A DNA stretch of 64,000 nucleotides from Albidovulum sp. (GTDB taxonomy: Bacteria > Pseudomonadota > Alphaproteobacteria > Rhodobacterales > Rhodobacteraceae): positions 1-64,000 of the forward strand of contig WFVA01000077.1 of NCBI GenBank assembly GCA_015491895.1, written 5' to 3'. The number at the start of each line of letters is the position of its first letter. Position 1 is the stretch's first letter. Made by a program: the position numbers and the translations under genes. The notes under the pieces are model-generated. The model was not told the DNA's origin. It searched no databases and saw only the letters and a list, made by a program, of their open reading frames with translations. This document shows, in pieces, positions 1 to 64,000 of this stretch.

Positions 1-55
1 CCCCGTCTTCGCTCTTGGCGATCAACTCGGGAAGGTCAATCATGCTCTTGGTCAT
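1..55 (-). mobile_element. IS256-family transposase, N-terminal end (runs off window)
   Basis: The first 18 codons read MTKSMIDLPELIAKSEDG, which resembles the N-terminus of IS256 (mutator-type) transposases. An AAGGAGA ribosome site lies 5 nt upstream of the ATG, so the start is credible. The gene runs off the left edge, so it cannot be judged intact or broken. It points away from the second IS256-type fragment at 248-391. Confidence 0.5.
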
Positions 56-247
56 CGTGCTCTCCTTCGTCACGTCATCGGTTCTTGCAAACCTCAGACT
101 AGCGAAGAAGCGCGGTGGCCGCCTCATACACCACGGACTGGGACACTATCCGGCCCTGGGCTGGAAAAGCCCCTTGGCTTTCGAAGCTCAGGCCGCATAA
201 ATGAGAAACCGGAGCGGCATCAAAACGCGACAGGTCCAGCGCTGAGA

Positions 248-391
248 ATGGACGAGAAGCCCGAAGGGATGGGAGAAGTCATTCAGATCGACGAGGCGCG
301 CATTCGCGATCACCTTGGCGAGATGGTGCGTGGCACGCTCAAAGAGGCGCTGAATGCGATACTGGATGCGGAAGCCGGCCTGCACTCTTGA
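248..391 (+). pseudogene. IS256-family transposase, truncated N-terminus (47 aa)
   Basis: The ATG frame encodes 47 residues beginning MDEKPEGMGEVIQIDEAR and reaching LNAILDAEAG before a TGA. The opening and the LDAEA segment match what I know of one IS256/mutator transposase subfamily, whose members continue for roughly 350 more residues with a DDE catalytic domain. Here the homology stops just after LDAEA, so the catalytic part is gone. The fragment is a remnant at the left border of the flagellar genes. The subfamily call is from memory, without a search. Confidence 0.6.
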
Positions 392-405
392 CCTCCTTTC
401 CTTGT

Positions 406-440
406 GTCACACGGAAAGAAGATTAAGTGAACAAATGAAC
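406..440 (+). repeat. Left copy of a ~30-bp sequence shared with 9189-9220
   Basis: This stretch contains CACGGAAAGAAGATTAAGTG followed by AACAAAT. It aligns with 9189-9220 (CACGGAAAAGGTCAAGTG, then AACACAT) with one 2-nt gap and a few substitutions. The two copies are in the same orientation. This one lies between the IS256 remnant and the stop codon of the leftward gene that ends at 444. It may be an insertion-sequence end or a recombination scar. Confidence 0.5.
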
Positions 441-443
441 AGC

Positions 444-2858
444 TTAGATGTCCGGTGAGCCAGAGACCGGATCATCCGGTACTAGCGGAATTGCCTTTAT
501 CAGATTCTCTATCGTGGCGAGTGAATATTCACTACCTTTCAGCAATTGACGGTAATCAAGGAGGCTTTCATGTTTTGTGTTGGCGTTTTCGTCTGCGAGC
601 AGTTTCATGTTATCAGTCGCCATTTCTGCAATAAGTTTCCTTGGCCCGGAACTGGCCTCGTGGAGGCGGTTCCACCGGTTCATTTTTAACAGCATGCTCT
701 GAAACGCTGATTGATTTCCAGCTTCATTATATAGGGTTGCGGCAAGATCGAAATTTGAAAGAGATTCTGCGGCCTTTGCCTTCAGCAGGAGAGCATCCCT
801 GCTTCGCGCTTCCGCCAAAAGATCCATAGCTACTTCTGGCAGATCCATGGCAATCGCTGCACGCGCCTTGAGCATTTCTTGCTGGCCCTTGTCATCCTGC
901 ACCATTTCAAGAAAATCGCTTCCCAGGTCTGGAAAACCAAACTCGATCAGCCTGGCAGCTGCCGCTTCGAACGCCGCCCCGGCGGCTTCAACTTGCAGCA
1001 GATGCTGCTTTGCACCAAAAATGAATATCAGGAACTTCTGACTGGATTCCTCTTTCGTGGCGAAATCGAGCAATCTTTCAAGCAATTCGTCTGCTTCCTT
1101 GCGGGATACGGAGGAATGTGACGAATATCTGCGCCACTCCCTCAAAGCAGAAGCAAGCCTCCCGCGCGAAGCCAGGGCTTGAATATTAAGGCCGAGTAAT
1201 ACTTTTCCTGTTTCGGTTGCTCCACGCTCGGAAGCCAAAGCAGCAGACATTTCGATAAGTTCGTCTGATATCATATCGCCATGTTCAAGCTTGGTTTCCA
1301 TAAGCTTGCGAAGAGCCTCGGCTGACAGCACCTGATTCGATCTGACAATATCTTCAAGTTTCCTTTCGGTTCTTCTTATGGCATCTCTGTCTCGCGGGAA
1401 GTCGGCCTCCATCAATACGATCCTGCTGTCTTCCGCATCTGCAACACGCAAGATCGCACTTTTGAGAGCGTGCGCCATTTCCTCATCGCCCGATGCAAGG
1501 AAGCGGTTGACGAGTCTCGGGCCAAGATGGCGGCGGGTATGTGCCGGCAATGCAGAGAATGCTCTTTGTATTGCCTGGCGATTCATCTTGAGGCCGCGGG
1601 GAAATTCGGGAAGTGAGAGGGCAGCCCATAGTGCCCCCTCTGTTTCGCAGCTAATCTGATTGCTCAATTCGGCTCGCTCGAATGCCCAGCCATCATCCAT
1701 AATTTCTGCCATTGCCAGGAGGATCTCGGCATGTTCTGGTTTTTGACTGAAGGCCGAAATAACATTTTTGGCTTCGACTCCGAAACCGGCGTATAGATAA
1801 GCCATCGCAAGAGTGGACACATCTTCCGGCAAAACCTGATCGAACTCACCCACAAGGTCTGCCCTGGCAAGGATAACGGATTCATAGGGGGCGGAAGGAT
1901 CCCCCCAAGACGGCAGATCAAAGACGTTTCCGGGCAGGCAGGTCTTTCCGTTTGCGTTGAGCTGGATTTGATGTTCATTCCCAACAGGAGAGGCATCATC
2001 GATACTCGACCGGACCCGGACCGGAAGCCTGCGTTCGGCCGTTTCTTCAGAGGGCCTCTCGCTCCCTTCATTTTCCATGTCAGGATTTGCATCAATGTTT
2101 GGGGCCCGTTTCTCGCCCGCCTGCTCAGGATAGGGGATCCTCGCATTTGGGGTAAGCAGGCCTTCAGTTGCTGCCTTGGCGATGACGGAAAGAAAATCAT
2201 TTCCCATTTCCCGGATCTCAGGAGGTTTGAAAGAAGGAAGCAATACTTCAGGGGTTTTTCGCCGTGTCTCCATCAGAAGCGGCAGTGAAACAGTTTCAGC
2301 GGATTTTTCATTTGATCGTGCCAAAGGCAATTTTACCGGCTCCGAGGGTCTTTGAGAAATCTCGTGAGGCGCACCGGATGCTGGCAGGATGCCTGAGATA
2401 CTTCCTTGTGGTTCGAGATTGGCACCAAGGGTGGCAGGAAGATTTATGATCTCGTCTCCGGAGAATGCCTGCTCGAAGGCAGCATTTTCGTCAGGCGGGC
2501 CGTCCTTGATATCAACAACGAGCAGCCCGGGGCGGAACTCGAACGCGTCCGCATGGCATTCACAACCCAGTTCGATGACGATGCCAGAATGATTCTGGCC
2601 ATGGGTTTCGGCGAGATCACGAATTCTTTTTCGTGTGATTTTCTGGAATACCTTGCTGAGATCAAATGTCATATCCGTATTTTGAATGCGTAACTCGTAA
2701 GCATCGCCCACACGCCCAAGCTGCCAACCTACAGAATTCGAGAAGGGGAAAACGAGCCTCGAAAAGCCGGCATGATCTCCAGATCTTACAGTTATCGTTT
2801 CTGCTCCCACGGGCAGTGGCAACAAGATGATCAGCAGGATGATCGTTCGTACCATCAT
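444..2858 (-). CDS. Large exported protein of the motA operon (804 aa, function unknown)
   Basis: I do not recognise a named family. Residues 1-19 form a signal peptide (hydrophobic LLIILLPLPVGA, then AE), so the protein is probably periplasmic. Residues about 20-120 look like a small beta-rich, AMIN-like module (HAGFSRLVFPF, GIVIELGCECHADAFEF, LLVVDIKDG). A low-complexity linker rich in Pro, Glu and Ser follows to about residue 290. The rest is predicted alpha-helical with Ala/Leu-rich repeating segments resembling TPRs. Its start overlaps the motA stop by 4 nt (ATGA), so the two are translationally coupled and a stator or flagellar role is likely. It is not the rhizobial MotB/MotC/MotD by any motif I can see. 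Its sequence looks more AT-rich than the housekeeping genes at 10-30 kb. Confidence 0.75.
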   Translation of the reverse strand: MMVRTIILLIILLPLPVGAETITVRSGDHAGFSRLVFPFSNSVGWQLGRVGDAYELRIQNTDMTFDLSKVFQKITRKRIRDLAETHGQNHSGIVIELGCECHADAFEFRPGLLVVDIKDGPPDENAAFEQAFSGDEIINLPATLGANLEPQGSISGILPASGAPHEISQRPSEPVKLPLARSNEKSAETVSLPLLMETRRKTPEVLLPSFKPPEIREMGNDFLSVIAKAATEGLLTPNARIPYPEQAGEKRAPNIDANPDMENEGSERPSEETAERRLPVRVRSSIDDASPVGNEHQIQLNANGKTCLPGNVFDLPSWGDPSAPYESVILARADLVGEFDQVLPEDVSTLAMAYLYAGFGVEAKNVISAFSQKPEHAEILLAMAEIMDDGWAFERAELSNQISCETEGALWAALSLPEFPRGLKMNRQAIQRAFSALPAHTRRHLGPRLVNRFLASGDEEMAHALKSAILRVADAEDSRIVLMEADFPRDRDAIRRTERKLEDIVRSNQVLSAEALRKLMETKLEHGDMISDELIEMSAALASERGATETGKVLLGLNIQALASRGRLASALREWRRYSSHSSVSRKEADELLERLLDFATKEESSQKFLIFIFGAKQHLLQVEAAGAAFEAAAARLIEFGFPDLGSDFLEMVQDDKGQQEMLKARAAIAMDLPEVAMDLLAEARSRDALLLKAKAAESLSNFDLAATLYNEAGNQSAFQSMLLKMNRWNRLHEASSGPRKLIAEMATDNMKLLADENANTKHESLLDYRQLLKGSEYSLATIENLIKAIPLVPDDPVSGSPDI

Positions 2859-3724
2859 GCCGCCTCTTGCTTGACGGATTTTAATGCTTCCTCCAGCTCG
2901 CCAAAACTGGGTCTGTAATGGCCTGGAGCATTCTGGCGGCCGACTTCAATACAGATATTCGTTGCGTGATTGTGCAGATTTGCGACCAGCACTTCGCGAA
3001 TGAGCTGATAAAAGTGTGAATCTTCTTCAACGATGTGGCCGATCTTCGCGCCGAGCGGGCCGACAATGCCATATGCGAGAAAAATTCCCAGAAACGTACC
3101 GACAAGGGCACCTCCGATCATCTTGCCAAGCACTTCGGGCGGCTGATCGATGGAACCCATCGTTTTCACAACACCAAGAACGGCCGCGACAATGCCCAGG
3201 GCCGGAAGGCCATCCGCAACCGCCTGTAATGCATGGCTTGAATGAAGCGCTTGCTCAAGATTGGATTCCATCCGTTTTTCGAGCACCTCTTCAACCTGAT
3301 GCGGATCGTCGTAGTTCATGGATGCGGAACGAAGCGTATCGCAAATGAGAGCTATCGCCTCCTTGTCTTCAAGAATCCTCGGGTAACGGGTGAAGATGGA
3401 AGATTCTTCCGGGGCCTCGATATGCTCTTCAAGGGCTACCGGGTTTTGCCGGGCCATGCGGATCAATTCGAACAGGAGGCAGAGAAGATCACGGTAATCT
3501 TCAGGTTTCCATTTTGCCCCCTTGAACGCCTTGCCGAGATCCTTGGCCGTATGTTTTACGGTTGTCATGTCATTGGAGATCATGAAGGCGCCGACAGCGG
3601 CCCCGCCAATGGTGGCCATTTCAGCCGGCAAGGCCCCAAGAACGATACCGATATCACCGCCGTGCAGGATATACACGCCGAACACGCAAACAAAGATGAG
3701 GATAATGCCGACTATGCTGCCCAT
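2855..3724 (-). CDS. motA: Flagellar motor stator protein MotA
   Basis: MotA forms the proton-conducting stator with MotB and pushes on FliG at the rotor. The 289 residues have the family layout: two N-terminal membrane helices (about 2-22 and 30-50), a charged cytoplasmic loop containing ELIRMARQNPVALEEHIE, then two more helices. The conserved prolines are present in ADGLPALGIVAAV and YGIVGPLGAKIG. The start is backed by GGAGGAAACAGC directly before the ATG. No motB is in the window, so the partner must lie elsewhere. The downstream 804-residue gene overlaps it by 4 nt. Confidence 0.95.
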   Translation of the reverse strand: MGSIVGIILIFVCVFGVYILHGGDIGIVLGALPAEMATIGGAAVGAFMISNDMTTVKHTAKDLGKAFKGAKWKPEDYRDLLCLLFELIRMARQNPVALEEHIEAPEESSIFTRYPRILEDKEAIALICDTLRSASMNYDDPHQVEEVLEKRMESNLEQALHSSHALQAVADGLPALGIVAAVLGVVKTMGSIDQPPEVLGKMIGGALVGTFLGIFLAYGIVGPLGAKIGHIVEEDSHFYQLIREVLVANLHNHATNICIEVGRQNAPGHYRPSFGELEEALKSVKQEAA

Positions 3725-3804
3725 GCTGTTTCCTCCATCAGAGAATTGCGCTTACCTGACCGCATCATTCCAGAAGACAATTAACAATCCCTCATTGCCG
3801 GTGC

Positions 3805-4416
3805 TCAATCCGGTGGTACGTTTGCGTTCCTTCCGGCAAGCACGACGCTGATGGTATATGCCTTCTTCGGATCCAGGCTGGCGAGAATTGCTGCGGCGGC
3901 ATCGGGGCGCATTCTGCTGAGAAACCCTGCGGAAAATTCCGGGTCCATCGCCTCGAAAACGGCTGCCGCGGCTTTGGGTTTCATGTTTTCATACATGGCT
4001 GTGAGCCTGTTGATATCTTCTTCTGCGGCGTTGTCGGCCAGGGCGATCGTCTTCTCCAGTTCGGCCTGAGCCTGCTTGAGCGAAGCAATTTCCCGATTCA
4101 CCCTTTCTTCCACGACCTCCAGCATCTTCAATCTTTCCTCCAGAGCGGCCTCGCGCCGCTCGATCTTGGCCTCACGCTCTCGCAGCACCGCAAGCAGCTC
4201 GTCGATACCTTCCGGCATTTCGCACGTTTCCGGCTCGGTCGCGGGAAAAGGCGCGTGATTCTCTGCCAGGCGACCGATGCTCTCGGCAATTGCCGCACCC
4301 GTTCCATCGGCAAGGCGCAGGATGCCGGACACCAGAAACAGCGCCGCGATCAAGGTAAGGGCGCCGCGTGATGACCTGCGGCGCGGCCCCTCCCCCCGTT
4401 CCTTCCGCGCAATCAT
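3805..4416 (-). CDS. MotE-like flagellar protein (MgtE N-terminal-like domain)
   Basis: This 203-residue protein has a basic N-terminus, one membrane/signal segment at about 19-36, a long charged coiled coil at about 70-130, and a C-terminal part (NMKPKAAAAVFEAMDPEFSA, then MRPDAAAAILASLDPKKA). The C-terminal part resembles the MgtE N-domain found in MotE, a periplasmic chaperone of the motor protein MotC in rhizobia. Here the context is fliL, a DUF6468-like gene and motA, and no MotC is seen, so the partner is unknown. It overlaps the upstream gene by ATGA. An 80-nt gap separates its stop from motA. Confidence 0.75.
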   Translation of the reverse strand: MIARKERGEGPRRRSSRGALTLIAALFLVSGILRLADGTGAAIAESIGRLAENHAPFPATEPETCEMPEGIDELLAVLREREAKIERREAALEERLKMLEVVEERVNREIASLKQAQAELEKTIALADNAAEEDINRLTAMYENMKPKAAAAVFEAMDPEFSAGFLSRMRPDAAAAILASLDPKKAYTISVVLAGRNANVPPD

Positions 4417-4883
4417 TCCGCAGCCTCGGGAACACGATCCCTGTGGCGCAGGAACAGCGTTCCGCTTGCAGGCGATTCTTTCTTCTCGCCGGCCTTGTCC
4501 GGGCGATCTTCATGCTTGTGCAGCTCAGCAGGATCGGCATCGGCTGCAGGCCGTGACGCTTTTGCTGCCTCGCCTTTGGCCCTCTGGCCGGCTTCCACGT
4601 CCGGCAGGTCATGCATTGCCGCAACCAGAAGCTCGAGCCGTGCCGCAACGGCCTCGGCTCGCCTCGTGAGGCCTTCAAGGGAGCCCGTGGAGCCGATCGC
4701 CGCTTCCCGCGCCCGCTCGAGTGTTTTGGTCATGTCGTCCACCTGGGCAGACATGACGGCAACCGCACCCCCGACACCCTTTTCGAGATCGTTGAAGCGC
4801 GCGAGCCGCCGGGAAAGCACGAAGCAGTAAAATGTCGCCCCGACAGCGGCGGCAACAAGAAGGATATCAGCGATGAAACTCAT
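4413..4883 (-). CDS. DUF6468-like flagellar-operon membrane protein (156 aa)
   Basis: One N-terminal membrane helix (residues about 5-24) is followed by a helical, probably coiled-coil region (NDLEKGVGGAVAVMSAQVDD and onward to about residue 95) and a charged, probably disordered tail. Proteins of this type sit between fliL and motor genes in alphaproteobacterial flagellar clusters; I believe the domain is DUF6468, but this is from memory. It lies 9 nt after fliL and overlaps the next gene by 4 nt, so it belongs to the same operon. Its function is not known. Confidence 0.65.
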   Translation of the reverse strand: MSFIADILLVAAAVGATFYCFVLSRRLARFNDLEKGVGGAVAVMSAQVDDMTKTLERAREAAIGSTGSLEGLTRRAEAVAARLELLVAAMHDLPDVEAGQRAKGEAAKASRPAADADPAELHKHEDRPDKAGEKKESPASGTLFLRHRDRVPEAAE

Positions 4884-4892
4884 TTCATCCTC

Positions 4893-5402
4893 CTAGTTCA
4901 GTACGAATTCGGTGATCAGGAGATCACGCACGTGCTTCTCTCCAACGACCGTTTTTATGCGGCGCAGCATCTGAGCGCGCAGGCGGATCAGTGATTTGGG
5001 ATCCTCGAGCACCTGCGCATCAACTGCGCGCAGGTAGCTGTTCATCACATCGACGACGCGCGGCATGAGGGCGGTTACATTTGCCTCGTCTCCCTTCTTC
5101 ACCTCGATCTGGGATTTGAACAGGAGATGCCTGTTGCCTGCCTCCGGTCCAAGCGAGATGATAAGCTGCTCGACGGGCACAAAGGCGATCTCGGGCAAGC
5201 TTTCGTTTTCCTCCCGTCCGCCCTCTTCATCTTTCTGTGCCACTTCTTCGTGGTTTGCGAAAAGCAGCCCCGATTGCACCGCAAAAAAGCCGCCGCCGGC
5301 ACCGGCCAATGCGAGCACAAGGCCGACGACAAGGCCCTTTTTCGATTTCTTCGGGGGTTCTTCTTCAGCGATTTCTTCTTCTGCCATGCCGATACCGATC
5401 AT
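4893..5402 (-). CDS. fliL: Flagellar basal body-associated protein FliL
   Basis: FliL is a single-pass inner-membrane protein that surrounds and supports the stators. The sequence has an acidic cytoplasmic N-terminus, one membrane helix at about residues 24-44 (GLVVGLVLALAGAGGGFF), and a periplasmic domain with the family pattern (YLRAVDAQVLEDPKSLIRLR, and an LLITEFVLN C-terminus). At 169 residues it has the usual length. The start could also be the ATG five codons in (5387). It is the first gene of the leftward operon and is divergent from fliF across a 107-bp spacer with a CtrA-like box. Confidence 0.93.
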   Translation of the reverse strand: MIGIGMAEEEIAEEEPPKKSKKGLVVGLVLALAGAGGGFFAVQSGLLFANHEEVAQKDEEGGREENESLPEIAFVPVEQLIISLGPEAGNRHLLFKSQIEVKKGDEANVTALMPRVVDVMNSYLRAVDAQVLEDPKSLIRLRAQMLRRIKTVVGEKHVRDLLITEFVLN

Positions 5403-5434
5403 TGCTTCTGCGAATCCCTATAACCCCTCAGGCA

Positions 5435-5449
5435 CTAACCGATTGTTAA
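5435..5449. promoter_or_regulatory. CtrA-like box between fliL and fliF
   Basis: The sequence CTAA-N7-TTAA matches the CtrA consensus TTAA-N7-TTAA at 7 of 8 positions. It lies in the only spacer between the divergent flagellar operons. A GAATC (GANTC, CcrM methylation type) lies 20 bp away at 5412-5416. CtrA control of flagellar genes is established in Caulobacter and Rhodobacterales; binding here is inferred. Confidence 0.5.
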
Positions 5450-5509
5450 GCCTGATCGGCGAATGATGCCGGAGCAGACAGAACGTCTGCACAGAATCAG
5501 GAGGATGCA

Positions 5510-7189
5510 TTGCAGCAGCTCATTTCGGTGTGGTCGGCCCTGGAGCCCCGCAGGAGAATGATCGCCATCCTTGCAAGCGTGGCCATGTTTGCCGGCGTCA
5601 TCGGCCTTTCGCGCATGGCAACGGCCCCCAACATGGCTCTGCTCTATTCCGGGCTTGGCAGCAATGTTGCCGGTGAGGTGATCCAGGCGCTGGAGCAGCG
5701 CGGGGTTACTTACGAGGTGCGCGGCGGGGCCATATATGTCGAGAAGCGCATGCGCGATGAGCTGCGCATGACCCTTGCAAGCGAGGGCCTCCCCGCCAAC
5801 AGCACCGCCGGCTATGAACTGCTTGATAATCTTTCCGGTTTCGGCACCACCGCGCAGATGTTTGATGCCGCCTACTGGCGGGCAAAGGAAGGTGAACTGG
5901 CCCGCACGATCGTTTCAAGCCCCGAGATCAAGGCCGCGCGGGTCCATATCGCCAGCCCGACGTCTCAACCCTTTCGCCGACAGATCAAGCCAACCGCATC
6001 CGTGACCGTCACGACAAGGGGCGGCACGCTTCCCCCGGCACAGGCGAAAGCGCTGAAATATCTCGTTGCATCCGCCGTAGCGGGGCTGGCGCCCGAGGAT
6101 GTCTCCATTATCGACAGCCAGGGCGGGCTCATTCAGGGCGGCGACGAAGCCCTCCCGGCAAGGCCCGCAGGCGGAGAGCTTGCCGCTGAGATGAAGGCGC
6201 GGGTCGAGCGCCTTCTGGAAGCGCATGTGGGCAGGGGCAGTGCTGTCGTGGAAGTGAGCGTCGAAACCATGACGGAGCGGGAATCGATCACGGAGCGCCG
6301 GTTTGACCCGGAGGGACGCGTGGCAATCAGCACGGAAACGGAAGAGCGGACCGGCACCAACAAGAACAGCGGAAGCGGCGGGGCCGTTACCGTTGCAAGC
6401 AACCTCCCTTCCGGCAATGCGGGGGGCGAGAGCTCAAGCTCAAGCAGCGAAACGTCAGAAACACGGGAAAGGATCAACTACGAGATCTCGGAAACGAGGC
6501 GTGAGATCGAACGCCTGCCGGGGGCCATCAAGCGGCTCACCGTTGCGGTGCTTGTGGATGGCATTTCGGAAACGAACAGCGATGGCGAGGAAATCGTCCG
6601 CCCCAGAACGGAGGATGAACTGGCCGCACTCAAGGAGCTTGTTGCCTCTGCCGTCGGCCTCCAGGAAGAACGCGGAGATGTCATCACCATAAAATCGATG
6701 GCCTTCTCGCCCATCGCAGTTTCCGGAACGCCGGCTTCCGTTTCACTCATCGAGAAGCTGGGCATTGATTTCATGTCATTGATCCGCCTCTTCGTCCTGG
6801 CGGCGGTGGTGCTTCTGCTCGGGCTTTTTGTGGTCAGGCCGGTGCTGAAAAGCGCGCAGAGTGCGGCCGCATTGCCGGCGCCCGAGAATGACGATGCCGG
6901 GCTCGGGCTTTCAGACGGGAGCACCACGGAAGCAACATCGGATGGATTGCCACCGCTGACGGGCGAGATCTCGGACAGCAACATGCTGCCTGCCAACATG
7001 GCCGTTGTTTCGGATTTCGACATGCCCGGAGACGATGCCGGAAATTCGTCTGGAGGGCTCGAGCCTCTAGGCGGATTTGGCAATGCGTCCGATCCGGTAA
7101 GCCGACTCAAGCAGATGATCGAGGAGCGGCAGGAGGAAACTGTCGAGATCCTGCGCAGCTGGATGGATGAACCGAAGGAGAGGACTTGA
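5510..7189 (+). CDS. fliF: Flagellar MS-ring protein FliF
   Basis: FliF builds the inner-membrane MS ring that carries the rotor and export apparatus. The 559 residues have an N-terminal membrane helix (about 19-36), the YscJ/FliF ring-building domain (ALLYSGLGSNVAGEVIQALE, SEGLPANSTAGYELLDN), the FliF C-domain with a Ser/Gly-rich stretch near 290-315, and a second helix at about 425-448. The C-terminal tail (about 525-555) fits the FliG-binding motif. The start is TTG at 5510: AGGAGG lies 5 nt upstream and the nearby ATG at 5505 is out of frame. It overlaps the next gene by 1 nt. Confidence 0.96.
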   Translation: MQQLISVWSALEPRRRMIAILASVAMFAGVIGLSRMATAPNMALLYSGLGSNVAGEVIQALEQRGVTYEVRGGAIYVEKRMRDELRMTLASEGLPANSTAGYELLDNLSGFGTTAQMFDAAYWRAKEGELARTIVSSPEIKAARVHIASPTSQPFRRQIKPTASVTVTTRGGTLPPAQAKALKYLVASAVAGLAPEDVSIIDSQGGLIQGGDEALPARPAGGELAAEMKARVERLLEAHVGRGSAVVEVSVETMTERESITERRFDPEGRVAISTETEERTGTNKNSGSGGAVTVASNLPSGNAGGESSSSSSETSETRERINYEISETRREIERLPGAIKRLTVAVLVDGISETNSDGEEIVRPRTEDELAALKELVASAVGLQEERGDVITIKSMAFSPIAVSGTPASVSLIEKLGIDFMSLIRLFVLAAVVLLLGLFVVRPVLKSAQSAAALPAPENDDAGLGLSDGSTTEATSDGLPPLTGEISDSNMLPANMAVVSDFDMPGDDAGNSSGGLEPLGGFGNASDPVSRLKQMIEERQEETVEILRSWMDEPKERT

Positions 7190-7806
7190 TGGCTGCACGG
7201 CTGAAACTTGAAGTATTCGATGATCTGCCCCCCCGAAGCGAGGCTCCTCCCCCGGGAAACACCTCCCCACTCCCTCCTGCTTTCGATCTTGCGGAAGAAA
7301 AGCTACAATCATACGAGCAGGGCTACAAGGCGGGATGGGATGATGCCACCACCGCCCATGCGGAAGAGCAGGCCCGCATATCAAGCGATTTTGCGCGCAA
7401 TCTTCAGGAGCTTTCCTTCACCTATCACGAGGCTAGGGGGCAGGTTCTTGCCGCGCTTGAGCCGCTGCTTACAGAAATGGTGGAGAAGGTCTTGCCGAAA
7501 CTGGCGACCGAAAGCCTCGTGGAAATGGTTGTCGAGGAGGTTCAAGGTGTTGCCCATACTGTTGCCGATGCTCAGGTGGAGCTTGTCATTTCCCCCGAGA
7601 ACAGAGCGGCGATGGAGCGGCTTCTGGAGGGAGAGCAAAGCCTTCCCGTCAAGCTGATCGAAGAGCCCAGCCTGCCGCCCGGGCAGGTCTTCCTGCGCTT
7701 TGAGGAAATAGAGAAACAGATAGATCTGGAGGCCGTTCTGACACGCTGCCAGGAAGCAGTGGATGGCTTCTTCAATCAGACAAACCAGGAGGCAGCAAAT
7801 GGATGA
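7189..7806 (+). CDS. fliH: FliH-like flagellar export regulator
   Basis: This 205-residue protein sits where FliH is expected, after fliF and before fliN. It has a Pro-rich N-terminus, a central charged helical segment (YEQGYKAGWDDATTAHAEEQ) typical of FliH/YscL, and a C-terminal domain (VVEEVQGVAHTVADAQVELV and onward) that fits the part binding the ATPase FliI. I chose ATG 7189, which overlaps the fliF stop as TGATG and has AAGGAGAGG just upstream; a TTG at 7186 is also open. No fliI is in the window. The name rests on weak sequence similarity plus position. Confidence 0.7.
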   Translation: MAARLKLEVFDDLPPRSEAPPPGNTSPLPPAFDLAEEKLQSYEQGYKAGWDDATTAHAEEQARISSDFARNLQELSFTYHEARGQVLAALEPLLTEMVEKVLPKLATESLVEMVVEEVQGVAHTVADAQVELVISPENRAAMERLLEGEQSLPVKLIEEPSLPPGQVFLRFEEIEKQIDLEAVLTRCQEAVDGFFNQTNQEAANG

Positions 7807-8113
7807 CAACACCGAAATGCCGACCGGAAATGAAGCCTCCGGCCAGGCAGAGACTTCCGAGAATAACCCCTTCACAAAGGTGCCAATAGAAATCACCATC
7901 TCCGTTGGCAAGGCACATCCCACCGTAAAGGAACTCCTCAAGCTCGGGCCGGAAGCGGTACTGCCGCTTGACAAAAAAGTGGAAGATCCGGTCGAGCTGT
8001 ATGTGGGAGATCGCCTGATCGCACGAGGAGAGCTGGAAGAACTGGACGGTGATCAGAAGGGGATGCTGGCCGTCCGGCTGACGGAAGTCGCAGATCTTCA
8101 AGACGGAATCTGA
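7799..8113 (+). CDS. fliN: Flagellar motor switch protein FliN
   Basis: FliN is part of the cytoplasmic C-ring. The 104-residue protein is a single SpoA (FliN/YscQ) domain: KVPIEITISVGKAHPTVKEL, then VELYVGDRLIARGELEELDG with the typical VGD-LIARGE turn. Its ATG (7799) overlaps fliH by 8 nt and has AGGAGG 6 nt upstream, which favours it over the longer frame opening at 7763. FliG and FliM, its ring partners, are not in this window. Confidence 0.93.
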   Translation: MDDNTEMPTGNEASGQAETSENNPFTKVPIEITISVGKAHPTVKELLKLGPEAVLPLDKKVEDPVELYVGDRLIARGELEELDGDQKGMLAVRLTEVADLQDGI

Positions 8114-8116
8114 CAG

Positions 8117-8875
8117 ATGGGCGCTTCAAGCCGCAGGCTGAAACCATTGTCCGGGCTGGTGTTGATGTCTCTCGCCCTGCTGGCTTTTCTTGCCGCGCCT
8201 TCAGCGGCTCAGGAGATCACGATAGATCTTGGAGATGACGGATCGCTCGCCGCCAGAAGCATCCAGCTCATCATTCTCGTGGGGGTGCTGAGCATCGTGC
8301 CCGGGCTTGTGATCATGATCACCTGCTTTCCCTTCATCGTGACGGTTCTTGCAATTCTCAGACAAGCCATAGGGTTGCAGCAATCACCGCCGAACATGCT
8401 GATTGTAAGCCTTGCGCTTTTTCTCACCTATTTCGTGATGGAGCCGATCTTCACAGAAAGCTGGCAACTCGGAATAGAGCCCCTCATGAGCGGCAGTATC
8501 GGATATGAAGAGGCCTTTCGCCTGATCATGGACCCGTTTCGCCAATTCATGTCCGGCCGCACGGATCCAGACACCCTGACAGCCCTCGCCACCCTGCGCC
8601 CAGATACATCAGACACCGCACCAATCGCCGAACAGCCGCTCTCTCTACTGATCCCTTCCTTCCTGCTTTCGGAAATAGCGCGCGCCTTCGAGATAGGCTT
8701 CATGGTTTTTCTGCCTTTTCTGATCATAGATCTTGTTGTCGCTGCGGTGCTGATGTCGATGGGGATGATGATGGTGCCCCCGGCGATAGTCTCTCTGCCC
8801 TTCAAGCTTGCATTTTTCGTGATCGCAGATGGCTGGGCGCTCATTACCACAGCACTTGTCCGAAGCTATTTCTGA
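8117..8875 (+). CDS. fliP: Flagellar type III export membrane protein FliP
   Basis: FliP forms the core of the export gate with FliQ and FliR. The 252 residues include a cleavable signal peptide (about 1-31, ending in APSAAQE), as in other FliP proteins, and four membrane helices. Family hallmarks are TCFPFIVTVLAILRQAIG, SPPNMLIVSLALFLTYFVM and the C-terminal FLPFLIIDLVVAAVLMSMGM. It starts 3 nt after fliN and ends the rightward operon. fliQ, fliR, flhA and flhB do not follow; transposon debris does. Confidence 0.96.
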   Translation: MGASSRRLKPLSGLVLMSLALLAFLAAPSAAQEITIDLGDDGSLAARSIQLIILVGVLSIVPGLVIMITCFPFIVTVLAILRQAIGLQQSPPNMLIVSLALFLTYFVMEPIFTESWQLGIEPLMSGSIGYEEAFRLIMDPFRQFMSGRTDPDTLTALATLRPDTSDTAPIAEQPLSLLIPSFLLSEIARAFEIGFMVFLPFLIIDLVVAAVLMSMGMMMVPPAIVSLPFKLAFFVIADGWALITTALVRSYF

Positions 8876-9041
8876 ACAAAAAAATATGGGCTCCCCCGGT
8901 AAAAAGATGGCCTTCCCCGATCGCCCCTTATTCATAAACTGCAGAAAGGATCTGGCTACACACACAACTCTTGGATAGCATGAACCAGGAGATCATTGCC
9001 AGTTCACAGGCCTCACCAGTGGTTTTCACGGCCACACTGAC

Positions 9042-9134
9042 GAGGAGGCCGACCATGACCACCATAATTCTACCGCTTCTGTCTTGCCTGTCGCCATCGA
9101 TATTTCCAAACATCGCCACGAGATCCTGATCGGC
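9042..9134 (+). pseudogene. IS110-family transposase, N-terminal fragment
   Basis: In one frame the sequence reads EEADHDHHNSTASVLP followed by VAIDISKHRHEILIG. This is the pattern at the N-terminus of IS110-family DEDD transposases, where the aspartate of the [VA]-[GA]-I-D-[IV]-[AS]-K motif is the first catalytic acid. After HEILIG the similarity ends and the frame runs into unrelated sequence. About 300 residues of a normal transposase are missing, so it is a relic. Confidence 0.6.
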
Positions 9135-9188
9135 CAGCAGCTTCTTCGTTGTCGATGCTTATCCCATGGGATGGTCCTTCTTCTCCGT

Positions 9189-9220
9189 ATCGCACGGAAA
9201 AGGTCAAGTGAACACATAAC
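9189..9220 (+). repeat. Right copy of the ~30-bp sequence shared with 406-440
   Basis: It contains CACGGAAAAGGTCAAGTG followed by AACACAT and aligns in the same orientation with 406-440, allowing a 2-nt gap. It follows the IS110 remnant and precedes the stop of the next leftward gene by about 10 nt, mirroring the arrangement of the left copy. Together the copies bracket the flagellar genes. Confidence 0.5.
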
Positions 9221-9230
9221 CGCATGGTAT

Positions 9231-10118
9231 TCAAAACCTATGAATCCCGCTCTCCGGCCGCCGCTCCCGCCAGGCAATTACCAGCCCGGCGCCGATGATC
9301 AGCGCGGCGCCCGCAAGCATTTCCACCGTCGGGGCTTCCGCGAAAACAAAATACCCGATCAGCAGCGCCCAGATCATTGAAACATAGGTGAACGGCGCCA
9401 GCATTCCCACATCGCCAAACCGGTAGCTTTCGGTCAGAAACATCTGCCCCGCCCCGCCAAGAAGCCCGGCCAGGATCAGGAAGGCCGCTTCCCACGGCTC
9501 GGGCCAGACCCAGCCGAAAGGCAGCGTCATCAGCCCAAGTGTCATCGAGATCATCGAGAACCAGAACACGATCGCCGAGGTTTTCTCCACCCCTGCCATG
9601 CGCTTCAGGGCAAGCTGCGCCACTGCGGCCGAGCAAGCCGACGAAAGCACGATCAGCGCGCCAGCAAGCTGCGCCTCGTTCCCTGGCGCCCCCGATAGCC
9701 GGGGCCAAAGCATGATCAGCACGCCGAGGAAGCCGGTAATCACCGCCATGAGCCGGATCATGCGAAACCGCTCACCAAGAAAAAGCGCCGCGAAGATCAC
9801 GATCAGGATCGGCGTGACGAACCTCAGCGCCATCACCTCGGGAAGCGGCAGGTATCTGAGGCCGAGGAAGCTCAGTCCCATCGCCAGCGTGCCGGCAAGG
9901 CCCCGGATCGCGTGAAGGCGGAAGTTCCCCGCCCTCAGCCCCTGCGCGAGATCTCCCCGGCTCCAGAGCCAGGCGATAATCACCGGCAGCGCGAATGCCG
10001 ACCGGAAGAAAACCGCCTCCCCCGCCGGCACCCGTGGCGTAGCCTTGATCAGGCTGTTCATCACCGCAAACAGCCCAACCGCCAGCACGATCATCGCGAT
10101 CCCTCTCAGCGGTTTCAT
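9231..10118 (-). CDS. EamA-family (DMT) membrane transporter
   Basis: This 295-residue protein is almost entirely hydrophobic and shows two EamA repeats of about five helices each. The first repeat includes [14 protein letters not shown] and [20 protein letters not shown]; the second ends in [20 protein letters not shown]. Proteins of this kind export small metabolites or drugs; the substrate cannot be read from the sequence. Its start overlaps the queG stop by 4 nt (ATGA), so it is the last gene of a GST-queG-EamA operon. The paralogue at 19246 lies in a different context. Confidence 0.88.
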
Positions 10119-11152
10119 GGCGAAAGCCGCTCCACCGCCCAGCGCGCCGCATCCGCCACGGCTTCATCCACATCATCCACAAGCTCCCGCGCCACCTCCC
10201 GCAAGGCCGGATCCTGCGAATTTCCGATCGCATAGAGCACGTTGCGCACGAAACGATCCCGCCCGATCCGCTTGATCGGACTGCCCGAAAACAGCGCCCG
10301 AAACGCCGCATCGTCAAGCCGCGCCAGATCTCCGAGCCTCGGCGCCAGAAGCTCGGGCCGTGCCTTGTAGCGGATTTCCCGCGCCTCGCAGGCAAACTTG
10401 TTCCATGGGCAAACGGCAAGGCAATCGTCACATCCGTAGATCCGGTTGCCGAGCAGCGGGCGCAGGGCCTCATCCACCGGCCCCTTGTGCTCGATCGTGA
10501 GATAGGAAATGCAGCGCCGCGCATCGAGCCGATAAGGCGCAGGAAAGGCACTCGTGGGGCAAATGTCAAGGCAGGCCCGGCAGGATCCGCAGTGATCGCG
10601 CCCGGGCCTGTCCGGCGGCAATTCCACGGTGGTGAATATCGCGCCGAGGAAAAACCAGCTCCCAAGCTCGCGGCTCACCAGATTGGTGTGCTTGCCCTGC
10701 CAGCCAAGCCCGGCCGCCGCGCCGAGGGGTTTCTCCATCACCGGCGCCGTATCCACGAAAACCTTGATCTCCGCCCCCTCCACCTGCTCCAGCAGCCAGC
10801 GGCCCACGCGCTTCAGCCGCTTCTTCACGATGTCATGGTAATCCCGGTTCTGGGCATAGACGCTGATGGCCCCCCGTTCCTTCATCTCCAGAATTTCCTG
10901 GGGATCATGCTCCGGCGTGTAACATTCCGCCAGCATCACCACCGATTTCGCCTCGGGCCACAGCGCCGCCGGATTGCCCCGCCAATGCATCCGCTCCGCC
11001 ATCCACCCCATCTGCCCGTGCCGCCCTTCGGCCACATATTGCGCCAGGCGCCCGGCAATCTCTGGCACGCTGTCAGGCCGGCATACCCCGACAGCCGAAA
11101 AACCCTCCTCAAGGGCCTTCGCCGCGAGTCGTTCTTTCAGGTCTTCCGGCAA
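10115..11152 (-). CDS. queG: Epoxyqueuosine reductase QueG
   Basis: QueG carries out the last step of queuosine synthesis, reducing epoxyqueuosine in tRNA with cobalamin and two [4Fe-4S] clusters. The 345 residues have the expected cysteine sets, [18 protein letters not shown] and [14 protein letters not shown], and the N-terminal cobalamin-binding reductase domain ([13 protein letters not shown], and [20 protein letters not shown]). A short HEAT-like C-terminal segment follows. No other queuosine gene is in the window. The dependence on cobalamin fits the presence of cobO nearby. Confidence 0.95.
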
Positions 11153-11210
11153 CAGGCAGCCCCTTCATCTTGGCCGAAATACTCTCGGGGTGAATTGCGC
11201 GCAGCGCAAG

Positions 11211-11227
11211 AGGGGCGCAAAGCCCCT
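11211..11227. terminator. Small GC-rich stem-loop between GST and queG
   Basis: AGGGGC and GCCCCT form a 6-bp stem around GCAAA. It sits in the 91-nt gap between the GST stop and the queG start, next to GCGCGCAGCGC. No T-run follows on either strand, so it is more likely an intergenic repeat or a partial attenuator than a strong terminator. Confidence 0.3.
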
Positions 11228-11243
11228 GCCCGGCCGCATATCC

Positions 11244-11909
11244 CTAGAAATCGAGATCCGCATAATGGCGCGGCGGCGGAAAGCCGGAAACATGATCCGC
11301 AAGGATCGAGCGGAAGGCCGGTCGCGATTTGATCTTCGCATACCAGTCCTTCACATTCGCATTTCGGCTCCAGTCCACATCCGAAATATAATCAAGCGCC
11401 GAGATATGCGCCGCCGCCGCGAAATCCGCGAGCGTCATCACGTCTCCCGCCAGCCAGCGGCGGTGATCCAGAAGCCAGCCCATGTAATCGAGGTGGAACT
11501 TGATCCGCTGCGCTCCCGTCTTGATATTGCGGCTGTCGGGGTAACCTTCCCCCGCAAGCTTCTTGTTCACACGCTCGTAGAGAAGGTTAGCCGTCACCTC
11601 ATGGTGGAACTTGTCGTCAAACCAATTGACAAGCCGACGCACCTCGTAACGCGCCTTCGCTCCCTTCGGCATCAGGGCCGGTTCGGGCCGGGTTTCCTCG
11701 ACATATTCACAGATCGGGGTAGATTCGGCCATGGTAAGGCCATCGAGCTTCAGCACCGGCACCTTGCCGGCAGGGTTGCGGCGCAGGAAATCCGAATCCT
11801 GCTCCCAGTAGCGCTCCTCGATCAGCTCGACCTCGATCTTCTTCTCCGCCAGAACGAGCCGGACCTTGCGGCAGAAGGGCGAAAGGGGAAGGTGATAGAG
11901 TTTTGCCAT
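11244..11909 (-). CDS. Glutathione S-transferase family protein
   Basis: The protein (221 aa from ATG 11909; an ATG at 11918 would add three residues) begins with the thioredoxin-fold motif MAKLYHLPLSPFCRKVRLVL, with a cysteine at the usual catalytic position. GKVPVL provides the cis-proline, and TMAESTPICEYVEE is the glutathione-binding ES motif. The C-terminal half is the all-helical GST domain (LADFAAAAHISALDYIS). It lies upstream of queG on the same strand with a 91-nt gap. The substrate is unknown. Confidence 0.9.
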   Translation of the reverse strand: MAKLYHLPLSPFCRKVRLVLAEKKIEVELIEERYWEQDSDFLRRNPAGKVPVLKLDGLTMAESTPICEYVEETRPEPALMPKGAKARYEVRRLVNWFDDKFHHEVTANLLYERVNKKLAGEGYPDSRNIKTGAQRIKFHLDYMGWLLDHRRWLAGDVMTLADFAAAAHISALDYISDVDWSRNANVKDWYAKIKSRPAFRSILADHVSGFPPPRHYADLDF

Positions 11910-11961
11910 ATGTGCCATCCGATCTGTGCTCGGCCCTGATTGCGCCGAAACCAGCCTGAAA

Positions 11962-12777
11962 TCAATCCTCGAAACACGCCGCGCGCCCATCCGCGCGGAT
12001 GGTTGCCGCCCCTTCCATTATCCGCGCGGCTCTCTTCCTGAGCGCCGCCGATGGCTTGCGCGCGCTCCGCCGCTTGGGATTGGGCAGCACCGCCGCAAGC
12101 CGCGCTGCCTGGCGTGGCGTGAGCTTGTCGGGCATCACGCCGAAGGCCTCTTTGGCGGCCGCCTTGATCCCGAAGACCCCCTCGCCGAATTCGGCAACAT
12201 TGAGATACACCTCCAATATCCGCCGCTTGCCCCAGATGGCCTCGACCATCGGGGTTATCACCGCCTCCAGTGCCTTGCGCGGCCAGCTGCGCCCCTGCCA
12301 GAGATAGACATTCTTCACCACCTGCTGGCTGATTGTCGAGGCGCCGCGCCGCCCGCCCGCTTCCAGCGCCCGGCGTATCTCGGTCATGTCAAAGCCCCAG
12401 TGACGGCAGAAATTCGCGTCCTCCGCGGCAACAACGCTTCTCAGCATCACCGGCGCGATTTCCTCGATCGGCACCCATTCCCGCTCCACCCCGCCAAGGC
12501 GGCGGCTTTCGGAATAGATGTAATATGTCGTCGGCGGATTGATGAAGCGATAGAGTAATACGATCAGAAACAGAAATGCGAGGAAGGCAAACACCGCGCG
12601 CCAGCCCCATCGCCACAGCCGCCGCAATATGCCGGGGCGTGGCGCAAGAGCCGCACGGGCGCGATCGGATTCGTTGCTCTGGGCCTTTCCCTTTGCCGGC
12701 CTTTTCTTCGCCGCAGTCTTTCTTTTCGCTCGTTTTGCCACGGGCGAGCATAGCCACAGGAAAACCCGTGCGGTCAA
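11962..12777 (-). CDS. mtgA: Monofunctional peptidoglycan transglycosylase MtgA
   Basis: MtgA polymerises lipid II into glycan strands. The protein has a basic N-terminus, one membrane helix (about residues 60-81, FAFLAFLFLIVLLYRF) and a GT51 domain with the family motifs AAEDANFCRHWGFD (catalytic Glu), GASTISQQVVKN, KRRILEVYLNVAEFG and AARLAAVLPNPKR. There is no transpeptidase domain. At up to 271 residues it is slightly longer than usual, because the first dozen residues may be untranslated; a GTG at 12741 (VAKRAKRK) is a plausible later start. Confidence 0.93.
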   Translation of the reverse strand: MTARVFLWLCSPVAKRAKRKTAAKKRPAKGKAQSNESDRARAALAPRPGILRRLWRWGWRAVFAFLAFLFLIVLLYRFINPPTTYYIYSESRRLGGVEREWVPIEEIAPVMLRSVVAAEDANFCRHWGFDMTEIRRALEAGGRRGASTISQQVVKNVYLWQGRSWPRKALEAVITPMVEAIWGKRRILEVYLNVAEFGEGVFGIKAAAKEAFGVMPDKLTPRQAARLAAVLPNPKRRSARKPSAALRKRAARIMEGAATIRADGRAACFED

Positions 12778-12825
12778 CCCCTGCCGATACGTGCCGGGGC
12801 GAAAACGATGTGCCTGACACCCGGC

Positions 12826-13122
12826 TTACCCCCCGCAATCAATGCGTGCCCGCACATAGGCGGCATCCCCTTTCACGCTGTTCGCCTTCACCCGGCAGCC
12901 GCTGGCGATCTCGATCGCCGCCGCCGCTTTCGGGAAGATCTCGCCGATCTTCGGCACCATCTCCCGGCTGGTGCGGATTGCCTCGGCCTTCTCGCCCTTG
13001 ATACGCACCGCGAAAGTGCTGCCGGCAACGGTAATCACCTTCGGCTTGATCCCCATGAACTCCGGGTGCGGGCTGTCGCATCCCGCAAGCAGGAGAGCCA
13101 GCGTGAACATTACGTTTCGCAT
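12826..13122 (-). CDS. Small lipoprotein (98 aa, unknown function)
   Basis: The N-terminus MRNVMFTLALLLAGCDSP is a short signal peptide with a lipobox (LLAGC), so the mature protein should be lipid-anchored from Cys15. The remaining 80 residues contain two further cysteines (SGCRVKA and the C-terminal ARIDCGG), which could form a disulphide. I do not recognise the family. It lies alone between mtgA and the divergent cobO; a CtrA-like motif is about 37 bp upstream of its start. Confidence 0.7.
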   Translation of the reverse strand: MRNVMFTLALLLAGCDSPHPEFMGIKPKVITVAGSTFAVRIKGEKAEAIRTSREMVPKIGEIFPKAAAAIEIASGCRVKANSVKGDAAYVRARIDCGG

Positions 13123-13158
13123 TATCGCTCCTTTCGCCCCCAGCCTGCCGGGCCATGG

Positions 13159-13173
13159 TTAAGAAATCCTTAC
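13159..13173. promoter_or_regulatory. CtrA-like motif upstream of the small lipoprotein gene
   Basis: TTAA-N7-TTAC matches the CtrA consensus at 7 of 8 positions and lies in the divergent spacer between the lipoprotein gene and cobO. A 7-of-8 match is expected a few times by chance in 64 kb, so the case rests on position only. Confidence 0.25.
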
Positions 13174-13239
13174 CAGCGCTCTTGCATCCCCGCCGGGCCT
13201 TCCTCACAATCTCCTTGTAGAACAGGAGACCAGACCCCG

Positions 13240-13857
13240 ATGACCGCATCACAGGACGACAACGCCCGCCACGCCATGAAGATGGCCAAGAAAAAGGCCG
13301 CGCGCGAAAAGATCATGGCCACGAAAACCGATGAAAAGGGCCTGATCATCATCCACACCGGCAAGGGCAAGGGCAAATCCACCGCCGCCTTTGGCATGAT
13401 CTTCCGCCATATCGCGCACGGGCTCCCCTCGGCGGTAGTGCAGTTCATCAAGGGCGGCATGTCCACCGGCGAGCGCGATCTGATCCTCTCGCGCTTCTCC
13501 GACCTGTGCGAATTTCACACCATGGGCGAAGGCTTCACCTGGGAAACCCAGGACAAGGCCCGCGATATCGAGATGGCGCGGGCCGCATGGGAAAAGGCGA
13601 AGGAGCTGATCCGCGACGAGAAGAACCGCTTGGTCCTGCTGGACGAGATCAACATCGCCCTGCGCTATGATTACATCGATGTGAACGAGGTGATCGATTT
13701 TCTCCAAGACGAAAAGCCGGAGATGACGCATGTTGTGCTGACAGGGCGCAATGCCAGGCCCGAACTGATCGAGATCGCCGATCTGGTAACGGAAATGGAG
13801 CTTGTGAAGCACCCGTTCCGCTCCGGCATCAAGGCCCAGATCGGGGTGGAATACTGA
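13240..13857 (+). CDS. cobO: Corrinoid adenosyltransferase CobO/BtuR
   Basis: This enzyme transfers the adenosyl group of ATP to cob(I)alamin or cobyrinate derivatives. The 205 residues include the P-loop HTGKGKGKSTAAFGM, and the family segments VVQFIKGGMSTGERDL, GEGFTWETQDK, LVLLDEINIALRYDYI and HVVLTGRNARPELIEIADLVTEM. The N-terminal 30 residues are Lys-rich, as usual. ATG 13240 was chosen for its AGGAGA site; the longer open frame upstream has no support. No other cob genes are adjacent. Confidence 0.95.
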   Translation: MTASQDDNARHAMKMAKKKAAREKIMATKTDEKGLIIIHTGKGKGKSTAAFGMIFRHIAHGLPSAVVQFIKGGMSTGERDLILSRFSDLCEFHTMGEGFTWETQDKARDIEMARAAWEKAKELIRDEKNRLVLLDEINIALRYDYIDVNEVIDFLQDEKPEMTHVVLTGRNARPELIEIADLVTEMELVKHPFRSGIKAQIGVEY

Positions 13858-13863
13858 AGCGCC

Positions 13864-15525
13864 TCAGCCGCCCCTCTCCCCCATAGCCCGGGCCTCGCTC
13901 AGCGTCATCCCGGTGGCCAGCGCCTCCGCATCAAGGCGAAGCTCGATCACCGCGGCGCGGCCGGATTCGCGGGCACGGGTAAAGGCAGGCGCGAAATCCT
14001 CGGTGCACTCCACCAGTTCGCCATGCCCGCCATAGGCCCGCGCAAGGGCCACGTAATCGGGATTGGCCAGATCAGTGCCCGAAACGCGGCCCGGATAGCG
14101 CTTTTCCTGGTGCATGCGGATGGTGCCGTAGCGGCCGTTGTTGGCCACGATCACGATCGGCTTCGCCCCGTGCTGGACGGCGGTTGAAAGCTCGTTCAGC
14201 GTCATCTGGAAATCGCCATCGCCCGCCATGCAGACAACCACGCGATCGGGGTGCTGTAGGCTTGCGGCAATGGCGGCGGGAAAGCCGTAGCCCATGCTGC
14301 CGGAGGTGGGCGCAAGCTGCGTGCCGTAGCGCTTGAACACGAAATAGCGGTGCAGCCAGGCACCGTAATTGCCCGCGCCATTGGTGATGATCGCGTCCTC
14401 CGGCAGGTTGTCGGAAAGCCAGCACACTACCTGCTCGAGCTTCACCGCGCCGGGGCTTTCCTGCGGCCTGATCCAGGCCTCGTAATCCGCCCGCGCGGCA
14501 AGGCGCCATTCGTTCCACGGGCTTACCACCGGGGGTGTCTCGCAAAGGGCTGCCAAAGCACTTTCCGGCGTGGCGACGGCCACGAGATCGGGGCGGTAAA
14601 CGCTGCCGGGCTCGTTCGGATCGGGATGGATATGGATGATCGCCGCATGGGGCGCGGCGGGATTGACAAGCTCATAGCCGGCCGTGGCGATATCGCCGAG
14701 CCGCGCGCCGATCACCAGCAGGCAATCGGCCCTGCGCAGCCGCTCGGCCAGCGCCGGGTTCATGCCAACGTTGAGATCGCCCACATAGGAAAGGCTGCGG
14801 TTATCCATGTAATCCTGCCGGCGGAAATCCACTGCTACCGGCAGATCGTTCATCTCGGCAAAGCGGCGCAGATCCTCCGCCGCCCGGGCCGACCACCGCC
14901 CCCCTGCGATCACCAGCGGCCGCTCGGCCGAAGCAAGGCGGGCCATGATATCACCGGCCCTTGCGCGGCAAAGCACGGCTTCTGCCGGATTGGCGGGGCC
15001 GAGATCGGGCACGTCCGCCTCGCTCGAGAGCATGTCTTCCGGCAATGCCAGCACCACCGGGCCGGGCCGCCCCGCCTGCGCCACATGAAAGGCGCGGCTG
15101 ATGTATTCGGGCAGGCGGGCGGTATCCTCCACCTCCGCCACCCATTTCGCCAGCGGGCCGAAGAAGGCGCGGTAATCCACCTCCTGAAAGGCGCCGCGAT
15201 CGCGATGCCCGCGTGCAATCTGGCCCACGAACATCACCATCGCCGTGCCGTCCTGCATCGCCACATGGATACCGGAGGAGGCATTGGTGGCGCCCGGGCC
15301 GCGGGTGACGAAGCACACCCCTGGCACAGGGCCCAGCTTGCCCATCGTCTCGGCCATCATCGCCGCTCCGCCTTCATGGCGGCAGACGACATTCTCTATT
15401 CCGCTGGAATAGAGACCATCAAGCGCCGCCAGAAAGCTCTCCCCCGGAACCGAAAACACCCGCCGCACGCCCTGACGCTTCAATTGATCCACAAGGATCC
15501 TGCCGCCATGCCGCCTTGCCATCAT
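13864..15525 (-). CDS. Acetolactate synthase-like thiamine-diphosphate enzyme
   Basis: The protein (553 aa from ATG 15525, preceded by AAGGGATGG) has the three domains of the ThDP family: a pyrimidine-binding N-domain with the catalytic Glu in VVCRHEGGAAMMAETMG, a central domain with RLGDIATAGYELV, and a C-terminal ThDP-binding domain (MAGDGDFQMTLNELSTAV ... ANN). It is closest to acetolactate-synthase large subunits. No regulatory small subunit or other ilv gene is adjacent, so it may be a catabolic or specialised enzyme rather than the biosynthetic IlvB. It is convergent with cobO, 6 nt apart. Confidence 0.85.
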   Translation of the reverse strand: MMARRHGGRILVDQLKRQGVRRVFSVPGESFLAALDGLYSSGIENVVCRHEGGAAMMAETMGKLGPVPGVCFVTRGPGATNASSGIHVAMQDGTAMVMFVGQIARGHRDRGAFQEVDYRAFFGPLAKWVAEVEDTARLPEYISRAFHVAQAGRPGPVVLALPEDMLSSEADVPDLGPANPAEAVLCRARAGDIMARLASAERPLVIAGGRWSARAAEDLRRFAEMNDLPVAVDFRRQDYMDNRSLSYVGDLNVGMNPALAERLRRADCLLVIGARLGDIATAGYELVNPAAPHAAIIHIHPDPNEPGSVYRPDLVAVATPESALAALCETPPVVSPWNEWRLAARADYEAWIRPQESPGAVKLEQVVCWLSDNLPEDAIITNGAGNYGAWLHRYFVFKRYGTQLAPTSGSMGYGFPAAIAASLQHPDRVVVCMAGDGDFQMTLNELSTAVQHGAKPIVIVANNGRYGTIRMHQEKRYPGRVSGTDLANPDYVALARAYGGHGELVECTEDFAPAFTRARESGRAAVIELRLDAEALATGMTLSEARAMGERGG

Positions 15526-15631
15526 CCATCCCTTCCCATTTGCAGAAACGCACATCCACCCGCGCATCGGCGTGGGTTGCCTTCCTGTTCAGCATTATCC
15601 ACCCTTGCCACAACATGGAAGGAGCATCCTG

Positions 15632-16183
15632 ATGTCACGCTATTCATTATTGGGAATCGCCGGCGCGCTGCGCCAGGGCTCGTATAACCGCAAGCTTATG
15701 CGCGAGGCGGCGCGGCTGTTCGATCCGGCCGAATTCACCGAGGCCGATATCGCCCTGCCGCTCTATGATGGGGATGTGGAAGCAAACGAGGGCATTCCCC
15801 CCGAAGTGCAGCGCCTGGCCGATCAGATCGCGGCGGCCGATGCGGTGGTGATCTCCACGCCGGAATACAACGGCGCGCTTTCGGGCGTGCTGAAGAACGC
15901 GCTCGCTTGGGTGAGCCGCACGAAGGAGAACCCGTGGCTCGACAAGCCCGTTGCCATCATGTCAGCCGCAGCCGGGCGGGCGGGCGGCACCAAATCGCAG
16001 GCGTCATTACGGCTCTGTCTCACCCCGTTTCGCGCCTGGCTGCTGACGGGGCCCGAGGTGGCCGTAGCCGGCGCGGCAGATCAGTTCGATGAAAACGGGC
16101 GGCTTGCGGAAAGCTACCAGCGCCCCCTTTCCGAGCTGATGGACGGCCTGCGCCGCGCGGCTTCATATCGCACCGGCGCTTGA
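15632..16183 (+). CDS. NADPH-dependent FMN reductase family protein
   Basis: This 183-residue flavodoxin-fold protein has the family signature LLGIAGALRQGSYNRKLMRE (phosphate-binding loop), the DIALPLYDGDVEANEGIP segment, VISTPEYNGALSGVLKNALAWVSR (isoalloxazine contact), and the AAAGRAGGTKSQASLR loop. Such enzymes reduce FMN or quinones with NAD(P)H. ATG 15632 follows AAGGAG. Its 3' end overlaps the convergent VOC gene by 21 nt. Confidence 0.9.
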   Translation: MSRYSLLGIAGALRQGSYNRKLMREAARLFDPAEFTEADIALPLYDGDVEANEGIPPEVQRLADQIAAADAVVISTPEYNGALSGVLKNALAWVSRTKENPWLDKPVAIMSAAAGRAGGTKSQASLRLCLTPFRAWLLTGPEVAVAGAADQFDENGRLAESYQRPLSELMDGLRRAASYRTGA

Positions 16184-16567
16184 GATCTCGATCAGATTGC
16201 CATCGGGATCGCGGATATAGAGCGAAAGGATCGGCCCCGCCGCGCCGCTGCGCGCTACCGGGCCTTCCTCGATCTCGATTTCCAACGAGGCCAGATGCTT
16301 CTCCCATGTGTGAATGGGGATTTCCGTCAGAAAACACAGATCGGCGGAGCCGGGCGTCGGGTGCAGCGCATGGGGCGAAAAGGGGGTTCCCGCCTCATGC
16401 AGATTGATCTTCTGCGGCCCGAAGAACAGCGCCCAGCGGGTGCTGCCATCGGAAACGGCGAATTCGCGCGCTTCCATGCCAAGCACGGCTTCGTAGAACT
16501 CGCAGGTGGCGGCGATATCGGCCACCGTCAGAACCAGGTGATCGAGGGCGGTAACGATCGGGCGCAT
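16163..16567 (-). CDS. VOC (glyoxalase/bleomycin-resistance) family protein
   Basis: The 134 residues form two beta-alpha-beta-beta-beta modules. The first begins LDHLVLTVADIAATCEFYEA, with the His that usually binds metal, and the last includes LYIRDPDGNLIEI, with the metal-binding Glu. Family members are dioxygenases, isomerases or resistance proteins; which applies here cannot be told. It is divergent from the dehydratase gene at 16608, with 40 bp between the starts. Confidence 0.87.
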   Translation of the reverse strand: MRPIVTALDHLVLTVADIAATCEFYEAVLGMEAREFAVSDGSTRWALFFGPQKINLHEAGTPFSPHALHPTPGSADLCFLTEIPIHTWEKHLASLEIEIEEGPVARSGAAGPILSLYIRDPDGNLIEISSAGAI

Positions 16568-16607
16568 CGGATTTCCATTCTGGCGGAATCGGGGTTACAC
16601 TCGCAGA

Positions 16608-17420
16608 ATGCACCCAAGCCTCGGCAAAACGCAAACCCTGAAAGACGACATGGACCCGGCCCGCGCCGAGGCCCTGCAGGTGGTGCTTGGCATCGATGGC
16701 CCGCCGCTGGCCCACGATGCCTTCCTGCCGCCCTTCTTCCACCATGCCTATTTCTGGCATGTCCTGCCCGAAGATCGGCTCGGCCGCGATGGCCACCCGC
16801 GCCTCGGTGGCCTCATCCCCGATCTCGGCCTGCCCCGGCGCATGTGGGCCGGCGGACGGCTCCGCTTTCTCGCCCCGATCAGGACATGCACCCCGGCGGC
16901 GAAGATCACCACGATCACCCGAATCGAGCAGAAACAGGGCCGCACTGGGCCGCTCGCCTTCATCACGCTCAACCATGAAATCCGGCAATCTGCCCGTGCC
17001 TGCGTGATCGAGGAGCAGGATCTCGTCTATCGCGCCGATCCCGGACCCGGCGCAGCTGCGCCAACGCCGCCCGAAGCCCCGAATGATGAGGAGGAGGCGC
17101 ACCAGATCAGCTTCTCGCCCGTCACCCTCTTCCGCTACTCGGCGCTCACGATGAACGGCCACCGGATCCACTACGATCTTGACTATTGCCGCAATGACGA
17201 AGGCTACCCCGGCCTTGTCGTACATGGCCCCCTCTTGGCCCAACACCTGATCACAATGGCCACGCGCGCGCTCGGGCCGCTCACGCAATTCTCCTTCCGC
17301 GCCACGGCACCGCTCTTTCAGGGCGAAACCGCGAGCTTCTGCCGCAGAGGTGATCGGCTCTGGGTCCGGGGGCCGGACGGGCGTTTGTGCATGGAGGCAA
17401 CGGCCACCGGCAGCGGGTGA
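16608..17420 (+). CDS. FAS1-like/MaoC dehydratase (mesaconyl-C4-CoA hydratase-like)
   Basis: This 270-residue protein resembles the HTD2/mesaconyl-C4-CoA hydratase group, with two hot-dog domains. The N-terminal one includes HHAYFWHVLPEDRLGRDGHP and PDLGLPRRMWAGGRLRF; the C-terminal MaoC-type one has SALTMNGHRIHYDLDYCR, then YPGLVVHGPLLAQHLI. The N-H-x(2)-D/Y pattern and VHGP are typical of hydratases. The family acts on C4-type acyl-CoA thioesters in the 3-hydroxypropionate bicycle or in itaconate/mesaconate breakdown. No partner enzymes (CoA transferase, citramalyl-CoA lyase) are adjacent, so the substrate is open. Confidence 0.75.
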   Translation: MHPSLGKTQTLKDDMDPARAEALQVVLGIDGPPLAHDAFLPPFFHHAYFWHVLPEDRLGRDGHPRLGGLIPDLGLPRRMWAGGRLRFLAPIRTCTPAAKITTITRIEQKQGRTGPLAFITLNHEIRQSARACVIEEQDLVYRADPGPGAAAPTPPEAPNDEEEAHQISFSPVTLFRYSALTMNGHRIHYDLDYCRNDEGYPGLVVHGPLLAQHLITMATRALGPLTQFSFRATAPLFQGETASFCRRGDRLWVRGPDGRLCMEATATGSG

Positions 17421-17441
17421 TTTGTTCCCCGCATTGCCACA

Positions 17442-18518
17442 TCAACAAGCCGGGCCGGCCTTCGCCAATGCCGCTTCCAGCCGGAATTCGCCGGGGATCC
17501 CGTCTCGCCCCTCAAGCACCAGATCGGCCATTGTTTCCGCAAGCTTCGGCGCCATGCCGAAACCGATCTTGAAGCCGCCATTCATCACGAAATGCCCCGC
17601 GCGCCCCGGCCAGGGGCCCAGAAGCGGCGCCCGGCTCGCCGCCCGGGGGCGCACGCCAGCGCAACGCTTGATCACCTGCGCGCCGCGCAAGGCGGGAACG
17701 GCCTCGCCCGCGCGCCGGATCAGCTCCTCAAGGCGTTCGTCGCAGCTTTCCGGCTCGTCAAACACCCGCTCGCTGGTAGATCCCACCGCAACCGACCCAT
17801 CCGCATGGGGCACGATATGCAGCCCGTCAACGAATATTTGAGGGTTGTCGCCGGGCACGCTTTCGGGGCGCAAGAGCGCCGCCTGGCCTTTCACGCCATC
17901 GCCGATCCGCCGCCCCAGATCATCGGAGAGCGCCGCCAGCCCCTCATGCCCGGTGGCCCAGACAACCACGCCCGCATCCTGCGGCGGCTTCCCGCCCTCC
18001 TCGATCTCGCCGCCCAGCGCCTCAACCGCGCCGGCAAGCGCGGCGAGCGCGGCGAGCGGGCGCAAGCGGGCGCTCAGCGTATCATGTATGAGCCAGCCGG
18101 TGGCGCTCTCGGGTGCCCAGCCACCAAGGGCTTCGCGCCGCACCACCCGCCACGCGGCCTCGCCGCGCCAAAGCTCTTCGGCCCCTTCGGCGCGTTCGCG
18201 GGCAAGATCAAGCCCGCGCGCATCATTGATCGGCTGAAGCCTCCCCGTCCGGCCATAGCCGGTAGAGAGCCCAGATACCGCCTCGGCGCGGCGCCAGAAA
18301 TCTCCCGCCATCAGCAGGCTTTCAAGCTGGAACTGTTTTTTCTCGTTCCAGCGTTCTGGCACATGCGGCGCCAGCGCGCCCAGCACCCCGCCGCTGCTGC
18401 CTGCGCCGATCCGGCGCTTTTCGATCAGCCGCACCCGCGCGCCGCGCTCAAGGCAGGTGAAGGCCAGCGCAAGCCCGAAAGTGCCTCCGCCCATCACCGT
18501 GATTTCCGCCATTGCCAA
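17442..18518 (-). CDS. FAD-dependent oxidoreductase, MnmC(o)-like (DadA/ThiO family)
   Basis: The 358-residue protein opens with the dinucleotide motif ITVMGGGTFGLALAFTCLER and then IGAGSSGGVLGALAPHVP, the loop typical of MnmC oxidase and glycine-oxidase relatives. The C-terminal part (KRCAGVRPRAASRAPLLGPW, FVMNGGFKIGFGMAPKLAE) closes the FAD site. It lies head-to-head with the MnmC methyltransferase-domain gene at 18566, with only 47 bp between the starts. I therefore infer that it removes the carboxymethyl group from cmnm5U34 of tRNA, the first MnmC step. D-amino-acid or glycine oxidase activity is the alternative. Confidence 0.72.
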   Translation of the reverse strand: MAMAEITVMGGGTFGLALAFTCLERGARVRLIEKRRIGAGSSGGVLGALAPHVPERWNEKKQFQLESLLMAGDFWRRAEAVSGLSTGYGRTGRLQPINDARGLDLARERAEGAEELWRGEAAWRVVRREALGGWAPESATGWLIHDTLSARLRPLAALAALAGAVEALGGEIEEGGKPPQDAGVVVWATGHEGLAALSDDLGRRIGDGVKGQAALLRPESVPGDNPQIFVDGLHIVPHADGSVAVGSTSERVFDEPESCDERLEELIRRAGEAVPALRGAQVIKRCAGVRPRAASRAPLLGPWPGRAGHFVMNGGFKIGFGMAPKLAETMADLVLEGRDGIPGEFRLEAALAKAGPAC

Positions 18519-18565
18519 ATCCTTCCGGCTCTCCCATCCTCTGCCAGCAGATAAAGGAAAGAGGG

Positions 18566-19249
18566 ATGGGCGGCCAGAGGGCGGAACTCGAATGGAAGGC
18601 GGGCGGCGTGCCGGTTTCGCGCCGCTTCGACGATCCCTATTTCTCGCTCGAAGACGGGCTTGCCGAAACCCGGCATGTATTTCTCGCCGGCAACGATCTG
18701 CCGGCCCGCTTCCGCCCCGGCTTTCACATCGCCGAGCTTGGCTTCGGCACCGGGCTCAATCTGTTTGCGGCCCTGATGGCGTGGCGGGAGGCCGGCATCA
18801 GCGGCCCCTTGCACTTCACGAGCTTCGAGGCCTATCCGATGGATGCCGGAGAGATGAAATTGGCGCTGAAGCCCTTCCCCGAGATCCTCGCCATTGCCGG
18901 CCCCTTTCTCGATGATTGGCACCCGGATCAGAGACTGTTTCGCCATGAAAGCGAGTATCTCGTGGCCGAGATCGTCTTCGGAGATGCCCGCAAGACCCTG
19001 CCCGAATGGCAGGGCATGGCGGATGCCTGGTTTCTTGACGGCTTCGCCCCATCGCGCAACCCCGAGCTTTGGGAAGCCCCGCTCATGGCCGCAGTGGGCG
19101 CCCACACGCGCCCGGGCGGCACCGCTGCCACATATTCTGCCGCTGGGGCTGTCCGCAGAGCGCTCGAAAGCGCCGGGTTCATCGTTGAGAGGGCGCCCGG
19201 CTTCGGCCGCAAGCGCCACATGACGCGCGCAAGAAAGCCGGGGCCATGA
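18566..19249 (+). CDS. mnmD: tRNA nm5U34 methyltransferase, MnmC(m)/MnmD
   Basis: This protein corresponds to the N-terminal methyltransferase domain of MnmC, which makes mnm5(s2)U34 from nm5(s2)U34 with SAM. The 227 residues show the family start (FDDPYFSLEDGLAETRHVFL), the SAM loop IAELGFGTGLNLFAALMAW, and the catalytic region ADAWFLDGFAPSRNPELW. ATG 18566 follows AAAGGAAAGAGGG. The FAD-oxidase half, fused in E. coli, is a separate divergent gene here. The stop overlaps the next gene by ATGA. Confidence 0.9.
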   Translation: MGGQRAELEWKAGGVPVSRRFDDPYFSLEDGLAETRHVFLAGNDLPARFRPGFHIAELGFGTGLNLFAALMAWREAGISGPLHFTSFEAYPMDAGEMKLALKPFPEILAIAGPFLDDWHPDQRLFRHESEYLVAEIVFGDARKTLPEWQGMADAWFLDGFAPSRNPELWEAPLMAAVGAHTRPGGTAATYSAAGAVRRALESAGFIVERAPGFGRKRHMTRARKPGP

Positions 19250-20112
19250 AAGCCCACGACACCCGCCTCGGCATCGCCCTGATGGTGCTGACAACAGCCA
19301 TCTTCGCGCTGCAGGATGCCCTGTCGCGCCATCTTTCGGCCGAATACAACGTCTTGATGGTCGTCATGCTGCGCTATTGGTTTTTTGCCGGATTCGTGCT
19401 GCTTCTCGCGATGCGGCGGGGCGGCATCGCACAGGTGGCGCGCACACATCACCCGGTGCTTCAGATCATGCGCGGCGTGCTGCTGGTTGCGGAAATATGC
19501 GTCACCGTCACGGGCTTCGTGGTGCTCGGGCTTGTCGAGACCCATGCGGTTTTCGCGGTCTATCCGCTCCTCATTCTCGCCATGGCCGGCCCCCTGCTCG
19601 GCGAGAGGCTTTCTCTGCGCTCCTGGCTCGCCGTGCTTGTGGGAATCGCTGGCGTTTTCGTGATCCTGCGCCCGGGATACGGGGCATTCTCGCCTCTCTC
19701 GCTCATCCCTCTTGCCGCTGCGCTGATGTTTGCAATCTACGGCATCCTGACGCGATACGTTTCCCGCCATGACAGCGCCCTGACCAGCCTTTTCTGGACA
19801 GGCCTCGCGGGCGCATTCGCAATGACAATTGCCGGCCTGTGGTTCTGGCAGGGATTGCGCCCGGTTGACTGGGGGTGGATGGGGCTTCTCTCCGTCTCCG
19901 GCGTTCTGGGGCATTGGCTGCTTATCAGGGTTTACGATCTGGCTGAAGCAAGCACCGTGCAGCCTTACGCCAATCTCCAGCTCGTTTTTGCGTCCGCGTT
20001 GGGCGTGGCGCTCTTCGGCGACCGCATTTCACTTCATGTGGCGATTGGCGCGGCGGTTGTCGTGCTTGCGGGGATCCTCGCATATGGGGATCTGAGCCGG
20101 AACAGGGCCTGA
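19246..20112 (+). CDS. EamA-family (DMT) membrane transporter
   Basis: This 288-residue protein has about ten membrane helices in two EamA repeats (LGIALMVLTTAIFALQDALS opens the first; QPYANLQLVFASALGVALFG lies in the second). It is a paralogue of the protein at 9231-10118. The 4-nt ATGA overlap with mnmD means co-translation, but no functional link to tRNA modification is evident. The substrate is unknown. Confidence 0.88.
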   Translation: MKAHDTRLGIALMVLTTAIFALQDALSRHLSAEYNVLMVVMLRYWFFAGFVLLLAMRRGGIAQVARTHHPVLQIMRGVLLVAEICVTVTGFVVLGLVETHAVFAVYPLLILAMAGPLLGERLSLRSWLAVLVGIAGVFVILRPGYGAFSPLSLIPLAAALMFAIYGILTRYVSRHDSALTSLFWTGLAGAFAMTIAGLWFWQGLRPVDWGWMGLLSVSGVLGHWLLIRVYDLAEASTVQPYANLQLVFASALGVALFGDRISLHVAIGAAVVVLAGILAYGDLSRNRA

Positions 20113-20132
20113 AAGGCCAAGGTCGCGCGCGC

Positions 20133-22073
20133 TCACTGCATGTCCCGCACGAGCTTCACCGGCCTTCCCGCAAGCCGCGCCCGATAGACAGGCAGGGATT
20201 CGGCCACTCGCATCACGTAATTGCGGGTTTCGCGGAAGGGAATGTGCTCTATCCAGTCCACCCATCCGATGGCGTCCGTTCTGGGATCTCCGAATGCCTG
20301 GATCCACTTCTTAACCCTGCCCGGCCCCGCATTGTACGCCCCTGCGATCAATATCGGATTTGGCCCGAACTCCTCTTCCATACGCGCAAGATAGGCCGCG
20401 CCAATGCGCACATTGTATCGCCAGTCCTCGAAGAGGCGGCTCTTCGAATATTCCAGCCCCAGCGCCTCGCTCATCGCTTTTGCGGTGCGCGGCATCACCT
20501 GCATGAGGCCGACAGCCCCTGCCGGGCTGTAGGCCCTTGTGAAAAACTCGCTTTCACGCCGGGCAATGGCCAGGGCCAGATCCGGGGGGGCGGGCAGCTC
20601 CTCCTCGGCCAGAGGATGGAGCGGGAAATATGCGCGGGGCAATATGATCCCCCGCCTGGCCGCATGTTTGGCGATCATCAGGGCGGAGTGGGGGTCGCTG
20701 TTGGCAAGCGCCAGATCCGCCAGAAGCTCCAGATCATCCGGCCCGAGGCTTTCGGCCAGATGCACCATGAAGCGGGTTGCGAGGCGCTGTTGCCCCGCAT
20801 CACGCAGCATCAGAGCCGCACCAAGAACGCGATCGGCCAGAAAGCCGGCCCTTTTCCAATCGCGCGCCGGCCCCTTCCCGGCAAGCTCCGGGTTCATGGG
20901 CGCGCCGATTTTCGCGGCTGCCAACTGGCCGTAGAAGCTTGTCTGATGGCGCGCGGCCTCGCCATAGGCGGCCCGGGCCTCATCGCTGCGCCCGAGCGCC
21001 TCGAGAGCACGGCCGCGCCAGTAGCCGGCACGGCCGAGGCTGATCGGCGTCTTTACCGCAAGCGCAAAGCTGTCGAAATGACGAAGGGCGCGTTTCGGCT
21101 CATCAAGATACTTGAGCGCGAGATACCCCGAAAGCCACTCGAGATCGGCAAAGTTGGAGCCGCTTTCAAGGTGATGCGCGCTGGCAATGCGATATGCTTC
21201 CTTCGCTTTCCCGGCACGCATCCATGCCCGCGCGATCTGGCGCCGCCCATTGGCCCAGCGCTCCGGCTGCCCAAGCGCTTCGCCACTCTCGCTGCGCTCG
21301 AGGATGAGCGCCGCCGCATCTTCAAGCCGCCCCTTTCGCAAGCGCCAAAGGAATCTCTCATAGGCAAGCCCGGGATCAGCCGAGAGGCTTTCCGGGATCG
21401 CTCCTATAAGATCATCCACCCCCTTCAGATTTTGCCGAAGCGCAATCCGGGCCTCTGCCAATGCGGCCCTGTTCTTGCCCAGAAGCGGCATCATCATCCG
21501 CGCTTCACCGGCAAGGCCGCGCCACAGGAGCATGTCCAGCCGCTCGGCATGATGGGGCTTCAGAAGCTCCCCCCAGCGGGCAAGCATTTCATCCTGTTCC
21601 GTCCTGCTCAGGGAAAGGCGGCGCCAGGCACGGGTGATTTCCCGGGCGGCCTCTTCCTCTTTTCCGCTGGCCTCAAGCGCTTGCGCCAAGGCGATGGCGC
21701 CGCGCCCCGTCTGCGCATGTTCGCCGGCGAAATAGGTTGTCACCTCTCCCGGCTCAGCGTTTTCGGGGATCGAGGCCTCTCCCCTTTTCTTCAAGAGAGG
21801 GAGGCCGGGCCAATCAGCATTGCGGCGCAGAAAATCACGGTAATCTTCCCACCCGCCCCTGCCGGCCCGGAGGCGGTGCCACTCCATTATATCCGCGGCG
21901 ATCGCACCTGCGGCGCGGGCTTTTGCACGGGCCTCCTCCCAATCTCCTTCATCACGGGCCTTGTAAGCTTCGGCAAGCAAGGCGGCCTGCTGCACCGGAT
22001 TCGCACCGACAGGGACCGCGAAAGCCAGAGCCAAGGCCATGGATTTCAATATGAACCGCTTCACCTTGTTCAT
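20133..22073 (-). CDS. Soluble lytic murein transglycosylase (Slt70-like)
   Basis: The 646-residue exported protein has a signal peptide (about 1-24, ending PVGANP), a long superhelical region of alpha-helical repeats (to about 480), and a C-terminal GH23 SLT domain. The SLT motifs are ALAIARRESEFFTRAYSPAG with the catalytic Glu in RRESEF, AVGLMQVMPRTAKAM, NVRIGAAYLARM and LIAGAYNAGPGRVKKW. It cleaves glycan strands to 1,6-anhydro products in the periplasm. It is divergent from dapA. Confidence 0.95.
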   Translation of the reverse strand: MNKVKRFILKSMALALAFAVPVGANPVQQAALLAEAYKARDEGDWEEARAKARAAGAIAADIMEWHRLRAGRGGWEDYRDFLRRNADWPGLPLLKKRGEASIPENAEPGEVTTYFAGEHAQTGRGAIALAQALEASGKEEEAAREITRAWRRLSLSRTEQDEMLARWGELLKPHHAERLDMLLWRGLAGEARMMMPLLGKNRAALAEARIALRQNLKGVDDLIGAIPESLSADPGLAYERFLWRLRKGRLEDAAALILERSESGEALGQPERWANGRRQIARAWMRAGKAKEAYRIASAHHLESGSNFADLEWLSGYLALKYLDEPKRALRHFDSFALAVKTPISLGRAGYWRGRALEALGRSDEARAAYGEAARHQTSFYGQLAAAKIGAPMNPELAGKGPARDWKRAGFLADRVLGAALMLRDAGQQRLATRFMVHLAESLGPDDLELLADLALANSDPHSALMIAKHAARRGIILPRAYFPLHPLAEEELPAPPDLALAIARRESEFFTRAYSPAGAVGLMQVMPRTAKAMSEALGLEYSKSRLFEDWRYNVRIGAAYLARMEEEFGPNPILIAGAYNAGPGRVKKWIQAFGDPRTDAIGWVDWIEHIPFRETRNYVMRVAESLPVYRARLAGRPVKLVRDMQ

Positions 22074-22211
22074 CCCATTCTGCCCGGATATCGCGCATAG
22101 CTAAGCATCTCTTGCCACCACATCAATTCACATTCTTGGCAAGGCGCCTGCTTGCGGCTAGTTTCCGCCTCGCATAAACGGGCCCCAAAAGCCATGAAAA
22201 GGAGATGCGTC

Positions 22212-23087
22212 ATGTTCAAAGGGTCTTTCCCCGCACTTGTCACGCCATTCGCAGATGGCGCGCTGGACATCGATGCGCTCAAACGGCTTGTTGAATGGCA
22301 GATCGCGGAGGGCAGCCACGGCCTCGTGCCCGTCGGCACCACCGGCGAGAGCCCGACGCTCAGCCATGAAGAGCACGAGCAGGTGATCGAGGAGGTGGTG
22401 AAGGCCGCCGCGGGCCGGGTCTCTGTGATCGCCGGTGCGGGCAGCAACAATACCGTGGAAGCGATGCGCTTCATGCGCCATGCCGAAGCCGTCGGCGCCG
22501 ATGCGGCCCTGGTGGTGACACCCTATTACAACAAGCCCACGCAGGCCGGCCTGATCGCCCATTTCAAGGCGCTCCACGATTGCTGCACCCTGCCGATCAT
22601 CATCTACAACATCCCCGGCCGCTCGGTGGTGGACATGACGCCCGAAACAATGGGCGAGCTGGCGAAGCTGCCGCGCATCATCGGCGTGAAGGACGCAACC
22701 GGAGATCTTGCCCGCGTCTCGGCCCAGCGCATCACCTGCGGCGCGGATTTCCTCCAGCTTTCGGGCGAGGACGCGACCGCGCATGGCTTCAACGCCCAGG
22801 GCGGCAGGGGCTGCATATCCGTTACCGCCAACGTGGCGCCCGCACTTTGCGCCAAGATGCAGGAAGCCACGCTTGCGGGCGATTTCGGACGCGCGCTCGA
22901 AATCCAGGATCGCCTCATGCCGCTGCATCAGGCGATCTTCCTTGAGCCCGGCACCTGTGGCGCGAAATACGCGCTCTCGCTTCTCGGGAAATGCAGCGAG
23001 GAGGTGCGCCTGCCGCTCGTGGGGCTGACCGATACGACCAAGGCGCGGATCAGGGATGCCATGCGCCATGCCGGGCTCATCGGCTAG
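22212..23087 (+). CDS. dapA: 4-hydroxy-tetrahydrodipicolinate synthase DapA
   Basis: DapA condenses pyruvate with aspartate semialdehyde in the lysine/diaminopimelate pathway. The 291 residues carry the complete active site: Thr43-Thr44 in [11 protein letters not shown], Tyr132 in [19 protein letters not shown], and the Schiff-base Lys160 in [18 protein letters not shown] 22212 is preceded by AAGGAG, which rules out the longer upstream frame. smpB follows 3 nt after the stop, a pairing common in alphaproteobacteria. Confidence 0.97.
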
Positions 23088-23090
23088 GCC

Positions 23091-23573
23091 ATGGCAAAGA
23101 AGAAAACCCCCGAGGAGAAGAACTACAAGATCGTCGCCGAAAACCGGCGCGCGCGCTACGATTACGCGATCGAGGACGATATCGAGGTGGGCATCGCGCT
23201 TCAGGGCAGCGAGGTGAAATCGCTGCGCAACGGCAAGGCCAATATCGCCGAGAGCTATGCGAGCGTGGAGGATGGCGAATTGTGGCTGATCAACAGCTAT
23301 ATCGCGCCTTATGAGCCGGCCCGCCAGTGGGGCCATGAAGAGCGCCGCCGCCGCAAGCTGCTTGCACACAAGCGCGAGATCGCGAAGCTCTGGAATGCAA
23401 CAAGGCGCGAGGGCATGACCCTGGTGCCGCTTGTCATGTATTTCAATCACAAGGGGCTGGTGAAGCTGAAGATCGGCATCGCCAAGGGCAAGAAGAAGGT
23501 GGACAAACGCGCCACGGAAGCCAAGCGCGACTGGCAGCGCCAGAAAGCCCGGCTGCTGCGGCATAACGAGTGA
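23091..23573 (+). CDS. smpB: SsrA-binding protein SmpB
   Basis: SmpB binds tmRNA and delivers it to stalled ribosomes. The 160 residues show the family core: [61 protein letters not shown] and the basic C-terminal tail ([20 protein letters not shown]). It is in one transcription unit with dapA. The tmRNA gene itself is not in the window. Confidence 0.97.
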
Positions 23574-23706
23574 TCACCTGCATCCGTAACGTGCCGTCAG
23601 GATGCGATGCCGGGCGGATGCGGTTTCACGGCCTCTCTTCCCTTGCCAGCGATCCCGGTCGGGGCTAGGCATTCGTGACGAAGAGAGTTGCGACCAGAGG
23701 GCAAAC

Positions 23707-24564
23707 ATGGCCGAGAGCGATCCCACAACCCTTGTCAGCACCGAATGGCTGGCCGATCATCTGAAAAGCCCGGACCTGCGCATTCTGGATGCCTCCTGGT
23801 ATCTGCCCGAAGAGGCGCGCGATCCGAAGGCCGAATACGAAGCCGCGCATATCCCCGGCGCACGCTTCTTCGATATAGATGAAATCGCCGATCTTCGCTC
23901 GGAACTGCCGCACATGGCGCCGCCGGTGGAAAAGTTCATGTCGCGGATGCGGGCGATGGGTGTGGGCGATGGACATCAGGTGGTTGTCTATGACGGCGCC
24001 GGGCTTCTGAGCGCGGCGCGCGTGTGGTGGCTGTTTCGCCTCATGGGGCACAAGGATGTGGCGGTGCTGGATGGCGGCTTTCCCAAGTGGCTGGCCGAGG
24101 GCCGCCCGGTGGAGGATATGCCGCCAGTAATCCATGACCGCCACATGACGGTGCGCCGCCAGGCCCAGATGATAAAGGACGTGACCCAGGTGGCCGCAGC
24201 CGCCAAACTCGGCGATCACGAGATCGTTGACGCCCGCTCCCCCGGCCGTTTCCGCGGCGAGGAGCCCGAGCCGCGGGAGGGCCTGCGCGCCGGCCATATT
24301 CCCGGCTCGAAGAACGTCCATTACCGCGATCTGCTGAACGAGGACGGCACGATGAAGCCTGTGCCCGAACTGCGCGCCATTTTCGAGCGCGCCGGCGTGG
24401 ATCTCACCAGGCCCGTGATCACCACCTGCGGATCGGGGGTGACGGCCTGCATCCTCGCTCTCGCGCTGGAGCGGATGGGCCATCGCAACCATTCGGTTTA
24501 CGATGGCTCCTGGGCCGAGTGGGGCATGTATAATGATCTGAAAGTCGCAACCGGAGACGCATGA
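23707..24564 (+). CDS. sseA: 3-mercaptopyruvate sulfurtransferase SseA
   Basis: The 285-residue protein has two rhodanese domains. The first is inactive (VVVYDGAGLLSAARVWWLFR); the second carries the loop TTCGSGVTACILALAL, whose CGSGVTA is characteristic of mercaptopyruvate sulfurtransferases rather than thiosulfate rhodaneses. ATG 23707 gives the normal length. An aminotransferase gene starts 1 nt after its stop, consistent with a shared role in sulphur amino acid or keto-acid metabolism. Confidence 0.93.
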   Translation: MAESDPTTLVSTEWLADHLKSPDLRILDASWYLPEEARDPKAEYEAAHIPGARFFDIDEIADLRSELPHMAPPVEKFMSRMRAMGVGDGHQVVVYDGAGLLSAARVWWLFRLMGHKDVAVLDGGFPKWLAEGRPVEDMPPVIHDRHMTVRRQAQMIKDVTQVAAAAKLGDHEIVDARSPGRFRGEEPEPREGLRAGHIPGSKNVHYRDLLNEDGTMKPVPELRAIFERAGVDLTRPVITTCGSGVTACILALALERMGHRNHSVYDGSWAEWGMYNDLKVATGDA

Positions 24565-24565
24565 T

Positions 24566-25750
24566 ATGCTCGAAAACCTCACCCCCCAGCCGCCCGACAA
24601 GATCCTCCAGCTCATGCAGGCGTTTCGCGAGGATCCGCGCGAGAACAAGATCGATCTGGGCGTTGGCGTCTATCGCAATGCCGAGGGGGTGACCCCGGTG
24701 ATGCGCGCCGTGAAGGAAGCCGAAAGACGGGTCTGGGAAAGCCAGGAAACCAAGGCCTATACCGGGCTTGCCGGTGATCCTGCCTATGGCGAGGCGCTTT
24801 CGAAGCTGGTGCTCGGCCCCGCGCGCGATGAAGCCCGCCTCGCCGCCGCCGCCACGCCCGGGGGCACGGGGGCGATCCGTCAGGCATTCGAACTGATCCG
24901 CAGCCTGAGCCCCGATGCCACCGTCTGGCTTTCCGCGCCCACCTGGCCCAATCACCCTTCGATCCTGCGCCATCTCGGCATGAAGATGGCCCAGTATCGC
25001 TACTTCGATGAAGCCAGCCGCGATGTGGACTTCGCCGGCATGACGGAGGATCTTTCCCGCGTGAAGGCGGGCGACGTCGTGCTGCTGCATGGCTGCTGCC
25101 ACAATCCGACGGGCGCCAACCTCACCGCCGATCAATGGAAGGAAATCATCGCGCTGATGATGGAGCGCGGCGCGGTGCCGATGATCGACATCGCCTATCA
25201 GGGCTTCGGCGACGGGCTGGAGGAAGATGCACTCGGCACGCGGCTTGTGTGCGAAAACATGCCCGAGGTGCTGATCGCGGCAAGCTGCTCGAAGAATTTC
25301 GGCATCTACCGCGAACGCACAGGCCTCCTGATGGTGCAGGCGCAGAGCAGCAGGGAAAAGCCGCTCGCTCAGGGGATGCTCAATCATCTCAACCGGCAGA
25401 ACTATTCCTTCCCGCCCGATCACGGCGCGCGCATCGTCAGCACCATCCTGGATGATGAAGCCCTGCGCGGCGACTGGCAGGCAGAGCTTGAGGGGATGCG
25501 CGAAGGAATGCTGGCGATCCGCCAGCAATTGGCGGACGAACTGCGCCAGCGCACCAATTCCGACCGGTTCGATTTTCTGGCCCGCCACCGGGGCATGTTC
25601 TCGCGCATTGGCGCCACGCCCGAACAGGTGGCGAAAATGCGTGAAAGCCACGGCATCTACATGGTGGGCGACAGCCGCATGAACATCGCCGGGCTGAATG
25701 CGAAAACCGTGCCGATCCTGGCCGAGGCCATCGTGGAGGCCGGTGTTTAA
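24566..25750 (+). CDS. Aromatic/aspartate aminotransferase (AspC/TyrB family)
   Basis: This fold-type I PLP enzyme (394 aa) belongs to the AspC/TyrB subgroup. Evidence includes KIDLGVGVYRNAEGVTPVMR, the TPGGTGAIRQAFELI loop, LLHGCCHNPTGANLT, and the PLP lysine in SCSKNFGIYRERTGLL. The closing SRMNIAGLN with its substrate-binding Arg is intact. TyrB-type (aromatic) specificity is likely but cannot be distinguished from aspartate specificity by eye. It is coupled to sseA. Confidence 0.92.
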   Translation: MLENLTPQPPDKILQLMQAFREDPRENKIDLGVGVYRNAEGVTPVMRAVKEAERRVWESQETKAYTGLAGDPAYGEALSKLVLGPARDEARLAAAATPGGTGAIRQAFELIRSLSPDATVWLSAPTWPNHPSILRHLGMKMAQYRYFDEASRDVDFAGMTEDLSRVKAGDVVLLHGCCHNPTGANLTADQWKEIIALMMERGAVPMIDIAYQGFGDGLEEDALGTRLVCENMPEVLIAASCSKNFGIYRERTGLLMVQAQSSREKPLAQGMLNHLNRQNYSFPPDHGARIVSTILDDEALRGDWQAELEGMREGMLAIRQQLADELRQRTNSDRFDFLARHRGMFSRIGATPEQVAKMRESHGIYMVGDSRMNIAGLNAKTVPILAEAIVEAGV

Positions 25751-25796
25751 CCGGCCTCTGCGGCAACGGCACACTTGCGGACATGCGAGGTAAATC

Positions 25797-26906
25797 TTGA
25801 AAGGGCTGCTCTTCCTGCGTGCGTTTCTGGTGGTGGCCCTTGTGGCCGCCTGCACGCCACGCGGGGAGATTGTCTTTGCACCTGAGGCGGTATCTGTCGG
25901 GAAAATCCAGAGGATCCACTTTTCCACGACCCGCGAACGCGATCCGCGCGCGTTGTTTTGCCCGGGGCGCAGCCCGAGGCCCACATATGGGATGTTCGAG
26001 CTTTCCATCCCGCCCGCACACCGGCCCGGCCGCATCGAATGGCCCCGCGGCAGGCCCGATCCGGCGCATGACTTTCTCGCCACCGCGGCGGTGCTCCATC
26101 CGTCACGGAAGGCATTTATTGCCGGACTCGGGAAAGATCTACGCGCCCTTCCGCGCGGCGAGCGGGAAGTTGTCATTTATATCCATGGCTTCAACAACAA
26201 TTTCGCCGAGGGCCTCTACCGGATGGCCCAGATGAAGCAGGATTTCAGCCTGCCCGGGGTCGCCATCCATTACTCATGGCCGAGTGCGGCCAATCCGCTG
26301 GGTTACGGCTATGACCGCGACAGCATGCTGTTTGCCCGGGATGGGCTTGAAGATCTGATCGAGGCAGCCGCCCTTGCCGGCTCCGACAGGATTCTCCTCG
26401 TGGGCCATTCCATGGGGGCGCTTCTTCTGATGGAAACGCTGCGGCAAACGGAAATCGGGCGCCGGCATCACCTCACCGGAAGAATCGGCGGCGTGATCCT
26501 GATCTCGCCCGATATCGATATCGATCTGTTCCGCCAGCAGGTGCGCCGCATCAAGACGCTGCCTCAGCCCTTCCTCATCTTCACCTCCAGGCGCGATCGC
26601 GCACTGCGCCTTTCCGCCGCCATCACCGGCCAGAAGGAGAGGCTCGGCTCCGTATCAGATGTGCGCGCCCTGGCCGAACTGGAGGTGACTCTCTTTGATG
26701 TCAGCAATTTCACCAAGGGGATCATTGGCCATTTCACCCCGGCAACCTCTCCGGCGCTCATCCGCATCCTCGCCAATATCCGCGAGCTTGATACCGCGCT
26801 GCAAAACGGGCGCCCCGCCCGCCCGGGCCTGCTGCCGGGCACCATCCTGACGGTGCAGAATGCAACCCAGATCATCCTTTCGCCGGCGGCCGGCATTTCA
26901 CCCTGA
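25797..26906 (+). CDS. Lipoprotein alpha/beta hydrolase (DUF900 family)
   Basis: The 369-residue protein has a signal peptide with lipobox (VVALVAACTP), then an alpha/beta hydrolase domain of the DUF900 kind. VVIYIHGFNNNFAEGLYRMA forms the oxyanion region, and ILLVGHSMGALLLMETLR holds the nucleophile Ser in GHSMG. LISPDIDIDLF supplies a likely acid, and a His follows near IIGHFTPATSP. The start is TTG at 25797 with GAGG 6 nt upstream. It is probably an envelope esterase or lipase; the substrate is not known. Confidence 0.83.
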   Translation: MKGLLFLRAFLVVALVAACTPRGEIVFAPEAVSVGKIQRIHFSTTRERDPRALFCPGRSPRPTYGMFELSIPPAHRPGRIEWPRGRPDPAHDFLATAAVLHPSRKAFIAGLGKDLRALPRGEREVVIYIHGFNNNFAEGLYRMAQMKQDFSLPGVAIHYSWPSAANPLGYGYDRDSMLFARDGLEDLIEAAALAGSDRILLVGHSMGALLLMETLRQTEIGRRHHLTGRIGGVILISPDIDIDLFRQQVRRIKTLPQPFLIFTSRRDRALRLSAAITGQKERLGSVSDVRALAELEVTLFDVSNFTKGIIGHFTPATSPALIRILANIRELDTALQNGRPARPGLLPGTILTVQNATQIILSPAAGISP

Positions 26907-26936
26907 TGCGAAGAAATGGCAGGGCGGCAGTTGGTG

Positions 26937-27299
26937 CTATGGCCTTTCCATGCCCGCACCGATGCCGCCCGTGTTCTCTCTTACCCAATCCAGATAGCTC
27001 TCATTCCCGCCCACGATCGGCAGGCGATAGATCCCCGGCACTTCATAGCTGTGCATTTCCGCAATCAGATCCGTCAGCGCATTGCAGGCGGCTTCGGTTG
27101 TTTTCATGAGCAGGCGGTATTCCGTATCTTCCTGGACGACGCCTTCCCAGAAATAGACGCTGCAGATTCTGTCGATGTGGACACATGCGGCCAGCCTCCT
27201 CTCCACCGCCGCGCGCGCGATGGCCCCGGCCTCTTCCTTGCCCGATGTCGTCGTGACAACAATCACGGCCGGATATTCCCGCTGTTGCTCCTTGTTCAT
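26937..27299 (-). CDS. cutA: Divalent-cation tolerance protein CutA
   Basis: CutA is a small trimeric protein of uncertain role in metal tolerance. The 120 residues match the family throughout: VVTTTSGKEEAGAIARAAVE, ERRLAACVHIDRICSVYFWEG, LMKTTEAACNALTDLIAEMH and SYEVPGIYRLPIVGGNESYL. A GGAGGGG ribosome site precedes the ATG. It is the last gene of the leftward Tim44-mltA-smr-cutA group, 33 nt after smr. Confidence 0.95.
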   Translation of the reverse strand: MNKEQQREYPAVIVVTTTSGKEEAGAIARAAVERRLAACVHIDRICSVYFWEGVVQEDTEYRLLMKTTEAACNALTDLIAEMHSYEVPGIYRLPIVGGNESYLDWVRENTGGIGAGMERP

Positions 27300-27332
27300 G
27301 ATCCCCTCCGGGCCCTCCTCTGCCTGACGGAG

Positions 27333-27932
27333 CTATCCGCCCTTCCGGTGCCGGCGCAAATATACGTAGAAAGCCCCTTCTCCTCCATGGCGAGGATGCG
27401 CCGGGCGCACTTCCAGGATCAGGCCTGAAAGCGGCCGGGCAGCCAGCCATTGCGGCACATGATGGCGCAGGATCCCGCGCTTTGTCGGGATCGGGCCTTC
27501 ATCCTCGCGCGCGCGCCCCTTGCCGGTGATGACCAGCACCAGCCTTTTTTGCGCCGCATGGGATGACATGATGAAACCCGTGAGCGCCGGGTGTGCCTCG
27601 GCCAGTGTCATCCCATGCAGATCGATCCGCCCTTCGGGGCACATCTTGCCGCGCATCATCCGGCCATGGGTTTTCTTGCTCATTCTTAGGGAAGGGCGAA
27701 GGTCATCCGCAATGACAGGGCTGCTCCAGGCCGTTTCTCCCGCCTTTTCCCCGATTTCAAAGTATGGAAGGGGGCGGGGAGGCCCATCGCCGGCTTCTGG
27801 CTTGGCTGGCTTTGCGGGCTGTTTCCTGAGCGGCTTTTGCACGCGCTGCGGTGAGAGCGGGATGGCCTGCTCGGCGATCCGCTGCCAGAGCGCCTCCTCC
27901 TCAGGCCTCAGTCCGCGCCTTCGCCGGCTCAT
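27333..27932 (-). CDS. Smr-domain protein
   Basis: The 199 residues have a variable, Pro/Lys-rich N-terminal half and a C-terminal Smr domain with the expected motifs: GRIDLHGMTLAEAHPALTGF (LDxHG type), VLVITGKGR (TGKG), and EVRPAHPRHGGEGAFYVYLR. Smr domains nick or bind nucleic acids and act in ribosome rescue or recombination in different bacteria. The start overlaps mltA by 4 nt. Confidence 0.92.
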   Translation of the reverse strand: MSRRRRGLRPEEEALWQRIAEQAIPLSPQRVQKPLRKQPAKPAKPEAGDGPPRPLPYFEIGEKAGETAWSSPVIADDLRPSLRMSKKTHGRMMRGKMCPEGRIDLHGMTLAEAHPALTGFIMSSHAAQKRLVLVITGKGRAREDEGPIPTKRGILRHHVPQWLAARPLSGLILEVRPAHPRHGGEGAFYVYLRRHRKGG

Positions 27933-28972
27933 CCCGCCTCCCCGAGCGGAACGAGCGCAAAGGCATGCTCAATGGGCAGCAGCATGATCATCCGCCCGCC
28001 ATCGCGCACCTTGCCGGCCCTTTTTCCTGCCTTCGGGCCGGTTCCGAAAAAGATATCGGCGCGCTGCGCGCCCTTGATCGCCGATCCGGTATCCTGGGCG
28101 ATCATGAGCCTGTGCATCGGTTCGGTGCCTTCCTTCTCGATCCAGACAGGCGCGCCGAGCGGCACGAAGCGGGGATCAACGGCGATGCTCCGCCCTGCCG
28201 TCACGGGGCGGTTCATGGCGCCGATCGGGCCCTCGCCGCCACCGAGCCCTTTTATCCTGCGGAAGAACACGAAGGATGGATTGGTGTGCAGCAATTCCCT
28301 GCCAGCCTCGGGATTGCGCCGCACCCAGTTGCGGATCACCTGGGCGGATACCTGATGTTCGGAATAGATGCCTCTGCGAATGAGCTCCTGGCCGATCGAG
28401 CGGTAATTGCGCCCGTTGGAGCCCGCATAGCCGATCCTGATCGTCTTGCCGTCCGGCAGCCGGATCCGCCCCGATCCCTGGATCTGGAGAAAGAAGATAT
28501 CAACCGGATCCTCGACCCAGGCAATTTCAAGGCCCCGGCCTTCGAGCACGCGGCTTTCCTCGATTTCGCGGCGCGTGAGCCAGGGCTCGCCATCCGTGAG
28601 TTCGGGCGGGCGGGCATAGATCGGGTAGCGGTAGCGCGTGGTTTTCCTGAGCGAGCCGCGCAGCTCCGGCTCGAAATAGCCCGTGAAGAGGGCCGGGCTT
28701 CCATCGCTCACCATGACGGGGCGAAAGAGGAGCTCGAAGAACCGGCGGGCGTCGGGGCCGGTTTTCGCCAGCGCGCAAAGGGCCTTCCAATCGGGATCGC
28801 GCAGGATCGCGCAGGTTTTCACGAAAGCAGCAAGCGCCGCCTCGTGATCGTCTTCGGCCCATCCTGCGAGATCGTCGAAGCTCAGCATTTCATGGGTCAC
28901 GCCGGCGCATCTGCCGGGCCCCGTCATGGCAAGGCCCGCAGCACAGAAAAGCGCCAGCACCCCATGTTTCAT
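27929..28972 (-). CDS. mltA: Membrane-bound lytic transglycosylase MltA
   Basis: MltA cleaves peptidoglycan in the periplasm. The 347-residue protein has an N-terminal signal segment (1-22). The MltA barrel includes LFTGYFEPELRGSLRKTTRY and IFFLQIQGSGRIRLPDGKTI, and the C-terminal 3D domain has VDPRFVPLGAPVWIEKEG and LMIAQDTGSAIKGAQRADIF, containing the catalytic Asp. No clear lipobox is seen, so it may be soluble or differently anchored. It overlaps both neighbours by 4 nt. Confidence 0.94.
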   Translation of the reverse strand: MKHGVLALFCAAGLAMTGPGRCAGVTHEMLSFDDLAGWAEDDHEAALAAFVKTCAILRDPDWKALCALAKTGPDARRFFELLFRPVMVSDGSPALFTGYFEPELRGSLRKTTRYRYPIYARPPELTDGEPWLTRREIEESRVLEGRGLEIAWVEDPVDIFFLQIQGSGRIRLPDGKTIRIGYAGSNGRNYRSIGQELIRRGIYSEHQVSAQVIRNWVRRNPEAGRELLHTNPSFVFFRRIKGLGGGEGPIGAMNRPVTAGRSIAVDPRFVPLGAPVWIEKEGTEPMHRLMIAQDTGSAIKGAQRADIFFGTGPKAGKRAGKVRDGGRMIMLLPIEHAFALVPLGEAG

Positions 28973-29625
28973 CCGTCCGTTGCCACCAGCTTCCAGTTGG
29001 GATCGTCGGATCCCATGATGCGGGCAAATGTCCAGATATCCTTCTGACGATGGATTTCGTTGGGATTGCCCTCGACGATCTCGCCATCGCGATCGCGCAC
29101 GACGCTCGTCAGCTCGCCGACGAATTTCACGGTGATCTCGGCTTCGCGCGTCCGTGGATCGAAGTCCGCATCCTTCAATTCCATCTCGCGCAGGCCCACG
29201 AAGGTAGCCTCCACCTTCAGCCCCTTTTCCTCGCGCTCGTCGATCACGCTCGCAAAAGCCTCGTAAACATCCTTGGAAAGGAAAGGCACGACCGATTCCA
29301 GATCGCCGTTTTCAAAAGCCATGAGGATCATCTCATAGGCGCCGCGCGCGCCCTGGAGAAATTCCGTCACGTTGAATTCCGGCTCGATCTTCTTCATTTC
29401 CGCCAGGGCTTCGGCCGCCTTGCTGCCGGCCGGCACGTGATCCGTGATATCGGCATCCACCCCGCCCTCGATCACCTCGAGTTCGGGCCCGCTGCGCCGT
29501 GGCGCCTCCCATTCCACCCTCGGTTTTTCGAACCCTTCGCGCGTTCCGAGCACGGAGCGAAGCTTCAGGACGAGAAAGAGAAGGATCCCTGCAAGAACAA
29601 TAATCTGAACCATCGTGTCGTTCAT
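28969..29625 (-). CDS. Tim44-like (TimA) domain protein
   Basis: The 218-residue protein has one N-terminal membrane helix (about 6-24, QIIVLAGILLFLVLKLRSVL) and a C-terminal Tim44-like domain (EFNVTEFLQGARGAYEMILM, VPFLSKDVYEAFASVIDERE, TREAEITVKFVGELTSVVRD). Bacterial relatives are inner-membrane proteins often next to secB and fxsA. It is the first gene of the leftward operon and is divergent from fxsA. Confidence 0.92.
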   Translation of the reverse strand: MNDTMVQIIVLAGILLFLVLKLRSVLGTREGFEKPRVEWEAPRRSGPELEVIEGGVDADITDHVPAGSKAAEALAEMKKIEPEFNVTEFLQGARGAYEMILMAFENGDLESVVPFLSKDVYEAFASVIDEREEKGLKVEATFVGLREMELKDADFDPRTREAEITVKFVGELTSVVRDRDGEIVEGNPNEIHRQKDIWTFARIMGSDDPNWKLVATDG

Positions 29626-29730
29626 TTAACTCCCGTGATTACGTTGAGGATGGAAACCGGCGCGATCAGCACATATGTAGGGGTTAGCGGAGGGCAAGTC
29701 CACCTTCTGGCCGACCGATGAGGGAATTAC

Positions 29731-30201
29731 ATGTTGCTCTTCTTGCTTTTCGTCTCGGTTCCGTTGATCGAGATCGCGCTGTTCATCAAGGTGGGCGGGC
29801 TGATCGGCCTCTGGCCAACGCTGGCGATCGTCGTGATTACCGCTTTCATCGGCACCCTCCTGATGCGAACGCAGGGCGCAAATGCGCTCATGCGGCTGCG
29901 CCAGTCGATGGAGCGCCTTGAAGATCCCAGCGAGCCTCTGGCGGATGGCGCCATGATCATCTTCGCCGGCGCGCTTCTGCTCACACCGGGCTTCTTTACC
30001 GATGCGATCGGGCTTCTTCTGCTGTTGCCGCCCGTTCGCAGGGCGGTTTTCCGCTACGTGAAGGCCAGGGTGCATGTGCAGAGCTTTACCGTCAGCAGCG
30101 GGCCGGGGCCCGAACCGCGTGAGAGTGATGATATCATCGATGCGGATTACGAGGAAATCCCCCCTTCGCGCCGCGGTATCGGCCACGGCGGCAGGCATTG
30201 A
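29731..30201 (+). CDS. fxsA: FxsA family inner-membrane protein
   Basis: FxsA was named for relieving phage F exclusion in E. coli; its cell role is unclear. The 156 residues include four hydrophobic segments in the first two-thirds (LLFLLFVSVPLIEIALFIKV, LWPTLAIVVITAFIGTLLMR, GAMIIFAGALLLTPGFFTDA, IGLLLLLPPVRRAVFRYV), the LLLTPGFFTD signature, and an acidic tail (SDDIIDADYEEI). secB follows at 57 nt. Confidence 0.93.
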   Translation: MLLFLLFVSVPLIEIALFIKVGGLIGLWPTLAIVVITAFIGTLLMRTQGANALMRLRQSMERLEDPSEPLADGAMIIFAGALLLTPGFFTDAIGLLLLLPPVRRAVFRYVKARVHVQSFTVSSGPGPEPRESDDIIDADYEEIPPSRRGIGHGGRH

Positions 30202-30226
30202 GCCTGCCTTGGCGACCTGCTAGAGA
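30198..30226 (+). promoter_or_regulatory. Candidate sigma-70-type promoter of secB
   Basis: TTGAGC (30198-30203), a 17-nt spacer and TAGAGA (30221-30226) lie just upstream of secB; the -35 element overlaps the fxsA stop. The spacing is ideal and the hexamers are partial matches. Confidence 0.4.
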
Positions 30227-30257
30227 ATACCGAACCGTTTTTCAGGAGAATGCAACA

Positions 30258-30755
30258 ATGGCCGAAAAGGGCGAAAAGCCGCAGGAACAACAGCCCCAGC
30301 AGATCAAGATGCAGGTGCTTGCGCAATATATCCGCGATCTCTCGTTCGAGAATATCGTTGCGCAGAAGGGTGTGGGCGGTGAAGTCACCCCCGAGATCCA
30401 GGTGCAGGTCAATCTCGATGCGAAGAAGCGCTCCGTCGAACACCAGTATGAAGTGATCATGAAATTCAACATCACTTCGAAGAACAAGGAAAGCGGTGAT
30501 CCGCTTTTCATCCTCGAGCTCGAATATGGCGGGATCTTCCATATCGAGAACGTGCCGGAAGAGCAGATGCATCCCTTCCTGCTGATCGAATGCCCCCGGA
30601 TGCTGTTTCCCTATGTGCGGCGTATCGTTGGCGATGTCACGCGCGATGGCGGCTTTCCGGCGCTCAATCTCGAAAACATCGATTTCCTGGCGCTCTATCG
30701 CAGCGAACTGCAACGCCGCGCCCAGGAGGAAGCCAAGGACAAGCCCGTCTCCTAA
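30258..30755 (+). CDS. secB: Protein-export chaperone SecB
   Basis: SecB holds unfolded preproteins and passes them to SecA. The 165 residues contain the family blocks MQVLAQYIRDLSFENIVAQK, TPEIQVQVNLDAKKRS, FILELEYGGIFHIENVPEEQ and LLIECPRMLFPYVRRIVGDV. A CAGGAG site precedes ATG 30258. The stop overlaps the convergent dnaQ stop by 4 nt. Confidence 0.97.
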   Translation: MAEKGEKPQEQQPQQIKMQVLAQYIRDLSFENIVAQKGVGGEVTPEIQVQVNLDAKKRSVEHQYEVIMKFNITSKNKESGDPLFILELEYGGIFHIENVPEEQMHPFLLIECPRMLFPYVRRIVGDVTRDGGFPALNLENIDFLALYRSELQRRAQEEAKDKPVS

Positions 30756-31447
30756 TCGAGCTTGTTCCAGAGCGCGTCCGGGCCCAGCGCCGCGATAAAT
30801 GCCTGATGCGCCGCGGCCTCTTCCGAGGTGGTACGCGGCGCAAGGGGAGCAGGGCGCGGGGGGGCGGTCTGCCTGCCGGGCTCATTGCTTGAATCGGTTT
30901 CTTCCTGCGGCGAGTGCGAAAGCCCGAAATCCGGCTGACGCCCGCCGATAAGCTCAAGATAAACCTCGGCGAGGATCTGGGAATCCAGAAGCGCACCATG
31001 GAGCGTGCGGGCGGAATTGTCTATGCCGAAGCGGCGGCAAAGCGCATCCAGCGAAGCCGGGGAGCCGGGAAATTTGCGCCGCGCGATTGCCAGAGTATCG
31101 ATGGCGCGAGACATGGGCAGAGGCTCGATTCCGATCCAGCCAAGCTCGGCATTGATGAATTTCATGTCAAAGGATGCGTTGTGGATGATGAGCGGCGCAT
31201 CCTTGATGAAATCGAGAAAATCGCGGGCGATATCAGCGAAAACGGGCTTGTCTGCCAGGAATTCATCCCCCAGCCCATGCACCTCGAAGGCCGATTGGGG
31301 CATGGGGCGCTCGGGGTTGATATACTGGTGATAGGTTTTGCCGGTGGGCATGTGATTCCACAGCTCGAGCGCACCGATTTCCACGATGCGATCACCGCTT
31401 TCCGGCTCAAAGCCGGTGGTTTCGGTATCAAGCACGATCTCACGCAT
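30752..31447 (-). CDS. dnaQ: DNA polymerase III epsilon subunit (proofreading) DnaQ
   Basis: DnaQ is the 3'-5' exonuclease of the replicase. The 231-residue protein starts MREIVLDTETTGFEPESGDR with the ExoI motif DTETTG. ExoII lies in LIIHNASFDMKFINAELGW, and ExoIII in RTLHGALLDSQILAEVYLEL (HxxxxD). The C-terminal tail (from about residue 185) is Pro/Ala-rich and contains the probable alpha-subunit contact. The start at 31447 gives a normal N-terminus and overlaps coaE by 8 nt. It is the last gene of the maf-aroE-coaE-dnaQ operon. Confidence 0.96.
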   Translation of the reverse strand: MREIVLDTETTGFEPESGDRIVEIGALELWNHMPTGKTYHQYINPERPMPQSAFEVHGLGDEFLADKPVFADIARDFLDFIKDAPLIIHNASFDMKFINAELGWIGIEPLPMSRAIDTLAIARRKFPGSPASLDALCRRFGIDNSARTLHGALLDSQILAEVYLELIGGRQPDFGLSHSPQEETDSSNEPGRQTAPPRPAPLAPRTTSEEAAAHQAFIAALGPDALWNKLD

Positions 31448-32045
31448 CGGCCAGATTCTCCCTGATCTCTTCGATGAGCTCGCGCACCTGACGCGCGGCA
31501 TTTTCCGGCGTGTCCGTAATGATAACGTGATCGGCACGCAGGCGCTTTTCTGCATCCGGCATCTGGCGGGCGAGGATCTTATGCAAGGTTTCCTCGCTCA
31601 TGCCGGGGCGGGAAAGCACTCGCCGGCGCTGCTCTTCCTCCGGGGCGCTGACAACCACGACCGCATCGAATTCCCCTTCGCTTCCTTTCTCGAACAGAAG
31701 CGGAATATCGAAAACGAGAATGGGCGCCGCGCTGCCACGGATGAAATTTTCGCGATCAGCGGCAACCAGCGGATGGATCTGCTCCTCGAGCCTCGCGAGC
31801 GCGTCCGGCTCCCGCATCGCCCAGCTGCGCAGAACCGCGCGATCCACCGCGCCATCGCGGACCGCCTCGGGGCAGACACGTCGAACCGCATCGACACCCG
31901 CGCCGCCTTTTGCATACAGCCTGTGCACGGCCGCATCCGCATCCCAGACGGGTATGTCTTCATTGGCGAAAATTCTCGCCGTCGTGCTCTTTCCCATGCC
32001 GATCGAGCCGGTCAGAGCCAGAAGGAACGGCCTTTTTCCGCTCAT
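31440..32045 (-). CDS. coaE: Dephospho-CoA kinase CoaE
   Basis: CoaE phosphorylates dephospho-CoA, the last step to coenzyme A. The 201 residues have the P-loop LALTGSIGMGKSTTARIF, VWDADAAVHRLYAKGG (substrate acid), VFDIPLLFEKGSE and VVVSAPEEEQRRRVLSRPGM. Its ATG overlaps the aroE stop by 4 nt, confirming the start against the longer open frame upstream. Confidence 0.96.
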   Translation of the reverse strand: MSGKRPFLLALTGSIGMGKSTTARIFANEDIPVWDADAAVHRLYAKGGAGVDAVRRVCPEAVRDGAVDRAVLRSWAMREPDALARLEEQIHPLVAADRENFIRGSAAPILVFDIPLLFEKGSEGEFDAVVVVSAPEEEQRRRVLSRPGMSEETLHKILARQMPDAEKRLRADHVIITDTPENAARQVRELIEEIRENLADA

Positions 32046-32875
32046 GCCAGCACCGCCCGGCGCAAGGCATCGTCCACCTCCGGACGCATGCCGAACCACC
32101 GCTCGAAGCCCGGAACGGCCTGATGCAGGAGCATCCCGAGGCCATCTACCGTCCGGCATCCCCTTTCTTGCGCGGCGCGCAGGAAATCGGTGATCAGCGG
32201 CGCATAGACAAGATCGGTCACCACCGCATCCTTCTCGAGCGCATCAAGCGGGATCTTCAGCTCCGGCTGGCCGACCATGCCGAGGGATGTGGTGTTGACC
32301 ACCGTTTTTGCGCCTTCCAGCATCCCGCCGGCCTGCACCCATTCATGGACGACGATCTTCGGGCCGAAATCGGATCTGAGCGCCTCGGCGCGCGCACGGG
32401 TGCGATTGGTGAGGCGGATCTCGCTGACACCCGCCTCGATCAGCGAGGCAATCACGGCGCGCGCCGCACCGCCGGCACCGACCACGGCAGCGGGGCCTGC
32501 CTTCGGATCCCAATCCGGCAGATTCTGATGCAGATTTTGCAGGAAACCGCAGCCATCCGTGTTATCGGCATGAACGCTGCCATCCTCACGAAAGATCAGG
32601 GTATTTGCCGAGCCTATAAGCGCCGCGCGATCCGTTACCTGATCGGCCAGCTCAAGCACCGCTTCCTTGTGGGGGATGGTGACGTTCACCCCCACAAATC
32701 CCATCTTTGGCAATGCCTTGAGCACCTCGGCAAGATCCTGATGAGCGATCTCCAACGGAATGTAATGGCCCTTGATCCCGTAAGTTTTCAGCCAGTGGCC
32801 ATGCAGTGCGGGCGATCTGCTGTGCGCGATCGGCGAGCCGATCACACCGGCAAGCGGTATTTTCTCGCTGCTCAT
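32042..32875 (-). CDS. aroE: Shikimate dehydrogenase AroE
   Basis: AroE reduces 3-dehydroshikimate with NADPH in the shikimate pathway. The 277 residues show substrate-binding IGSPIAHSRSPALHGHWL and the catalytic Lys in GVNVTIPHKEAVLELAD. The nucleotide loop is VVGAGGAARAVIASLIEAGV, followed by NRTRARAEAL, and the C-terminal motif is DGLGMLLHQAVPGFERWFG. It overlaps maf and coaE by 4 nt on each side. Confidence 0.97.
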   Translation of the reverse strand: MSSEKIPLAGVIGSPIAHSRSPALHGHWLKTYGIKGHYIPLEIAHQDLAEVLKALPKMGFVGVNVTIPHKEAVLELADQVTDRAALIGSANTLIFREDGSVHADNTDGCGFLQNLHQNLPDWDPKAGPAAVVGAGGAARAVIASLIEAGVSEIRLTNRTRARAEALRSDFGPKIVVHEWVQAGGMLEGAKTVVNTTSLGMVGQPELKIPLDALEKDAVVTDLVYAPLITDFLRAAQERGCRTVDGLGMLLHQAVPGFERWFGMRPEVDDALRRAVLA

Positions 32876-33471
32876 GATTCAATCACTCCCCGGACAGCCA
32901 GAAAATCCAGAAGCGGCAGAAGCGGCAATCCGAGCACGCTGAAATAATCTCCGTTCACCTCCCGAAACAGCCGCACGCCTTCCTCTTCCAGCTTGTAGCA
33001 TCCTACCGCTTCACGGATACTATTCCAGTTTCTTTCGATGTAATCATGAAGATATTCATCCGAAAAATCCCGCATGACCATGCGCACCACGCCAACATGG
33101 CGCCACTGCGCCTCGCCTTGGTGATAGACAACAGCAGCGCTCAGGAGCTGGTGCGATTGGCCGCGCATACGTGAAAGAAGCTCAAACGCCTCTTCCTTCG
33201 TTTCGCATTTTGATATGATTTCGCCTCTGAACGACAGCACCTGATCGCTGCCAATGATGAGCGCCTCGGGATATTTCAGGGAAACTTTCCGGGCCTTGGC
33301 ATCCGCAAGGACATCAGCCACATCCCTTGCCGGTGCACCTTCTGCAAGAAGTGCGTCTCGAAGCTGTTCTTCATCTACGCGCGCCTGTACGGATCGGAAA
33401 TCGACACCGGCATTTTTCAAAAGCTCGGCACGGATCCGCGATGAGGAAGCGAGGATCAGAGGTGTATCCAT
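32872..33471 (-). CDS. maf: Maf-family nucleotide pyrophosphatase
   Basis: Maf proteins hydrolyse non-canonical or excess nucleoside triphosphates. The 199 residues begin LILASSSRIRAELLKNAGVD and contain the catalytic-acid region EALIIGSDQVLSFRGEIISK, plus the C-terminal GDYFSVLGLPLLPLLDFLA. I chose ATG 33471. It is the first gene of the leftward operon that reads away from the origin. Confidence 0.94.
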   Translation of the reverse strand: MDTPLILASSSRIRAELLKNAGVDFRSVQARVDEEQLRDALLAEGAPARDVADVLADAKARKVSLKYPEALIIGSDQVLSFRGEIISKCETKEEAFELLSRMRGQSHQLLSAAVVYHQGEAQWRHVGVVRMVMRDFSDEYLHDYIERNWNSIREAVGCYKLEEEGVRLFREVNGDYFSVLGLPLLPLLDFLAVRGVIES

Positions 33472-33589
33472 GTGCACTATCCTGTGGGAAAGAACTGCTG
33501 GGGAAGAGGGATGAAAATGTGCAATTCGCCACTCACCCCCACTTGTGTTGAAAAGCATCGCCACTCATGAACGTCATGCTCTCCTTTTC

Positions 33590-33790
33590 TACTGTTGACA
33601 AGGAAAAGCCTGCGGTTGTGGACAGAAGGATCCATTGCTTCTTTTCCACAAGGTCATAAAAATGTTCCTCTGAAAATATATCTGATTTTACTACTCTTTT
33701 GGAAGTACTCCCTGTTATCCATAACCTGGGGATAACTTTTTACATGCTTTGGATAACCTGTGTATTGAACGATAATCCCCAGATATCGGC
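33590..33790. other. oriC: Chromosomal replication origin (oriC), candidate
   Basis: The 390-bp gap between maf and hemJ has no plausible gene and is clearly AT-rich. Four sites match the DnaA box TTATCCACA with one mismatch: TTTTCCACA (33642-33650), TTATCCATA (33715-33723), and, on the minus strand, TGGGGATAA (33727-33735) and TTTGGATAA (33748-33756). Weaker sites lie at 33593, 33617 and 33773. A run rich in A and T (33651-33710) between the first box and the cluster is a possible unwinding element. maf-aroE-coaE-dnaQ and hemJ-rho read away on either side, and parS, parA and parB lie within 7 kb. This is the origin context known from Caulobacter and its relatives. hemE and the PPDK-regulator gene, often beside oriC there, are absent. 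Confidence 0.82.
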
Positions 33791-33861
33791 CCTCCAATAA
33801 CTACAACATTTCCTTTTCATATATCTTCAATTAGAAGAGCGGCGAAATCGGAAGGCTGGAA

Positions 33862-34314
33862 ATGATGTCGGATGTTCTTGCGGAAATTTACCCATGGGTG
33901 AAATCTCTCCATATCGTTTCCGTGATTTCCTGGATGGCCGGGCTTTTCTATCTGCCGAGGCTTTTCGTTTATCACGTCGAATCCGTCACTCCTGAAAGCG
34001 AAACATATGCCCTCTTCCTGAAAATGGAGCACAAGCTTCTGAAGGTGATCATGACTCCGGCCATGATTGCTTCTTGGGTTTTCGGGCTGATGCTTGTGGC
34101 TACACCGGGGATTGTCGATTGGTCACAGTTGTGGCCCTGGATCAAGGGTGCGTCCGTCATCGGAATGACGGCATTTCATTTCTGGCTTTCGCGGCGGCAC
34201 CGTGATTTCAGGGCGCGGAGAAATGATCTTTCCGGACGCGGCTACAGGATAATGAACGAAGTGCCGACGATCCTCATGCTTCTGATCGTGTTTTCGGTAA
34301 TTCTGAAATTCTGA
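33862..34314 (+). CDS. hemJ: Protoporphyrinogen IX oxidase HemJ
   Basis: HemJ oxidises protoporphyrinogen IX in haem synthesis in bacteria lacking HemG and HemY. The 150-residue protein has four membrane helices and the family pattern: PWVKSLHIVSVISWMAGLFY with the conserved His, LPRLFVYHVES with a second His, MEHKLLKVIMTPAMI, and NEVPTILMLLIVFSVILKF at the C-terminus. ATG 33862 or 33865 are both possible. It is the first gene on the right side of oriC; haem genes are common there in alphaproteobacteria. Confidence 0.92.
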   Translation: MMSDVLAEIYPWVKSLHIVSVISWMAGLFYLPRLFVYHVESVTPESETYALFLKMEHKLLKVIMTPAMIASWVFGLMLVATPGIVDWSQLWPWIKGASVIGMTAFHFWLSRRHRDFRARRNDLSGRGYRIMNEVPTILMLLIVFSVILKF

Positions 34315-34331
34315 CGATGCTCGCATGGTGA

Positions 34332-34360
34332 TTGACTCACCTCGCCAGCGCACCTAAATA
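34332..34360 (+). promoter_or_regulatory. Promoter upstream of rho with a GANTC site
   Basis: TTGACT (34332-34337), a 17-nt spacer and TAAATA (34355-34360) form a strong sigma-70-type promoter about 75 bp before rho. GACTC (34334-34338) overlaps the -35 element and is a CcrM (GANTC) methylation site, so hemimethylation after origin firing could affect it; that part is inference. Confidence 0.6.
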
Positions 34361-34435
34361 AGGCGGGAAGGGCCGTCCGGCTCCGATCATTTCCATGAAA
34401 ATACCAGACAGGCGGCCAGGCCGCAGGATACCTCA

Positions 34436-35707
34436 ATGACAGAACAACGCCTGAACCTTGCCGATCTCAAGGCAAAATCCCCCAAGGAATTGCTTTCCAT
34501 GGCCGAAGATCTCGGAATCGAGAACGCTTCGACCATGCGAAAGGGCGATATCATGTTCGCCATTCTGAAGGAGCGTGCCGAAGAAGGCTGGGAGATTTCC
34601 GGCGATGGGGTTCTGGAAGTTTTGCAGGATGGATTCGGATTCCTGCGTTCGCCGGAAGCGAATTACCTGCCGGGCCCGGATGATATCTATGTATCGCCGG
34701 ACATGATCAAGAAATTCTCGCTTCGCACCGGCGATACGATCGAAGGCGTGATTCAGGCACCGCGCGAGAACGAGCGCTATTTTGCCCTCACAAAGGTTTC
34801 TAGGATCAATTTCGAGGATCCCGAGAAAGCGAAGCACAAGATCAATTTCGACAACCTCACGCCGCTTTATCCCCAGGAGCGTTTCAAGCTCGAGCTGGAT
34901 GATCCGGCGGTGAAGGATCGCTCAGCCCGGATCATCGATCTCGTGGCGCCGATCGGCAAGGGGCAGCGCTCTCTGATCGTGGCGCCGCCGCGCACCGGCA
35001 AGACGGTGCTGCTTCAGAACATCGCGCATTCGATCGAGCGGAATCATCCCGAAGTCTATCTGATCGTTCTTCTGATCGATGAGCGGCCCGAGGAAGTGAC
35101 CGACATGAAGCGCAGCGTGAAGGGGGAGGTCATTTCCTCCACTTTCGACGAACCGGCAACGCGCCATGTGGCCGTGGCGGAAATGGTTATCGAAAAGGCC
35201 AAACGGCTTGTGGAGCACAAGCGCGATGTGGTGATCCTTCTGGATTCCATTACCCGCCTCGGGCGGGCCTATAACACGGTCGTTCCCTCTTCAGGAAAGG
35301 TGCTGACAGGTGGCGTTGATGCCAACGCACTTCAGCGGCCCAAGCGCTTCTTCGGTGCAGCGCGCAATATCGAGGAGGGGGGCTCTCTTACGATCATTGC
35401 CACGGCGCTCATCGATACCGGAAGCCGGATGGACGAAGTGATCTTCGAGGAATTCAAGGGCACGGGTAACAGCGAGATCGTGCTGGATCGCAAGATTGCC
35501 GACAAGCGCATCTTCCCGGCGATCGATATCCTCAAATCCGGCACCCGGAAGGAAGAGCTGCTCGTGGACAAGATGCATCTGCAGAAAACATATGTCCTGC
35601 GTCGCATTCTCAATCCGATGGGGACAACGGATGCGATCGAATTCCTGCTTTCCAAGCTGAAGCAGACGAAAACAAACGAAGAGTTCTTCGATTCGATGAA
35701 TGCGTAA
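34436..35707 (+). CDS. rho: Transcription termination factor Rho
   Basis: Rho is the hexameric RNA helicase that ends transcription. The 423 residues contain the N-terminal helical domain ([20 protein letters not shown]), the cold-shock RNA-binding fold ([20 protein letters not shown]), Walker A ([20 protein letters not shown]), Walker B ([18 protein letters not shown]), the Q-loop ([20 protein letters not shown]) and the R-loop ([20 protein letters not shown]). Length and order are standard. The stop codon lies inside a hairpin leading to mnmE. Confidence 0.98.
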
Positions 35708-35731
35708 CTTATTGTTGAAAAACAATAAGTT
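35706..35731 (+). terminator. Perfect 11-bp hairpin with GAAA loop between rho and mnmE
   Basis: AACTTATTGTT and AACAATAAGTT are perfect inverted repeats around GAAA, which in RNA gives an 11-bp stem capped by a GNRA tetraloop. It overlaps the rho stop codon and ends 7 nt before the mnmE ATG. No U-run follows and the stem is AU-rich, so it is not a classic terminator. A translational or RNA-stability role is more likely. Confidence 0.6.
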
Positions 35732-35738
35732 AAATGAA

Positions 35739-37028
35739 ATGGATACAATTTTCGCCATTGCCACGGCTCCCGGAAAAGCCGGTATTTCCGTCTTGCGGAT
35801 TTCCGGGCCGAAAGCGATCAGCGCGCTGAGGGGGCTTGGCATCAAGCCGCCTCCCTGGCGCCATGCCGGATTGCGAAAAATTCGCGATGCCTCCGGTGAT
35901 GTTATCGATGAGGCGCTTGTTCTGACTTTTGAGAAAGGGAAAAGCTTTACCGGTGAGGAAAGCGCAGAGCTTCATCTTCATGGCAGCCCTGCAATCACGA
36001 AAGCCGTGCTGCAGGCACTGGGGCAGATAGAGGGGCTCAGGCTTGCCGAGCCAGGGGAATTCACGCGCAGGGCGCTCGATAACGGCTGTCTTGATCTGGC
36101 ACAGGTCGAGGGGCTTGCAGATCTTCTTGAAGCCGAAACGGAAGCGCAAAGGCGGCAGGCCCAGCGTGTGTTTTCGGGCGAGCTTGGCCGAAAGGCCGAT
36201 GCCTGGCGCGAGCGCCTGATCAGGGCCGCGGCCCTGATCGAGGCGACGATCGATTTCGCGGATGAAGAGCTTCCCGAGGGTGTGATTTCGGAGGCGCTTT
36301 CCATCCTGGAAAAAACTGCGGCCGAGCTTGCCCGTGAGGCGGAGGGTGTGGCTGTGGCCGAGCGTATCCGGGAAGGCTTCGAGGTTGCCATTATCGGTCC
36401 GCCGAACGTCGGCAAATCCACCCTTCTGAATGCCCTTGCCGGGCGGGAGGCCGCAATCACTTCCGAGATAGCCGGAACGACCCGCGATATCATCGAGGTG
36501 CGGATGGATCTGAAAGGATTGCCCGTTACGTTCCTCGATACTGCCGGGCTGCGTGAAACCGAGGATCAGATAGAGAAGCTCGGCGTCGAATTGGCGATGA
36601 AGCGGGCCGGGAGGGCCGATCTGAGAGTTTTTCTTGTTGAGGACGAAAGCGATACATTACCCATTGTTCCCGAAGACGGGGATTTGGTCGTCCGGGCAAA
36701 GTCGGACCTGCGGCCTGCCGGCGGGCTTGCCGTTTCGGGGCTTACGGGGGAAGGAATAGGCAAACTCACGGATTGCATCGCGGAGATTCTTCAGATGAAG
36801 GCCCGAGGCGCGGCAACGGCCACACGCCAGCGACACAAACAAGCTATTGAAAATTCAATAAAATATCTGTATGAAGCCATCGGTTTACTCGCTTCCTCCT
36901 CTCAGGATACGGAAATTGCGGCAGAATCGCTTCGATCTGCTATAAGGGCTCTGGAATCCATTGTCGGCCGTATAAATGTAGAACAATTGCTGGATGAGAT
37001 CTTCAGCAGCTTCTGCATGGGTAAGTGA
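35739..37028 (+). CDS. mnmE: tRNA-modifying GTPase MnmE (TrmE)
   Basis: With MnmG, MnmE places the cmnm5/nm5 group on U34 of certain tRNAs. The protein (429 aa from ATG 35739) shows the N-terminal folate-binding domain ([20 protein letters not shown]). The G domain has [31 protein letters not shown] and [12 protein letters not shown], and the C-terminal CxGK-type motif is SSFCMGK, whose Cys is essential. No good ribosome site precedes this ATG; an in-frame ATG at 35700 inside the rho stop would add 13 residues and is possible. Confidence 0.96.
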
Positions 37029-37031
37029 GGA

Positions 37032-38912
37032 TTGTTTCACGTGAAACAACGCGATTTCGATGTCATTGTTGTCGGTGGTGGACATGCCGGCTGTGAGGCG
37101 GCTCATGCGTCTGCGCGTATGGGGGCGCGCACGGCCCTCATAACGCTTTCACATAACGCCATCGGCGTAATGTCCTGCAATCCTGCCATCGGGGGATTGG
37201 GCAAGGGTCATCTTGTCCGCGAGATTGACGCGCTGGATGGCATCATGGGCCGCGTTGCCGATCGTGCCGGCATTCAGTTCCGGCTTCTGAATCGGACGAA
37301 GGGGCCGGCTGTTCAGGGTCCACGCGCCCAGGCAGATCGCTCTATATACAGGGCAACGATGCAGGAAGCGATGACAAGCCGGGAAAACCTTCAGATCATC
37401 GAAGCCGAAGTATCGGAGCTGTTGATTGAGGGGCCGGTTGTTTCAGGGGTTCGACTCTCCGATAATTCGGAGATCTTCGCCGGCGCTGTCATTCTCACCA
37501 CCGGCACATTTCTTCGCGGGATCATACACATTGGCAACAAATCCCTGCCGGGCGGGCGGATGGGTGACAAGCCGTCAATCCGCCTTGCGGAGCAGGTAGA
37601 AGACATGGGCTTTACCGTTGGGCGCCTTAAAACAGGAACCCCGCCACGCCTTGCCGGCCGCTCGATAAACTGGGAAATACTTGAAGCACAGGCGGGGGAT
37701 GACGAGCCGACGATGTTTTCCTTTCTTCACAGGAAACCATTCGGTCGCCAGATATCCTGCGGCATTGCGCACACGAACGAAAAGACCCATGAGATCATCA
37801 GGGCCAATCTCGCATCATCGGCGATGTATGGTGGTATGATCGAAGGGATCGGCCCGCGGTATTGCCCTTCCATAGAAGACAAGATCGTGCGGTTCGCAGA
37901 CAAGAGCTCACATCAGATTTTCCTTGAGCCGGAAGGGCTTGAGGATGATACCGTGTATCCGAACGGCATCTCCACATCACTTCCTGCGGAAGTCCAGGAG
38001 GAATACGTTCGTTCGATCCGGGGGCTAGAGAATGCAATCATTCTTCAGCCCGGCTACGCCATTGAGTATGACTATATTGATCCCAGAGCGCTCAAGGATA
38101 CGTTGGAGGTGAAGGATTTTTCCGGCCTGTTTCTTGCCGGGCAGATCAATGGGACAACGGGCTACGAAGAAGCCGCTGCTCAGGGGCTGGCCGCAGGCCT
38201 GAATGCAGCTCTTTTGGCCCGTGGCGGGGATCTCGTGCGCTTCAGCAGGTCCGATTCCTATATTGGCGTGATGATCGATGATCTCGTTACGCGGGGCGTC
38301 AGTGAGCCCTACAGAATGTTCACCTCACGCGCTGAATTCCGCCTCAGCCTGCGTGCCGATAACGCCGATCAACGCTTGACTCCGAAGGGTATCGCCGTTG
38401 GCTGTGTCGAGGATCATCGCAGACTTGAGTTTGAACGGAAAATGGAAGCCCTGCAGAAGGTGCGCCACGCTCTGGAGCGGGCGAGCTTCACGCCGCGCCA
38501 ATTACAGAACCGAGGCATAAGGATACGCCAGGACGGGGGCAGGCGTGATGGCATAGCCGTTCTTTCCTTGCCCGGTGCAAGCCTCGTAAAGCTGGCCGAT
38601 ATCATGCCAGAATTGCGCTCAATACCACAATATATAGCGCAGCAAGTGGAGAGAGAGGCCATATACGCCAATTATATCAAGCGCCAACAGCGGGATATAG
38701 AGGCGTTAGCGCGTGACGAATCGCACGAAATACCGGGCGATTTTGATTATCGTTCCTTGAGCGGGCTTTCAAATGAGCTTCGCCTGAAGCTTGAAAAGGT
38801 GAGGCCATCTACCCTTGGCCAGGCCGGCCGGATCGAGGGGATGACGCCTGCCGCCCTCACGCTGATTCTCGGCAGGCTTCGCCAATTGGAAAAGCAGCGC
38901 AGGGCAGGATGA
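37032..38912 (+). CDS. mnmG: tRNA U34 carboxymethylaminomethyl synthase subunit MnmG (GidA)
   Basis: MnmG is the FAD/NADH partner of MnmE. The 626 residues contain the FAD motif [20 protein letters not shown], the family blocks [20 protein letters not shown] and [40 protein letters not shown], and the C-terminal GidA helical domain ([20 protein letters not shown]). It starts with TTG at 37032, 3 nt after the mnmE stop; its first six codons (MFHVKQ) are written by a parS site. Confidence 0.97.
37033..37048. promoter_or_regulatory. parS: parS centromere site (in mnmG start)
   Basis: TGTTTCACGTGAAACA is a perfect palindrome identical to the classic chromosomal parS consensus bound by ParB. It overlaps the start codon of mnmG. 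parA and parB lie 2.5-3.3 kb downstream and oriC about 3.3 kb upstream, the expected context. Confidence 0.93.
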
Positions 38913-39538
38913 AGCTCTCAGGTCCCGAGCAATTTTTGGATGTTTTCAATGTTTCACGTGAAACAATCGATCGCCTGCAGATTTATGAAAATCTCCTGAA
39001 GAAATGGAACCCGAAAATCAACCTCGTTGCCCGGGGCACCTTGGGAGATGTCTGGACGCGACATTTTGCGGATTCAGCGCAAATATCTGACATTGCGCCG
39101 GAAAATGCCAGAATATGGGTTGATATGGGTAGCGGCGGCGGTTTCCCCGGGGCTGTGCTGGCTATCATGAACAAGGAAAAACGCCCCGAAGCAAAGTATT
39201 ATCTTGTCGAGAGTGATAAGAGAAAGGCCGCGTTCTTGCGGGCCGTGGCGCGCGAAACAGGGGCTGATTTCATCGTATCCGACCAAAGGGCCGAGGATAT
39301 CCCGCCTTATGGGGCCGATGTCGTTACCGCGAGGGCTTTGGCGCCGCTGGAAATGCTTGTCGGCCTTGCCGGCCGTCATCTTGCGCCGCATGGTGTTGCG
39401 ATATTGCCGAAAGGTGCGAATGTGGAAAATGAAATCGAAACAGCCCTTGCCTTATGGCGATTCGATCTGGAAAAGTTTCCGAGCGTGACGGATCCTTCCG
39501 CCGCCATCCTGAAGCTTGGAGATATACGGAATGCCTGA
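38909..39538 (+). CDS. rsmG: 16S rRNA G527 N7-methyltransferase RsmG (GidB)
   Basis: RsmG methylates G527 of 16S rRNA; its loss gives low-level streptomycin resistance in several bacteria. The 209 residues show the family start ([40 protein letters not shown]), the SAM loop [18 protein letters not shown], and [20 protein letters not shown]. It overlaps mnmG by 4 nt and parA by 8 nt. A parS site encodes residues NVSRET. Confidence 0.96.
38950..38965. promoter_or_regulatory. parS: parS centromere site (within rsmG)
   Basis: This is a second perfect copy of TGTTTCACGTGAAACA, 1,917 bp after the first. It lies inside rsmG and encodes part of FNVSRET. Two sites so close to parA and parB make a strong ParB-loading zone. 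Confidence 0.93.
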
Positions 39539-40361
39539 CCCTGCAGGGCGCCGAGGCCCTAAAATCATCGCCATTGCAAATCAGAAAGGGGGGGTCGGCA
39601 AGACCACGACAACAATCAATCTGGGCGCCGCCCTCGCGCAGGAAGGCTTCCGTGTTCTTCTCGTTGATCTTGATCCCCAGGGCAATGCCTCGACCGGGCT
39701 GGGAATCGAGCCGGAAGAGAGGGATCTGAACGTGTATGATCTGCTTGTCGGGGAGGCGGACCTGAAGGATATTGTCAGGGAAACCGGGACGGAGCGCCTT
39801 CATATCGTGCCGGCAACCACGGATCTGAGCTCTGCGGATGCCGAGCTGATGGCCAACAAGAAGAGAAGCTTCCTTCTGCACGATGCCTTGCGCCAGCCAT
39901 CAATGAAGGAGGTTGACCCGGATTTTATCCTGATCGATTGTCCGCCTTCTCTCAATCTTCTCACGATCAATGCCATGGTTGCTGCGGATTCCCTGCTTGT
40001 GCCCCTGCAAAGCGAGTTTTTCGCTCTGGAGGGGCTTTCCCAGCTCATGCTGACAAAACGCGATGTGGCCCGGGCCGCAGGGCGAAACCTTCGCTATGAG
40101 GGCATCGTGCTCACGATGTATGACAGCCGAAACCGGCTTTCGCGCCAGGTCGAGGCTGATGCACGGGAAAATCTCGGGGATCTTGTGTTCAGGACGGTCA
40201 TACCGAGGAATGTGCGCGTGAGCGAGGCGCCTTCATTCGGGATGCCTGTGCTCGAATATGATCCAGGCTCGAAGGGGAGCCTGGCCTATCGGGCTCTGGC
40301 AAGGGAGCTGGCAGAGAGAAACAATCGCAAAGTGAGAGAAAGGGAGGCCGCAAATGGCTGA
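39531..40361 (+). CDS. parA: Chromosome partitioning ATPase ParA
   Basis: ParA is the Walker-type ATPase that moves ParB-parS complexes. The 276 residues contain the deviant Walker A motif IIAIANQKGGVGKTTTTINL, LLVDLDPQGNASTGLGIE, LIDCPPSLNLLTINAMVAAD and PLQSEFFALEGLSQLMLTKR, as in chromosomal (type Ib-like, Soj) ParA without an HTH domain. ATG 39531 overlaps the rsmG stop; a TTG at 39516 is an alternative. Confidence 0.97.
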   Translation: MPDPAGRRGPKIIAIANQKGGVGKTTTTINLGAALAQEGFRVLLVDLDPQGNASTGLGIEPEERDLNVYDLLVGEADLKDIVRETGTERLHIVPATTDLSSADAELMANKKRSFLLHDALRQPSMKEVDPDFILIDCPPSLNLLTINAMVAADSLLVPLQSEFFALEGLSQLMLTKRDVARAAGRNLRYEGIVLTMYDSRNRLSRQVEADARENLGDLVFRTVIPRNVRVSEAPSFGMPVLEYDPGSKGSLAYRALARELAERNNRKVREREAANG

Positions 40362-41262
40362 CAAGAAGCCAGAAAGGCGTGGTTTGGGGCGCGGGCTCTC
40401 CGCCCTCATGGCGGATGTCAGCCCGGCGAGGGAGGGTTATGAAGATACGCCGACGCGCCCGGCCGAAAGGGTCATCCCGATCGAGAAGATCATGCCCAAC
40501 CCCGATCAGCCCCGGCGTGATTTTGATCAGGACGATCTGCGAGAGCTGGCGGATTCGATCCGGGAAAAAGGGATCATTCAGCCCCTGATCGTCAGGGAAA
40601 AACCAGATAAATCAGATGGTTACGAGATTGTCGCGGGGGAGAGGCGCTGGCGGGCGGCACAGATGGCGCAATTGCATGAGGTGCCCGTCATCATTCGCGA
40701 TTACAGCGATGCGGAAGTGCTGGAAATTGCGATCATCGAGAATATCCAGCGAGCGGATCTCAATCCGGTGGAAGAGGCATCCGGTTACCGTCAGCTGATG
40801 GAGGCGTTCGGACACACCCAGGAAAAGCTGGCCGAGGCGCTGGGCAAGAGCCGGAGCCATATTGCAAATCTTCTGCGCTTGCTCAATCTCCCGGAGGAGG
40901 TGCTGGGGTATCTTCGTGAAGGCCGCCTCACCGCCGGCCATGCCCGCGCGCTTGTTACGGCCGAGGATCCAGCCGCGATTGCGCGCGAGGTGATCCGCAA
41001 GGGGCTTTCGGTCCGTGAAACCGAGCGCTTGGTGAAGAGGCCGAAGGGGGATCGGAAAAAGCCACAGAGGGAAACGGTGGAGAAGGATGCTGATACGCGT
41101 GCCCTCGAGGCGGACCTTTCCGCCAATCTCGGCATGAAAGTTGCAATCAATCACCGGCCGGGCGGCGAAAGCGGAAGCATCACGATTTCCTACAAGACGC
41201 TCGAGGAGCTCGACGATCTCTGTCGCTTTCTTACGGCTACGCGTCAGGCCTGGACAGAATGA
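40354..41262 (+). CDS. parB: Chromosome partitioning CTPase ParB
   Basis: ParB binds parS and spreads along DNA. The 302 residues have the N-terminal ParA-contact segment (KKPERRGLGRGLSALMAD), the CTP-binding domain with MPNPDQPRRDFDQDDLRELA and IVAGERRWRAAQ, the helix-turn-helix region (TQEKLAEALGKSRSHIANLL, RLLNLPEEVLGYLREGRLTA, GHARAL) and a C-terminal dimerisation domain. It overlaps parA by 8 nt. Its 3' end overlaps the convergent gene at 41237 by 26 nt. Confidence 0.97.
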   Translation: MADKKPERRGLGRGLSALMADVSPAREGYEDTPTRPAERVIPIEKIMPNPDQPRRDFDQDDLRELADSIREKGIIQPLIVREKPDKSDGYEIVAGERRWRAAQMAQLHEVPVIIRDYSDAEVLEIAIIENIQRADLNPVEEASGYRQLMEAFGHTQEKLAEALGKSRSHIANLLRLLNLPEEVLGYLREGRLTAGHARALVTAEDPAAIAREVIRKGLSVRETERLVKRPKGDRKKPQRETVEKDADTRALEADLSANLGMKVAINHRPGGESGSITISYKTLEELDDLCRFLTATRQAWTE

Positions 41263-41590
41263 AGAACAGAACGCCGATCAGAATGGCGCCCTGAACCAGC
41301 AGCAGCACCGGGGCGAGGCCAAGCGCAAGGGAAATCGCGAAAGTGGCAACGATGGATGCCACGGCCAATTTCTTTGCCCGCGGGCCGATCGCTCCCCGCT
41401 CCTGCCAATCAATTATCGCGGCGCCAAAGCGGGGATGGGCAAGCAGCCAGTGGTGAAGGCGCTCCGATGATCTTGCGAAAAAGAACGCGGAGAGCAACAT
41501 GAGGGGCACGGTCGGCAACAGGGGCAGGAAGGCGCCGATCAATCCCGCCATGAAGGATATGCAGCCCAGAAACAGCCAGATTGCCCGCAT
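41237..41590 (-). CDS. YbaN/DUF454 family membrane protein
   Basis: This is a 117-residue protein with three hydrophobic segments. The family pattern is RAIWLFLGCISFMAGLIGAF, LPLLPTVPLMLLSAFFFARS, SERLHHWLLAHPRFGAAIID and WQERGAIGPRAKKLA. Function is unknown for the family. It follows hemW on the minus strand with a 1-nt gap and its end overlaps parB. Confidence 0.92.
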   Translation of the reverse strand: MRAIWLFLGCISFMAGLIGAFLPLLPTVPLMLLSAFFFARSSERLHHWLLAHPRFGAAIIDWQERGAIGPRAKKLAVASIVATFAISLALGLAPVLLLVQGAILIGVLFFILSRPDA

Positions 41591-41591
41591 T

Positions 41592-42752
41592 TCAACGCAC
41601 CAGAATTTCCCGCAAGATCGCGTTCAATATGGGCCTTCCTTTCGGAGTTGCCCAGAGGCGATCATTGCGGGTGGTAACAAGGCCTTGATCTTCGAGCCGC
41701 TCCAGGCCCTTCAATTCGATCTGTTCGCAGCATAGTTTATAAAATCTGGATAAACTTATGCCGTCATGCAGCCGAAGGCCCATCATGAGATATTCTTCGG
41801 CCTGTTCGATAGGCGAGAGAATGGCAGGCGGGTTTTCAGGCGCCTCGCCTTCCAATGTGATCTTGAGCCAGAGTTTCGGATCTGTAACGGCAACGGTGGC
41901 ATGTTTTTGCCCGCCAAGCGTGAGCCGCCCATGTGCGCCAGGCCCGATTCCCGCATAATCCCCATAGCGCCAATATATGAGATTATGGCGGGATTCCTGG
42001 CCCGGCCTGGCGTGATTGGATATTTCGTAAGCCGGGAGCCCCGCGTTGGTGCAAAGCTCCTGGGTGACTTCATACATGTCGGCTGCGAGATCCTCATCCG
42101 GCAAACCGGTGAGCTTGCCGCGCCGGGCGAGGGCGCCGAATGCGGTGTTTGGCTCTATGGTCAACTGATAGAGCGAGAGGTGATCGGGATTGAGGGAGAG
42201 CGCCTCGCCAAGCTCGGCCTCCCATGAAGCGAGGCTCTGGCCCTGCCTGGCATAGATCAGATCAAGGCTCACGCGATCGAAAATCGATCGGGCCATCTCG
42301 AGGGCGGCAAGTGCTTCGTCCGCATTGTGCAGCCGGCCGAGGCGGCGCAGATCGGGATCACGAAGTGCCTGGACGCCGAGCGAAAGGCGATTGATGCCAG
42401 CTTGCGAATAAGCCCGGAAGCGCCCGGCCTCGGAAGATGTGGGGTTGGCCTCAAGCGTGATTTCGCAATCATTGGCGAAAGGCCAGGCCTGGGCCGCTGC
42501 CCTTATGATGGTGGCGACAAGCCCGGGATCCATCAGGCTTGGCGTGCCGCCGCCGAAAAAAATAGAATTCAGAAGCCGGGGCCCCGTTGCCCGGGCGATC
42601 CTGTCGATCTCGCTTACATAGGCCTCGGCCCAGGATTCCTGATCGATCGCGGCTGCAACATGGGAATTGAAATCGCAATAAGGGCATTTGGCCTGGCAGT
42701 AGGGCCAGTGGACATAAAGCCCGAAGCCCGCTTCCTGCCAATCCTCAGGCAA
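41592..42752 (-). CDS. hemW: Radical-SAM protein HemW (haem chaperone, HemN-like)
   Basis: HemW relatives bind haem and [4Fe-4S] and were long annotated as oxygen-independent coproporphyrinogen oxidases. The 386 residues start FGLYVHWPYCQAKCPYCDFN with the CxxxCxxC cluster motif. The SAM region NSIFFGGGTPSLMDPGLVAT and the C-terminal HemN_C domain follow. The extra N-terminal cysteine motif of true HemN is lacking, so HemW is the better name. The start overlaps rdgB by 8 nt. Confidence 0.94.
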   Translation of the reverse strand: MPEDWQEAGFGLYVHWPYCQAKCPYCDFNSHVAAAIDQESWAEAYVSEIDRIARATGPRLLNSIFFGGGTPSLMDPGLVATIIRAAAQAWPFANDCEITLEANPTSSEAGRFRAYSQAGINRLSLGVQALRDPDLRRLGRLHNADEALAALEMARSIFDRVSLDLIYARQGQSLASWEAELGEALSLNPDHLSLYQLTIEPNTAFGALARRGKLTGLPDEDLAADMYEVTQELCTNAGLPAYEISNHARPGQESRHNLIYWRYGDYAGIGPGAHGRLTLGGQKHATVAVTDPKLWLKITLEGEAPENPPAILSPIEQAEEYLMMGLRLHDGISLSRFYKLCCEQIELKGLERLEDQGLVTTRNDRLWATPKGRPILNAILREILVR

Positions 42753-43353
42753 GAGAGCCCCTGATCAGCTTCCTGAAGGCATCGCTCCGGTGGCTGATCT
42801 CCTTTTTTCGCGCGGGATCCATCTCGCCGAAGGTCTGGCTTTCGCCATCGGGCAGAAAGATCGGATCGAAGCCGAAGCCGCGATCCCCGCGCATCGGCCA
42901 GACGAGCCGGCCATCCACTCGGCCCTCGAAGATCTCGTCATGGCCATCGGGCCAGGCAAGGCAAAGCGTGCAGATGAAGCTTGCGCGGCGGGGCTCGGGC
43001 GCGTTCTGTGCTTCGAGCAGATCCCACACCTTTTTCATCGCCATGGGAAAATCTCGGCCATCGGGCGTTTCGGCCCAATCGGCGGTGTGAACGCCCGGCG
43101 CACCGCCAAGAGCCTCAACACAGATCCCGCTGTCATCGGAAAGCGCCGGCAGGCCGGATTCGCGTGCCGCGAAATGGGCCTTGATGCGGGCGTTCCCGGC
43201 AAAGGTGCTTTCGGTTTCCTCCGGCTCAACAAGGCCGAGATCGCCGGCCGGGATCACGTTGATCCCGTATGGCGCAAGGAGCTCGCGAAATTCCGCAAGC
43301 TTGCCCGCGTTATGCGTAGCGATCACCAGATCCTTGCTCGCAAGGCGGCGCAT
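42745..43353 (-). CDS. rdgB: XTP/dITP pyrophosphatase RdgB
   Basis: RdgB removes inosine and xanthosine triphosphates from the nucleotide pool. The 202 residues contain LVIATHNAGKLAEFRELLAP, the catalytic region ESGLPALSDDSGICVEALGG, GVHTADWAETPDGRDFPMAM and FGFDPIFLPDGESQTFGEMD. Its ATG overlaps the rph stop by 1 nt (TGATG), an arrangement seen in many alphaproteobacteria. Confidence 0.97.
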   Translation of the reverse strand: MRRLASKDLVIATHNAGKLAEFRELLAPYGINVIPAGDLGLVEPEETESTFAGNARIKAHFAARESGLPALSDDSGICVEALGGAPGVHTADWAETPDGRDFPMAMKKVWDLLEAQNAPEPRRASFICTLCLAWPDGHDEIFEGRVDGRLVWPMRGDRGFGFDPIFLPDGESQTFGEMDPARKKEISHRSDAFRKLIRGSLA

Positions 43354-44063
43354 CAGGAAACGGCTTCCGTCTGTGCCTGCACCAGCTCACCAATCCCCTT
43401 GTCGGCGAGCGTGAGCATGGATTCCATCTGATCGGGCGTGAAGGTGGAGCCTTCGGCCGACATCTGAATTTCGATCATCCTGCCATCGCCAAGCATGACG
43501 AAATTGCCGTCAACCCCCGCCTCGCTGTCCTCCGCGTAATCGAGATCGAGCACCGGCTGGCCGGCGTAGATCCCGCAGCTGACGGCAGCAACGGGCGCGA
43601 TCAGCGGATCGCTCGTGATTTCGCCGGCTTTCAAGAGCTTGTTCACCGCAAGGCGCAGGGCCACCCATCCGCCGGTGATGGCCGCGCAGCGTGTGCCGCC
43701 ATCGGCCTGGATCACATCGCAATCAATGGTGATCTGCCGTTCCCCAAGCGCAACCCGATCAACACCTGCGCGCAGTGCCCGCCCGATCAGGCGCTGGATT
43801 TCCTGGGTGCGGCCGGACTGACCGTTCTTCGCCTCGCGGCGCATGCGGGTATTGGTGGCGCGCGGCAGCATGCCGTATTCCGCCGTTACCCAGCCAAGCC
43901 CGCCACCGCGCAGGAAGGGGGGCACACGATCCTCGATCGAGGCGGTGCAGAGCACATGCGTATCGCCTATCCTGATGAGGCAGCTCCCCTCGGCGTGTTT
44001 GGTGATGCCGGTTTCGATTGAAATTGGCCGCATCTGATCTAGATCTCTGCCTGAGGGGCGCAT
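43353..44063 (-). CDS. rph: Ribonuclease PH
   Basis: RNase PH is a phosphorolytic exonuclease that trims tRNA 3' ends. The protein (236 aa from ATG 44063) starts [20 protein letters not shown] and contains [58 protein letters not shown] and [20 protein letters not shown], all family signatures. The longer upstream frame is antisense to hrcA and is not used. It is divergent from hrcA. Confidence 0.97.
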
Positions 44064-44128
44064 GTTTCTTCCTTCCTTTGCGGGTTCGCGATCAGATACT
44101 CCCGTGCCCGCAGGAAAGGCAACCCTGA

Positions 44129-44156
44129 TTGACCTCAAGACCACAACGCCTTTAAT
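44129..44156 (+). promoter_or_regulatory. Candidate promoter of hrcA-grpE
   Basis: TTGACC (44129-44134), a 16-nt spacer and TTTAAT (44151-44156) lie 25-52 bp before the hrcA ATG. No CIRCE element (the HrcA operator) is visible between rph and hrcA, so autoregulation by HrcA is not supported here. Confidence 0.4.
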
Positions 44157-44180
44157 GGCAGGCAGAGCAAGAGGTAAGCC

Positions 44181-45257
44181 ATGAATGCACAGGCAGAACT
44201 TCTGGAACAGCTGAACGAGCGCAGCCGAGAGGTGTTCCGCCTGCTGGTGGAGGGCTACCTCGAGACAGGCGCGCCGGTAGGCTCGCGCACTCTCACGCGC
44301 AGCCTCAGCGAGAAGATAAGTGCCGCCACGGTGCGCAACGTGATGCAGGATCTCGAGTATCTCGGGCTTCTGGAATCGCCGCATGTTTCTGCCGGGCGGG
44401 TGCCGACGGAGCTTGGCCTCAGGCTTTTCGTGGACGGCCTGCTGGAGGTCGGCGATCTCGGGGAGGAGGATCGCGAGAGGATCAACCGCACGCTGGGCGT
44501 GACCCACGGCCAGAACGATGCCGAAATCGGCTCGCTTCTCGATCGCGTCGGCGCGGCGCTTTCGGGGCTCACGCATGGCGCGAGCCTCGTGCTTGCGCCA
44601 AAGCATGAGGCGCCGATCCGCCATATCGAATTCGTGAGCCTTGCGCCGGATCGCGCGCTCGTGGTGCTGGTGTTTGCCGATGGGCAGGTGGAAAACAGGG
44701 TGTTTGCGCCGCCCCCGGGGCAGACGCCTTCATCCATGCGCGAGGCGGCGAATTTCCTGAATGCGCTGGCTGAGGGCCACACGCTCGAGGAATTGCGCGG
44801 GATCATCGCCAGAGAAATGCGCGAGCGGCGCCAGGAGCTGGACAATCTGGCGCGCGATCTCGTGGAAAGCGGCATTGCGCTTTGGGAAAACGAGGGCGAG
44901 CCCCACGAGCGCCTGATCGTGCGCGGGCGGGCAAATCTTCTTGATGACGACGCGGCCGCGGAGGATATCGAGCGCATCAAGGAGCTGTTCGACGATCTCG
45001 AGCGCAAGCGTGACATCGCGGAATTCCTCGAACTGACCGAGGAAGGCGAGGGCGTGCGCATTTTTATCGGCTCGGAAAACAAACTCTTTTCACTTTCGGG
45101 TTCATCTCTCGTGGTTTCTCCCTATATGAACACAGACCGGAAGATTATTGGCGCGGTCGGAGTGATCGGGCCCACGCGGCTGAATTATGGACGTATCGTC
45201 CCGATTGTGGACTATACGGCCCAGCTTGTGGGCAGGCTTCTCTCCGATCAAGGCTAG
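44181..45257 (+). CDS. hrcA: Heat-inducible transcription repressor HrcA
   Basis: HrcA represses groESL by binding CIRCE. The 358 residues include the winged-helix N-domain ([20 protein letters not shown], then [20 protein letters not shown]), the [20 protein letters not shown] segment, and the GAF-like core ending [20 protein letters not shown] and ADTRLNY-like [20 protein letters not shown]. grpE follows 10 nt after its stop, the standard pairing. Confidence 0.97.
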
Positions 45258-45267
45258 AGGATGAACC

Positions 45268-45873
45268 ATGTCGGAACAGAAACGAGAGAATATCGAGGAA
45301 GCGCCCGAGCTTCAGGATGCAGGCGGGGAAGCCGGCGAGGAGGTGCCTGCCGAGGCTCAAGGCGACGCGGATGAGCTGGAGGCCCTGCGTCAGGAGCGCG
45401 ATGAATACAAGGATCGTTTCATCCGGGCGCTCGCGGATGCTGAAAACATCCGCAAGCGGGGCGAGCGGGATCGTCGCGAGGCCGAACGCTATGGCGGCTC
45501 GAAGCTCGCACGCGATCTGCTGCCCGTCTATGACAATCTGAAGCGCGCCATCGAGGCTGCGCGCGAAGAAGAGAGCGCCGCGTCGCAAGCCCTGATGGAA
45601 GGGATCGAGCTGACGATGAAGGAGCTCATCCGCGTATTCGAAAAGCACGGCATCACCCTGGTTGCGCCCAAGGTGGGCGAGAGGTTCGATCCGCAGCTGC
45701 ATGAGGCGATGTTCGAAGCCCCCGTGCCCGGCACCAAGGCCGGCGACATCATCCAGGTAAGCAATGACGGCTTCATCCTGCATGATCGCCTGCTGCGCCC
45801 CGCGCAAGTGGGCGTTTCGTCCACACCGAAAGGTGCCGAGGCCGGGCAGCAAGCTCAGCAGCAGGGCCAGTAA
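45268..45873 (+). CDS. grpE: Nucleotide exchange factor GrpE
   Basis: GrpE promotes ADP release from DnaK. The 201 residues have an acidic N-terminus, a long helix (EALRQERDEYKDRFIRALAD, AENIRKRGERDRREAERYG) and the C-terminal beta domain (GITLVAPKVGERFDPQLHEA, then GDIIQVSNDGFILHDRLLRP). dnaK-dnaJ are not in the window. Its stop is 1 nt from the convergent mutS stop. Confidence 0.97.
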   Translation: MSEQKRENIEEAPELQDAGGEAGEEVPAEAQGDADELEALRQERDEYKDRFIRALADAENIRKRGERDRREAERYGGSKLARDLLPVYDNLKRAIEAAREEESAASQALMEGIELTMKELIRVFEKHGITLVAPKVGERFDPQLHEAMFEAPVPGTKAGDIIQVSNDGFILHDRLLRPAQVGVSSTPKGAEAGQQAQQQGQ

Positions 45874-45874
45874 T

Positions 45875-48535
45875 TCAGCCGGGCTTCTCGGCCAGGGCTT
45901 TCAGTTCGTAAATGAGATCAAGGGCCTGTTTCGGCGTAAGTTCGTCGGGGCAGGCCTTTTTTATGCGTTCTGCTACAGCGGATGGTGCGGGCCGGGCATT
46001 GGCTGGTGCGCTGGGCGCGGCGCTGAAGAGGGGCAGTTCGTCAATCAGCGCCTTTTGCGCCGCGCCGCCTTCCCGTTCGCCCTTTTCGAGCGCCTCAAGC
46101 ACCACCCGCGCGCGCTCGACCACCGCATCGGGAAGCCCCGCAAGCCGCGCCACCTGCACGCCGTAGGAGCGATCCGCCGCGCCCTTGCGCACCTCATGGA
46201 GGAAGATCACCTCGCCTTCCCATTCCTTGACGGCAACGGTGGCGTTCTCCAGCCCTTCGAGGCGCGCGGCGAGGTTGGTGAGCTCGTGATAATGGGTGGC
46301 AAAGAGGGCGCGGCATTTGTTGACGTCATGCAGATGCTCGAGCGTGGCCCAGGCGATCGAGAGGCCGTCATAGGTGGCGGTGCCGCGGCCGATTTCATCG
46401 AGGATCACCAGCGCATTCTCATCCGCCTGGTTGAGGATCGCGGCCGTTTCCACCATTTCCACCATGAAGGTGGAGCGCCCGCGGGCAAGATCGTCTGCCG
46501 CGCCGACCCTGCTGAAAAGCTGGCTGACGATCCCGATCCGCGCTGAGCGCGCAGGCACATGGGCGCCGATCTGAGCAAGAAGCGCGATCAGGGCGTTCTG
46601 GCGCAGGAAGGTGGATTTGCCCGCCATGTTCGGCCCCGTCAGCAGCCAGATATGGGCGCCATCGGCGCCGTCCGAGAGGGCGCAGTCATTGGCGATGAAG
46701 CCCTCCGCGCCCTGACGCTTGAGGGCCATTTCCACTACAGGGTGTCGCCCTGCCTCGATTTCGAAGGCGCGGGAATTTTCCACCCTGGGGCGGCACCAGC
46801 CTTCGGAGCGCGAAAGGGTCGCAAAAGCGGCGGCGAGATCGATCTCGGCCATGGCTTTTGCACAGGCGGAAATGGCGGCGGAATGCTCAAGAACAAGCCC
46901 TTTCAGGCTTTCATAGAGCCGCTTTTCGATCTCGATCGCCCGGTTTCCGGCATTGTGAATGCGGGTTTCGAGATCCGAGAGCTCGAGCGTGGTGAAGCGC
47001 ACGGCGTTGGCGGTGGTCTGGCGGTGGATGAAGGTTTCGCTCAAGGGGGGCGAGAGCATCTTCTTCGCATGAGTAGCCGGCGTTTCGATGAAGTAACCGA
47101 GCACGTTGTTGTGCTTTACCTTCAGGGATTGAATGCCGGTTTCTTCGGTATATTGCGCCTGAAGGGCAGCGATTACGCTGCGGCCCTCGTCGCGCAGCTT
47201 GCGCATCTCGTCAAGCTCCTGATCGTGCCCCGGAGCGATGAAGCCGCCTTCGCGGGCGATGATCGGCGGATCGGCAATCAGGGCCTCATCAAGCGCCCGG
47301 TGCAGGGCTTCGAGGCCTGTGAGATCGCGCGCGGCATCGGCAAGGAGCGCGGGCAGTTCCTTGCCGGCAAGAAAATCGTGCAGGGCTTCTGCCTGGGCAA
47401 GGCCGTTTCTGATCGCGGCCAGATCGCGGGGGCCGGCGCGATCGAGGGCGAGGCGGGAAAGGGCGCGATCCATATCGGGCGCCTTGCGCAGCGCCTCGCG
47501 CAGGGTTTCGGAGAGATCTGCACTTTCCGCCATGTAAGAGACGGAATCGAGCCGCTGCTCAATCACATCAAGCCGCCGCGAGGGGCTCGAAAGCCGCCGC
47601 TCGAGCAGGCGCGCGCCGGGGGCCGTTACCGTGCGATCGATCGCATGGAGGAGCGAACCTTCGCGCCCGCCGCTCAGGCTTTGGGTAAGCTCCAGATTGC
47701 GCCGCGTGGCGGCATCGATCTGCATCACCCCATCGAGAGCCTCACGCTGTGGCGGGCGCAGAAGCGGCAGCTTGCCGCGCTGGGTGATCTCGAGATAGTC
47801 GATCAATGCGCCCATGGCCGAAAGCTCGGCCCTCGTGAACTGGCCGAAGGAATCGAGCGTGTTCACGCCGAAAAGGGCGCAAAGGCGCTTTTCGGCCGAG
47901 GTGCTGTCAAAGCTCGCCGGCGAAAGCGGGGTGAGGGCGGACGCGCTCTCCTCGATCAGGCTTTCGTAATCCCCGCGCCGGCTTTCGGAAAGGAGCACCT
48001 CGCTCGGGGCAAGCCGCGCAAGCTCGGGGCCGAGGCGCACCGGCGGGCAGGGCATCACGTGAAAGGCCCCGGTGGAGATATCGACCCAGGCAAGCGCCCC
48101 TTCGCCGCGCACATCGGCATAGGAGGCAAGGAAATTGTGCCGCCGCGCTTCGAGGAGAGTATCTTCGGTGAGCGTGCCGGGGGTGACGAGACGCACCACC
48201 TCACGCTTCACCACCGCCTTGGAGCCGCGCTTCTTCGCTTCGGCCGGATCCTCCATCTGCTCGCAGACAGCCACGCGAAAGCCCTTGCGGATCAGCGTCT
48301 GAAAATAGCTTTCGGCCGCACGCACCGGCACGCCGCACATGGGGATATCCTGCCCCAGATGCTTGCCCCGCTTCGTCAGCGCGATATCGAGCGCCTCGGC
48401 CGCGGCCACCGCATCATCGAAGAACATCTCGTAGAAATCGCCCATCCGGTAGAACAGGAGCGCATCCTTGTGCTGCTCCTTGATCTCCAGATATTGCGCC
48501 ATCATCGGCGTTATGGCGGCTTTCTGAACGGTCAC
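45875..48535 (-). CDS. mutS: DNA mismatch repair protein MutS
   Basis: MutS recognises mismatches and recruits MutL. The 886 residues contain the mismatch-binding domain (MAQYLEIKEQHKDALLFYRM, GDFYEMFFDDA, with the Phe-x-Glu motif), the connector and lever domains, and the ABC-type ATPase: Walker A LLTGPNMAGKSTFLRQNALI, RSTFMVEMVETAAILNQA, and Walker B LVILDEIGRGTATYDGLS. The C-terminal helix-turn-helix region is present. Length is normal. Confidence 0.98.
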   Translation of the reverse strand: MTVQKAAITPMMAQYLEIKEQHKDALLFYRMGDFYEMFFDDAVAAAEALDIALTKRGKHLGQDIPMCGVPVRAAESYFQTLIRKGFRVAVCEQMEDPAEAKKRGSKAVVKREVVRLVTPGTLTEDTLLEARRHNFLASYADVRGEGALAWVDISTGAFHVMPCPPVRLGPELARLAPSEVLLSESRRGDYESLIEESASALTPLSPASFDSTSAEKRLCALFGVNTLDSFGQFTRAELSAMGALIDYLEITQRGKLPLLRPPQREALDGVMQIDAATRRNLELTQSLSGGREGSLLHAIDRTVTAPGARLLERRLSSPSRRLDVIEQRLDSVSYMAESADLSETLREALRKAPDMDRALSRLALDRAGPRDLAAIRNGLAQAEALHDFLAGKELPALLADAARDLTGLEALHRALDEALIADPPIIAREGGFIAPGHDQELDEMRKLRDEGRSVIAALQAQYTEETGIQSLKVKHNNVLGYFIETPATHAKKMLSPPLSETFIHRQTTANAVRFTTLELSDLETRIHNAGNRAIEIEKRLYESLKGLVLEHSAAISACAKAMAEIDLAAAFATLSRSEGWCRPRVENSRAFEIEAGRHPVVEMALKRQGAEGFIANDCALSDGADGAHIWLLTGPNMAGKSTFLRQNALIALLAQIGAHVPARSARIGIVSQLFSRVGAADDLARGRSTFMVEMVETAAILNQADENALVILDEIGRGTATYDGLSIAWATLEHLHDVNKCRALFATHYHELTNLAARLEGLENATVAVKEWEGEVIFLHEVRKGAADRSYGVQVARLAGLPDAVVERARVVLEALEKGEREGGAAQKALIDELPLFSAAPSAPANARPAPSAVAERIKKACPDELTPKQALDLIYELKALAEKPG

Positions 48536-48658
48536 TTCGCATCCCCCGTCAATTGCGCCGGATACTACAAACAGCCCGCAGCAAGGGAAAGGCCGGATAT
48601 TGCCGCCCGGCGGGAAGGGCGCTATTGGCTAGTGGTCCGACAAGGGAAATGAGAAAAC

Positions 48659-50917
48659 ATGGCCGACAAATCCAAGATCACGCCCGAAGAGGCGCTTTCC
48701 TATCACCACGAGCCGGTGCCGGGGAAATACGAAGTAGTGCCCTCGAAACCGATGACGACCCAGCGCGAGCTATCGCTCGCCTACAGCCCCGGCGTGGCCG
48801 TGCCCGTGGAAGCGATCGCGGAAAACCCGGAATGCGCCTATGATTACACCAACAAGGGCAATATGGTGGCGGTGATCTCCAATGGCTCGGCGATCCTCGG
48901 CATGGGCAATCTCGGCGCGCTGGCCTCCAAGCCGGTGATGGAAGGCAAGGCGGTGCTGTTCAAGCGCTTTGCGGATGTGAACTCGATCGACATCGAGCTT
49001 GATACCGAAGATCCCCGGGCCTTCATCGATGCGGTTAAGCTCATGGGCCCGGCCTTTGGTGGCATCAATCTCGAGGATATCAAGGCGCCCGAGTGCTTCA
49101 TCATCGAGCAGGAACTGAAGGAGGTCATGGATATCCCCGTGTTCCACGACGATCAGCACGGCACGGCGGTGATCTGTGCGGCGGGGCTGATCAATGCGCT
49201 GGAGCTTTCCGGCAAGAAGCTCGAGGAATGCCGGATCGTGGTGAACGGTGCGGGTGCTGCCGGGATTGCCTGCCTGGAGCTTGTGAAGCGCATGGGTGCG
49301 CGGCCCGAGAACTGCCTCCTGTGCGATACCAAGGGAGTGATCTGGAAGGGCCGCAAGGAGGGCATGAACCAGTGGAAATCGGCCCATGCGGTGGAAACCG
49401 ATGCGCGCACGCTGGAAGATGCGATGAAGGGCGCGGATGTGTTTCTCGGGGTTTCGGCCAAGGGCGCGGTGACGCCTGAGATGGTGGCTTCGATGGCCAA
49501 GGATCCGGTGATCTTCGCCATGGCCAATCCCGATCCCGAGATCACGCCGGAAGAGGCCCATGCGGTGCGCGATGATGTGATCGTGGCCACCGGGCGCAGC
49601 GATTATCCCAATCAGGTCAATAACGTGCTGGGCTTTCCCTATCTCTTCCGGGGTGCGCTCGATATCCACGCCCGCGCCATCAACGACGAAATGAAGATCG
49701 CCTGCGCCCGCGCGCTTGCGGGGCTTGCGCGCGAGGATGTGCCCGATGAGGTAGCCATGGCCTATGGCCGCAAGCTCACCTTCGGGCGCGATTACATCAT
49801 TCCCGCCCCTTTCGATCCGCGCCTCATCCACACCATCCCGCCCGCGGTTGCCCAGGCGGGGATGGATACCGGCGTGGCCCGTCGCCCGATCATAGATATG
49901 GACGGCTACCGGGAATCTCTGAAGGAGCGGCTCGATCCCACCGCCTCGATCCTGCGCGGGCTTCAGGCGCGGGCAAAAGCCGCTCAGGCGCGCATGATCT
50001 TTGCCGAGGGTGATGATCCCCGCGTGCTGCGCGCCGCCGTGGCCTATCAGCGCGCCGGGCTCGGCCATGCGCTCGTGGTTGGGCGCGAGGCGGATGTGGC
50101 GCAGAAGCTGGAAGCGGCCGGGCTTGGCGATGCCGTCAGTGAGCTCGAGGTGGTGAATGCGGCCAACACGCCGCATCTGGAGGAATACAAGGAGTATCTC
50201 TACAAGCGGCTTCAGCGCAAAGGCTATGACCGCGCCGATGTGCACCGCCTCGCAGCCCATGACCGCCACGTTTTTTCGGCCCTGATGCTGGCCCATGGCC
50301 ATGGCGACGGGCTGGTGACGGGGGCCACCCGCAAATCCGCCCATGTGCTCGATCTGATAAACAAGGCCATTGATGCCTCGGCGAAGGATGGCGCCGTGGG
50401 CGTGACGGCGGTTCTGCACAAGGGGCGGATCGTGCTTGTTGCCGATACGCTGGTGCATGAATGGCCCGATGAGGAAGATCTCGCCACCATCGCCGAACGC
50501 AGCGCGGATGTGGCCCGCTCTCTCGGGCTGGAGCCGCGCGTCGCTTTCGTGAGCTTCTCGACCTTCGGCTACCCCGTTTCAGAACGCGCCGAGAAGATGC
50601 ACCTCGCCCCGGGCGTTCTTGATCGCCGGGGGGTGGATTTCGAATATGAAGGCGAGATGACGGTGGATGTGGCGCTCAATCCCAAGGCCATGGCGGCCTA
50701 TCCCTTCTCGCGGCTTTCCGGGCCCGCAAATATCCTGGTGGTGCCGGCGCGCCATTCCGCTTCGATTTCCGTCAAACTGATGCAGGAAATGGCCGGCGCC
50801 ACCGTGATCGGCCCCATTCTTGCCGGGGTGGATCACTCGATCCAGATCTGCTCCACGGTTTCGACAGTGAACGATATCCTGAACATGGCCATTCTTGCGG
50901 CCAGCAAGGTGGGCTGA
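48659..50917 (+). CDS. maeB: NADP-dependent malic enzyme with phosphotransacetylase-like domain (MaeB type)
   Basis: This enzyme decarboxylates malate to pyruvate. The 752 residues comprise a malic domain (TTQRELSLAYSPGVAVPVEA, IPVFHDDQHGTAVICAAGLI), an NAD(P) domain (IVVNGAGAAGIACLELVKRM) and, from about 440, a phosphate acetyltransferase-like domain that is regulatory, not catalytic, in MaeB (MIFAEGDDPRVLRAAVAYQR, ADVHRLAAHDRHVFSALMLA). An ATG after the stop begins a sugar-kinase gene with no gap. It is divergent from mutS (123 bp). Confidence 0.95.
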   Translation: MADKSKITPEEALSYHHEPVPGKYEVVPSKPMTTQRELSLAYSPGVAVPVEAIAENPECAYDYTNKGNMVAVISNGSAILGMGNLGALASKPVMEGKAVLFKRFADVNSIDIELDTEDPRAFIDAVKLMGPAFGGINLEDIKAPECFIIEQELKEVMDIPVFHDDQHGTAVICAAGLINALELSGKKLEECRIVVNGAGAAGIACLELVKRMGARPENCLLCDTKGVIWKGRKEGMNQWKSAHAVETDARTLEDAMKGADVFLGVSAKGAVTPEMVASMAKDPVIFAMANPDPEITPEEAHAVRDDVIVATGRSDYPNQVNNVLGFPYLFRGALDIHARAINDEMKIACARALAGLAREDVPDEVAMAYGRKLTFGRDYIIPAPFDPRLIHTIPPAVAQAGMDTGVARRPIIDMDGYRESLKERLDPTASILRGLQARAKAAQARMIFAEGDDPRVLRAAVAYQRAGLGHALVVGREADVAQKLEAAGLGDAVSELEVVNAANTPHLEEYKEYLYKRLQRKGYDRADVHRLAAHDRHVFSALMLAHGHGDGLVTGATRKSAHVLDLINKAIDASAKDGAVGVTAVLHKGRIVLVADTLVHEWPDEEDLATIAERSADVARSLGLEPRVAFVSFSTFGYPVSERAEKMHLAPGVLDRRGVDFEYEGEMTVDVALNPKAMAAYPFSRLSGPANILVVPARHSASISVKLMQEMAGATVIGPILAGVDHSIQICSTVSTVNDILNMAILAASKVG

Positions 50918-51799
50918 ATGACGATCTTCAATCTCGGCTCGATCAATGCCGATCATTCATACGATGTGCCCCGTTTTCCCCGCCCCGGCGAAACGCTGGC
51001 GGCCAGCCGGTTTGTTACCGGCCTTGGTGGCAAGGGGGCCAATCAATCGGTAGCGGCCGCCCATGCGGGATCGAAGGTCGTGCATATGGGTGCCGTGGGC
51101 GCGGATGGAGCCTGGGCGATCGAGCGGCTGCGGGGCTGGGGGATTGATGTTGCCCAAGTGCAGATGATCGAGGAGCCCACGGGCCATGCGATCATCTATG
51201 TAAATGCCGGCGGCGAGAACGAGATCGTCATCTACAGCGGGGCAAACCGCCGGATAGGCTCCGGCACGGTCCGCGATGCGCTGGGGGGGGCCGGAAGAGG
51301 CGATACCCTGCTTCTCCAGAACGAAACCAACCTTCAGAAAGAGGCGGCCGCGATGGCACGCGAGAAGGAGATGCGTGTCATCTATTCCGCCGCCCCCTTC
51401 TCGCAGGAGGCACTGAAAGCCATCCTGCCCTTCGCCTCCATCGTGATCATGAATGCGGTCGAATATGAGCAGTTTCGCGCCGGATCAGGGTCTGACACGG
51501 CGCAAAAGGGGCTTGAAGGGATACTCGTGACCCGTGGTGCCGAGGGTGCCGACTGGATCAGCCCCGGGAGCGGTGCAAAGGAGCATATGCCGGCATTTCC
51601 CGCCGAGCCCGTTGATACCACGGCCGCCGGGGATACCTTTGCGGGATATTTCGCGGCCGGGCTTGATCAGGGCATGACTGCCCTTGAAGCCATGCGCCTT
51701 GCCTCCGCCGCCGCGGCGCTCAAGATAACCCGCCCCGGCACGGCAGATGCCATTCCGTCGCGTGCGGAAGTGGAGGCCTTTGTTGCTTCAATGGCCTGA
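50918..51799 (+). CDS. PfkB-family sugar kinase (ribokinase-like)
   Basis: The 293 residues show both PfkB signatures: N-terminal FVTGLGGKGANQSVAAAHAG and C-terminal DTTAAGDTFAGYFAAGLDQG with the catalytic Asp in AAGDTF. ILVTRGAEGADW is the ATP-site strand. It is closest to ribokinases, but no ribose transporter or rbs regulator is adjacent, so the sugar is unproven. It directly follows maeB and overlaps the 3' end of msrA by 12 nt. Confidence 0.9.
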   Translation: MTIFNLGSINADHSYDVPRFPRPGETLAASRFVTGLGGKGANQSVAAAHAGSKVVHMGAVGADGAWAIERLRGWGIDVAQVQMIEEPTGHAIIYVNAGGENEIVIYSGANRRIGSGTVRDALGGAGRGDTLLLQNETNLQKEAAAMAREKEMRVIYSAAPFSQEALKAILPFASIVIMNAVEYEQFRAGSGSDTAQKGLEGILVTRGAEGADWISPGSGAKEHMPAFPAEPVDTTAAGDTFAGYFAAGLDQGMTALEAMRLASAAAALKITRPGTADAIPSRAEVEAFVASMA

Positions 51800-52453
51800 G
51801 GCGAAGGGCGCCGCGCTTCCCCAGAGCTGGCGGATTCGCCTGTCGCGACCGCAAGCCTTTCGGTAAGCCTTGTAGGCGTCGGCCTTTCTCTTGATGCCGA
51901 AGCGCGTGATCACCCGATCACGGCTCTTGTAATAGTCCTGATGATAGGCTTCGGCGGGATAGAAGCGCCCGGCCGGCAGGATCTGCGTGACGATCCTGCG
52001 CCCAAGGGCGCGCCGGGCTTCACGCCTTGCCGCGAGAGCCGCCGCTTTCTGCCGTTTGTCAAGGTAGAAGATCGCGGTGCGATATGTCGGGCCGCGATCA
52101 CAGAACTGCCCGCCCGGATCGGTCGGATCGATCGAGCGGAAGAAGAGATGGAGGATCTTTTCATATGAAATCTTCGCCGGATCATAGATGATCTTCACGG
52201 CCTCGAAATGGCCGGTGCCACCGCGCGATACCTGCCTGTATGTCGGGTTTTTCGCCCTGCCGCCGGTGAAGCCCGAGATTACCTCGATCACCCCCGGCAC
52301 GCTTTCGAAATCGGATTCGACGCACCAGAAACAGCCGCCGGCGACTATGGCGGTTTCCTTCCGGCCGGCATGGGCCTTCTGGCTGTGCGCCATGAATCCG
52401 ACAACGAGAAGGATCGTCAGGAGCAGCTGACGAAGCAGGGCGGTATTTCTCAT
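51788..52453 (-). CDS. msrA: Exported peptide-methionine (S)-S-oxide reductase MsrA
   Basis: MsrA reduces methionine-S-sulfoxide. The 221-residue protein carries a signal peptide (about 1-29, LLLTILLVVGFMAHSQKAHA) before the catalytic motif IVAGGCFWCVESDFESVPGV (Cys in GCFWC). EVISGFTGGRAKNPTYRQVS, RGGTGHFEAVKIIYDPAKIS and QFCDRGPTYRTAIFYLD follow. The signal peptide places it in the periplasm, unlike the usual cytosolic MsrA. Resolving cysteines may be supplied by the C-terminal region (YRKACGRD). Confidence 0.94.
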   Translation of the reverse strand: MRNTALLRQLLLTILLVVGFMAHSQKAHAGRKETAIVAGGCFWCVESDFESVPGVIEVISGFTGGRAKNPTYRQVSRGGTGHFEAVKIIYDPAKISYEKILHLFFRSIDPTDPGGQFCDRGPTYRTAIFYLDKRQKAAALAARREARRALGRRIVTQILPAGRFYPAEAYHQDYYKSRDRVITRFGIKRKADAYKAYRKACGRDRRIRQLWGSAAPFASGH

Positions 52454-52594
52454 TTTTCACGTCTCCCTTGCATTTCCCGTCACCATGCGCCCCGGCCCGG
52501 TTTGCGGCAAGGCGCCTCACAGGGAGGTGACATGATTTTACCATTTGGCCCTTCCACGCCGCCTCGCTAACCTCCGATTGACCGGAGGGCGGCA

Positions 52595-52718
52595 TTGGAG
52601 AAGATAACCACCCACCAGGCCGAGGACGATGCGCGCAATGCCGAGATCCTCATCTGGATCAACGGCGCGCACCCGTGCGCCTTACAAGGATCTGATCGCG
52701 CGGGAGTGCGGCGCATGA
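52595..52718 (+). pseudogene. Class IV aminotransferase remnant (internally deleted)
   Basis: From 52595 the frame reads EKITTHQAEDDARNAEILIW then INGA, which resembles the N-terminus of branched-chain/class IV aminotransferases (…RN.IL.W.NG.L). Immediately after INGA a +1 frame gives RTRAPYKDLIARECGA and a TGA, which looks like the end of such a protein. About 240 residues, including the PLP lysine, are missing. The TGA overlaps the next start as ATGA, as in an intact operon. The family call is from memory and should be searched. Confidence 0.5.
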
Positions 52719-52998
52719 AGATCGCCATGCAGTCGGGCCCGCGCAATCTTTCGGCGGCCATGCTGCGCAAGCTGTGCGCGGCGCTGGGCCTTGATTTCAC
52801 AGGTCGGATGCTCTCCTGGCCCGCCGGCGGCATATCCGAAGATGGCGTCTGGGCGGCACATTGGTATGGCGCCGTGCACAGAAGCACGGGATTCGCCGGC
52901 CCGAAGGGCCGCTGCCAAAGCTGGATGGCGATAATGCAAAGCTGGCCGAGGCCGCGATGCCCTATTACTCGGGGCTATACGAAAACAGGCTTTGTTAG
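52715..52998 (+). pseudogene. Sulfotransferase-like gene remnant (internal deletion and frameshift)
   Basis: The ATG at 52715 opens KIAMQSGPRNLSAAMLR, the P-loop start typical of a sulfotransferase-like family. It then jumps straight to LCAALGLDFTGRMLSWPAGG and DGVWAAHWYGAVHRSTGFAG, which belong near the C-terminus. At about 52907 the frame shifts by two and continues PLPKLDGDNAKLAEAAMPYY, SGLYENRLC, then TAG. Some 150 middle residues are gone. With the preceding remnant, two neighbouring genes have each lost their middle but kept both ends. Confidence 0.55.
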
Positions 52999-53001
52999 AG
53001 C

Positions 53002-54225
53002 CTATTTCACCCGCCGATCCCGCGCCGCGAGAAGCTTCAGGCGCAGGGCGTTGAGCTTGATGAAGCCCTCGGCATCCTTTTGATCATATGCGCCGGCGTC
53101 ATCCTCGAAGGTCACGTGCTCCTCGCTGTAGAGCGAGTGATCCGACCAGCGGCCAACGGTGCGGGCAAGGCCCTTGTAGAGCTTGAGGCGCACGGTGCCG
53201 GTCACGTGCTCCTGGCTCTTGTCGATCAGCGCTTGGAGCATCTCGCGTTCGGGGGAGAACCAGAAGCCGTTATAGATCAGCTCGGCATAGCGCGGCATCA
53301 GATCATCCTTCAGATGCGCCGCGCCGCGATCGAGCGTGATCTGCTCGATGCCGCGATGCGCCTCAAGGAGGATCGTGCCGCCCGGGGTTTCGTAGATCCC
53401 GCGCGATTTCATGCCGACGAAACGCCCCTCCACAAGATCGAGCCGGCCGATCCCGTGCTTGCCGCCAAGCTCGTTGAGCCGCGTCAGAAGCGCGGCCGGC
53501 GAGAGCTTTTCCCCATTGACAGTGACGGCATCGCCCCGCTCGAAGCCGATTTCCACATATTCGGGCTGATCGGGCGCATCCTCGGGATTGACGGTGCGCT
53601 GATAGACGTAATCGGGCGCTTCCACCGCCGGATCCTCGAGCACCTTGCCCTCTGAGGAGGTGTGCAGGAGGTTGGCGTCCACGCTGAAGGGGGCCTCGCC
53701 GCGCTTGTCTTTCGCGATCGGGATCTGATGCGCCTCGGCGAACTCGAGGAGCTTCGTGCGGCTTGTCAGATCCCATTCCCGCCAGGGCGCGATCACCTTG
53801 ATATCGGGATTGAGCGCATAGGCGGCAAGCTCGAAACGCACCTGATCGTTGCCCTTGCCGGTGGCGCCGTGGGCGATGGCATCGGCGCCGGTTTCAGCGG
53901 CGATCTCGATCAGCCGCTTGGAGATCAGCGGGCGGGCGATAGAGGTGCCGAGCAGATACTGGCCCTCATATTGCGCATTGGCGCGAAACATCGGGAAAAC
54001 GAAATCGCGCACGAATTCCTCGCGCAGATCCTCGATGTGGATGTTTTCGGGGGCCACGCCCAGGAGCTCGGCCTTCTGGCGCGCGGGCTCGAGCTCCTCG
54101 CCCTGGCCGAGATCGGCGGTAAAGGTGACCACCTCGCATCCGTATTCCGTTTGCAGCCATTTGAGGATGATCGAGGTATCGAGCCCCCCCGAATAGGCAA
54201 GCACGACTTTTTTCGGTGCCGACAT
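53002..54225 (-). CDS. argG: Argininosuccinate synthase ArgG
   Basis: ArgG joins citrulline and aspartate using ATP. The 407 residues from ATG 54225 contain the PPi-loop [60 protein letters not shown] and [20 protein letters not shown]. The longer upstream frame overlaps the start region of the divergent membrane-protein gene and lacks support. It ends 4 nt from the pseudogene pair. Confidence 0.98.
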
Positions 54226-54349
54226 TTCATTTCTCCAATCCGCTTTCAGGCGGCGATTATCGGGTTTGGGCGCAAAGGGCAAGATCACGAAGGTTGACCA
54301 TGAACACCCAAGATGGCTAACTCGGCCGAAAGCCTGGAAGGAGATACAG

Positions 54350-55114
54350 ATGCAACAGGGATGGAAGATCTTTCTCCATTCGCTTCGAATGGTTTTCGGC
54401 AATATTGGAGCAGCCTTGAGGGTATCCCTGGTGCCATATCTGGTCCAGGTGGCAGTGAGCCTTTATACCTTCCAGAAGATAGGCCCGGCGATCCGGATGA
54501 TGCAGACGGGCCAGCCCGTCCAGCTGCCGCCCGGCTTCTGGAGCCTCTGGGGCCTGTTGCTGGCCGTTACTGTCGTAACAGGCTTGTGGATCGCGGTTGC
54601 CTGGCATCGCTATGTGCTTGTCGAGGAAGAGCCGGGGGCGCTCCTGCCAAAATTCCACAGCGCGGAAATGGTGCGCTATTTCTGGGTTTCGCTGCTGATA
54701 GCGCTGATCATGATCATGGTTGGAGCTGCTGTGATGTTGGTCATGATGATATTGATGTCTGTTCTTGGCCCTTCGCCCTTCATGGCGCTCATCGGCTTCC
54801 TGGTGACGATCATTCCGCTCGTTTACATATTCTATCGGCTGAGCCCGGCTTTGCCGGCCGCGGCGATCGGCAGGAAAATGAGCCTCGCAGATGCCTGGAG
54901 CGCAACCGCCCCCGCAGGGAGCGCCATTTTCACCATCGCCATCCTGGGGGCTCTGGCCGGGATAATCTTCGAGATACCGAGCATGATCGATTCCAATCCC
55001 GGTTCAATCATCAATCTTGTCTATTCCCATGTGACCGGCTGGATCGTGATGATGATCGGCATCAGTGTGCTGACAACGATCTATGGCGTTTACGTGGAGG
55101 GGCGGGAAATCTGA
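54350..55114 (+). CDS. Polytopic membrane protein (254 aa, unknown function)
   Basis: I do not recognise a named family. The protein has about five or six membrane helices: a first hydrophobic region near 20-40, then [79 protein letters not shown] and [32 protein letters not shown] resembles a conserved stretch in related Rhodobacterales proteins. AAGGAG lies 7 nt before ATG 54350. ilvA follows 3 nt after its stop, so they are probably co-transcribed. Confidence 0.75.
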
Positions 55115-55117
55115 TTC

Positions 55118-56365
55118 ATGGCCAGTTTCCCCGATCTCGCGCGCGAGGCCGCGGAGGCCATGCGCGCGCTTTTCGCCCCAACGCCCCTGCTGCGCAACGA
55201 TCACCTCTCAAAACGGTTTGATGCCGATATATGGCTGAAGCGCGAGGATCTGACCCCGGTGCGCAGCTACAAGCTGCGCGGGGCGCTGAACGCCATGCGC
55301 AAGGTGCGGGTGGCAGATCCCGATCAGGAGCTCTTCGTTTGCGCAAGTGCGGGCAATCACGCGCAGGGGGTTGCCTATGTCTGCCGCCATTTCGCGGTGA
55401 AGGGCGTGATCTTCATGCCGGTGACGACCCCGCAGCAGAAGATCGAGAAAACCCGCGTTTTCGGCGGCGATCATATCGAAATCCGCCTTGTTGGAGACTA
55501 TTTTGATGATACGCTGGCCGCCGCCCAGAGCTATTGCGCCGAGGCGGGCGGGCATTTTCTCGCGCCCTTCGATGATGATGACGTGATCGAGGGGCAGGCT
55601 TCCGTGGGTGTCGAGATCCTGGGCCAGCTTGGCAAGGCGCCCGATCTCATGGTGCTGCCTGTGGGGGGAGGCGGGCTGGCGGCGGGCGTTACCCGCTATT
55701 TCCGGGAGGTTCTGCCGGAGTGCGATTTCCGCTACGTGGAGCCCGCGGGGGCGCCGAGCCTCTGTGCGGCGCTTCAGGCGGGCAGGCCGGTGACGCTCGA
55801 TCACGTGGATAATTTCGTTGATGGCGCGGCGGTGGCGCGGATCGGCTCGCGGCCCTTCGAGGTGTTGAAAGGCACGGATCCGGCACATGTGCTGCTTGCG
55901 CCGGAGGATCGGATATCTGCCACGATCCTCGAGATGCTGAATATCGAGGGCATCGTGCTCGAGCCCGCCGGCGCGCTCTCGGTGGATGTCTTGCCCGATC
56001 TTGCGCAGCAGATCCGCGGCAGGACGGTCGTCTGCATAACTTCGGGCGGCAATTTCGATTTCGAGCGCCTGCCGGAGGTGAAAGAGCGCGCCCAGCGTTA
56101 TCTGGGGCTGAAGAAATATTTCATCCTGCGCCTTCCCCAGCGCCCCGGCGCACTCAAGGAATTCCTGAGCGTGCTTGGCCCCGAGGATGATATCGCGCGC
56201 TTCGAGTATCTGAAGAAATCGGCCCGCAATTTCGGCTCTGTCCTGATCGGGATTGAAACGAGGGAGGCCCGCAATTTTGATGCACTCTACCGCCGCCTTG
56301 ATGAGGCGGGGTTTGCATGGCGTGATATTACCGATGATCCGGTATTGGCGGAGTTTCTGATCTGA
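55118..56365 (+). CDS. ilvA: Threonine dehydratase (threonine ammonia-lyase) IlvA
   Basis: IlvA deaminates threonine to 2-oxobutanoate, the first step to isoleucine. The 415 residues contain the PLP lysine (Lys52) in TPVRSYKLRGALNAMRKV, VCASAGNHAQGVAYVCRHFA, and the glycine-rich MVLPVGGGGLAAGVTRYFRE. A single ACT-like regulatory domain follows from about 325 (YFILRLPQRPGALKEFLSVL). It is shorter than the E. coli enzyme, which has two such domains, and matches the one-domain form. Confidence 0.94.
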   Translation: MASFPDLAREAAEAMRALFAPTPLLRNDHLSKRFDADIWLKREDLTPVRSYKLRGALNAMRKVRVADPDQELFVCASAGNHAQGVAYVCRHFAVKGVIFMPVTTPQQKIEKTRVFGGDHIEIRLVGDYFDDTLAAAQSYCAEAGGHFLAPFDDDDVIEGQASVGVEILGQLGKAPDLMVLPVGGGGLAAGVTRYFREVLPECDFRYVEPAGAPSLCAALQAGRPVTLDHVDNFVDGAAVARIGSRPFEVLKGTDPAHVLLAPEDRISATILEMLNIEGIVLEPAGALSVDVLPDLAQQIRGRTVVCITSGGNFDFERLPEVKERAQRYLGLKKYFILRLPQRPGALKEFLSVLGPEDDIARFEYLKKSARNFGSVLIGIETREARNFDALYRRLDEAGFAWRDITDDPVLAEFLI

Positions 56366-56371
56366 GCGCGC

Positions 56372-56728
56372 TCAGGCGGCGCTGAGCCGCCGCGGCAGAT
56401 TATCGAGAAAACAGGCCTTCGAGCTCTCAAAGGTACTGACGATCTCTGCCAGATCCACGCTCTCCGCCTGCCCTTCAGCGGCATTTTTCTCGCCCGCCTG
56501 GCACAGAGCGCTGACAGCCTCGAAGCCGAGATTGAGCGAAGAGCCTTTCAGGAAATGCAGATCTTCCTCAAGGCGTGTGGGATCCGGCCCCGTCCGGAGG
56601 CGCGCGATCACCTCTTCCACCTCTTCGAGGAAAAGCTCGACAACCTCTTCAATCGCATCGGCGCCGACCTCTTCGCACAGTTCATCAAACCTGCTCCAGT
56701 CAATCATTCCCACCTCCATCTGGTTCAT
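56372..56728 (-). CDS. Hpt-domain phosphotransfer protein
   Basis: The 118-residue protein is a single Hpt four-helix domain with the phosphorylatable histidine in LEEDLHFLKGSSLNLGFEAV (His58). It passes phosphate between a kinase or hybrid kinase and a response regulator. A later ATG at 56707 (MIDWSRF) may be the true start. It is divergent from the receiver-PP2C gene, 134 bp away, which is its likely partner. Confidence 0.87.
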   Translation of the reverse strand: MNQMEVGMIDWSRFDELCEEVGADAIEEVVELFLEEVEEVIARLRTGPDPTRLEEDLHFLKGSSLNLGFEAVSALCQAGEKNAAEGQAESVDLAEIVSTFESSKACFLDNLPRRLSAA

Positions 56729-56862
56729 ACCCCGGGCAGCATTCTGGCGCCCGGAGATTAACGGAGCGTAAGGGAAAGCAGGCTGTTTGCATTCAATTTT
56801 ATCATTCAGCAGCCCTTAATGACTCTCTGCAAGAAGGGAGCGGATTTTACCCGGGGGTCGAT

Positions 56863-58158
56863 ATGTCCGTTCGCGCTTTTTCAGATACCGACGATGGAAG
56901 CACATCGGAAATGAAGGATGCTGAGCCGGAGATTGTCCGTAAAGTGCTGGTGGTTGACGACAGCCGGTTGCAGCGCCGGATTCTTTCGGCCCAGCTGCGG
57001 CGGTGGGGCTATGAGGTGCTTGAAGCGGCCTCCGGGGATGAGGCGCTTTCGATCTGCTCTCACGATCCGCCCGATATCGTGCTGAGCGACTGGATGATGC
57101 CGGGCATGAGCGGGCTCGATTTCTGCCGGCAATTCCGCGCGCTTGATCGTGAAACCTATGGGTATTTCATTCTTCTCACCTCGAAGAGCGAGAAAGGCGA
57201 GGTGGCGCGCGGTCTGGATGTGGGGGCGGATGATTTTCTCAGCAAGCCCGTCAATGGCAGCGAACTGCGCGCGCGCATACACGCCGGCGAGCGCATCCTT
57301 AGCATGGAGCGCGAGCTGACCCGGAAGAACAGGATGGTGACCGAGGCTTTCGAGGAAATCCGCAAGCTCTACGATACCATCGATCGCGATCTGGTGGAGG
57401 CGCGCAAGCTCCAGCTTTCCCTCGTGCGGGAGCGGCACAGATCCTTTCCGCAGGCCGATATTTCCCTCCTGTTGCGGCCAAGCGGGCATGTGGGCGGTGA
57501 TCTCGTCGGGTTCTTTCCCGCCGGGCGCGGCAAGCTCGGGATCTATGCCATTGATGTATCGGGGCATGGGATTACCTCGGCATTGATGACGGCGCGGCTC
57601 GCCTCATCCTTTTCCGCTATTGCACCGGATCAGAATCTGGCTCTGACTCAGAATGAAAACGGGGAATATGCTCCGCGCCCGCCTTCCGAAGTGATCGCCG
57701 ATCTCAATCGGCAGGTGCTGCAGGAGCTCAATACCGAGAATTATTTTACCCTGCTTCTCGCCATCGCCGATCTTGACACGGGCACGGTGACCCTCACTCA
57801 GGCAGGCCATCCGAATCCGGCTGTCCTGCGCCGGAGCGGAGAGGTGGAATATTTCGGCTCGGGTGGCTTCCCTGTGGGGCTGATCGAGGAGGCGCAATAT
57901 GATGAATTCGAGATCGCGCTCGAGCCGGGTGACAGGCTTTTTCTCATGTCGGATGGCTTTACCGAATGCGAAGATGAATCGGGGGCGCAGCTCGGCGGAG
58001 AAGGGCTTTCGAAAATGCTGCTGAAATGCAGGGATCTGCGCGGTGAAGCCTTTCTCGAAGCGCTTGTCTGGGATCTGCAGGAGCACGCGGGCAGCCAGGA
58101 TTTCGGCGATGATGTTTCCGCAATCCTGATGGAATATCGGGGCGATCAGGGCCGGTAA
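56863..58158 (+). CDS. Response regulator with PP2C-type (RsbU-like) phosphatase domain
   Basis: The 431-residue protein has a receiver domain at about 25-145 with the acid pair in VLVVDDSRLQRRILSAQL, Asp76 in DIVLSDWMMPGMSGLDF, and the Lys in FLSKPVNG. A helical linker (ERELTRKNRMVTEAFEEIRK) follows, then a PP2C/SpoIIE phosphatase domain with HVGGDLVGFFPAGRGKLGIY, AIDVSGHGITSALM, GHPNPAVLRRSG, and RLFLMSDGFTECEDESGAQL. Such proteins dephosphorylate anti-sigma antagonists in partner-switching systems. RbaY of Rhodobacter capsulatus has this architecture; no rbaV/rbaW-like genes are here. ATG 56863 gives the natural start. Confidence 0.9.
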   Translation: MSVRAFSDTDDGSTSEMKDAEPEIVRKVLVVDDSRLQRRILSAQLRRWGYEVLEAASGDEALSICSHDPPDIVLSDWMMPGMSGLDFCRQFRALDRETYGYFILLTSKSEKGEVARGLDVGADDFLSKPVNGSELRARIHAGERILSMERELTRKNRMVTEAFEEIRKLYDTIDRDLVEARKLQLSLVRERHRSFPQADISLLLRPSGHVGGDLVGFFPAGRGKLGIYAIDVSGHGITSALMTARLASSFSAIAPDQNLALTQNENGEYAPRPPSEVIADLNRQVLQELNTENYFTLLLAIADLDTGTVTLTQAGHPNPAVLRRSGEVEYFGSGGFPVGLIEEAQYDEFEIALEPGDRLFLMSDGFTECEDESGAQLGGEGLSKMLLKCRDLRGEAFLEALVWDLQEHAGSQDFGDDVSAILMEYRGDQGR

Positions 58159-58601
58159 TTGCCGCTCAATACCTTTGAGAGGAAATGCCTGTCGCCTTCA
58201 TTTGTCAGCATCTCGGCGGCGAAATCGAGGGGGAGCCAGAGCGCGAGATGTCCGCTTTCCTCGGGCTCGGAAACGGCCCTTATGGGGTATGCCAGATAGA
58301 TGTGGCAAATTTTTTCCGCCCACAGATCGTATTCCGGCATGAAGGTGAAACGGCGAAAGGCGCCGATCCTGCGTGGCCTTGAAATCCTCCAGCCGGTTTC
58401 CTCCAGCACCTCGCGGTGCAGTGCCCGGATGGCCGATTCACCCGGATCGATACCACCGCCCGGCAGCTGAAATTCGCTTTCCGGCTCTTCCTGGCGGGTG
58501 ATCAGGACGCTGCTGCCCCTTGGCAGAATGGCATATGCTCCCGGCCTGGCCCGATAGCGCTGCCCGTTTCTTGCCGGTTCGCCAAATCTGCGGATGCCCA
58601 T
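58146..58601 (-). CDS. Nudix hydrolase
   Basis: The 151 residues contain a full Nudix box, GGGIDPGESAIRALHREVLE followed by ETGW (pattern GX5EX7REUXEEXGU). YRARPGAYAILPRGSSVLIT precedes it and a DLWAEKICHIYLAYPIR strand follows. The substrate is not predictable. It overlaps the 3' end of the receiver-PP2C gene by 13 nt and is divergent from hslO. Confidence 0.92.
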   Translation of the reverse strand: MGIRRFGEPARNGQRYRARPGAYAILPRGSSVLITRQEEPESEFQLPGGGIDPGESAIRALHREVLEETGWRISRPRRIGAFRRFTFMPEYDLWAEKICHIYLAYPIRAVSEPEESGHLALWLPLDFAAEMLTNEGDRHFLSKVLSGNYRP

Positions 58602-58676
58602 TTTGCGCCCTTTCGCTTCACCCCCGCAATCCTATATCGTGGCGCGGAAACGAAGCAAACCGGCGAGGAAGCACGC

Positions 58677-59624
58677 ATGGCCACGGCGCATGACAGATGG
58701 GATGACATGATCCTGCCCTTTCAGCTCGATCGTGCCGATGTGCGCGGCCGCGTGGCGCGGCTTGACGGGGTTCTTGACCGGATCCTCGCCCAGCACGATT
58801 ATCCGCCGGCCATCGAAGCGCTGGTGGCCGAAGCCACGCTTCTGACAGCCATGATCGGCCAGATGATCGATCTGCGTTGGAAGCTTTCGCTTCAGGTGCG
58901 CGGCAACGGCCCGGCCAGGATCATTGCCACCGATTACTACGCACCGGCCGAGCCCGGCCAACCGGCCCGCATGCGGGCCTATGCAAGCTTCGACCCGGAG
59001 CGGCTGGAGAATGTGGAGGATCCGTTTTCGGCGATAGGCGCGGGCTATCTCGCGATCCTGATCGATCAGGGCAGGGGAACGGAGCCCTATCAGGGCATAA
59101 CGCCTCTGGCCGGCGGAAGCCTCGCGGCCTGTGCGGAGCAGTATTTTGCCCAATCCGAGCAGCTTCCGACCCGCTTTCGCCTCGCCTTCGGCAAATCGAT
59201 GCTGCCGGGGGGCAGGGAGGGATGGCGTGCCGGTGGCATCATGATCCAGCAGATGCCGGCGGCTTCCGGGCTTTCGGGCGAAGCGGATAGGGAAGAGAAC
59301 TGGCGCCGTGCCGTCATGCTGCTCGAAACGGTGGAGGATCTGGAGCTGATCGGCCCCCATGTAAGCCCGGCCGATCTGGTCTACCGGCTTTTCCACGAGG
59401 AAGCGCCGCGCGTGTTTCCGCCGCAAAAGGTGGAGTTCGGATGCAGTTGCTCGCCGGAGCGCGTCCGCGAGAGCCTTTCCATCTATTCCGCCAAGGACAT
59501 CGGCCATATGACGACCCCCGAGGGCATCGTGACGGCGGATTGCCAATTCTGCGGTGCGCATTACGAATTCGATCCGCAAACCCTGGGCTTCGAGGCCAAG
59601 GAGCCTGCCGGCGATGGGGAGTGA
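58677..59624 (+). CDS. hslO: Redox-regulated chaperone Hsp33 (HslO)
   Basis: Hsp33 becomes an active holdase on oxidation. The 315 residues show the N-domain (HDYPPAIEALVAEATLLTAM, then QVRGNGPARIIATDYYAPAE) and the C-terminal zinc switch with CxC in EFGCSCSPERVRESL and CxxC in TADCQFCGAHYEFD. ATG 58677 gives the normal start. It is the first gene of a compact unit hslO-nudix-cca-methyltransferase. Confidence 0.96.
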   Translation: MATAHDRWDDMILPFQLDRADVRGRVARLDGVLDRILAQHDYPPAIEALVAEATLLTAMIGQMIDLRWKLSLQVRGNGPARIIATDYYAPAEPGQPARMRAYASFDPERLENVEDPFSAIGAGYLAILIDQGRGTEPYQGITPLAGGSLAACAEQYFAQSEQLPTRFRLAFGKSMLPGGREGWRAGGIMIQQMPAASGLSGEADREENWRRAVMLLETVEDLELIGPHVSPADLVYRLFHEEAPRVFPPQKVEFGCSCSPERVRESLSIYSAKDIGHMTTPEGIVTADCQFCGAHYEFDPQTLGFEAKEPAGDGE

Positions 59625-60210
59625 CTGGCCTGCACGCCTCCGAGCGGCAGCGCTGCCCCATGCCGCCCCGAGCTCGGATTTCGATCTTGATCCCGATCTT
59701 TCGCCTGCCGTGGGAAAGCTCCAGCCGGCTGCCGTGCTGCTGGCCGTTTTCCTGCGGGGCGAGGGGGCCGATCTCCTCCTGACCAAGCGCTCTTCGGCCC
59801 TGCGCCATCACCCCGGCCAGATCGCCCTGCCCGGCGGGCGGATAGATGCTGAGGATTCAGGGCCCGAAGGGGCCGCATTGCGCGAGGCGCGCGAAGAGGT
59901 CGGCCTGCCGCCGGAGCTTGTGGAAATCATCGGGCGCCTGCCGCATCACCGGACGGTGACAGGCTATGATGTTTGCCCCGTTTTAGGCATTGTCAGAGCC
60001 GGTTTTACTCCAGTTCCTGAGCCTTCAGAGGTGGAGGAGGCATTCTTCGTGCCCTTTGATGCAGTGCTTGATCCGGCGCGCTTTTCCATCCAATCGCGCC
60101 GCTGGCGCGGGCGGCGCAGGCGCTATTACACCGTGCCCCATGGCCCTTATTATATCTGGGGCGCCACGGCGCGGATCCTGAAGCAGCTGTCGGAAAGGGT
60201 TTCTGAATGA
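59614..60210 (+). CDS. CoA pyrophosphatase-type Nudix hydrolase
   Basis: The protein (198 aa from ATG 59614, overlapping hslO by 11 nt) has LLTKRSSALRHHPGQIALPG and then GGRIDAEDSGPEGAALREAR-EEVGL. This combines the CoA-Nudix signature upstream with the Nudix box, typical of NudL-like CoA pyrophosphatases. RTVTGYDVCPVLGIV also fits. It overlaps cca by 4 nt; this gene pair is widespread in alphaproteobacteria. Confidence 0.92.
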   Translation: MGSDWPARLRAAALPHAAPSSDFDLDPDLSPAVGKLQPAAVLLAVFLRGEGADLLLTKRSSALRHHPGQIALPGGRIDAEDSGPEGAALREAREEVGLPPELVEIIGRLPHHRTVTGYDVCPVLGIVRAGFTPVPEPSEVEEAFFVPFDAVLDPARFSIQSRRWRGRRRRYYTVPHGPYYIWGATARILKQLSERVSE

Positions 60211-61382
60211 AGGCGGCGGCGCGGATCGATGCGGATTGGGCAAGAAGGCCCGAGACGGCCGCCGTGATGCGAGCATTGCTGGCGGCTGGCAAACAGGCCT
60301 TTTTCGTGGGTGGCTGCGTGCGAAATACGCTTCTCGGCGTGCCGGTGAAAGATATCGACATCGCTACCGATGCCCGCCCCGAAGAAGCCGCCAGGATCAT
60401 TGAGGCCGCCGGGATGAAAGCGGTTCCGACAGGGATCGAACATGGCACGATCACCGTTGTATCGGGCGGGATCGCGCATGAGGTCACCACTTTCCGCAAG
60501 GATGTGCAGACGGATGGCCGGCGGGCGGTTGTTGCCTATTCCGGCAAGCTTGAAGAGGATGCCCGCAGGCGCGATTTCACAATGAATGCGCTCTATGCCG
60601 ATGCGGAGGGGAACGTGATCGACCCTCTTGGCGGGCTTGAAGATCTCCGGGCAGGGCGGGTCCGGTTCATCGGTGCGCCGAGTGATCGCATTCGCGAGGA
60701 TTACCTGCGCATCCTGCGTTTTTTCCGCTTCCATGCCTGGTATGGGGATGCGGATTGCGGGCTGGATCCGGCCGGGCTTGCGGCCTGCGCAGAAAATGCG
60801 GCGCAAATCGAGCGGCTTTCGAAGGAAAGGACGACTTCCGAATTGCTGAAGCTTCTCGAGGCGCCCGATCCCGCAGCGTCCGTTATGGCGATGGAGAAGG
60901 CAGGCGTGCTCGCTCATGCCTTGCCGGGCGCCGATCCTTCCGCCATGGCGCGGCTGGTGACGCTCGAGCGGGAGCATGGCCTTCCGCCCGATCCGCTTCG
61001 CCGTCTGGCTGCGCTTGATGCTGATAGCTGGCGTGAGAGCCTGCGCTTGAGCCGCAAGCAGGCAAGGCGCCTCGAACGGATATCCGAGGCGGCCCGAGGA
61101 GATGCGGATCCTGCGGAGCTTGGGTATCTCCTCGGTTTGGATCACGGGCGCGATGCCATGATCCTGCGCGCGGCCCTGGCCGGAGAAAGTCTTTCGCCAG
61201 AAGATATCAACCGTCTCGAACAAGGCGCAAAAGCAAAATTTCCAATCAGGCCGGAGGATCTCATGCCCTGCTATCAGGGCAAGGCGCTCGGGGAGGCCCT
61301 GAGCCGGCTTGAAGGGGCGTGGATCGCATCCGGCTTTTCGCTCACGCGCGATGATCTTCTGGAGCGCGCGGGATGCGGGTAA
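60207..61382 (+). CDS. cca: CCA tRNA nucleotidyltransferase
   Basis: This class II enzyme adds or repairs the 3' CCA of tRNAs. The 391 residues begin with the palm domain QAFFVGGCVRNTLLGVPVKD and IDIATDARPEEA (DxD metal site). GTITVVSGGIAHEVTTFRKD, RRDFTMNALYADAEGNVIDP, LGGLEDLRAGRVRFIGAPSD and RIREDYLRILRFFRFHAWYG follow. The C-terminal body region is helical. It overlaps the next gene by 10 nt. Confidence 0.95.
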   Translation: MKAAARIDADWARRPETAAVMRALLAAGKQAFFVGGCVRNTLLGVPVKDIDIATDARPEEAARIIEAAGMKAVPTGIEHGTITVVSGGIAHEVTTFRKDVQTDGRRAVVAYSGKLEEDARRRDFTMNALYADAEGNVIDPLGGLEDLRAGRVRFIGAPSDRIREDYLRILRFFRFHAWYGDADCGLDPAGLAACAENAAQIERLSKERTTSELLKLLEAPDPAASVMAMEKAGVLAHALPGADPSAMARLVTLEREHGLPPDPLRRLAALDADSWRESLRLSRKQARRLERISEAARGDADPAELGYLLGLDHGRDAMILRAALAGESLSPEDINRLEQGAKAKFPIRPEDLMPCYQGKALGEALSRLEGAWIASGFSLTRDDLLERAGCG

Positions 61383-62587
61383 GGATCGGGAAGCTGGGCC
61401 GGCTGGGAGATGGCATTGCGCCCGGCGGGGTGATCGTGCCGCTGGCGCTGCCCGGCGAGGAGGTTGAGGGCGATGTCGTCGAGGGCCGTATCGATGCGCC
61501 CCGCATCGTTTTCCCTTCACCCCATCGTGTACGGCCTGCCTGCCCGCGGTTTCGCGCTTGCGGGGGCTGTGCGCTCCAGCACGCGAGCGAGGAGCATGTG
61601 GCCCGATGGAAGCGTGATCTGGTGATCGCGGCTCTTGCAGCGCGCGGGGTGGAGGCGGATGTGCGCGCGCCCATCACATCCCCCGCCAACAGCCGCCGCC
61701 GGGCAAGCCTTTCGGCACGACGCCTGAAAAGGGGCGCGCTTGTGGGCTTTCACGGGCGCGCCAGCGGGCAGATCGTGGCGCCGGAGGGCTGCACGCTGCT
61801 GCATCCCGATCTTCTGGCGGCGCTTCCCGCCCTTCATGGGCTGACGTCAGCCGGAGGCTCGCGCAAGGGGGAGATGAAATTCACCCTGACACGCACCCTC
61901 GGCGGGGTGGACGTCATGGCGCGGGGCGGTAAGGAAATGGGCCTTTCGCTTCGCCAAGAACTCGCGGCCATCGCTGCCGAACATGGCCTGGCACGCCTTC
62001 ATTGGGGAGAAGAGCCCGTGGCGACCCTGGCGCCGCCCGTGGTGCAGATGGGGCCGGCGCGCGTTCCCCTGCCGCCGGGGGCTTTCCTTCAGGCGACGGA
62101 AGAGGGCGAGAAGGCGCTTGTTTCGGCCGTGACAGAGAGTGTTTCCGGCGCATCACGGGTGGCCGATCTCTTTGCCGGCTGCGGCACCTTCGCCCTGCCC
62201 CTCACGGCGAAATGCGAAGTGGCGGCATATGAGGCCGAAGAGGCGATGCTTTCTGCGATGCAGGCGGGCTGGCGGGGTGCAGAGGGGCTGAAAAGGCTCG
62301 AAACGCACACCCGCGATCTCTTCCGCCGCCCCCTTCTGCCCGATGAGCTTGCGCGGCTCGATGCGGTGGTGATCGATCCGCCGCGCGCGGGGGCGCAAGC
62401 GCAGATGCACGAAATCGCGAAGGCGCATGTTCCTGTTGTGGCGGCCGTATCCTGCAACCCGGAGAGCTTTGCGCGGGATGCGCGCATTTTGCTTGATGCA
62501 GGATACAGCATGGGGCCGGTAACGGTGGTGGATCAGTTCCGCTGGGCGCCCCATGTGGAGCTTTTCGCGCGCTTCTCCCTGACGTGA
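61373..62587 (+). CDS. RNA uracil-5 methyltransferase, RlmD/TrmA (RumA) family
   Basis: The 404-residue protein has an N-terminal TRAM-like part (VRIGKLGRLGDGIAPGGVIV). An iron-sulphur cysteine set follows (ACPRFRACGGCALQHASEEH), then the SAM domain (RVADLFAGCGTFALPLTAKC, DAVVIDPPRAGAQAQMHEIA). The catalytic Cys is in VVAAVSCNPESFARDARILL. These are hallmarks of 23S rRNA m5U1939 or tRNA m5U54 methyltransferases; the [4Fe-4S] set favours the RlmD side. The exact target is not settled. Confidence 0.9.
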   Translation: MRVRIGKLGRLGDGIAPGGVIVPLALPGEEVEGDVVEGRIDAPRIVFPSPHRVRPACPRFRACGGCALQHASEEHVARWKRDLVIAALAARGVEADVRAPITSPANSRRRASLSARRLKRGALVGFHGRASGQIVAPEGCTLLHPDLLAALPALHGLTSAGGSRKGEMKFTLTRTLGGVDVMARGGKEMGLSLRQELAAIAAEHGLARLHWGEEPVATLAPPVVQMGPARVPLPPGAFLQATEEGEKALVSAVTESVSGASRVADLFAGCGTFALPLTAKCEVAAYEAEEAMLSAMQAGWRGAEGLKRLETHTRDLFRRPLLPDELARLDAVVIDPPRAGAQAQMHEIAKAHVPVVAAVSCNPESFARDARILLDAGYSMGPVTVVDQFRWAPHVELFARFSLT

Positions 62588-62656
62588 GCGGCAAAAATGG
62601 GTGCCAGATTGGCGGAAAATGTGTATCTTCAGGGAAAAGAAGAGCCAGGCAACGGA

Positions 62657-63157
62657 ATGAACATGCGAGCAGTGAAGACTGGAGTGCTGATCCTTGCGTT
62701 GGTGCTGACAAGCGCCTGCGCATCGAAGTTCAAGCGTTATGACGGCCCCGAGGTTACGCGGGTAATCGTGCTGAAGGGTGAGCGGCGCATGTATCTGATG
62801 CACGGGGATCAGGTCCTGAAATCCTATCGGATCGATCTTGGCTTCGCGCCGGAGGGCGACAAGAAATTCGAAGGCGATGGCCGCACCCCGGAGGGCGAAT
62901 ACATCATTGATCGCCGCAATCCCGAGAGCCGTTTCTATCTCTCGCTTGGCATTTCCTATCCGAATGAAGAGGATATCGCCGAGGCGCGCGCGCTGGGCCG
63001 TGATCCGGGAGGAGACATCTTCATTCACGGCGGCCCGCGCCCCTTTGATCCCCGCCGCCCGGACTGGACATGGGGCTGCATTTCCGTCTCCGACAGGGAA
63101 ATGCGCGATATCTACGCCATGGTCAGGATCGGCACGCCGATCTCGATCTACCCGTGA
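62657..63157 (+). CDS. L,D-transpeptidase-family lipoprotein (YkuD domain)
   Basis: The protein (166 aa from ATG 62657) has a lipobox signal peptide (LILALVLTSACASKFK) and a YkuD domain. RVIVLKGERRMYLMHGDQVL opens it; DIFIHGGPRPFDPRRPDWTW and GCISVSDREM hold the catalytic His and Cys. It would cross-link or edit peptidoglycan, or anchor proteins to it, in the periplasm. It is convergent with the CAP-domain gene, 21 bp apart. Confidence 0.9.
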   Translation: MNMRAVKTGVLILALVLTSACASKFKRYDGPEVTRVIVLKGERRMYLMHGDQVLKSYRIDLGFAPEGDKKFEGDGRTPEGEYIIDRRNPESRFYLSLGISYPNEEDIAEARALGRDPGGDIFIHGGPRPFDPRRPDWTWGCISVSDREMRDIYAMVRIGTPISIYP

Positions 63158-63178
63158 AAAGCGTGTCCGTGGCGCGCA

Positions 63179-63709
63179 TCAGTGCTGGTTGGATTTCGGC
63201 CCGCCGGTAACAAGCGCCCACCAGATCTTGCCGTTTGGCTCCTGATGCCAGGCGAATCCCATGTCGGTGGCGTAGGGATCGAGGATCACGTCACGCGTGC
63301 CCTTTTCCTCCATCCATGCGGCGAGGGTTTCGAGCTCGGTTTCGTAGGTTTCGGCAATGTTTTCCCCGCGAAACATGCCCTGATATCCGGTGCGTGCCAC
63401 GCGATCAAGCGGGGAGGAGCCGTCGGAGCCGAAATGCCAGGGCCGGTTCTGGATGGACATGTCGCGCGCATGTGTCGCCGCGGCGGCGGTGAGCTTGGGA
63501 TCCAGGCGCAGCGCGGAGAGGCCGGCAGCCTGGCGCAGCGCATTCACGGCATCAAGCATGCGATACTGGATCCTGGCCTTGTCGGCGCTTCGTATCTTGT
63601 AAACCTTCGGCAGGGGTTTGCCATCGGGGCCGATGCGCGGGCCGGTTGGCGTTTCACAGGCGGAAAGCGCGAAAAGGGCCGTAAAGGCGAGGATAAGCAA
63701 GCGTTTCAT
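63179..63709 (-). CDS. CAP (SCP/PR1) domain lipoprotein
   Basis: The 176-residue protein has a lipobox signal peptide (MKRLLILAFTALFALSACET) and a CAP domain. ALRQAAGLSALRLDPKLTAA, ATHARDMSIQNRPWHFGSDG (the His positions), ENIAETYETELETLAAWMEE and MGFAWHQEPNGKIWWALVTG match the family. Bacterial CAP proteins are exported and mostly uncharacterised. Confidence 0.88.
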   Translation of the reverse strand: MKRLLILAFTALFALSACETPTGPRIGPDGKPLPKVYKIRSADKARIQYRMLDAVNALRQAAGLSALRLDPKLTAAAATHARDMSIQNRPWHFGSDGSSPLDRVARTGYQGMFRGENIAETYETELETLAAWMEEKGTRDVILDPYATDMGFAWHQEPNGKIWWALVTGGPKSNQH

Positions 63710-63879
63710 TTGTCATTCACCCCGATGTTTCATCTTTGAGCCCTCTACAGGCAAAGACATGGCAGATCAAACCCGCCGGTTAAAAATCGCATTTGTAACG
63801 ACTGATTGATTTGCGAATGCGGCTTTTGCGCCATATATGGCATTGTAGACAGGCTGTATCGAGATCAAAGGAGTGAAAT

Positions 63880-64000
63880 ATGGCTGATCATGTTTCCGGC
63901 AAGATGAGCAGGCGGCTGTTTCTGGGCACGGCTGCGGCCGGTGTGCTGGCAGCCCCCGCACTGGCCCAGACGGCGGCAAAGGATCCGAATGTGGGCAGAT
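63880..64000 (+). CDS. Tat-exported protein, N-terminus only (runs off window)
   Basis: ATG 63880 is preceded by AAGGAG at 6 nt. The 40 visible residues begin MADHVSGKMSRRLFLGTAAA and reach ALAQTAAKDP. SRRLFLG is a twin-arginine (Tat) motif, followed by a hydrophobic stretch and an A-x-A cleavage site (ALA-Q), so the product is exported folded. The domain that defines its function lies beyond the edge; an L,D-transpeptidase is one possibility given the neighbour, but this is a guess. Confidence 0.75.
   Translation, partial: MADHVSGKMSRRLFLGTAAAGVLAAPALAQTAAKDPNVGR

Follow-up and report, generated by a model that had tools for sequence, protein, structure and literature searches.

The genes hemE and the PPDK regulator flank the replication origin in Caulobacter, and in Rickettsia too. 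In Caulobacter crescentus, this origin (Cori) lies between hemE and COG1806, and contains DnaA, CtrA and IHF sites (PMC1914354). In Rhodobacteraceae, oriC is conserved beside maf according to DoriC, for example, in the predicted oriC of Ketogulonicigenium vulgare Hbe602 (PMC4793288). The basal unwinding system (BUS) of Bacillus subtilis consists of DnaA boxes, a spacer and DnaA-trios, 3'-GAT-5' (PMC8287927, PMC10721633); in DnaA, Arg202 and Glu228 bind the guanine of a trio, and Asn187 and Glu183 bind its middle adenine (PMC10721633). A survey of BUS in 2,070 species required 3'-NAN-5', which was found in 85% of origins, with none in the other 15%; spacer lengths peaked around 10-13 bp, the published relaxed rule was at least three NAN triplets no farther than 16 bp from a box with up to two mismatches, and the authors suspected deviant trios, e.g., those without the middle adenine (PMC8287927).

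We analyzed a window of 64,000 bases, contig C77 of a 2.79-Mb assembly (166 contigs, 93.6% complete) of a Rhodobacteraceae bacterium, in which a sequence-only reading had placed a replication origin at 33590-33790, between maf and hemJ. The intergenic gap between these genes (33565..33861, 297 bp) is almost certainly the chromosomal oriC, at the usual place of the family, as indicated by a cluster of DnaA boxes, AT-rich DNA, a local switch of GC skew, parS and parAB nearby, and the same position in relatives. A maf-adjacent oriC is already in print for Rhodobacteraceae (PMC4793288); thus, this origin is a routine, well-supported annotation and a new instance of a known thing. It shares with the origin of K. 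vulgare Hbe602 the family, the neighbor gene maf and the kind of evidence (skew and DnaA boxes), and nothing essential differs, although a triplet array, which in our view matters more than the annotation of the origin, is not mentioned in the accessible part of PMC4793288.

The gap is flanked by maf on the left (32872..33564, minus strand) and by hemJ (UPF0093) on the right (33862..34314, plus strand), both identified by Pfam. The start used for the maf reading frame is a GTG at 33564, 31 residues ahead of the likely ATG, and the Pfam match to Maf starts at residue 35; therefore, the noncoding gap may extend over 33472-33861. The GC content of the gap is 0.397, compared to 0.52-0.67 in 2-kb steps across the window, in agreement with the earlier description of the gap as AT-rich. 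The gene directions given earlier likewise agree with the Pfam matches: maf, aroE and coaE run leftward, whereas hemJ, rho, mnmE, mnmG, rsmG, parA and parB run rightward, and the frame called dnaQ (30752-31555) matches an RNase_T exonuclease. The right end of the proposed interval, 33790, was set too short: the part conserved in the family extends to about 33839, and this edge cuts off the last DnaA box, the spacer, the triplet array and the T-rich tract. Rfam elements and tRNAs were not found in the 64-kb window. An 804-residue open reading frame at 444-2858 (minus strand) has no Pfam match at E 1e-5.

Scanning the window for the DnaA box TTATCCACA with at most one mismatch, we obtained 17 sites in 64,000 bases. 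Four of these are inside the gap, all with one mismatch: TTTTCCACA (33642..33650, plus), TTATCCATA (33715..33723, plus), TTATCCCCA (33727..33735, minus) and TTATCCAAA (33748..33756, minus). The sequence-only reading had the positions and counts of these boxes right, including the three that span 42 bp (33715-33756). In a sister species (L010), the first box of these three is a perfect TTATCCACA, and the third is identical to that of the window. Boxes with two mismatches are found at 33593, 33617 and 33773. In 100 dinucleotide shuffles of the gap, the mean number of boxes was 0.11 and the maximum was 2; the 13 other sites in about 63.7 kb of the window predict 0.06 boxes per 297 bp, so that the probability of four by chance is about 1e-6. 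The cluster in the gap thus exceeds the chance expectation.

The cumulative GC skew of the window reaches its minimum at 33828, a position within the gap. The skew to the left and right of 33700 is -0.048 and +0.065 over 5 kb, and -0.056 and +0.054 over 30 kb. A search for a sign switch elsewhere, run over the window and sampled stretches of three relatives, left the proposed origin in place, with the change of sign at hemJ in all three relatives. In a genome of the same genus (G002), nine of ten 20-kb stretches starting left of hemJ were negative and ten of ten to the right were positive. In G016, for which the sampling reached 2.72 of 4.33 Mb, the skew was negative in eight of nine 20-kb stretches before hemJ and positive in 10 of the 11 stretches from there onward. 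In G006, a sparse sample had 3 negative stretches out of 20, located 0.09-0.45 Mb past hemJ, and suggested a switch about half a megabase off hemJ; a dense sample countered this, since of the 18 stretches that it took from hemJ onward, 17 were positive and one was negative, and the two stretches before hemJ were negative. Single named loci of 16-20 kb had the skew minimum within 700 bp of the hemJ start in only 6 of 13 cases and away from hemJ in the other seven (L012, L013, L016, L017, L022, L023 and L026); because of this disagreement, short stretches alone are poor skew evidence.

Two perfect parS sites, TGTTTCACGTGAAACA, are located at 37033..37048 and 38950..38965, 3-5 kb from the gap; the assembly has no others at two or fewer mismatches. 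They are followed by parA (39516..40361, plus) and parB (40354..41262, plus), both identified by Pfam, so that a maf-hemJ gap close to parAB is found here, as is expected of a maf-adjacent origin in Rhodobacteraceae. Proximity of parAB was a criterion for oriC placement in 101 of 109 genomes (PMC6699656). The dnaA gene of the window genome is on another contig, C26. The gap could be only a DnaA-regulated promoter region, with the origin elsewhere on the chromosome, and a similar cluster of DnaA boxes does occur upstream of uvrC in the same genome; however, the skew minimum in the gap, parS and parAB, the family-wide position and the skew switch in three relatives make this reading highly improbable. 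A plasmid or chromid origin of the sequence was rejected: none of the 49 matching plasmid records covers 80% of the query, and in the 10 records listed, of the 49, the match is limited to the rho part.

The arrangement is typical of the family. The search with HemJ yielded 17 named loci, the closest being a Rhodobacteraceae metagenome-assembled genome with 87% identity, and matches in 49 of 61 further relatives, the own genome included. Among 30 loci with hemJ, 28 belong to the same family, and maf is located across the gap from hemJ in 26 of the 28; of the other two, L046 has aroE without a match to maf, and L047 has hemE there. In two of the 26 (L050 and L052), the gap is 1.1 kb long, and its content may be of another kind. 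HemJ also has a good match in two more genomes of the family, G011 and G020, which are outside the 28 loci. L025, L047, L055 and L056 yielded no maf-hemJ gap. The 44 gap rows were reduced to 40 distinct gaps of Rhodobacteraceae and close relatives by dropping L027, L028 and L029 (duplicates of the window, L010 and L011) and L026 (Sneathiella, with hemE inside); a set of 37 gaps additionally omits L046, L050 and L052. Of the distinct gaps, 38 of 40 contain at least one DnaA box at one mismatch and 29 contain at least two; the gaps of L023 and L031 have no box at this level. In the control, the hemJ-rho spacers (44 rows, 6,543 bp), there are no one-mismatch boxes.

The gap resembles Caulobacter Cori in DnaA boxes, AT-rich DNA and the maf and hemJ-rho sides of the same gene neighborhood, which is also found in another alphaproteobacterium (L026), and differs from it in the absence of hemE, the COG1806/PF03618 gene and the CtrA consensus. 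The absences noted earlier are real: hemE of the window genome is on contig C67, adjoining hemC (porphobilinogen deaminase), and PF03618 has no match in the 93.6% complete assembly. In the gap, the CtrA motif TTAAN7TTAA is absent even at one mismatch, and neither TTAACCAT nor GANTC was found. From these absences, a possibly different mode of control had been suggested, but anything special here is not supported, since relatives are alike: hemJ lacks hemE as a neighbor at 27 of the 28 family loci, and thus its absence is the family arrangement, and 34 of 37 gaps, that of the window included, have no full CtrA consensus. In other Alphaproteobacteria (e.g., G037, G051, G056 and G041), clusters of DnaA boxes are located directly upstream of hemE. 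One locus of the same family by filing (L047/L191, G007) keeps hemE beside hemJ and has Phe for Tyr at DnaA residue 187; this arrangement may be the state before hemE left the origin. Next to hemC-hemE on C67 (L001), there are an autoinducer synthase (PF00765) and a LuxR-type regulator (PF03472, PF00196), at 2724-3365 and 3486-4013.

Over the 37 gaps, there are 6 sites with the full CtrA consensus compared to 0.8 expected, all in three gaps (L020, L035 and L038), and 38 one-mismatch sites were found in 15 of the 37 gaps compared to 19.4 expected, an excess that makes control by CtrA elsewhere in the family possible. The frequency of GANTC was at the chance level (70 sites versus 78.6 expected), and TTAACCAT was found in 0 of 37 gaps. 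The exact IHF consensus was present in 9 of 37 gaps (9 sites versus 1.1 expected); the gap of the window has no exact site, and its one-mismatch site at 33773 (minus) is at a level often expected by chance. On these counts, CtrA, GANTC and IHF sites were rejected as conserved elements of the family. The window genome itself does encode CtrA, with a match to the Rhodobacterales type at 430.7 bits (cut-off 350); in the Rhodobacterales studied, loss of CtrA is harmless to growth, and CtrA influences replication in some of them (PMC8116508).

In the alignment of the 37 gaps, the most conserved block is at and beyond the right edge of the earlier interval. It consists of the last DnaA box, followed in many gaps by CCTACA(A)CATCATCATC and a T-rich tract. 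In the window, the last box before the array is TAATCCCCA (33773..33781, plus, two mismatches); TAATCCACA is found 87-104 bp before hemJ in 8 of 40 gaps, and the box of the window is 89 bp before it. The box is followed by a 10-bp spacer, GATATCGGCC (33782..33791), a degenerate triplet array, CTC CAA TAA CTA CAA CAT in the top strand (33792..33809, plus), which we propose to be deviant DnaA-trios, and a T/A-rich tract with AT 0.73 (33810..33839), the proposed site of first strand opening; a T-rich tract is also present in relatives. The array is clearer in relatives than in the window: for example, the sister species L010 has CAA CAA CAA CAT at this place. The order of box, spacer of about 10 bp, triplet array and T/A-rich tract is that of the B. 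subtilis BUS (PMC8287927, PMC10721633), and the lower-strand G at every third base in many relatives is a further likeness, whereas the middle adenine is not kept in most alphaproteobacterial arrays.

It should be noted that the array of the window follows neither the strict CNN rule nor the published NAN rule, and that AT-rich DNA of the kind expected for unwinding, with AT 0.73-0.77 over 30 bp, occurs at two places in the gap. The second of these, 33655..33700, is the most AT-rich part of the gap (AT 0.77 in 30 bp, compared to 0.73 in 33810-33839). Opening could therefore take place here, next to box 33642, the array being something else, and the relaxed trio rule, for which the array gives no match, indeed matches behind two other boxes: this one, with a spacer of 11 and a run of 3, and the two-mismatch box 33617-33625 of the minus strand, with a spacer of 8 and a run of 4. 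However, in AT-rich DNA, NAN runs of these lengths (3 and 4) are weak matches, and 33655-33700 has almost no invariant columns among four gaps of the same genus, compared to more on the side of the last box and array, so that we place opening at 33655-33700 on the unlikely side.

To compare arrays among genomes, we calculated the longest run of the same base at every third position. The strongest signal was for C: in 40 gaps, the mean longest run was 4.50 versus 2.87 in shuffled sequences (z 12.3), with T (z 8.6), A (z 5.5) and G (z 4.0) also in excess; farther left in the gaps, the C run showed no excess (z 0.8). Ten other alphaproteobacterial origin regions were inspected by eye for CAA, CCA or CTA arrays behind the last box. 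Clear arrays are present in G037, G051, G041, G044 and G058; those of G056, G045, G048 and G007 are shorter or interrupted, and none was seen in G050. Another set comprised 60 regions upstream of hemE, one genome per family and none of the ten, hand-picked before the sequence was seen from the 152 of 192 genomes with a match; some families were skipped, and not every region need be an origin. In this set, the C run was 4.90 versus 3.72 (z 8.9), with z 4.3 for A and z 2.5 for T, and in the control 450-700 bp upstream, z was 3.3 for C and 3.1 for G. The array statistics were designed after the pattern had been sighted, and the 60-region set is independent in sequence, not in hypothesis.

Defining an array as consecutive C-first, G-free triplets (3'-GNN-5' in the lower strand), we found arrays of at least five triplets in 13 of 40 gaps (0.9 in shuffles) and in 27 of 60 hemE-upstream regions of other families (1.7 in shuffles); the corresponding numbers for at least four triplets were 23 of 40 (4.8) and 33 of 60 (10.2). 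The top-strand triplets are CAT-rich in Rhodobacteraceae, and CTA, CAA or CCA elsewhere. The middle base in arrays of at least four triplets was A in 68, T in 37 and C in 15 triplets of the gaps, and A in 65, T in 60 and C in 59 triplets of the other regions. Three consecutive NTN triplets in any phase, i.e., canonical NAN trios in the lower strand, were absent from 12 of 23 gap arrays and from 30 of 33 others. Runs of at least five that start no more than 16 bp after a box (up to two mismatches) were present for C in 18 of the 60 regions versus 5 with the downstream DNA shuffled once, and in 12 versus 4 of the 40 gaps; for T, the numbers were 6 versus 6 and 11 versus 8, respectively.

The array might also be a leader element of the downstream gene, acting in translation or attenuation, rather than a part of the origin, given that, in the sequences read, a start codon follows it within about 150 bp. 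In addition, its presence ahead of hemE does not go along with the count of strict DnaA boxes: arrays occur in 13 of 31 regions with at least two boxes, 5 of 15 with one, and 9 of 14 with none. Against a leader function, the array is found ahead of hemJ if the origin is at hemJ, and ahead of hemE if the origin is at hemE. In the 300 bp upstream of hemJ at 19 other loci, taken as a non-origin control (two of which, L174 and L177, are family genomes with the origin not located), an array of at least five triplets was found once, and upstream of the own hemE of the window genome, there is a run of only two triplets, compared to the 13 of 40 gaps and 27 of 60 regions above. A leader element is thus clearly unlikely. 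In 20 genomes from other classes of the phylum, few dnaA neighborhoods were origin-like; one of the 20, L280, has a CNN run of six after a box, so that the array may also occur outside Alphaproteobacteria. In the AT-rich origin regions of L179 (G058) and L182 (G044), (CAA)5 is followed by a TAGTAGTAG-type repeat just upstream of hemE.

With the trio position and polarity, the G kept and the middle adenine mostly absent, the alphaproteobacterial arrays would be deviant DnaA-trios, a reading that comes from sequence comparison. The reference structure used for DnaA, PDB 8btg, is presumably that of the B. subtilis protein, with residue numbers from the paper. Compared to it, DnaA of the window genome keeps Glu183 and Glu228, and differs by Tyr for Asn at 187 and Lys for Arg at 202. 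Residue 187 is Tyr in 30 of 30 family loci (L142-L171). Among 20 further loci (L192-L211), 17 from other families of the class and three (G007, G011 and G017) from the own family, it is Tyr in 16, Phe in 2, Leu in 1 and Arg in 1. In the 20 genomes of other classes, residue 187 is Thr (7), Ala (5), Gln (4), Ser (2), Asn (1) or Leu (1), and 19 have Lys at 202. Because Asn is not general outside the class (1 of 20), the change from Asn187 to Tyr was rejected as the explanation of the lost middle adenine. The aromatic residue appears to be a class trait, perhaps of single origin, which leaves its link to the array only suggestive; residue 187 weakly supports the idea of deviant trios.

Taken together, we consider it evenly balanced whether alphaproteobacterial origins, that of the window included, are opened via a 3'-GNN-5' array that retains the captured guanine, leaves the middle adenine free, and is read by a DnaA with an aromatic residue at the adenine-contacting position 187. 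In the window, DnaA would bind the boxes at 33642-33756 as well as the last one at 33773-33781, and the oligomer would extend across the spacer to the lower strand of the array (33792-33809) and open the T/A-rich tract (33810-33839), where the helicase would be loaded; forks would then leave both ways, and ParA-ParB-parS would segregate the copied origins. The hemE and PPDK-regulator genes are no longer at this origin, with hemE now beside hemC on another contig. If true, the reading by way of a 3'-GNN-5' array would give the deviant trio without the middle adenine that the BUS authors, in the accessible text, only suspected (PMC8287927). An array that keeps G, but not A, at the expected place in many alphaproteobacterial families offers a concrete motif for a strand-separation assay, and would show how far the base-reading rule of an initiator can drift. 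Among the literature matches listed, no title was on alphaproteobacterial DnaA-trios, the match for DnaA-trio and alphaproteobacteria being a paper on epsilonproteobacteria; the supplementary tables of the BUS survey may list alphaproteobacterial entries.

A separate observation concerns uvrC. The pattern TTATCC..GGATAA..GGATAA occurs twice in the 2.79-Mb assembly, in the maf-hemJ gap and just upstream of uvrC, where it marks a second cluster of DnaA boxes (G000:C24:47963-48011; L057, L300). A perfect TTATCCACA in the same orientation is located 51-138 bp before the uvrC start in 18 of 20 loci of the window genome and relatives (including L301-L319); it is at 226 bp in L316 and absent from L309. 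It is possible that this reflects a conserved DnaA-controlled repair gene or a site of DnaA titration.
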